Below, in pieces: positions 1 through 27,323 of a stretch of 27,323 bases of DNA. The stretch spans positions 1 to 27,323 of IMG/VR virus record IMGVR_UViG_3300030329_000843; one strand, written 5' to 3'. The notes under the pieces were generated by a model. That model was given only the letters and a program-made list of their open reading frames with translations, was not told where the DNA came from and did no database searches. How positions within the stretch are numbered: the stretch's first letter is position 1; every line of letters starts with the position of its first letter. The position numbers and the translations under genes are program-made. This DNA is from a virus.

Positions 1-5
1 GGAAC

Positions 6-20
6 CGACGGCTCCCGTCG
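6..20. repeat. GC-rich hairpin
   Basis: CGACGG and CCGTCG form a perfect 6-bp stem around a 3-base loop. No T-run follows on either strand, so it does not look like an intrinsic terminator. It sits a few bases from the window edge. Confidence 0.6.
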
Positions 21-97
21 CCTGTGTCTATATCGACCATTATGCATATTTACTTGAGTCTGTCAACAACTAAATATGAAAGTGATCATCCTGCCCG

Positions 98-119
98 ATC
101 TCAAGCCATCTCAAGCCAT
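98..119. repeat. 10-bp tandem direct repeat
   Basis: The unit ATCTCAAGCC occurs twice in a row (98-107 and 108-117), followed by the first two bases of a third copy. The function is unknown. Confidence 0.7.
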
Positions 120-132
120 AACCATAGACAGC

Positions 133-169
133 TCAACAGGTTATGACTTATCCACATGTAAACTGTTGA
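133..169. promoter_or_regulatory. Inverted repeat enclosing a DnaA-box match
   Basis: TCAACAG (133-139) and CTGTTGA (163-169) are perfect 7-bp inverted arms. The 23-base spacer holds TTATCCACA (148-156), which equals the strict E. coli DnaA-box consensus. A single 9-mer can occur by chance and T7-like phages do not normally use DnaA, so an origin or host-factor role is speculative. The inverted repeat itself is read directly from the sequence. Confidence 0.4.
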
Positions 170-209
170 TTCACAATGGGTTAAGCCCAAAACGCGTTGA
201 ACAGTTTCC

Positions 210-263
210 GAGGGCCCTAGCCCATCCAAATATGGATGCTCTTAGAATGGATCCTAGGGCCTC
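210..263. repeat. Nested inverted repeats
   Basis: GAGGGCCCTAG (210-220) pairs with CTAGGGCCTC (254-263), leaving one bulged G. Inside this, CATCCA (223-228) and TGGATG (233-238) form a perfect 6-bp stem with a 4-base AATA loop. Together they could form a branched structure in RNA or single-stranded DNA. The function is unknown; replication or packaging signals are possible. Confidence 0.6.
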
Positions 264-309
264 TGAAGGGTATCTCAGGAGGGCCGCTGTAAGTCTTTAG
301 ATGCCAAGG

Positions 310-329
310 GTTTATGGCGGCACATAAAC
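310..329. repeat. 7-bp hairpin
   Basis: GTTTATG (310-316) and CATAAAC (323-329) form a perfect stem around a 6-base loop. No T-run follows. It is one of a cluster of inverted repeats in the first 400 bases. Confidence 0.6.
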
Positions 330-372
330 GCCCCGATGGACGCACAGGCCGTTGCAACTTGCTACAGCTGAA

Positions 373-385
373 ACGGTCAAACCGT
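373..385. repeat. Short hairpin
   Basis: ACGGT (373-377) and ACCGT (381-385) form a 5-bp stem with a 3-base loop. On the minus strand the stop codon of one candidate small frame (377-529) lies inside it. Confidence 0.45.
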
Positions 386-597
386 CCGCCCATCATCATG
401 TCGGATCCTGTGTCCGTCATGGAGGCCAGCAGCATAGAGGTATCGTGGCCATCGTGCCCGGCCTTGTGCCTGATCTCCTATTGGCAATCCATTGTCATTA
501 AGAAATCCAGCCAATCCGACCGGGGGCATGGGGGGAATCGCCAGCCGACCACCCCTTTCTTAGGCTCTCAGATTTTCTCTTCTAAATATCCTGACCA
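377..597 (-). other. Possible small or decayed gene(s), frame unresolved
   Basis: An ATG overlaps the stop of the upstream gene (598-846) and starts a 12-codon frame ending in TAA. Two minus-strand frames then compete. One gives a 50-residue product from the ATG at 529 to 377. The other enters after a TGA just past the 12-codon frame, runs about 29 codons to a TAG at 480-478, and continues open in the same frame down to 217. Joining the first short frame to the second needs a single +1 shift near 570. The translations look protein-like (for example WRFPPCPRSDWLDF before the TAG and HDGHDTSMLLASMTD after it), but no family is recognised. This may be a broken gene, two tiny genes or non-coding DNA. 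Confidence 0.25.
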
Positions 598-846
598 TCA
601 GAAGGGAGCTTCAAGGTTGTTTACACAGACAATGCACCCTCTAGGGATGGCATTAACACTGCCTGTTACCTTGTTATCTTTCTCAAAAGACACAGTAGAA
701 GCAATGACAACATATTCAGGGGTCTCTTTAATCATCCAACCACAAGTTTCAACTGCAATAGGCTTGAACTGCTCTGCTTCGTCTAGATCCATCCAAGCTC
801 CGTCGTAGCTAGAGATATCTACCCAACTAACTATGACTTTATGCAT
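598..846 (-). CDS. Conserved small phage protein of unknown function
   Basis: This 82-residue acidic soluble protein looks like a small family widespread in tailed phages. Its pattern is an opening VSWVD strand, a W-x-D-L-D-E-A segment, a G-W-[ILM]-I-K-E-T segment, then a VIAST strand and a closing IPRGCI. That comparison is from memory of the family, not from a search, and the role is unknown. A GTG lies one codon upstream; I chose the ATG because the upstream gene's TGA overlaps it by one base (TGATG), which suggests coupled translation. There is no clear Shine-Dalgarno. It is the last confident gene before the non-coding end region, far downstream of the terminase. Confidence 0.75.
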   Translation of the reverse strand: MHKVIVSWVDISSYDGAWMDLDEAEQFKPIAVETCGWMIKETPEYVVIASTVSFEKDNKVTGSVNAIPRGCIVCVNNLEAPF

Positions 847-1055
847 CACTTCATAAGGATCATAAGAGACTGACGGCTCAGTAGTGTTTGGTAGCCCATA
901 AGGTTTCCCTGTCTGCCTGCTCTTCCCGGTTTACGGGGCCTTCGCGGTTTATACTGAAGTCCGCCGCCTGTTGCTCGGTTCCGTTTGCCTCGGATTTCAT
1001 GAGCAGTCTGTGTATCGCTTCCAATTCCATCACCGCCGCCACCTCTACCGGACAT
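846..1055 (-). CDS. Gly/Arg-rich small basic protein
   Basis: This 69-residue protein starts MSGRGGGGDG and is rich in glycine, arginine and lysine, including KRNR and PRRPRKPGRAGR stretches. It looks disordered and nucleic-acid binding, but no family is recognised. The ATG at 1055 is preceded on the minus strand by GAAGG at suitable spacing; a GTG three codons earlier is also possible. Its start overlaps the end of the HNH gene in another frame, and its stop overlaps the next start by one base. Such overlaps are typical of this genome and support it, but the low-complexity composition means it could be a spurious frame. Confidence 0.5.
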   Translation of the reverse strand: MSGRGGGGDGIGSDTQTAHEIRGKRNRATGGGLQYKPRRPRKPGRAGRQGNLMGYQTLLSRQSLMILMK

Positions 1056-1293
1056 CTTTATCACCCTTCTTTCTGTTTGCTGATCGACTCTTAATCGTCA
1101 GGTTCTTTCTGCTATTTCCGCCTCCCCTACTCAGGGGGCGTTTATGGTCTACTTCTCTAGGGTCGCCTTTCTTCAGGCCCTTCTTACGTCTAGCCTTGTT
1201 ACGCATAGATCTGCGTTTGATCTCTTCAGGCTTGCCGTGGAAGTCTCTATATTCCTTGGCATAATCCCGGCTAGATGTAGGTTTGTTGGGCAT
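1045..1293 (-). CDS. Small HNH endonuclease
   Basis: This 82-residue, strongly basic protein has an HNH core: EVDHKRPLSRGG at about 47-58, N60 and N64 in GNSRKNL, and a terminal SANRKKG at 71-77. In this family the Asp-His pair and the downstream Asn residues coordinate metal and cut DNA. A lysine/arginine-rich helix (27-42) precedes the core. It is a minimal single-domain enzyme. It lies after the terminase genes; HNH proteins near terminases aid DNA packaging in several cos phages, but here it is about 0.75 kb away, so a homing-type or nicking role is equally possible. GGGACG before the ATG may serve as ribosome binding site. Confidence 0.85.
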   Translation of the reverse strand: MPNKPTSSRDYAKEYRDFHGKPEEIKRRSMRNKARRKKGLKKGDPREVDHKRPLSRGGGNSRKNLTIKSRSANRKKGDKDVR

Positions 1294-1305
1294 TCTTATT
1301 CGTCC

Positions 1306-1641
1306 CTAAATAGTAAGAAAGTCTTTTGTCTTAACTCCGCCAAACAGCCCCGGATATCGTCCGGCATCTGACGTTCCTTCATATGGATCAGTCCACAACT
1401 GGAACGGCGACGGCTTTCTAGGCTTTGCTTGAGGCTTCGGAAGCGTAGGGCCGGGGGTTGCAGGGCCTGTAGGAGGAGAGAGATCCAAAGGAGGCACACC
1501 ACCGGGGACACCATAAGGATTTCCGGGCGTCGGAAGCGTGGGGATTCTGACAGGCTTACGCTTTAAACTAGGAAGAAGGTTAGGCGTGTTGGCAGGAGGA
1601 GTAAAAGGGATATTAAGCCCTGCCGTATTAGCGTTACACAT
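1306..1641 (-). CDS. Proline-rich hypothetical protein
   Basis: This 111-residue protein is dominated by a Pro/Gly/Thr/Leu-rich region (about 10-80) with repeated short PTLP-, PPT- and PGP-like patterns, followed by an aromatic C-terminal part (FQLWTDPYEG, then GRYPGLFGG). It is probably extended or disordered. There is no signal peptide or membrane segment. No family is recognised. Its ATG directly follows the TAA of the upstream small gene (TAAATG), and the HNH gene starts 12 bases after its stop, so it sits in a tight operon. A minor virion or assembly role would fit the composition but is not shown. Confidence 0.65.
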   Translation of the reverse strand: MCNANTAGLNIPFTPPANTPNLLPSLKRKPVRIPTLPTPGNPYGVPGGVPPLDLSPPTGPATPGPTLPKPQAKPRKPSPFQLWTDPYEGTSDAGRYPGLFGGVKTKDFLTI

Positions 1642-1788
1642 TTAATCTCTCCATTCCAATTCATTCTTATCTTCCTTAGGTCTGTCTACCCAAGGCTTAA
1701 GCGTCCAGTCATCAATCTTTTTTGATCTCTGGACAGGTTCCTTCTTCAAAGTGCGAACAATCCTGCGGATCACCACAGCAATTTTCAT
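1642..1788 (-). CDS. 48-residue hypothetical protein
   Basis: The frame encodes a basic N-terminal helix (MKIAVVIRRIVRTLKK) and a charged, Trp-containing tail (DDWTLKPWVDRP, ending in ELEWRD). The TAA stop abuts the ATG of the next gene, as expected for a packed phage operon. An AGAGAG lies at suitable distance before the ATG. The position after the large terminase recalls T7 gene 19.5, but there is no visible sequence similarity to it. A second frame (1712-1807) overlaps most of the 5' part, so at least one of the two may be spurious. The function is unknown. Confidence 0.55.
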   Translation of the reverse strand: MKIAVVIRRIVRTLKKEPVQRSKKIDDWTLKPWVDRPKEDKNELEWRD

Positions 1789-1807
1789 TCAAATTCTCTC
1801 TGCTCAT
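1712..1807 (-). CDS. 31-residue Cys-rich small ORF
   Basis: This frame begins 19 bases upstream of the 48-residue gene, in a different phase, and encodes an acidic peptide with four cysteines arranged C-C-x5-C-x7-C (N-C-C-G-D-P-Q-D-C-S-H, then E-G-T-C-P-E). The spacing could bind zinc. It has only a weak purine-rich leader (AGAAAGAAA). It is either a genuine tiny gene overlapping its neighbour or a chance frame. Confidence 0.35.
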   Translation of the reverse strand: MSRENLNENCCGDPQDCSHFEEGTCPEIKKD

Positions 1808-1841
1808 CTGTGTTTCTTTCTGTAAAGAGTAAAAGAACCAT

Positions 1842-1871
1842 CTCTATAGACTCTATAGACTCTAAATATAG
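1842..1871 (-). promoter_or_regulatory. 9-bp tandem repeat, candidate phage promoter
   Basis: On the plus strand CTCTATAGA occurs twice in tandem (1842-1850, 1851-1859), followed by CTCTA and AATATAG. Read on the minus strand this gives repeated AGTCTATAGAG, which resembles the CTATAG initiation core of T7-type promoters. It lies in the only sizeable gap after the terminase, just upstream of the small-gene block, where a promoter would make sense. No second copy was found upstream of the capsid gene, so a consensus cannot be built and this remains a candidate. Confidence 0.35.
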
Positions 1872-1884
1872 CCCCAATAGGGCT
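1870..1884. repeat. Short hairpin after terminase
   Basis: AGCCC (1870-1874) and GGGCT (1880-1884) form a 5-bp stem with a 5-base loop. On the minus strand the following bases are ATATTTAG, so it could be a weak terminator just before the tandem-repeat promoter candidate. Confidence 0.35.
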
Positions 1885-1911
1885 TTACCAAGATCCTTCG
1901 AGTTCTGGAGG

Positions 1912-1927
1912 CCCCCCCTACCCCCCC
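1912..1927 (-). other. Double G7 tract, potential G-quadruplex
   Basis: The plus strand reads C7-TA-C7, so the minus strand (the coding and transcript sense) has two runs of seven G separated by TA. Each run can supply two G3 tracts, satisfying the usual four-tract G-quadruplex rule with very short loops. CCCAA/TTGGG just upstream on the minus strand offers a competing hairpin. It lies between the large terminase and the small-gene block. Confidence 0.5.
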
Positions 1928-2047
1928 AAGAGTTTGGGAGAACAGGGGGAACCTACAGAAGGATTGGTCTTTACCTGAGTCCCTCTGAGACTATCGGCCC
2001 CGAGTAATGCTTCATTACCCACTTAGTCACCCTAATAGCCACGGTAT

Positions 2048-3712
2048 TCAGAACCAGTTCATGGGCCTTGGTTTACGTCCCACGGCTCCTTCCATGAATT
2101 TCTCTAGTTCAGCCCTTAGTTTTTCCTCTTTCCTGTTGGATATGGCCTTGTCTGCGTCCTGAGCCATTTGCTCCACCCAGTAAGCCACAGCCATCGACAG
2201 GGCATCTAGGCGGTCGTCATGGGCCAGAGACCCCTTCTGGCGGGTCAGGCGGCTCATCTGGTAGATCAACTGATACCTGAGGGCCTTCTCTGGAGGCAGG
2301 CTTCGGGTGCTGTCGTAATCTTTTTCAATCACCTTGCGATCTACAACCAGCCTGTGGCTTGAAATAGGAGGTTCCAAGGTGTCTATGATCCGGCGTTCCT
2401 TCTGGATGCTGTGCTTGACCTCTTCAATCGACACCCTGTGGATCTTGTTCAGGATGGGCTTCAGAAGCTGGGTGAACATGCCATCTCCAAAGTTGGCCTC
2501 CACCCGGATCAGGTTGACCTCTTGCTCCTTGGCAATCATCGCCAGACGCTTCAGGGTGTCCTCGGAGTACCCTCCGGGCAGCCCTCCCGCATCAGTAACA
2601 AATAAGAATCCATTAAGCATCTTGACCACGGCATAAGCCGTTTCATCTTGTCCCCGCCCGCTGGGGTCGATGCTCATCACAGATCCGGTGTAATCAGCCC
2701 AAGGCTCCCCACCTAGCGTCAGAGGCCCGTAGAAGCGATCTCCCGGCAGTCCCACATTAGGCAGGTCGTTGATCATGTTGTCCGCTGAAGCCGCCCAGAC
2801 GGGCTTCTGTGGCCCCTGACGAGGATTTAGAGACATGACCACCAGATCCGACAGCTTCAAAGGATACCTGTCCATGTCGCTCAGGCTGGCATCCAGCATG
2901 AACTGGAGAGCAAATCCGGTTCGTCCATAGGACGCTTCACGCTCCATCAGGTCTTCAGAGTCAAATCTCTTTGGATCAGTAGGCTGTGAAACGATATCTG
3001 GGTCTTGTTCGATCTCTTCAGCGATCTTTGGAGCCAACCAGTCGCCATATCCCTTTCTTTGGGGAACGGTGGGGTATCTCGAAGGCCAGATTCGGGGGAT
3101 AAACCCACGTTCTGGGAGAACTGAATACAAACTGGATTCCGTTTGAGGGGTCCCCAGCACCACAATGTTCCCATCAGGCTTCAGGACCGCATCAAATTCC
3201 TTGATGGCTTCACTCAACTTGTCCCTCATGGTCTGGGTAGCCGAGTTATTCAAACTTTCAATGTCATCTGCCACGATAAGATCGGCTCGGGACCCCGTGA
3301 TCTGGCTAGTGATGCCCTTTGAGACCACCGAAGGAGCATGTGAGGCCGGAGCAGGGCCTACATCAAAGGCGATCTTACTGTTTCTCTGGTTCTCATTAGG
3401 TATCAGGTGGTTCAGCATCGGCATCTCAGAGATAAGACGCAGGGTAAAGGTGCTGAAGTCGTCTGAACGCTGTTTAGAAGCAGATACCACCAAGATATTC
3501 TTACTGGGATCCAGTAGAAGCTGGTGGCACACATAGGCACTAGTGATCCAAGACTTGCCAACCCCACGGAACGCCTGAATCACTCTACGTTTCGGGCCGT
3601 TCTGTAGGAACTCTGCAATGTCATACTGAATAGGAGTAGGGTCTGGCAGACCAAGGTGGTCCCAAGCCAGATATAGGAAATTCCTGAAGTCTTTGATTGC
3701 TTCAGGGATCAT
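2048..3712 (-). CDS. Terminase large subunit (T7 gp19-like)
   Basis: This ATPase and nuclease packages concatemeric DNA into the prohead through the portal. The product has 554 residues (T7 gp19 about 586). Visible motifs are Walker A FRGVGKS (48-54), Walker B LIVADDIE (145-152), a VLGTPQTE coupling-type motif (185-192), and a nuclease domain with SIDPSGRG (D349), EANFGDG (E405) and HDDRLDA (D499/D500) as likely metal-binding acids. These match the T7 family closely. The ATG overlaps the end of the small terminase gene by four bases (ATGA), which indicates translational coupling. It is the last large gene of the late region. Confidence 0.97.
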   Translation of the reverse strand: MIPEAIKDFRNFLYLAWDHLGLPDPTPIQYDIAEFLQNGPKRRVIQAFRGVGKSWITSAYVCHQLLLDPSKNILVVSASKQRSDDFSTFTLRLISEMPMLNHLIPNENQRNSKIAFDVGPAPASHAPSVVSKGITSQITGSRADLIVADDIESLNNSATQTMRDKLSEAIKEFDAVLKPDGNIVVLGTPQTESSLYSVLPERGFIPRIWPSRYPTVPQRKGYGDWLAPKIAEEIEQDPDIVSQPTDPKRFDSEDLMEREASYGRTGFALQFMLDASLSDMDRYPLKLSDLVVMSLNPRQGPQKPVWAASADNMINDLPNVGLPGDRFYGPLTLGGEPWADYTGSVMSIDPSGRGQDETAYAVVKMLNGFLFVTDAGGLPGGYSEDTLKRLAMIAKEQEVNLIRVEANFGDGMFTQLLKPILNKIHRVSIEEVKHSIQKERRIIDTLEPPISSHRLVVDRKVIEKDYDSTRSLPPEKALRYQLIYQMSRLTRQKGSLAHDDRLDALSMAVAYWVEQMAQDADKAISNRKEEKLRAELEKFMEGAVGRKPRPMNWF

Positions 3713-3912
3713 GCAACATCTACGTCAAACGGCAAGGAGTCCACCAGATTCTTCAGAGGCTCGCTCTGTCCGGGGGTTGCATCAATGCCGTTGTCTTTAA
3801 GGAACGCCCTAGCCACGCTCAGTTCCGCAGCAGTTGCCTCACCGCTTTGGATCTTGCGAAGCAGGTCGTCAGCTACCGCATTAAACAAGTCTTGCAGAAT
3901 CTTATCCGCCAT
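3709..3912 (-). CDS. Terminase small subunit (T7 gp18-like)
   Basis: This 67-residue acidic, helical protein lies immediately upstream of the large terminase and matches the T7 DNA maturase A in size range and position. A typical pattern is seen: an N-terminal helix (ILQDLFNAVADDLLRKI), then SGEATAAELSVARAFLKDNG, which resembles the small-terminase segment of many T7-like phages. The frame is open further upstream through a TTG, but I chose the ATG at 3912 because GGAGGT lies five bases before it. That site is inside the last codons of the holin gene, which overlaps this gene by 11 bases. Confidence 0.9.
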   Translation of the reverse strand: MADKILQDLFNAVADDLLRKIQSGEATAAELSVARAFLKDNGIDATPGQSEPLKNLVDSLPFDVDVA

Positions 3913-4117
3913 ATTTACCTCCAATGAAGTTCACGATAAACGCTCCCATAGCACCAAGGACCGCTGCGGCCCCCAGCATCCAAGCCTTGGACTGCTCTAG
4001 GTCTCTAAGACGTTTGTCGTGCATCGCTAGTTCTTCATCGTGAACAGCCTGTCGGGTTATCAAGGCATCTACCTTGCCCTCTAGCCGTCCCAGTGCAATC
4101 AGTATTTCGTTGTCCAT
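3902..4117 (-). CDS. Holin-like protein, XhlA type
   Basis: This 71-residue protein has a charged heptad-rich N-terminal half (about 5-44, coiled coil likely) and a single C-terminal membrane segment (about 46-66, WMLGAAAVLGAMGAFIVNFI), followed by GGKYGG. This layout matches the haemolysin XhlA family, found as holin-associated or holin proteins. The location between the fibre region and the small terminase is that of T7 gene 17.5, a class II holin, which supports a role in inner-membrane permeabilisation at lysis. AGGAG in the end of the upstream gene may be its ribosome binding site. No endolysin or spanin was recognised beside it. Confidence 0.75.
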   Translation of the reverse strand: MDNEILIALGRLEGKVDALITRQAVHDEELAMHDKRLRDLEQSKAWMLGAAAVLGAMGAFIVNFIGGKYGG

Positions 4118-4123
4118 TACTCA

Positions 4124-5203
4124 CTAGACTCCTGACCAGTCAACGATTGTAGCCGTCTTTGTAGTCCCCGCAGCACCACTTGTGAACGCTGTGGGCACGT
4201 TGACGCTACAGGCGGCATCCCAGTTGGCTTTGGGGTAGGGGGTAATTGTTGTGTTACCTCCAGTTCCTCCAGTTCCTTGAGTCAAAAGTACCGTGTTACC
4301 TGAGGGGTTTGAAGCCACAATATCCAACTCAGATTGAGCGTTGATCTTTGCAATTAGATCTGCACGGGTTCCCGCAGCACCTCCACCGGCTCCCGCAATT
4401 CCGTTCAGGAGAACTACAGTTGCTCCGTCTATAAAGGCTGAGGGGACATTGACACTGGTACATGTGTTCCAATGTGTCGCATTATTCAACGTGATTGTGG
4501 TATTACCGGCGGTTCCCACTGTTCCCTGCTTCAACACAACCTTGCCTGTTGAGGGGTTAGTTGCAACGATATCCAAGGTTGATTGAGCATTGATCTTTGC
4601 GACAAGGTCTGCGGCAGTTCCGGTTGCACCTCCGCCAGCTGCGGCAATTCCATTAACTGCGATATTTGGAGAAGCTACGCCGTTATTCTCATTATCAATC
4701 TCAAATGTAACCGAGGTTCCGTCACTATCTACCAGATTGATTGTAGAACCTTCATTTGGTTTGTCTGAGAAAGTGAAGGTTGCGTTTGCAGTCATCGCTC
4801 CGTTATTCTCATTATCAATCTCAAAGATGACCGTAGTTCCATCGCTGTCAATCAAAGTCAGCCTTGCTTCTTCGTTGGGCTTATCGGTAAGCGTGAAGGT
4901 TGCTGTGGCAACTGCACCCGGACCTGTCAACTTGATCATAAAGTCCCCAGCATCTCCTGCCCCCGTCCCATCGCTCATCCACATAACTGCTTTTAGATCT
5001 GCGGGATTTGACGGGTCAGCTGACTGAGCTTTCCAGCTCACAGTGTTTAGCTCAGTTGCATAAGCCGCTGGAATCGCCCCTTCTGCTGTTAAAGACAGTA
5101 CTTTTCCAGAGTTTGAACTGCTAGTGACTAAGGCTGTCGGGTCAGCTTTTTCTGATGTCTTAACCAACCCGGTAGAGGTTCGTGAATTTAGTTTGGTTAC
5201 CAT
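4124..5203 (-). CDS. Repeat-rich virion-like protein
   Basis: This 359-residue Gly/Ala/Thr/Asn-rich protein has no membrane segment or signal peptide. After a unique N-terminal region (1-100), two copies of a 40-residue unit follow (about 101-135 and 141-175: T-F-T-x-[ST]-D-K-P-N-E, D-S-D-G-T, FEIDNENNG), then two copies of an 83-residue-period unit (about 184-260 and 267-343: NGIAxAGGG, ADL[VI]AKINAQS, LDIVA[TS]NPS, GNTTIT). One short unit plus one long unit resembles a segment of the tail tubular B protein in this genome. A beta-rich structural role, such as fibre-associated or decoration protein, is likely by position after the tail fibre. ACGGAGC precedes the ATG. T7 has no equivalent gene. 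Confidence 0.8.
   Translation of the reverse strand: MVTKLNSRTSTGLVKTSEKADPTALVTSSSNSGKVLSLTAEGAIPAAYATELNTVSWKAQSADPSNPADLKAVMWMSDGTGAGDAGDFMIKLTGPGAVATATFTLTDKPNEEARLTLIDSDGTTVIFEIDNENNGAMTANATFTFSDKPNEGSTINLVDSDGTSVTFEIDNENNGVASPNIAVNGIAAAGGGATGTAADLVAKINAQSTLDIVATNPSTGKVVLKQGTVGTAGNTTITLNNATHWNTCTSVNVPSAFIDGATVVLLNGIAGAGGGAAGTRADLIAKINAQSELDIVASNPSGNTVLLTQGTGGTGGNTTITPYPKANWDAACSVNVPTAFTSGAAGTTKTATIVDWSGV
4175..4654 (-). repeat. Two long repeat units in the repeat protein gene
   Basis: These encode residues about 184-260 and 267-343 of the repeat protein, with an 83-residue period. The copies are clearly homologous in protein (ADLVAKINAQS against ADLIAKINAQS) but diverged in DNA, so the duplication is not recent. 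Confidence 0.8.
4679..4903 (-). repeat. Two short repeat units with 120-bp period
   Basis: These encode residues about 101-135 and 141-175. A 26-bp stretch (4680-4705 and 4800-4825) is identical in both copies, covering FEIDNENNG codons, while the rest has diverged. Either the duplication is recent or the stretch is homogenised by recombination. Confidence 0.85.
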
Positions 5204-5224
5204 TTAATTGCTCCGTTGAAAAAC

Positions 5225-6979
5225 CTAACCTAGAAGGAATCCCATAAAAGTTGTTCCGTAAGTGTCTACTAATGAAGGTGTGCCTGTAAAATTATAAACA
5301 ACGACATCAAAAGTTATTGAGTCAAGAGCGGCATCTGCTGCCGAGATTTGATAAACCCACAGGCCCATGACCGGCAAACTAGACCTCCTAGCCGTGATGC
5401 GAATAGTAGGTATAGAGTCCGATTGTGAGTCCCCATCTCCATTGATGTCTCCGTCTAACCATTGACCTGTATCTGAGTCACCCCAATGAATCATGTTTGG
5501 TTTCAGAAAAGCAAGCTCAGATTCCTTACCAGTTACGTCGTACTCCGTTGTCCTAGAGACATCAGAATCCGCTGTGTTCACTAGCAAAGTAAGTGATACG
5601 GATTCACTATCGGTTACGCCGGATGCATCGTGCCACATAGGAAACGCATACGGCATGACAATGTAATCGCCTTCCGCATAATTAGTGGTTTCTTTTATCA
5701 GCTTAATTTGCTGTCCTATAAAATATAAACCGTCTTCAGGAATCACCCAGTTCGTTGTTCCGGGTGCGCCCAGACCTGATGTCTTTGTGATAATAGACTT
5801 GATGCCGAGAATAGACGCTCCGTTTTTCTGAAGACCTCCTACTGCGTTCAGAATTCCATTGAATGTTGCAGTCCCAGTGAAAGTAGAAGCTCCACTTACT
5901 GTCGTATTCTCTGTGTCTTTATCTACTTTGAAGACATCGGCAGAATCGTCTGAGTTTCTTACGGCAACACTACTGGTGACTTTCAAATCACCCGTCACAC
6001 TGGATACTTCAGGAATGCTCAACTTTCCTGTGTAGTCGATTTTGCTAATTAAAGAGTCATCAGATTTCTTCAGATGAATAAGGTCGCCTAGAGAAGACTC
6101 AGACTTGTTCTGAAGAGTCAAAGCGTGGTCAGTGCTTAGATCTGTGGTCTGTTTAAAAGGCTGTAGAAGTTCGTTTCTGACTGTTCCCCAATTTCTCAGA
6201 TTGACAGAAATGTTCTGGCCCTGATATCCATCAGCGTTCGCTCCAAGAACAGTAAGGGTGTATACCCCATCTACTTCTGTGATGTTGTAAGCGTCATCTG
6301 GGTCCTGAAGAACGCCACCTATTTCGACTAGGTACAAGTTGTCATTAGAAGACACCGGAACCGGACTAGTCAAAACTCTAGTCAAATCGTTTCCGCTGAC
6401 TGTCCAAGCATCTCCGGGCGTGCTTGTTGCTTGGTCGTTAAAGTTGAAACTCCAGTTCTGAGGCTCGCCTGTGCCTGTGGTAATCGTTTCAAGTACATAG
6501 TCCTTAGTAACTCCGTCATTGCCATTTACAGGAGTGCCTAGATTCTTGAGAATCTTTCCTCCAGCGTCCAATTTGCCGTCGGTGTCTGTAGGAATAGATC
6601 CTAGACCGCCATCTACCTGTTCCTGAATGCCGAATAGAACTTGCTTAAAAGATACGTTCAAGTCTTTAGCTTTAAGGACCGACCCGTCTGAATACACACG
6701 TTCAGGAGAAGCAATGCCCGTTTTTCTTCCAATACGGACCATGCTGTCAGCGTCAATGTTGTAAGTAGAAGAAGGGTTCGCAATGACTAACTTAAGAGTA
6801 GGAGAGGTTGTGACTGTTAGATCAGAAGAAGCAACCTCTGTTTCTGTAGTCCCATTAGTTACAATCGCGTAGAAATCTGCGGTAGACACATAATCCAACG
6901 CCAGATTATCGAATGTTCCCGCAATTTGATCGGTATCCAGATCTCCGGTCGTGCCGAAGTCTACAAAGCTGTCAGCCAT
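5225..6979 (-). CDS. Tail fibre (T7 gp17-like N-terminus)
   Basis: This 584-residue receptor-binding candidate has an N-terminal part (about 1-125: ATG-proximal FVDFGTTG, TLKLVIANPSSTYN, then RVYSDGSVLKAKDLN and FGIQEQV) matching the domain that anchors T7-type fibres to the tail. The middle (about 280-390) is a hydrophilic shaft-like region with SLGDLIHLKKSDDS and short beta repeats. The C-terminal part (about 395-584) looks like a compact beta-sandwich with WVIPEDGLYFIG. It contains a D-G-D-I-N-G-D-G-D loop (509-521) typical of calcium binding. AGGAGA, formed by the last codons of the upstream ejection gene, is the ribosome binding site. Confidence 0.93.
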   Translation of the reverse strand: MADSFVDFGTTGDLDTDQIAGTFDNLALDYVSTADFYAIVTNGTTETEVASSDLTVTTSPTLKLVIANPSSTYNIDADSMVRIGRKTGIASPERVYSDGSVLKAKDLNVSFKQVLFGIQEQVDGGLGSIPTDTDGKLDAGGKILKNLGTPVNGNDGVTKDYVLETITTGTGEPQNWSFNFNDQATSTPGDAWTVSGNDLTRVLTSPVPVSSNDNLYLVEIGGVLQDPDDAYNITEVDGVYTLTVLGANADGYQGQNISVNLRNWGTVRNELLQPFKQTTDLSTDHALTLQNKSESSLGDLIHLKKSDDSLISKIDYTGKLSIPEVSSVTGDLKVTSSVAVRNSDDSADVFKVDKDTENTTVSGASTFTGTATFNGILNAVGGLQKNGASILGIKSIITKTSGLGAPGTTNWVIPEDGLYFIGQQIKLIKETTNYAEGDYIVMPYAFPMWHDASGVTDSESVSLTLLVNTADSDVSRTTEYDVTGKESELAFLKPNMIHWGDSDTGQWLDGDINGDGDSQSDSIPTIRITARRSSLPVMGLWVYQISAADAALDSITFDVVVYNFTGTPSLVDTYGTTFMGFLLG

Positions 6980-6983
6980 TTAA

Positions 6984-9900
6984 TTATCTCCTGATTCTTT
7001 CAGATTCGGCTAGGTTGCTACGGTTGATCATTTGATTGACCGTTTGATCGACGCCGGGAATCTTTAAGAACCACAAGATTCTCATTAGATCTTTAGCGTC
7101 ACGTTTGGTGTAAGGCGAGTCTCCAAGAGCCTCTAAAGCTGTCTCAACTTTCTTAATCATGCCCCACGGAACAGCACCCTCTACGACGTTAATGCCTAAC
7201 CCGGTTGTTCTCATGTTTGAGGTAAACACCGGATCAAATCCCATTATTTTAGCAGCGGGATCTACCAACATTGGCAAAATAGTTGAGTAGCTAGACCTCA
7301 TAAATCCTGATTTTAATGCGATCTCCCATCCAGAGTTTTCTAAGAGGTACGCTTCTCTTTCATTTTCTGGTTTTGTCAACGCCCGTCCGTAAGTCAGCAA
7401 CTGGAATCCTAAGTATCCAAGACCTGCTGATCCAATAACATTCACAGCTTCAGAAGCGTCTGCTCTAGAAATACCGGCAGCAAGCTGCTTACCTCTAGAA
7501 GCAATAGCAAATACTCGATACTGAGTCAGCAGTTTTCCTATGAGGCTTGTACTCATCCATAAAGGAAGCTCGCCAAAGCTCTGCCTTTGAACTGTGCTGT
7601 CCACACCTCTTCGGATTGCCATAGCCAGCATGTCGTATGCTTGTTGGTCTTTGACCTTGGTAAAGTCAACGTCCATTACTTTGTATGGACCCAAGAGGCC
7701 CTTCTTTACTTGGATAACATCAGGGTCTTGGAGAGCTTTAATAACTCGATCAAGTTCAGCATCATTAAGACCCATCTGTTTCATACGGGTTCGACTCTTA
7801 CGCCACCAAGTATCGACTAGCGCAGGCTTGCCGTCCTTCAGTTTGTACGCTTCGTTGACAAAGTTCTGGAAGTGAGCTTTGGTGGCCCAGCGTCTCAGGA
7901 ACGTATCCATTGGCATAATTGCAAGAGGATTCAGCAGAGACACCATTCGACCCTTCTCAAGGAAGTACTCAATATGGTTCTGCTTTAAATTCTTGTCGTA
8001 TCCCATGTCATCAAGACGACGCATCAGGTGTTCGCCAATGTGGTAGTCAGCACCAACTGCCATGAACGACTCAAGCTCTGCGGCCACTTTGTCGGTAAGA
8101 CGGCCATCAGATCCTCTGAGTCTTTTTTCTTTCCTAAGGCCCATCAAGAACGTCTCAGGAATAGCTTTCAAATTAAACGACTGGGATGCGGCAGTCAGGC
8201 TGGATCGCATCAACACGGACGCAACTTCAGCAAGCTGGGCAATGCCTAGCATTTGTCCCATTGTTCCTTGGGCAAACGCTTGCATTGCCATAGCCCATCT
8301 AACAGCAGTTTCTCCGGCTTCCCAAAGGGGTTGGCCGGTGGCTCTTCGGAATGTCGCTAGAGCTGTATTTTCAATAAAATCAAGTTCTTTAGCAGAGATG
8401 CTCGGGTCCGCTTCTCTAGCCGCATCTTTCAGATTAGAAATAGCCTCTTCAAACGTAATGTCTGGACGGCCAAAGACGGCTTCCATTCCCTTACGGGTCT
8501 CTACTGCTCCTACCAACCTGTGGCAATACTGAGCGCAAAGACCTTCGATATCTCGGTTCATGAACTCATCAATATGAACATCTTTCATAGCACCGGATGT
8601 TCCTACATAGTTTTCGTCCAACAAGATTCTATGTTTAGCAAATCCCTGATGAGGTTCAGTACCTACCTTAGATGTAATGCAGTCAAGGATGGCTTCGATT
8701 TCGTCATCATTTAATTCAAGATTGCCTTTACTAATTTCTTTTTCCAAGTCTTCTCGGACTTCGCCAAGAAACTGTCTACTTCTTTTATGACTTACATAAG
8801 CCTGCGGATCAGTGCCATATTGGACAATACGTTTAGCCGCGGCTCTCGCTCCAGACTCATTAAGAGAAAACCGTTCAACGCCGTCTGTTCTAAATTTCCG
8901 CTGCCCTGAAAGGATGGCTTCTGTAAAGAACTCGATCATGTCGTCGTTGTTATGCCTAGTAAAAGAAGTTGGCGACCAGACTCGGTGAAAATAGTGTCCA
9001 GAGTCTGGCAGCGGGTTCTTTAGGAGTCCGTGCTTAGTCGCATAGGCTTCCATAGTTTTGTGGAACTTCTCTAGAGCCTCAACTCCTAGCTGCTCTGCTC
9101 GACTAAGCCCAGACCGTTGTGGGTTTGTATATGCTCGAACCACTGATTGCTCGTCAAATTTAAAACCGTGTTTAGCGGCTTCCCGCCGGGCAGCAGTTAG
9201 ACCTGTGCTAAGTTGAATCATATTCCTATGCACATTGTCTTTAACAAGTGCGTGGACGTTCCGACCTCCACCACGGGAAAACTCTAAGAAGCCGTGAGCA
9301 AAGTCTTGAACCAACTTAGCAGGCTGTTTAGCGAGTCTGACGGCAGCAGGCGTGAGTTGGTTATTCAACCAATGAGTTACTCGGCCTCCCAACCAAAACG
9401 GAGTTTCTTTGCTTGCGCCCTCAGCGTGTCTAGCCGCCCTCTCGGCCCCTGTAGCGTTCTCAGCAGTTCTACCACCTTCTTCATAGAGCTCATCCACGAG
9501 TGCTCTGTGGTCGTCTACAGATACATCACGAACACCGTCGATGTGGGGACCTCGTCCTGTTTCAACGCCGTCAACGACAATAGCCAAATCAGGCTCGTCA
9601 GTAACAGGATGGGAAAGGTCTTCTCCTTGCCGTGTAGCGTCTCTAACAGTCCTCGACAATCTCCGCTCTACAGCTTCCGCATCAGCCTTGCGGATAGCCT
9701 TAAGAGACTCATCGAGCTTGGATCCTTCTTCAATACGCCTAGCCAGACCGTATTCGGAAAGAATATCAACGTCTAGCCGCATATCAAATGCTACGTCTTC
9801 TCTACCGGCAATCTTACGACCCAGAAGTTTCTCTGAATCTACTCGAACACTCTTTGGCTTTCTCTTATATCCCTTGACTTTGTCGTCTACAGCCTGCCTA

Positions 9901-11627
9901 AGGGCTTTGCCAAGTTCTTCAGGATTATCAATTCCATATTCTTTAAGCGCAGCTATTACTTCATCCCGACCGTTAAAGTTTCTACCAGACACTCGATATA
10001 ACGCATGGCTAAGAGCTGAATCAAAGTTCAACTTGGTTCCTCTTGCAGATACCTTCCGAAGGACGTTCTTTCCTGAGGTCGTGAACTTCTTAATCTTGGT
10101 AAAAGCCTTTTTCTTCTGGGCTTTTACTCCCGCATCGACAATGGCCTCCTTCAACTTACTAACTGAATTCCTCATGCCGGGAGTTACAGTTACTCCAAGG
10201 TCTTCAGCCATTGTGCGGAGAATTGCGGTGTCTTCAATACCCTCGACATTCCTGATGCCTTGCTTGCGGGCCATCTCACCTTCGACAGACCGTTGTCGAG
10301 CTTCTTCAACCTGCTGCCGAAGTCTAGCTCTGTTCTTAGAAGGCGAAGCTCCCAATGCAAAGGTATCTGACTTGGCAAACTGAACGCCCAACCTGCGGGC
10401 TTCAGATTCCAAAGCCCTCTGACTAAGTTCTCGTACAGGAGTAGATTTGTGGACCGCCTGTTGAAGAGCCTCTTCTGCTCTTTCAATTCTTTTATTTACC
10501 TTGGTAAGCTCGTCAGTCCACCTACCCATGTCTTGCTGTTCAACACCTACTACTCGACCGGGCAGCCCGTACTGGCCCGGAGCCGCTTCAAGAGCGTCTC
10601 TAGCTTGCTCCAGTTCCCTAAGCACCTGAGTTCTCTCAGTGACTTCATCCAAAGATCTTGGATCAACCAAATTAGACTCAGCGGGTTTCAACCTTAGAAA
10701 CGCTGCCGCATCTGTTCGTGCAGTAGCTTCCAAGAATTCAATAGACTCTTCAGTCATCGCTTGGCGTACTGCGTCATCAAACTGCCGCAAGAACATGTTC
10801 GGCTTCCAAGCACCTAAACCCGCCGATAGCGTTCCTGAGGCAGCTAGAGCAAAGAAGACATCTCGGGGCCTGAGAGTCTTATCCATGCCATACCTAGCCA
10901 TCTCAAGAGGAACATCAACAGCTAGAGCGGTTGCAGCAGCTGTCGCCGCTCCTCTTGCTTTTCTTCCGTAAGACCATCCCATACCGATTGCACTAAGAGT
11001 GGCTTTAATCCTTCTCGCTTTCATGCTCGTTGTGGCCGCCGCCGCTGCCGCCGCGCCAATAGGGCCACCAGCAAACATTCCAGCAGTCGAGGCTAAAGCA
11101 GTTAGAGCCACAGCTTCAGATCCCGAGCCAATAATCGTAGCGAGGACGCCGCCAGCTTTATCAAGAATGCCTCCTTTGAACAGCTCTTCTCGATACTTCT
11201 GCATCCTTCTAGCATCATCTGCTTCATGCAGTAGGTGAGCATACGACACAGCAATGTCGCCAATCCGCTGCTTAGTCTCTTCGGTTAGACCGTAAGCTAC
11301 TTGCTCCAGTATCTCAGGAGTTGCTACAAACTCTTTATCGGTGACAAAGTCAGGACTCAGCATGTAGTCCCGAATAGCCTCACCTGTGTCTGTATCGTAT
11401 GTAAAGGCTTGTCCAAGTTTTCCAAAGAAACCGAGGTCACGAATGTACGAATCCGGTCTCCAAACTCGATCTAGGTCTCTTTGAGAATCAAAGGTAGACA
11501 GATCAATATCAATAAACGAGGTTGACGGAATAAGATCTAGCTGCGCTGCCATCATCGCAGGTTCAGGCGTCATCTCAGGTTCAGGATTCGGCTCTTCAGG
11601 TTGGTAGTTTGGAGGGTAATAAACCAT
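6984..11627 (-). CDS. Internal virion / ejection protein (T7 gp16-like)
   Basis: At 1547 residues this is larger than T7 gp16 (about 1318). In T7 this protein sits in the inner core and is ejected to form part of the envelope-spanning DNA channel. Here the N-terminus is Pro/Glu-rich (1-30). A hydrophobic Ala/Gly-rich stretch follows (about 160-198). A charged, probably coiled-coil region spans about 320-470, and a long helical C-terminal part includes GQMLGIAQLAEVASVL and YRVFAIASRGKQLAAG. I see no lytic transglycosylase signature, although T7 gp16 has one at its N-terminus. It is the last ejection-protein gene before the fibre, as in T7. Assignment rests on size, position and overall character. 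Confidence 0.88.
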   Translation of the reverse strand: MVYYPPNYQPEEPNPEPEMTPEPAMMAAQLDLIPSTSFIDIDLSTFDSQRDLDRVWRPDSYIRDLGFFGKLGQAFTYDTDTGEAIRDYMLSPDFVTDKEFVATPEILEQVAYGLTEETKQRIGDIAVSYAHLLHEADDARRMQKYREELFKGGILDKAGGVLATIIGSGSEAVALTALASTAGMFAGGPIGAAAAAAATTSMKARRIKATLSAIGMGWSYGRKARGAATAAATALAVDVPLEMARYGMDKTLRPRDVFFALAASGTLSAGLGAWKPNMFLRQFDDAVRQAMTEESIEFLEATARTDAAAFLRLKPAESNLVDPRSLDEVTERTQVLRELEQARDALEAAPGQYGLPGRVVGVEQQDMGRWTDELTKVNKRIERAEEALQQAVHKSTPVRELSQRALESEARRLGVQFAKSDTFALGASPSKNRARLRQQVEEARQRSVEGEMARKQGIRNVEGIEDTAILRTMAEDLGVTVTPGMRNSVSKLKEAIVDAGVKAQKKKAFTKIKKFTTSGKNVLRKVSARGTKLNFDSALSHALYRVSGRNFNGRDEVIAALKEYGIDNPEELGKALRQAVDDKVKGYKRKPKSVRVDSEKLLGRKIAGREDVAFDMRLDVDILSEYGLARRIEEGSKLDESLKAIRKADAEAVERRLSRTVRDATRQGEDLSHPVTDEPDLAIVVDGVETGRGPHIDGVRDVSVDDHRALVDELYEEGGRTAENATGAERAARHAEGASKETPFWLGGRVTHWLNNQLTPAAVRLAKQPAKLVQDFAHGFLEFSRGGGRNVHALVKDNVHRNMIQLSTGLTAARREAAKHGFKFDEQSVVRAYTNPQRSGLSRAEQLGVEALEKFHKTMEAYATKHGLLKNPLPDSGHYFHRVWSPTSFTRHNNDDMIEFFTEAILSGQRKFRTDGVERFSLNESGARAAAKRIVQYGTDPQAYVSHKRSRQFLGEVREDLEKEISKGNLELNDDEIEAILDCITSKVGTEPHQGFAKHRILLDENYVGTSGAMKDVHIDEFMNRDIEGLCAQYCHRLVGAVETRKGMEAVFGRPDITFEEAISNLKDAAREADPSISAKELDFIENTALATFRRATGQPLWEAGETAVRWAMAMQAFAQGTMGQMLGIAQLAEVASVLMRSSLTAASQSFNLKAIPETFLMGLRKEKRLRGSDGRLTDKVAAELESFMAVGADYHIGEHLMRRLDDMGYDKNLKQNHIEYFLEKGRMVSLLNPLAIMPMDTFLRRWATKAHFQNFVNEAYKLKDGKPALVDTWWRKSRTRMKQMGLNDAELDRVIKALQDPDVIQVKKGLLGPYKVMDVDFTKVKDQQAYDMLAMAIRRGVDSTVQRQSFGELPLWMSTSLIGKLLTQYRVFAIASRGKQLAAGISRADASEAVNVIGSAGLGYLGFQLLTYGRALTKPENEREAYLLENSGWEIALKSGFMRSSYSTILPMLVDPAAKIMGFDPVFTSNMRTTGLGINVVEGAVPWGMIKKVETALEALGDSPYTKRDAKDLMRILWFLKIPGVDQTVNQMINRSNLAESERIRR

Positions 11628-11636
11628 TTAAGATTC

Positions 11637-14330
11637 CTAAGGTTGAGGGGTCAAGTCGCCGGGTTTGCGGTTCACGTTCGGGTACTGCTGTAAAATGGTA
11701 TTGGCCCGCTGGGGTTCTCCCATCCGCAACAATTCCTCAACAGCTGCATCTCTTGCGATCCTCGGATCAACCATGCCTTCTTTCCACACAGGCCTACCGT
11801 ATTTGTCCGATCCCAGAGGTTTTGGCCTACTGTCAAAATCATATTTAAACGTCTGCCACTCACCGAGCGAGAGGGGCCTTGGGGTTAGTTGAACTCCCCC
11901 GCCGCCCTCATACATTAGATAAGCATTCCACAGCTTCCCCCCGGCGGCTGGTTTAAATACCACCTCACCTAGCTCAGGTTGGAGACGGTAAGTAAGCCAT
12001 CTATTTTCTTCTTCAGTAAGACCTTCAGGACGATACCCAGATATCAATGCGTGACTAAGAGAGCTGGCATATTTCTCTCCAAACACATGTTGTAACTGTG
12101 GGACCAGAGCCTCAGCACTTGCGTAACCCACATCTTCAATTTTGAACATTGTTCCGCCGACAAACTTAGTGCGGTCTTCAATAATCGTAATTGCTGCTGC
12201 AACGATGTGCGTATCCTTTAGACTACCTCCACTTGCACCAGACAAACCCAGTCCATACATCATCCTCGAAAGCTGAAGTATCTCACCCATCCTCGGCCTT
12301 AGGTGAGGCTTTACTGCCATCTGCTCGCCCGCCACTTTTATCATAGGCGCGGTCCAGTCGCTTAGATGATTTCTATTTTCAGGAACAGATAGAAAGTCTT
12401 TAAACCGTGCAACAGCTTCATATGCACTTCCGGGGTCCATTGTCCCTAGTTTTCCAGTTCTCAGGGCATCATAACAACTCATGATGTTATTAACGCTGAG
12501 GTTATTCCCCATGCTTCCCCAGAGTTTATCGTTAAGAGAGGGGTTGATTTGATTTAAAGCTCTCCAATGCAGGTAAGACTCCTCAAATCTTTCAACAGAG
12601 GGGAGTTCAGAGTCTTTCTTAGGGTCATCGGATGCAGAGTACTTTAGTCTTTCCCCATCTAGTACCTCTTTACTTAGTCCTCGTGCAGCCGCAACAACGT
12701 CTTTAGCTACAACATCGCCTTCATATCCATATTGAGAAACAGCTCTAGCCCACGCTTTAGTAGGATCAACTCCCATAGTCACTTGAAAGTTTCTGTAGTT
12801 TCTAGTAGCGTCGTATTGAAACCTTTCATAAGCCTCTTTTACTTTGATTTCTTCAACCACAATGCCGGTATGGCGAGGGTCTAAAGACCTAAACACCATT
12901 ACCTCTTCTGAATGCATTTTGCTTGGGTCAAACTCAACAGGCACTCCAGTTTGTTCGCTGACCATCCTTGCAAGTTCTACACCAAACTGGTGGATTTGAG
13001 GGACACCAGATTCGTCTACAGCTTCAAACAACTTCTCATAAGTAAACAACTCACCAGCGTTCATAGCCTTAACTGAAAACCCTTGGATACTACTATCTAA
13101 CCCCGTTCTAATGACATCCACTTGCGCACCAAACAACTGTAGGGCAGTAAGAGCGTTCTGGTCTTTTGTGTTCCGGTCTAGTTGTGGTTGTTTTTCAGAT
13201 CTATAAGCAACAATAGCATCCCGGTTTGCAATGTTTAATTCAGACCCTTCAGGTCCCACTTTAAGACGGTCCAGAACGCTTAAAGCCAGCCCTGTGTATT
13301 TTGGGTGCTTTACTGCGATGTCAATAAGAGCTTTCCCAATCTCATCGTGCATCGTCTTGTAACTGTGGAGTTTCCCCCAGCGTTCTTGAATGGTCGCTCC
13401 CACAGAACCTAGAACGTGCTGGATAACACGCTCTTGAGTCTCCTCAGGAGTTTCTTTTCTCATTCCTTGGACCGACTGCTCCTCACCGTTAGAAGGATTC
13501 TTCCAGACTTGGAACTCTCCAGTAGGCACGTTATGAAGAGGCTCCATAGCCCCTTCAGCTTGGATGAAGTCAGTAATAAGGCCAGCTCTAATTCCATCGG
13601 TGAATTGCTTCTTAGAATTACCCTGCATCCAAGAGCTGTGGCGGGTGCCAAATTCAAACGATCTTTTAGCCCAGACTTTGCCCATTTCCTGTTGGAAAGA
13701 GACTTCATCCCCGCCCACGGGAACATCCATGTACTCAGACCACATCTTGTGCAGGGAAGACATGAAGCCGTCCATATTGTGGTTCGACTCATCTAACAGC
13801 ATCATCTCCATTTCGCTGTTGACTCTTGTAGTAAAGTCGCTGTCTCTACGGCCCGCCTCGTATGTCATGTACGCTCTGGTCTGGTTCGGAGACAGAGTCT
13901 CAGGGATCATCCCCTTTTCCACCATCTCCGCCCAAGACATGTTGGCAATTGCGAGGTCTGCGACCATCTTCTCGCGTTCTTCAACCTGCCAAGGAAGGAC
14001 TCCCCGATCCGCTTTCGCAAAGGTGTCCATTGCCTGAACGCCGAGGTTGGCAACCCCCATTGCAGTTTGAGACAGCCCAGAAAACGCGCTTGCCATCCTG
14101 TTGGCGTCTAGTTCAGCCGCTTGGGCCGCTCTAATGGCGTTATTGGTCTGAGTCTGGAGAATCTGCATGTCTCCCGTAGGAGGAATAGGAGCAACTGGAT
14201 ACGCTTCCATTGCAGGTCTGCCTTGATTGCCCGGAACAACGGTAGTGTTGACGGGAGTGTAAGGATTCTCCCGAGAAGCACGGGTTCCCCCCGCTACTTC
14301 GTTTGGCGGTCGTTGTGGTCTTTTAGCCAT
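11637..14330 (-). CDS. Internal virion / ejection protein (T7 gp15-like)
   Basis: This 897-residue hydrophilic, mostly helical protein lies between the gp14-like and gp16-like genes, the place of T7 gp15 (747 residues). In T7 gp15 is a core protein ejected into the periplasm to join the DNA channel. The first 60 residues are Pro-rich. A helix-forming region with AIRAAQAAELDANRMASAFS follows, and the rest carries many aromatic and charged helices without a recognised catalytic motif. The N-terminus, MAKRPQRPPNEV, closely resembles that of the protein encoded at 23887-24414. The gene begins four bases after the previous stop. Confidence 0.87.
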   Translation of the reverse strand: MAKRPQRPPNEVAGGTRASRENPYTPVNTTVVPGNQGRPAMEAYPVAPIPPTGDMQILQTQTNNAIRAAQAAELDANRMASAFSGLSQTAMGVANLGVQAMDTFAKADRGVLPWQVEEREKMVADLAIANMSWAEMVEKGMIPETLSPNQTRAYMTYEAGRRDSDFTTRVNSEMEMMLLDESNHNMDGFMSSLHKMWSEYMDVPVGGDEVSFQQEMGKVWAKRSFEFGTRHSSWMQGNSKKQFTDGIRAGLITDFIQAEGAMEPLHNVPTGEFQVWKNPSNGEEQSVQGMRKETPEETQERVIQHVLGSVGATIQERWGKLHSYKTMHDEIGKALIDIAVKHPKYTGLALSVLDRLKVGPEGSELNIANRDAIVAYRSEKQPQLDRNTKDQNALTALQLFGAQVDVIRTGLDSSIQGFSVKAMNAGELFTYEKLFEAVDESGVPQIHQFGVELARMVSEQTGVPVEFDPSKMHSEEVMVFRSLDPRHTGIVVEEIKVKEAYERFQYDATRNYRNFQVTMGVDPTKAWARAVSQYGYEGDVVAKDVVAAARGLSKEVLDGERLKYSASDDPKKDSELPSVERFEESYLHWRALNQINPSLNDKLWGSMGNNLSVNNIMSCYDALRTGKLGTMDPGSAYEAVARFKDFLSVPENRNHLSDWTAPMIKVAGEQMAVKPHLRPRMGEILQLSRMMYGLGLSGASGGSLKDTHIVAAAITIIEDRTKFVGGTMFKIEDVGYASAEALVPQLQHVFGEKYASSLSHALISGYRPEGLTEEENRWLTYRLQPELGEVVFKPAAGGKLWNAYLMYEGGGGVQLTPRPLSLGEWQTFKYDFDSRPKPLGSDKYGRPVWKEGMVDPRIARDAAVEELLRMGEPQRANTILQQYPNVNRKPGDLTPQP

Positions 14331-14333
14331 TGT

Positions 14334-15155
14334 TTATTGTCCCGGTATATACCACCAAGGTGGGGTGGGTGTAGTAGGTGTTGTATTGAAGAGGCCAGCT
14401 TGATAAGCCTCCAACCCGATTCCTCCAAGAGCCGTCAGTCCTCCAGCAACCGCTGAACCCATTTGAAGATAATAAGGAGCCATACTTGGAGCGTTCGGCA
14501 TCGCTACCTCAGACAGCACATATGGCACTGGTTCAGGAAGCTGAATAGGAGCCAACGGTGTCGGATAGGCTTGATTGATCATGTTCTGCATCTGTGCTTG
14601 GATGCCCTTCATTCTACGCTCGCCTTGGAGAGTCGCACTCTTAAGGTTGGCGTATTCGATCTCTGCAACTCTTGCTGACTTCAAATGGTGTGACTGCTGT
14701 GCCAGTCGGACAGAGTTACCTACAGTTCCTGTTTCTGCTGCTGAGGCAGCGACAAACGAAGCGTTACTGGCTGCTTCTCGATCTGCATTTGCCAGAGTGT
14801 CCATAGCCTGCATATACCTAGTATCCATCTGCTGATGAACCGCAGCGAACTGGTCTTGAGCATCTTCCTGTGCCGACCCCACCAAAGCAGCAAACTGTTC
14901 GTTCTGCCACTGCTCCATCTGCGACCGATACGCAACATCTTGAGCGTATACGGTTGCTCTGTGGATTCCCAAAGAGTCGTAGTATGCCTGTTGTAGCTCT
15001 AACTGACGTCGTTCTTGCTCCGCTCGGGCTACTTGACTTTCGTATTGAGCTTGAGCGGCATCTGCCTGCGCTCCCGCACTGGCTACGCCCATGCCAATAG
15101 AAGCACCAGTTCCAACAATACTTGCAGCAAGTCCTGCTGCGGCAATACTACACAT
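14334..15155 (-). CDS. Internal virion protein (T7 gp14-like)
   Basis: This 273-residue protein (T7 gp14 about 196) has a hydrophobic Ala/Gly-rich N-terminal segment (about 5-28, GLAASIVGTGASIGMGVASAG minus ends). A long Gln/Ala/Glu-rich coiled-coil region follows (about 30-190), and the tail is Pro-rich and ends in PPWWYIPGQ. This layout is typical of gp14 homologues, which are ejected and inserted into the outer membrane in T7. GGAGGT lies a few bases before the ATG, inside the end of the upstream gp13-like gene, which overlaps by eight bases. Confidence 0.88.
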   Translation of the reverse strand: MCSIAAAGLAASIVGTGASIGMGVASAGAQADAAQAQYESQVARAEQERRQLELQQAYYDSLGIHRATVYAQDVAYRSQMEQWQNEQFAALVGSAQEDAQDQFAAVHQQMDTRYMQAMDTLANADREAASNASFVAASAAETGTVGNSVRLAQQSHHLKSARVAEIEYANLKSATLQGERRMKGIQAQMQNMINQAYPTPLAPIQLPEPVPYVLSEVAMPNAPSMAPYYLQMGSAVAGGLTALGGIGLEAYQAGLFNTTPTTPTPPWWYIPGQ

Positions 15156-15618
15156 GGTTCACCTCCGCAAATTCCCAGAATGTTCTGTTCTCTGGGCCAA
15201 ACGTAATTGGCCTTAGAAACTTGAAGCCCAGCCACTGAATCCACTTAATGTGGACAGTGTTTCGGGCATCTACGATGTTGCACACCATGTCATAAGGCTC
15301 CAAAAGGTTTGGTAAGAATCGTTTGCTCCATCTTAGAAAGTGGAAAGAGCATTTATCAGTTACGTCATCAGTCCCTAGCATCCATATCGACCCCCAAGCA
15401 GGATGTCCCTCAAGAGGGGCTACGCCAAACATGCTCACAGGAAGGTCATCCATTACAAACGTGTAGCAGCTTGGCTTAGACATCTCAAAGCCTGTTGTCA
15501 GAGCTTTGTGGGGATCTCTAGTGCCTGTTGCGGCTAACTCATCTAGATCCGCCTCCCTCATATTGTTAGCAACGTGAGGAATGTGGTCTTCTTTAGATTC
15601 AATTACATTACAAATCAT
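15148..15618 (-). CDS. gp13-like internal protein A
   Basis: This 156-residue protein sits directly between tail tubular B and the gp14-like gene, as T7 gp13 (138 residues) does. It shows the expected pattern of an N-terminal ANNMREADLDEL segment, a central GVAPLEGHPAWGSIWMLGT strand pair and a C-terminal WIQWLGFKF segment. Similar segments occur in gp13 homologues, which have an acetyltransferase-like fold. In T7 the protein is needed for assembly of infective particles. The start overlaps the previous stop by four bases (ATGA) and has no clear Shine-Dalgarno of its own, which suggests coupled translation. Confidence 0.88.
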   Translation of the reverse strand: MICNVIESKEDHIPHVANNMREADLDELAATGTRDPHKALTTGFEMSKPSCYTFVMDDLPVSMFGVAPLEGHPAWGSIWMLGTDDVTDKCSFHFLRWSKRFLPNLLEPYDMVCNIVDARNTVHIKWIQWLGFKFLRPITFGPENRTFWEFAEVNHV

Positions 15619-18600
15619 AGATTAGATGCTGTGGATCTTGAACTATAGCTGGCTTCAAATGTGACGGCTTGTAGGCTACTCGGCAACGGCGTGTCATTCA
15701 GGATCTCAATCTTAACAGAGTCAGATTCTGCAAACACTGGAAATCTAAAATCTCCTGTTTCGTTCGGACGAGATCCTAGAAGGTTCCCAGCAGACAGGAA
15801 ATTCCCACTGAAATCATATTCAATAGGAGTGCCATCGCTGCCTCCAATTTCAGGAGTCACCCGAACCACAAAGCACGCAGTGTCATCATAAACCACTGTT
15901 ACATAGCGGATTTGGTGGCGTCCTACCGCAATAATCTCCCAGCCTCCGCCTTGCTTAGGTCGTTTAAGAACGGGCTTACTGATTTCATATCGCATTGTGT
16001 AAGGAATACCAATGTAATACTTCTTATAGGAGTCCATCTCTTCTTTAAGTGTGATGGTATTTGTTCCTACAGTGTATGAGTCAACAGTCATCAACTCCCC
16101 GTCGTCGTCCACAACCTGCATTGTGTCCCCGTCAGCGATCAGATAATCTGAAGGAAGCGTAATAGTAAACCCCGGACTGTCTGATGTTGTTACTTCTGTA
16201 CGCCTGTCTAGGTGGGTGACAAAGTCTTTTCCAGCATCTAGAAGCCCTGTTTGAAGGTTCATTTTTTCTAGATACGTCTTCCCATCTCTAACAAGAACTA
16301 TATATAACGCCTGTTTGATGAATCTCATATCAACAAGTTCAGCATTATTAAATACAAACTTACACCACGCTGATTGTAGACTTCCCTCAGCAGATTTGAA
16401 GTATTTATAGACGTACATGGTGTCCGTCTCGCTTCCCATCACGACTACGATATCTTCGTGGGAAGAAGCACTGATCTTCTTAATGGGTCCCTTCACATAG
16501 CGAGGAACCTGTGCAGAAGACTCAACAGCATCAAATTGAATATCAGAGTCGCCTGTTCTATAGAACTCTCTGAGGCCGCTGTATGTGCCTCTATTGAACG
16601 CAAAGAAAAGAGAAGGGCCTACAGTGAATGGATCAACATTGGTGTCCACATCAAAGTTAGTGACCTGAGATATGGAAGCTGTAGCAGGAGACAGGATCGT
16701 CTCTCCTTGAAGAGCAAACTGCGTCCTTGTAGAGAACAAGATCAAACGGTCACTAAAGGGTACTGCTTGAAACAGCTCGTTTACTTCCGTTCCTCCAACG
16801 CCTACATCAATTACTTCGGTATCTAGGAGAGAAGTCACAGTGTTTCGGAAGAAGTTGAAATACCCTCCTACTTCGCTCATGATTGAGTTCTCTCCAGCGA
16901 GAACTACAAGTCGATTCTTGAAGAAAGAAATGTCATTGATTTTCTTAGAAACAAAAGAAGGAAGCGGGTTAGTTTCGTCATCTCCAGATGCTCGCTCTTG
17001 CCATTTGAATCCGGTGTAATCCGCCCCTGCGGGAATGTAGTCAGGCGATCCGTCTTCTTCAGGAGAAATGCCGCCTGTAAACCCTGAAGGAGTGGATTTT
17101 AAGATGTTTAAAAACCCCTCGCCAACCGTTGTAGTCCACTGGCCTCTGCCGAATTCGCTTACCGGCCTAAACAATTCACCACTGCTACTAGAGCTTTCAG
17201 AATGGTGTATGACGTAATCAGAAAGCCTGTCAGCATCTACAGTGTCTGGGTCTAGATAACCATGTTTGTAATAGTTTACTACTGCGCCAGTACTGCCTCC
17301 TTCATCATAGCTCCAACCTACTGAATTAGCAGATGAGGTTGTAAACACAGTTCCTAGAGCGTTGCCATAAATAGGGGCGTAGACATAGATGTACTGGTCA
17401 TAGTCGTGTGACCACCTATAGTCTCTTCTATAGTCATAGTTTTCTTTGTTTGCAGCCGTATCACCATAGAAACTGTAGTACGACGTTTCGGTTGGAGGAT
17501 GCCAGTAGTAGTTATTACGGTCAGGGCTTAACATGTCTGTGTAAACAATCTCAGTGTTGCCAGCGTCACCTGAGACGACTTGAGTAAGAGTTACTTTAGT
17601 CCCATCACAAACAGCTGAAATTTTCCCTTGATGCCCGTTAGCGGAATTTACAGCATAGGCAAACTGTTCAGCCTGATTTGCAGGAGACGCCATGCATCTA
17701 ACTAGAACTTTGTCGCCGCTACTGTTGCCTCCTAAGGTGTCCTCAGTATCCAACTCTCCAGTTGTGACACTGTCTCCGTCCCTGTTGTAGTTTGTAAAGG
17801 CATATGTTTTTTCGGTTCCATCGGTAGACTTTAAAGTGACTGCCAGAGCGTCAGCAAAGTTAGTCCCGCTGTGATACTTATATGTGTGCATACTCCAAGA
17901 AGCAGCACGAGACTTAAAGTCCATAACAGTTGAGGCCGCTGCTGAATCTGAAGACGCTGGGGATGTTCCGCCGTTCGCCCGTTTAACCAGAAACGTGCCG
18001 TCAGACTGTCTAATTAGAAGATGGGGAAGAGTGTTGTAGTTGTACTTATACTCCATATTAGGAGCAACAGTTTCCTCCCACAGACCATTAGCAAGTGTGG
18101 TGGAAGTTCCATCATTCGGAACAAACTTCACATAGTAATCATCTATGGCCTTATCCGGATCGCCTTCAATTTTGACGATCATGTCTTTCATTGCAATGCC
18201 CGGAAGCTCTGCAAAGCTAGTAGTAACCATGATCCCATCAGAGTTGCTCTTAATAAGAGAGTGAGCCGCATCTCCCAAGGAGTCTTCTACAGTCATCTCA
18301 AAAGCAGCCGCATCGTCTCGCTCAATATGAACCACACTGCCTTTATTAGTAGCGTTATAAGTGCCTGTAGCAAACTCTGATGCGGTCGTGCCGGTCGGCG
18401 CGTCGTCGTCCTCATCTACTAGAAGTCTAGCTATATCGTTGCTGCCGGGCTGAGGATTAGAAGCCGTACTTGTCCCTGTAACACTAGCGATGGGCGTATC
18501 AGATCCTGAATAAACTTTAAACTCAGTGCCGTACCCAGCAGTTTTAATCCAAAGGAGAGCCTCATGCTTTGCAGCTGTTGCCCCACGGCTGTAGACAGAC

Positions 18601-19031
18601 TTGGTGGTGTCCATCGCCACATCAACGTCAGTGTTTACTAGAAAGGTGACATCAGCAATCGAGACAGCTTTAAAGGAAGACTGGGGAGTGCTGCTCTGTA
18701 GGTATGTACTGTCGTCTACATCCAGAAACACTGTCTTATTCTGGCCCGTAGTATCCACAATGTTTACAGACCCAGAGCCGTCCAAGAACACCATGAACTC
18801 TTCTTCGGTGTCTCTAGTAACAATGTGACTAAAAGAGCTGCTTAGATTAACAGAGTTGGTCCCTGATTTAATCTCAGCCACATGCTCTGTTGGTGGTCTC
18901 TTAATCAGCCCGCCAATAAGAAGTGGGACAGCATTCTCCTGAGCCTCACATTGATTTATCAACCTTTGGGAAGATGGCTGCTGAGAAACCCCACCAGTCA
19001 AGCTAGGCATGGTGGTAGTAATCAGCGGCAT
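15615..19031 (-). CDS. Tail tubular protein B / nozzle (T7 gp12-like)
   Basis: At 1138 residues it is much longer than T7 gp12 (794). The protein forms the tail nozzle below the adaptor. Conserved family features include an N-terminal GGVSQQPSSQR (13-23), IGGLIKRPPTEH (39-50), and the region after 690 with KKINDISFFKNRLVVL, a VGGYFNFFR segment and FSDRLILFSTRTQFAL. The extra length lies between about 350 and 640. It includes a module at about 396-498 related to the repeat protein at 4124-5203, then a tyrosine-rich stretch (about 18 Tyr between 508 and 606). GGGAGG precedes the ATG at good spacing, and the start overlaps the adaptor stop by one base. Confidence 0.95.
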   Translation of the reverse strand: MPLITTTMPSLTGGVSQQPSSQRLINQCEAQENAVPLLIGGLIKRPPTEHVAEIKSGTNSVNLSSSFSHIVTRDTEEEFMVFLDGSGSVNIVDTTGQNKTVFLDVDDSTYLQSSTPQSSFKAVSIADVTFLVNTDVDVAMDTTKSVYSRGATAAKHEALLWIKTAGYGTEFKVYSGSDTPIASVTGTSTASNPQPGSNDIARLLVDEDDDAPTGTTASEFATGTYNATNKGSVVHIERDDAAAFEMTVEDSLGDAAHSLIKSNSDGIMVTTSFAELPGIAMKDMIVKIEGDPDKAIDDYYVKFVPNDGTSTTLANGLWEETVAPNMEYKYNYNTLPHLLIRQSDGTFLVKRANGGTSPASSDSAAASTVMDFKSRAASWSMHTYKYHSGTNFADALAVTLKSTDGTEKTYAFTNYNRDGDSVTTGELDTEDTLGGNSSGDKVLVRCMASPANQAEQFAYAVNSANGHQGKISAVCDGTKVTLTQVVSGDAGNTEIVYTDMLSPDRNNYYWHPPTETSYYSFYGDTAANKENYDYRRDYRWSHDYDQYIYVYAPIYGNALGTVFTTSSANSVGWSYDEGGSTGAVVNYYKHGYLDPDTVDADRLSDYVIHHSESSSSSGELFRPVSEFGRGQWTTTVGEGFLNILKSTPSGFTGGISPEEDGSPDYIPAGADYTGFKWQERASGDDETNPLPSFVSKKINDISFFKNRLVVLAGENSIMSEVGGYFNFFRNTVTSLLDTEVIDVGVGGTEVNELFQAVPFSDRLILFSTRTQFALQGETILSPATASISQVTNFDVDTNVDPFTVGPSLFFAFNRGTYSGLREFYRTGDSDIQFDAVESSAQVPRYVKGPIKKISASSHEDIVVVMGSETDTMYVYKYFKSAEGSLQSAWCKFVFNNAELVDMRFIKQALYIVLVRDGKTYLEKMNLQTGLLDAGKDFVTHLDRRTEVTTSDSPGFTITLPSDYLIADGDTMQVVDDDGELMTVDSYTVGTNTITLKEEMDSYKKYYIGIPYTMRYEISKPVLKRPKQGGGWEIIAVGRHQIRYVTVVYDDTACFVVRVTPEIGGSDGTPIEYDFSGNFLSAGNLLGSRPNETGDFRFPVFAESDSVKIEILNDTPLPSSLQAVTFEASYSSRSTASNL

Positions 19032-19654
19032 CAGTAAAGCCTCCCTGTGCCCAGAGAATCAGTTCTGTTGACAATTCGGTAAACATCATAGTTCTGGAAA
19101 ATTGAAGCATCTGCGGTGTCCATCTGGAACTCTTTAAGCAGAGCAAATGCACGGACCTCGTCCTCACGAGAGAATGCGTGGTGCTTCTCTGAGCCAACCA
19201 TACGGTCTTGGAACACCCTAGCGGCCTTGATCGTCACATAGCGACGTACAGGCTCTGGAAGCTCGCTCCAGTCCAATACATAGATGACACAGGCTTTCAC
19301 TTCCTTAGTGAACTCATAAGTGTTGTCGGTCTTGTTAAACAGCCTGTCGCCACGCTGGGTGACATCTCGGCTGTCTGTGCTGCCAGTCAGTGTTGTAGGT
19401 CTGATATCAATCCTGACAATACTTTCCGGCAACGTGATTTCTTTAGTTGTCGAATCAGGAGTAAATTTGACATCCAGCTGAGTATTGAAGTGCCAACCCA
19501 TAGTCTGCACTTCTCTGCTTACCTCAGTCAGGATGTTATTTGCAATAGCAGCATCAGCATTTTTTTGCTCTTCAAGAGATGTAATAGGAGGCTCTCCGAC
19601 AGCCGACAACATGGTGTTGACAGCCTCCAACTCGTTTGTTCTTGTTCCTGCCAT
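19031..19654 (-). CDS. Tail tubular protein A / adaptor (T7 gp11-like)
   Basis: This 207-residue protein (T7 gp11 196) forms the ring that joins portal and nozzle. Family features seen are an N-terminal LEAVNTMLSAVGEPPITSLE, NADAAIANNILTEVSREVQ, a GWHFNT segment, and near the C-terminus PEPVRRYVTIKAARVFQDR. These are typical of the adaptor helical bundle. AGGAG lies 11 bases before the ATG. It is the first gene after the strong terminator that follows the capsid gene, so its expression probably depends on readthrough, as for T7 gene 11. Confidence 0.95.
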   Translation of the reverse strand: MAGTRTNELEAVNTMLSAVGEPPITSLEEQKNADAAIANNILTEVSREVQTMGWHFNTQLDVKFTPDSTTKEITLPESIVRIDIRPTTLTGSTDSRDVTQRGDRLFNKTDNTYEFTKEVKACVIYVLDWSELPEPVRRYVTIKAARVFQDRMVGSEKHHAFSREDEVRAFALLKEFQMDTADASIFQNYDVYRIVNRTDSLGTGRLY

Positions 19655-19670
19655 TGTTCTTTACTCCTAA

Positions 19671-19710
19671 AGAAAAAGGGGACGGCCCTTAGAGTTTAAG
19701 GACCGCCCCC
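19671..19710 (-). terminator. Strong intrinsic terminator after capsid gene
   Basis: Two 14-base arms (19678-19691 and 19697-19710) pair throughout on the minus-strand RNA with two G-U wobbles. The loop has five bases, and UUUUUCU follows. T7 has its main late terminator T-phi at the same place, after gene 10. Readthrough would set the ratio of capsid to tail and core transcripts. Confidence 0.88.
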
Positions 19711-19737
19711 GACACTGGGAGACTCAACTCGCTCAGT

Positions 19738-19771
19738 ATAACACAAATCTCAGAGGGAGATCAAGTGTTAT
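19738..19771 (-). repeat. Long hairpin just after capsid stop
   Basis: Outer arms ATAACAC and GTGTTAT (7 bp) and inner arms ATCTC and GAGAT (5 bp) are both perfect. They are separated by a small internal loop and closed by a 5-base loop. It has no T-run and lies 27 bases upstream of the terminator hairpin. It could be an RNase III-type processing site or a 3' mRNA stabiliser; both are inferences. Confidence 0.6.
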
Positions 19772-19783
19772 CAAACTCATCCA

Positions 19784-20905
19784 TCAACCTGCGTCAAGGA
19801 TGATCTCACAGCAAGCCTCTTCGCGGAGGACGCCGTGACCCATAGCGTACTTAGCCATGAGCATGGTTCCCAATCGCTCCATGAAGTACTCGGACTCCAT
19901 TGAGAGATCCATCAACTTAACAGTACCGACACCTTCGGTCTGGAAGACAATGCCGCAAGTATCAGCGAAGTCGGCTGAGTAGCCGTCAGTTCCGCCAAAG
20001 ACATTGTTGTTGATGCCTGCATCATCGTGAATCGTGCTTCGGAGGTCAACTCCTGAAGGAACATGGTTGCTCTTCAGAATGCGAACACCAGCAACAGAGA
20101 CAATGTTACCCATTGCTGTCGAACCGTTGCCCTCATTACCGTAATCACGGTTGATTGCGTCCGTATTCTCCTTGATCAGTTTGTAATACTGAGCAGGTGG
20201 GAGAAGACAGTAACGGCCCTCACTAGGGACATTCTTGGAATCAAACAGTTCTGCCGCCATGAACAGAGCCTGAAGCAGGCTATCGCCAGTAGAATCTGAC
20301 GGGGCTGCTCCGTTGGTTGTCACATTATTAGCAGTAATTTGGATCTCGTTAGCAGCACCATTTGTGTTGTCACCCATGTTGATGACTGCACCACCATAGG
20401 TGTCATCGCCGCCAGCAAGAGTACCACCAAATCGACCAGTAGTAGCACGCGCACCTGCAATCACTGTGTGGATCAGGTTCTTGTCAGCCGTGTAGGCCAA
20501 CTGTCGCCCGATTTCAGTGCTGTAAATGCTGCGAACCTCGTAGTGGTTCTTGGCCTCATCAATATCAGCAAGGAATGCTGAGGAGGTCAAGACACCGTCA
20601 ATCGAGATAGTTCGCTCGTTGTGCTTGACGTTGGACAGATACTTATCGTTACCACCACCGTCATCCTCTGAACCAAACAGAGACTCGCCGGGAGTGTGAT
20701 ACTTAGCTGCTGCTACGCCAGTTACTGGGAACTGTGCGGTCTTACCACTGGTGATCGTGCGAACACGACTAAGTGGAAGCATTACGTTGTTCTCTTCAAA
20801 CGTGGTAAGAACCTCGCCTGAGAAAACCTTCAAAAAGAGAGCATCAACATCGTTGGCAAGGTTTACTTGTCCAAGACGTGATGGACTAATAGGATCATAA
20901 GCCAT
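19784..20905 (-). CDS. Major capsid protein (T7 gp10-like)
   Basis: This 373-residue HK97-fold capsid protein is close to T7 gp10A (345). Family features are an N-terminal ALFLKVFSGEVLTTFEE, then SGKTAQFPVTG, a YEVRSIYSTEIGRQLAYTADK helix region cut here only for length, LPPAQYYKLIK and a C-terminal LMDLSMESEYFMERLG. GGAGA lies before the ATG. It has its own structured 160-base leader, and the following segment holds a hairpin and a strong terminator. This suggests separate high-level expression. A T7-like -1 frameshift to a longer form is not supported: no slippery heptamer is seen and the alternative frame ends after about eight codons. Confidence 0.97.
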   Translation of the reverse strand: MAYDPISPSRLGQVNLANDVDALFLKVFSGEVLTTFEENNVMLPLSRVRTITSGKTAQFPVTGVAAAKYHTPGESLFGSEDDGGGNDKYLSNVKHNERTISIDGVLTSSAFLADIDEAKNHYEVRSIYSTEIGRQLAYTADKNLIHTVIAGARATTGRFGGTLAGGDDTYGGAVINMGDNTNGAANEIQITANNVTTNGAAPSDSTGDSLLQALFMAAELFDSKNVPSEGRYCLLPPAQYYKLIKENTDAINRDYGNEGNGSTAMGNIVSVAGVRILKSNHVPSGVDLRSTIHDDAGINNNVFGGTDGYSADFADTCGIVFQTEGVGTVKLMDLSMESEYFMERLGTMLMAKYAMGHGVLREEACCEIILDAG

Positions 20906-20999
20906 TTTGGTTTCTCCGTATTCTGACTTTGATTTACTAGGGATACAAAGTCGGGACGGTTAGAAGCTCAGACTTCAAGGTTGTCCTCAGCAGAGGGCC

Positions 21000-21017
21000 A
21001 AGAATCTATTGATTCTT
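21000..21017 (-). repeat. Perfect hairpin in capsid leader
   Basis: AAGAATC and GATTCTT form a 7-bp stem with a 4-base loop, about 95 bases upstream of the capsid ATG. No long T-run follows on the minus strand. It may be part of the leader structure of capsid mRNA or overlap a phage promoter; the sequence does not decide. Confidence 0.55.
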
Positions 21018-21030
21018 AACGTCACCAAAT

Positions 21031-21056
21031 CCCACACTCCTCCCTAAGAGGATGGG
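21031..21056 (-). repeat. Bulged hairpin in capsid leader
   Basis: CCCA/TGGG and TCCTC/GAGGA pair with a 3-base bulge and a 5-base loop. The hairpin lies 11 bases after the stop of the lipoprotein-like gene. No poly-T tail follows, so termination is unlikely. Processing or mRNA stability is possible. Confidence 0.45.
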
Positions 21057-21067
21057 ATAACAATCAT

Positions 21068-21562
21068 TTAACTCGTACTTGTAGTGGTTGTGTTGCTGAC
21101 TTTAACAGCCGCATCCATACCAGCGTTGTACGATTTTTCCTTCTCTTTAGCCAGAGCCTTAGCAGCTCCCGGCTTGTTCAAGAACAGCCCTGTAACAAGA
21201 CTGAGTCCTGTAAGAAGGAAGGCCCCGCCGGGCAAAGCCGACAGGGGTCCTTGGGCCGATTCTGCTCCAACATTGACAGCTGAGGAAAGCATTCCCCAGA
21301 TGAAATTAGATTCGTCAATGCTGGCTTGGAATTGAGCGGTATTAGATTCCACATAGTGGACCCACGAATCCCAAGTATATACCGATTCATTTAGGCTGAT
21401 CTGAGAGGGGACTGCAAGAGACTGGCGGACACCTGTAGGCACATCCACCTTCACCATGTCCCCTAGAGAGCATCCAGAGGCGAGTAGAAGGCCCACAGCA
21501 AGAGCTGCTGTAATGCCGCCGATCATCAAGCCGTTTTTGTTTTCGCTAATCCACTCTCGCAT
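21068..21562 (-). CDS. Lipoprotein-like membrane protein in head cluster
   Basis: The 164-residue product starts with a short charged segment. A hydrophobic stretch (about 12-30) follows and ends in LLASGC, a lipobox-like signal-peptidase II site with Cys at 31. A second hydrophobic stretch (GGAFLLTGLSLVTGLFLN) lies near 115-135, followed by a Lys/Ala-rich helix and a Ser/Thr tail. No family is recognised. I chose the ATG at 21562, with GAGGGG four bases upstream; a GTG at 21574 overlapping the scaffold stop is the alternative. T7 has no gene between scaffold and capsid. Possible roles are a cell-envelope protein (exclusion, lysis) or a minor virion component. Confidence 0.7.
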   Translation of the reverse strand: MREWISENKNGLMIGGITAALAVGLLLASGCSLGDMVKVDVPTGVRQSLAVPSQISLNESVYTWDSWVHYVESNTAQFQASIDESNFIWGMLSSAVNVGAESAQGPLSALPGGAFLLTGLSLVTGLFLNKPGAAKALAKEKEKSYNAGMDAAVKVSNTTTTSTS

Positions 21563-21570
21563 GATGCCCC

Positions 21571-22341
21571 TCACAGGATGTTGGAGTTATTCAATCGCGT
21601 TTCAATATCTTGACGATACGCTGCGTCTTTCGCATACCGTGGATCTTTCATGGCTTCTGTCAACTCTGCAAGGGAGCGGAAGCCGCTTCCCGAGAACTCA
21701 GAACTGGTGTTACCTTGAAGCAGATCTCTAGGAGCATTTCCAGCAGCCGTCCAACGACTGTGGAGGCTGCGGATAGCAAACATCATTTCGTCAGGATTGC
21801 CTTTAGATACAGCGTTATTAAATGCTTGCTGCTCACCCTCAGGTAGGTTTTCAGCAGCCCAGCTAGTCATTTCGTTATATGACTCTTCTCCACCTACTTC
21901 ACTGTAGATGCCGTCAAAGTGATTCTTAAGAACAGCTTGTTGACCTGAGATATAAGCGTCTACATATTCGCGGGGAATCCCCATATCAACAATAGCTTTG
22001 CGGGATTCCTCAGAAACGTCGCCTGTTTCAAAGAACTCGGTGGAAAACTCATTCAAAGACTCGGTTGAAATTGGGCCAGAAACATCATTAACCTCTTCAA
22101 CGCCTTCTTCTCCGCTCTTGTCACCCTGTCGGGATTGCGTGTAGGCAGATTCCAATTCGGAATAGGCTTGTGCAAAATCTTCTGCACTATTGAATTTCTC
22201 AGGCAACCACTCGGGTCGTTCCTGAACCGGCTCTTCGATCTGTTGAGTTTCTTCCGATTGTTCAAGGTTCGCCAAGTCCTCCTCGGAAAATGCTTCCGTT
22301 GGTTGGTCTTTAACTACTTCAACTTTTTGATAATCAGCCAT
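21571..22341 (-). CDS. Scaffolding / capsid assembly protein (T7 gp9-like)
   Basis: This 256-residue, very acidic protein lies directly after the portal. The first 100 residues are rich in Glu, Gln and Ser with RPEWLPEKFNSAEDFAQAY, a segment common in scaffolds of this group. The middle carries DMGIPREYVDAYISGQQAV. The C-terminal part (about 205-256) has SLAELTEAMKDPRYAKDAAY and RLNN, typical of the capsid-binding end. It guides capsid assembly and leaves before DNA packaging. GGAG inside the last codons of the portal gene precedes the ATG. Confidence 0.93.
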   Translation of the reverse strand: MADYQKVEVVKDQPTEAFSEEDLANLEQSEETQQIEEPVQERPEWLPEKFNSAEDFAQAYSELESAYTQSRQGDKSGEEGVEEVNDVSGPISTESLNEFSTEFFETGDVSEESRKAIVDMGIPREYVDAYISGQQAVLKNHFDGIYSEVGGEESYNEMTSWAAENLPEGEQQAFNNAVSKGNPDEMMFAIRSLHSRWTAAGNAPRDLLQGNTSSEFSGSGFRSLAELTEAMKDPRYAKDAAYRQDIETRLNNSNIL

Positions 22342-22345
22342 TTAG

Positions 22346-23887
22346 CTACTCCATCTGGGCTTGTTGTGCCATTGCATTAACAGCATTAGGACCCAGTGAC
22401 TGGGTAGCGACCTTCATGGCCTCTGCTTGCTGTTGTTGCTGCATCATACCAGCCACTTCTTCCTCGGAGCGTATAAGGCCGTCAGTATCAATACCAAGGG
22501 CAGACGCTCTTCGGGACATGTATTCACTCATATTGACGTACTGAGACAGGCCCTCCGGTCCAAGCATCTGAGCAATACCTTGAAGGTAGATATCCAGACG
22601 GTTGAGATCGTTGCCTCGTCCAAGAGCTTCAATACCAGTAACAATAGCAGGAGTCACCTTATCCTTAGGGATCTTAGGCAGCTTCTTCTGCTTCTCCATT
22701 CGTTGCATTATTCGATTTACCAGAGGGAGCTGGAACTCCTGACTAAGCACGGAGTAAATACCGCCAAGCTGCCGCTCAATAGATTGAGTAACCAGCCTTA
22801 CTTCTTCGGCTGTGACTCGATCCGCATTACGAATAGTTGACTCGGTGAGGAGGAACGCATACGAAAGACGCTCCCCAATTTGCTGCATCGCGCTGAGAGA
22901 CACAGAGAAATCTTGGGCCTTCTGAGTTTGTAGTACACTAACATCGGCGGCACTTCCCTCTCTAATTGCCCCATTAGGGCTTTCTGCAAGAGTCTTTGCT
23001 CTAGTGGTCCCATTTGGGTTGACCAAGAACAACACTTTGGAAGACGCCGCAGCACCCTCCACAATAGCTTTAGTCAGTCCCTCAAGACTGACGAGGTCTC
23101 CCAGATACTGCTCTACATATCCACGACCATAAGACTCTCCGTCTACCCTCAGCATTCTGAGAGCAATGAATGGAGACTGGTCTTTTGAATAAGTGGCTCT
23201 GGTCTCTTCGATTATATTCCCATATATCTCTTGAACAACCTCAACCTTACCGTCTTCTTTCATTGTCTGAGCGGTATAGATATCGCAAGTCTGAGAAGGA
23301 TCTCCTGACTTGTGTTGAGCATATTTTTTCAGATCCTCTGGCAGCATCTCAGGAGATACCGTTTCTTTCAGAATGATCATTCGGGCATTACCCATTGGAT
23401 CGCGTTTGATTACATAGCGATCAAGGTGAATAACCCGCATGGGACCTTTATCAGGCAGATATAGGAGAGCATTTCCGGTCACGACGAGATGCCGCAGGGC
23501 CTCAAAGGTCCCCACGCGGATGCTATTCAGTTCAATCTCCCGTGCCACGGATCTTTCAATTTCTGCCAGTGACTTTTCAACCTCTGTAAGAATAGAGGGA
23601 TCTAGTTGATCCATCTTGCGTTTCTCTTCTTCATCTATTACTAGACGGAAGAAGGGAGCGTTGGGCGGCAACAAGGACAGCAGCAGGGCTGAAGCAAGGT
23701 TATTGACTCCTCGTGCGCCTGTGGATTGATAGGGGGTTGGGAATTTACGGGAAGCACTGTGGCCGTCATCCGGCATGATAGTGGGAACCGTGATACGAGA
23801 CGCTTCTCTTCCTCTTTCAAGGTAGGGAGACCTCTGGGTCTCACACTTTGAGTATTCGCTTGCGATGCTTCCAGTTCCGTATGCCAT
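22346..23887 (-). CDS. Portal / head-tail connector (T7 gp8-like)
   Basis: This 513-residue protein (T7 gp8 536) forms the ring through which DNA enters and leaves the head. Family features are an N-terminal YLERGREASRITVPTIMP, then GARGVNNLASALLLSLLPPN, a VTGNALLYLPD strand, DGESYGRGYVEQYLGDL and SLEGLTKAIVEGAAASSKV. A Gln-rich stretch (MMQQQQQAEAM) lies near the C-terminus. The ATG overlaps the preceding stop by one base (TGATG) without a strong ribosome binding site, so translation is probably coupled to the upstream gene. Confidence 0.97.
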   Translation of the reverse strand: MAYGTGSIASEYSKCETQRSPYLERGREASRITVPTIMPDDGHSASRKFPTPYQSTGARGVNNLASALLLSLLPPNAPFFRLVIDEEEKRKMDQLDPSILTEVEKSLAEIERSVAREIELNSIRVGTFEALRHLVVTGNALLYLPDKGPMRVIHLDRYVIKRDPMGNARMIILKETVSPEMLPEDLKKYAQHKSGDPSQTCDIYTAQTMKEDGKVEVVQEIYGNIIEETRATYSKDQSPFIALRMLRVDGESYGRGYVEQYLGDLVSLEGLTKAIVEGAAASSKVLFLVNPNGTTRAKTLAESPNGAIREGSAADVSVLQTQKAQDFSVSLSAMQQIGERLSYAFLLTESTIRNADRVTAEEVRLVTQSIERQLGGIYSVLSQEFQLPLVNRIMQRMEKQKKLPKIPKDKVTPAIVTGIEALGRGNDLNRLDIYLQGIAQMLGPEGLSQYVNMSEYMSRRASALGIDTDGLIRSEEEVAGMMQQQQQAEAMKVATQSLGPNAVNAMAQQAQME

Positions 23888-24414
23888 CAGTAGTTTATCC
23901 GTTCAATAGTCAATCCAGCTTTGCCCTTAGCACTCGACTTTCTAGTCTTTGCTCGGCGTTGCTTTTTTGAGGAAGGAGAAGATCGGTCTTGATATGCCTT
24001 GGCAGGCGGTGGAGGGTCAGGAATGTTGATATTCAAGCCTTCAAAGGGGTTGACGGGGGCAGTAGCAGGAGCTGTGCTAAATGCTGGCATAGACCCAGCC
24101 GCTGCCGCAGCATCCGCAGCGTTCGGTGTGATGATGTTTCCAGCAGTATCTCTAAGAGGAGTGTCCCTCTGATTGGCAAATCCGCCGAATTGATACCCTC
24201 TCGCCTCCTCTCTCGCTTTCATTCCTTGAAACCAGTTCGCACCAATCTGTGCGATTGCCGCTCCTGAGATACCTGCTCGACCCATTGCAACGAGGTCTGG
24301 GCGGGAAGCATAATCAGCCTCACGTTCGGGGTCATAGCCATAATAGCTGTTACGGGACCAACCACCGGGCCTCACGGTTTTTGAAGGCCTCTGAGGTCCC
24401 TTTGCCATGCACAT
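23887..24414 (-). CDS. Hypothetical protein upstream of portal (T7 gp7.3 position)
   Basis: This 175-residue basic protein has a Gly/Arg/Tyr-rich N-terminus. A helical, moderately hydrophobic segment (about 45-75, MGRAGISGAAIAQIGANWFQ) follows, then an Ala/Pro-rich middle and a Ser/Lys/Arg-rich tail (SSKKQRRAKTRKSS). T7 has small virion proteins (6.7 and 7.3) just before the portal, and this gene occupies that place, so a tail-assembly or minor virion role is likely though unproved. It starts MCMAKGPQRP; from the third residue it resembles the start of the gp15-like protein (MAKRPQRP). The ATG at 24414 is favoured by GGGGG at good spacing, while the homology favours 24408. Confidence 0.72.
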   Translation of the reverse strand: MCMAKGPQRPSKTVRPGGWSRNSYYGYDPEREADYASRPDLVAMGRAGISGAAIAQIGANWFQGMKAREEARGYQFGGFANQRDTPLRDTAGNIITPNAADAAAAAGSMPAFSTAPATAPVNPFEGLNINIPDPPPPAKAYQDRSSPSSKKQRRAKTRKSSAKGKAGLTIERINY

Positions 24415-24415
24415 A

Positions 24416-24607
24416 TTAGCTGCCCCCTAAACTATTATCTCTCTGGTCTTTAAATTCTTCTTTTAAATACCGGACAACTGATCGCTGTCCTGCATAAAAC
24501 ATTATCTGAGCCATATCCCAATCCAATTCAGCACACCGCTCAGGCCACTTCTCGTTCATAGCTTCCAGAAGATTCTCTGGAATGAGTGGGAATGGTTTCG
24601 TTTTCAT
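24416..24607 (-). CDS. Small acidic hypothetical protein
   Basis: This 63-residue protein has FPLIPENLLEAMNEKWPE followed by ELDWDMAQIMFYAGQRSVV and a charged tail. It is probably helical and soluble. It resembles short uncharacterised proteins seen near the exonuclease or portal genes of T7-like phages, but no function is known. Its ATG overlaps the upstream stop by four bases (ATGA), with AAGGGTGA about ten bases before it. The next gene's ribosome binding site overlaps its last codons. Confidence 0.75.
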   Translation of the reverse strand: MKTKPFPLIPENLLEAMNEKWPERCAELDWDMAQIMFYAGQRSVVRYLKEEFKDQRDNSLGGS

Positions 24608-24945
24608 CCCTTGTAGTCACCCTTTTCTGAATCCGAATATGAATACAATAAAATGCAGTAGTTAATCAGGTCAAGAATAGTGTCTTTAAGAGCCTCATCC
24701 TTAGTCTTGAATGACCCGTTGTGGACAAAGGTAATCAGACGAGACAGCTTGTCCGTCATCCGAACCATGAACCCGGTCTTGGTATCCGTAATCCCCAGCC
24801 TCTCGACTCTTGTGAAGTTCAGGAAAGGGTCACTAGAGTCCTTTCCTCCGCTGTAGTCGTGGTTCTTAGCCTCCATCAAAGCCCTAGCTTCTTGGCAGAG
24901 CTTCCCGTGCATTGCAAGCAAATCTTCTCTATTCATGGATTCCAC
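24604..24945 (-). CDS. DUF1599 / nucleotide-modification-associated domain protein
   Basis: The 113-residue protein matches the DUF1599 pattern as I recall it: a leading helix with LCQEARALMEAKNHDY, then PFLNFTRVERLGI, GFMVRMTDKLSRL and DTILDLINYCILL. The family is all-helical, related in style to MazG-type and dUTPase-like folds, and is called nucleotide modification associated domain 1. A role in nucleotide metabolism or base modification is proposed for it but not shown here. The GTG start at 24945 has GAGGT at ideal spacing. An ATG at 24936 overlaps the exonuclease stop (ATGA) and is the alternative, giving 110 residues. Confidence 0.75.
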   Translation of the reverse strand: MESMNREDLLAMHGKLCQEARALMEAKNHDYSGGKDSSDPFLNFTRVERLGITDTKTGFMVRMTDKLSRLITFVHNGSFKTKDEALKDTILDLINYCILLYSYSDSEKGDYKG

Positions 24946-25673
24946 AGGTTTACCTCTTTTGTATCTGTGTTGTACTCGCCGTATCTAAGAATTCTAGCTA
25001 CTCTGGCTTGCACAAGAGCTTCTTCAGGGGAGAGTCCAGCCCCCTCGAAAGCCTCTAAGACCGCACCCCAGCAGGGGTAATCAAGGACTCTGGCCGCCCT
25101 TCTAGGACCGATACCGGGACATCCGCTATAACCATCTACGGGATCACCCGTAAGCGTTTGAAATAAGTGGTTGTAATCAGCTTGATCTTGACTGACTTCG
25201 CACACTCCTTCATAAGGCTTGCGAGGGTTATAGTGGAGTCCCGGTATTGTTTTCAAATCTTTGTCGATTGTGACAATTACTCGCTCCCCTTCGATTTTCG
25301 CAATACCCGGTTCGCCAGCCAGCAACCCCAGAACGTCATCCGCTTCCAAATTGTGGAACTGAAATGTGCGATACGTTTCATTTGAATACTCCTTAAGAGC
25401 CTTAAATGCCATCGGTTTCCGATGCTTCTTTCGGTGGAGCTTGTAGCTAGGAAGTACTTCCTTCCTCCAGTTCTCGCTGCCAGACATGGCAATGATTACT
25501 TTAGATGCTCCTACTTCTTCTTTAACCCGGTCGATCCAACAGTCATATTTCTGTTTGGCTTCTTTTAAGTCACAGTGATATGTCCAAATATCATCCCCCC
25601 AATCTGTAGCTCGCTCACACCCAGTACAGATCTCGTATAGAACAATATCTCCGTCAATCAGAATCGTTGTCAT
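24933..25673 (-). CDS. 5'-3' exonuclease (T7 gp6-like)
   Basis: This 246-residue FEN/PIN-type nuclease is close to T7 gp6 (300). Metal-binding acids are visible in LIDGD (5-9), LEADDVLG (109-116), TIDKDL (135-140) and the TGDPVDGY segment (175-182). GCPGIGPRRAARVL (184-197) forms the helix-3-turn-helix DNA-binding element. WRKEVLPSYKLHRK (69-82) resembles the helical gateway. In T7 the enzyme degrades host DNA, removes RNA primers and supports recombination and concatemer processing. Its start overlaps the upstream small gene by 20 bases, and a G-run lies about eight bases before the ATG. Confidence 0.95.
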   Translation of the reverse strand: MTTILIDGDIVLYEICTGCERATDWGDDIWTYHCDLKEAKQKYDCWIDRVKEEVGASKVIIAMSGSENWRKEVLPSYKLHRKKHRKPMAFKALKEYSNETYRTFQFHNLEADDVLGLLAGEPGIAKIEGERVIVTIDKDLKTIPGLHYNPRKPYEGVCEVSQDQADYNHLFQTLTGDPVDGYSGCPGIGPRRAARVLDYPCWGAVLEAFEGAGLSPEEALVQARVARILRYGEYNTDTKEVNLWNP

Positions 25674-25872
25674 CAGGAGTCCCCCCCGCTTGCACAGCTA
25701 TTCGGCCAAGCTCAATAAGTCCTACGCAGGAGTGATATGAGCCAGTAAAACACACTGTTATATCTTCAGTTTCTTCTGTCCTCTTCGCACAGCCCAAGAA
25801 AACCATCTCATCAAATCGAGATTGAAGTTCTTTAATCATCTCATCAGATTGAACGTATGTCAAATCAGTCAT
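25654..25872 (-). CDS. Small acidic conserved phage protein
   Basis: This 72-residue acidic protein has DEMIKELQSRFDEMVFLG in the N-terminal half and CFTGSYHSCVGLIELGR in the second half. The arrangement looks like a small family of uncharacterised phage proteins; this is recall, not a search. The ATG is preceded by AAGAGGA located in the last codons of the homing-endonuclease-like gene, and the end overlaps the exonuclease start by 20 bases. Its place between polymerase and exonuclease suggests a replication accessory role, but nothing shows this directly. Confidence 0.72.
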   Translation of the reverse strand: MTDLTYVQSDEMIKELQSRFDEMVFLGCAKRTEETEDITVCFTGSYHSCVGLIELGRIAVQAGGTPDDNDSD

Positions 25873-25874
25873 AT

Positions 25875-26330
25875 CTATTTCCTCTTAAGGCGGGTAAGAC
25901 GTTGTTTCAGTGACTCTCTCATCGCGGAGTTCGGCGGGTATCTTACCAGAGCAGTCAAGACTTTTGCTTGGGGCTGCTTCTCAGTCAGATATGGGAGCAG
26001 GATCCGACACAGCTTTACCGCGTTGGACCCGTATATCGCCCACCTAAACACAACGTTTCCTGAGTTTGTTTTCCTCTTTAAGACAGAACAGGCCCCTCCA
26101 CATATGTCATAGAGAGCTTGGGCAGTCTCCTTGGCGGTAGTATCTACCCCAATGGTGGGAGAGCTGTTCCACCTGAAGCACCCCTCCCCATCCAAGATCC
26201 CAGCTACATAAGCTAGATCAGTGGGTTTCTGCCCAGTTTCTTCCGATTTTATAGTCTCCGTCGAGGGGGCATCGGAACTTGAGTTCCTCACCGGCCTCAC
26301 ACATTGATTGTACTGCAAGCCTTCCGACAT
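25875..26330 (-). CDS. LAGLIDADG homing endonuclease-like protein
   Basis: The 151-residue frame carries a single LAGLIDADG-type helix, LAYVAGILDGEGCF (39-52), whose D47 and G48-E49 positions fit the catalytic motif. A beta-rich part follows (SPTIGVDTTAKET, VVFRWAIYG), then a C-terminal LCRILLPYLTEKQPQAKVL typical of the family. One motif suggests a homodimer. Residues 1-38 are encoded inside the 3' end of the DNA polymerase in another frame, and the domain begins right at the polymerase stop. The start is uncertain: the ATG at 26330 has no well-placed ribosome binding site, and a GTG at 26291 follows GAGG. It could also be expressed by frameshift from the polymerase. Confidence 0.8.
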   Translation of the reverse strand: MSEGLQYNQCVRPVRNSSSDAPSTETIKSEETGQKPTDLAYVAGILDGEGCFRWNSSPTIGVDTTAKETAQALYDICGGACSVLKRKTNSGNVVFRWAIYGSNAVKLCRILLPYLTEKQPQAKVLTALVRYPPNSAMRESLKQRLTRLKRK

Positions 26331-27323
26331 CTTCCGCTATCTCCGTGCGTACTTGAAGTTGGATTTCATCATGAATATGAGCTACTTGTAGAACATCCTT
26401 GTCCCATCCGTGAGACTTGAGTTTCCTGTGAAGGATACAAGTAGCTAATTTCATTGCAATAGCACCTGCCGATTGTAGCAGGGTATTTAAAGCCGAATGC
26501 TGTGACCTGATACGCAGGTGTCGGCCATCAATAGCTCTAAGGTAATCACGGCTCTGAAGAGACAGCTTAATGCCGCTCTGTAGCCTCTCGATAGCTGGCA
26601 TCTTCTTAAGGAACTTGCGTCTCATACGAGACCCTTCGACCCGTCCTCCATCAACAATGGATCCGAGCTTTGCGTCCCCAGCCCCATAAAGGAAAGCATA
26701 TATAAACGTCTTAGCATCGTTACGATCCTCAAGCCCCGCCGCCATCCTGTTGGCTTCGTGGATGTCGCCTTCAAGAATCTCTTTGACGTATTTGCCTCCG
26801 TCAAACTTGTAAGTGTAGTGGGCCAAACACCTAAGCTCTAGTCCTTTCATATCTACACCAACAAGAACGTGTTCAGGAGGAGCAACAAATAGCTCCCTAC
26901 ACTCGGTTCCCCACAAAGCTCCCACCCGTGGAACCTGAGCAATGTTTGGACTGCTGTGGGTGCAGCGGGAGGTGACCGCTCCGCAGGGGTTGACCCTTCC
27001 GTGGATCCGGCCAGCTTGTTCCACCCTCAGCCACGCTTCCCGTCCGTCAGCAAGCTGCCCCAGCCTTTTGATAATTGTCAAATATCTAACTAGCACCTTA
27101 GCTTCAGGATATTCGAGTTGGCTAAGGACAGACTCATCAACCTTAGGTCTTCCCTCTCCTGTGAACTCTTCTGGTTGCCATCCATACTTCTTGATCAAGT
27201 TGTTGGCAATTTGGACGCGGGATGAGGGGTTGAAAGGAGTCTCTTTGTACTTGGGCTTACCCCTGAGAAGTCTAGATCTAATTGCAACAGGAGCGTCTCC
27301 CTTCAATATGTACTTAACATCAT
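26218..27323 (-). CDS. DNA polymerase, T7 gp5-like, C-terminal part
   Basis: The frame is open to the window edge, so the 5' part (3'-5' exonuclease domain and thumb) is missing. About 367 of the roughly 700 residues expected are present. Family A motifs are all intact. Motif A is VDMKGLELR (catalytic Asp near 26853). Motif B is RNDAKTFIYAFLYGAG, with Tyr at the E. coli 762 position. Motif C is HIHDEIQ (near 26373). ALNTLLQSAGA also matches T7. The protein ends in RNWAETH, keeping the terminal His found in T7 gp5. It replicates the phage genome. The last 113 bases overlap the LAGLIDADG frame. Confidence 0.97.
   Translation of the reverse strand, partial: DVKYILKGDAPVAIRSRLLRGKPKYKETPFNPSSRVQIANNLIKKYGWQPEEFTGEGRPKVDESVLSQLEYPEAKVLVRYLTIIKRLGQLADGREAWLRVEQAGRIHGRVNPCGAVTSRCTHSSPNIAQVPRVGALWGTECRELFVAPPEHVLVGVDMKGLELRCLAHYTYKFDGGKYVKEILEGDIHEANRMAAGLEDRNDAKTFIYAFLYGAGDAKLGSIVDGGRVEGSRMRRKFLKKMPAIERLQSGIKLSLQSRDYLRAIDGRHLRIRSQHSALNTLLQSAGAIAMKLATCILHRKLKSHGWDKDVLQVAHIHDEIQLQVRTEIAEDVGRLAVQSMCEAGEELKFRCPLDGDYKIGRNWAETH

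Follow-up and report, generated by a model that had tools for sequence, protein, structure and literature searches.

I-MsoI, I-CreI and I-CvuI, which are homodimeric LAGLIDADG homing endonucleases, are encoded by organellar group I intron genes. The free-standing homing genes of phage T4 often overlap the ORF that precedes them (by 20 bp for segC, 11 bp for segF, 23 bp for mobA and 24 bp for mobC), mobE overlaps its upstream gene by UAAUGA, and these overlaps are thought to limit expression through coupling or scanning (PMC2988022). Homing genes cluster beside DNA polymerase and other essential genes (PMC10448857). In actinobacteriophage methylases hidden HNH insertions lie out of frame, with their translation an open question, and lone LAGLIDADG insertions look vertically inherited (PMC11855218). 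A slot behind a polymerase with shared internal starts was not found to be described in the literature searched, subscription journals lying mostly outside the search.

The locus described here is in a 27.3-kb fragment of an uncultured T7-like virus (the window, i.e. the whole stretch of DNA that was analysed), in which the capsid, tail, internal virion and terminase genes are all on the minus strand (Table 1). The polymerase gene runs off the window edge, where its ORF is still open, and its C terminus is complete, as in related phages, ending in ...DGDYKIGRNWAETH (GRNWAETH) followed by TGA at 26218-26220. At the junction the polymerase frame reads ...GAA ACC CAC TGA and that of a LAGLIDADG endonuclease ...AAA CCC ACT GAT CTA GCT TAT. 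The first 37 residues of the endonuclease are polymerase codons read out of frame; its folded domain (T-D-LAYVAGILDGEG) lies in the +1 frame relative to the polymerase and begins at the polymerase stop codon. The proposal of a first-pass annotation of the window that a LAGLIDADG domain begins, with its frame shifted, exactly at the stop of an intact T7-like polymerase is borne out, as is its reading that the downstream gene has its ribosome binding site inside the last codons of the endonuclease: AGAGGA lies there, 7 nt before the ATG of the 72-aa gene (CTT AAG AGG AAA TAG ATATG).

Table 1. Position of the endonuclease gene, its neighbours and its candidate initiation signals in the window.
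Feature	Coordinates	Strand	Basis or remark
T7-like family A DNA polymerase, C-terminal 367 aa	26218..27321	(-)	Pfam DNA_pol_A 1e-45; PHROG 15971 3e-109
Shine-Dalgarno-like GGAGA, 9 nt upstream of ATG 26330	26340..26344	(-)	
Most likely start codon ATG, -110 from polymerase stop	26328..26330	(-)	inside polymerase codons Glu-Asp-Val
Endonuclease/polymerase overlap, 37-residue leader in polymerase +1 frame	26218..26330	(-)	AlphaFold: mostly disordered
LAGLIDADG endonuclease ORF, 151 aa, ATG 26330 to TAG 25875	25875..26330	(-)	profile and fold matches to I-MsoI/I-CreI
Folded LAGLIDADG domain (TDLAYVAGILDGEG...LKRK)	25878..26222	(-)	AlphaFold pLDDT >95 over most of the domain
72-aa small gene downstream of endonuclease	25654..25872	(-)	homologue directly follows polymerase in L108
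T7 gp6-like 5'-3' exonuclease	24933..25673	(-)	Pfam 5_3_exonuc_N 4e-10; PHROG 107 9e-56

The arrangement is like that of the T4 free-standing homing genes in that a selfish nuclease lies beside an essential gene and has its start in the upstream ORF or at its stop; it differs in the nuclease type (LAGLIDADG rather than GIY-YIG or HNH), in the extent of the overlap (about 29 or about 113 nt rather than 11-24 bp) and in that recurrent start sites are common to unrelated nuclease families. As with the methylase insertions, the endonuclease is out of frame with its host gene, but the latter insertions are within the gene (PMC11855218), whereas the nuclease here comes after the polymerase stop and has its start and an SD-like sequence in the polymerase tail. 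Promoter and terminator scans at the polymerase/endonuclease junction gave results near chance. No similarity was detected between the 72-aa gene and either the T7 gp5.7-like gene of LUZ100 or the CRP-113 small gene, and the large structural-region ORFs at 11637-14330, 14334-15155 and 4124-5203 (minus strand) had no PHROG match at 0.001.

On its own, the window protein matches Pfam LAGLIDADG_3 marginally and below the cut-off (E 0.021, 15.5 bits); that family is matched by 33 of 40 relatives, and the LAGLIDADG similarity holds in a sensitive search, the 40-member family profile finding I-MsoI at 3e-14, I-CvuI at 9e-10 and also I-CreI. The AlphaFold model (pLDDT 86 overall, about 50 over the first 30 leader residues) has I-MsoI, I-CvuI and I-CreI as its best Foldseek matches in the PDB, with E of about 1e-6 and TM of 0.54-0.63. 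The motif, AYVAGILDGEG, carries the acidic catalytic residue, with Glu49 as motif acid and Lys118 as core Lys, the segment around the latter aligning with I-CreI PFLKLKQKQANL in the profile comparison; D47, E49, K118 and Q121 are invariant in an alignment of the 40 relatives. The single motif and the length of 151 aa imply that the protein would act as a homodimer. With the three organellar enzymes it shares the fold, one motif per chain, the motif acid, the core Lys and a similar length; unlike them, it comes from a free-standing phage gene in which no intron was detected, and its domain is shorter. The gene lies outside any intron or intein and leaves its host polymerase gene intact, and the absence of an Rfam match to the locus at E 1 or below argues against an intron-encoded gene. 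The window gene is an authentic LAGLIDADG gene, free-standing and of the homing type, with a probable nested start, and is one of many in a recurrent slot.

The window protein matches PHROG 5046 (1e-17), which carries the label 'HNH endonuclease'; the label is probably wrong, the window member being clearly LAGLIDADG. Several RefSeq copies of actinobacteriophage LAGLIDADG genes are likewise named HNH.

Comparison with relatives shows that a nuclease slot is widespread behind T7-like polymerases. Searches with the polymerase, together with a pattern search for its NWAETH end, yielded 280 usable polymerase ends, 187 of them non-redundant, and a LAGLIDADG homologue is present at the same junction in 47 of the 187 (35 in the +1 frame, 11 in +2 and one in frame 0); in the pattern-sampled loci, which are less biased towards the window, the count is 7 of 93. 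Other cargos among the 187 loci, as assigned by single linkage and a longest-frame rule, are about 25 GIY-YIG/HNH, 16 PD-(D/E)XK-cluster and 8 winged-helix-like genes, with L120, L149, L156, L163 and L185, which are visibly in the wrong frame, kept and tallied as 'other' cargo; family support comes from T5orf172 (Pfam 9e-13), HNH (PHROGs) and PDDEXK_5-like (1e-5, just below the cut-off) matches. One locus, L108, is a precise empty site, in which a homologue of the 72-aa gene (homology judged by eye) directly follows the polymerase, and the endonuclease gene is absent from the cultured relatives LUZ100 and CRP-113 (polymerase 57% identical). LAGLIDADG homologues do occur in cultured actinobacteriophages, Caulobacter phages and others, none of them, among the matches listed, behind a T7-like polymerase. 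The expectation that LAGLIDADG enzymes would be uncommon in T7-like phages fails at this site in this group, where they are not rare; many uncultured relatives have the nuclease slot, and the gene is a recurrent and co-inherited occupant of it rather than an isolated or unusual insertion. The family provides a set of small, single-motif phage LAGLIDADG enzymes suitable for assay.

GIY-YIG/T5orf172 and HNH genes, which likewise have no start at the junction, occur in the same place and the same +1 frame (L131, L135, L138, L144, L148, L155, L163; L006, L060, L143, L159, L162, L173, L208, L246, L260). Matches of endonuclease residues 5-41 in L005-L008 were discarded, being merely polymerase read out of frame; L006-L008 hold an HNH gene there. 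In a sister polymerase clade a PDDEXK_5-like gene (PD-(D/E)XK endonuclease family) replaces the LAGLIDADG gene, mostly with its own ATG at +16 (L044, L045, L047-L049, L051, L053-L057, L063-L065, L079). A speculative idea is that LAGLIDADG and PD-(D/E)XK genes would alternate as replacements for a Holliday-junction resolvase. A protein of 60-70 aa that we call winged-helix-like, a name given by eye, belongs to PHROG 1334 (unknown function) and lies immediately behind the polymerase in the +1 frame (L120-L127, L130, L132, L139, L149, L150, L273); since it is not a nuclease, the slot is not restricted to homing genes.

In the window's clade the endonuclease and the polymerase are inherited together, and purifying selection on the endonuclease is strong. 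The window's endonuclease clade (support 99) comprises 14 rows, the same ones that carry LAGLIDADG in a polymerase clade of 16 rows (support 96), the +1 LAGLIDADG label requires 6 changes on the polymerase tree compared with 28 in shuffles, and endonuclease and polymerase distances are correlated (Mantel rho 0.57, p 0.001); endonuclease dN/dS is 0.03-0.17 for pairs in which dS is not saturated. The co-inheritance rules out a sporadic recent insertion and, together with the low dN/dS, indicates that the gene is old and active-looking in the window's lineage, while the slot overall turns over.

We consider it likely that the gene encodes a free-standing homodimeric LAGLIDADG homing endonuclease that occupies a nuclease slot and is translated from a start inside the polymerase gene. 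The enzyme would be of the single-motif I-CreI/I-MsoI kind, its gene placed after that of the DNA polymerase and before a small gene conserved in T7-like phages, and its translation would begin out of frame within the polymerase gene, in the window most likely at the ATG listed in Table 1, such that polymerase +1-frame codons would form the disordered leader and the polymerase itself would be left intact. The endonuclease is predicted to cut DNA and may home by cleaving, in phages that lack the gene, either the 3' region of the polymerase or the junction; initiation would be internal in vivo, with the yield perhaps held low by a weak internal start. Such an arrangement suggests how a selfish nuclease that lands exactly at the end of an essential gene may be expressed without harming that gene. 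The long co-inheritance with the polymerase, the low dN/dS and the stable synteny would also fit a gene kept for another function, i.e. a domesticated LAGLIDADG protein serving phage replication, recombination or regulation and having lost homing, but this appears unlikely, given that the catalytic residues are invariant and that the unrelated nuclease families in the slot, the empty site and the cultured relatives without the gene are a better fit to selfish elements than to an essential function.

With respect to expression, we analysed the 62 loci in which the stop is followed by a long +1 frame and no ATG lies within 40 nt of that stop. The +1 frame is open beyond -60 nt in 49 of these, compared with 29 of 88 controls (Fisher p 2.5e-8, this and the following start and open-frame p-values being optimistic in that related loci are treated as independent), and the excess holds in each GC bin; frameshifting at the stop would leave the upstream frame free to close, so that its openness argues against this route. 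Where the frame is closed within -80 nt (14 loci, in roughly eight or nine lineages), 13 have a TTG at -26 or a GTG at -29 (controls 15 of 62; p 2.7e-6); for most of these, polymerase Asp-Gly-Glu encodes a GG-rich, SD-like sequence 5-10 nt upstream. The 14th has an ATG at -41. An ATG with an SD sequence at -110, -113 or -119 is present in 16 of 48 long-frame loci and in 3 of 88 controls (p 3.5e-6), with AGGAGG at 6 nt from the long-frame ATG in L052, L069, L091 and L259. Candidate starts recur at two places before the stop, TTG or GTG at 26-29 nt and ATG at 110-119 nt, a pattern which supports internal initiation.

The ATG at -110 is conserved in L002, L004, L011-L014 and L030, and an ATG at -113 is found in L016, L018 and L021. 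Over the last 37 polymerase codons the ratio of synonymous change is 0.61 (95% CI 0.46-0.74) in the long-frame group and 0.82 (0.61-1.04) in controls, intervals that overlap and make the comparison supportive only; in the window's clade the reduction is stark, with 1 and 3 synonymous changes in the last 36 codons compared with 30 and 40 upstream (1 compared with 30 between the window and L002). Against an internal start, the window is without a TTG at -26 and has a less than ideal SD spacing (9-10 nt), and L015, in the window's clade, lacks the ATG at -110, so that a different start, e.g. the ATG at +4, would be needed there. In independent agreement with an internal start, the curators of the cultured Rhizobium phage Pasto annotated a T5orf172-like gene as beginning at -29, within the polymerase gene, and assigned it an RBS.

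Re-initiation by coupling, at the polymerase stop or shortly beyond it and with no upstream start, would yield the domain alone. This is an ordinary arrangement, as in T4 mobE (PMC2988022), and some relatives have suitable signals, i.e. an ATG at +4 in L011 and L015 and one that overlaps the stop (TAATGA or TGATGA) in L042, L058 and L066; however, the window has no in-frame ATG, GTG or TTG between the stop and the motif, the first being a TTG inside the motif at +25, and re-initiation leaves the upstream openness and start enrichment unexplained, making it an improbable route. Least probable is a programmed +1 ribosomal frameshift at the polymerase end giving a polymerase-endonuclease fusion, which would fit the predominance of the +1 frame (35 of 47 LAGLIDADG loci, the domain often beginning at the stop codon and no start being present at the junction) and the frequency of TGA in LAGLIDADG +1 loci (26 of 28, compared with 37 of 88 controls), but the Asp/Glu that the domain requires accounts for the TGA excess, the final polymerase codons do not differ between loci that have a +1 ORF and loci that lack one, related genes in the +2 frame have ordinary starts, and a frameshift needs neither a long upstream open frame, nor enriched starts with SD sequences, nor reduced synonymous change far upstream. 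The first-pass annotation had suggested looking for a frameshift signal near the polymerase stop; no conserved slippery sequence or stop context was found there, the stop and preceding codons varying with no difference in kind from controls and all three stops being used (18 TGA, 12 TAA and 4 TAG in non-LAGLIDADG loci), and on this variable context together with the start statistics we reject frameshifting as the main route. From the three routes that it had left side by side, internal initiation emerges as the best fit across the 62 relatives, coupling at the stop codon is used by other members, e.g. the +2-frame loci L058 and L066, and the frameshift fusion is unlikely.

More tentatively, the polymerase 3' end may be a reusable landing pad, with conserved codons providing an SD-like sequence and a +1 start to unrelated nucleases that join at the stop. 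The polymerase Asp-Gly-Glu-Tyr-x-Ile/Val-Gly codons would supply both elements in the +1 frame, so that LAGLIDADG, GIY-YIG and HNH genes could be expressed at once without a start of their own. Pasto gp032 and a T5orf172 gene of Mesorhizobium phage Lo5R7ANS are like the window gene in occupying the same slot and the same +1 frame, and differ from it in being of the GIY-YIG type. Gene finders can miss such genes, as in the case of Lo5R7ANS, where the T5orf172 gene behind the polymerase (L293:1370-1867) is annotated in its C-terminal part only (Lo5R7ANS_35).
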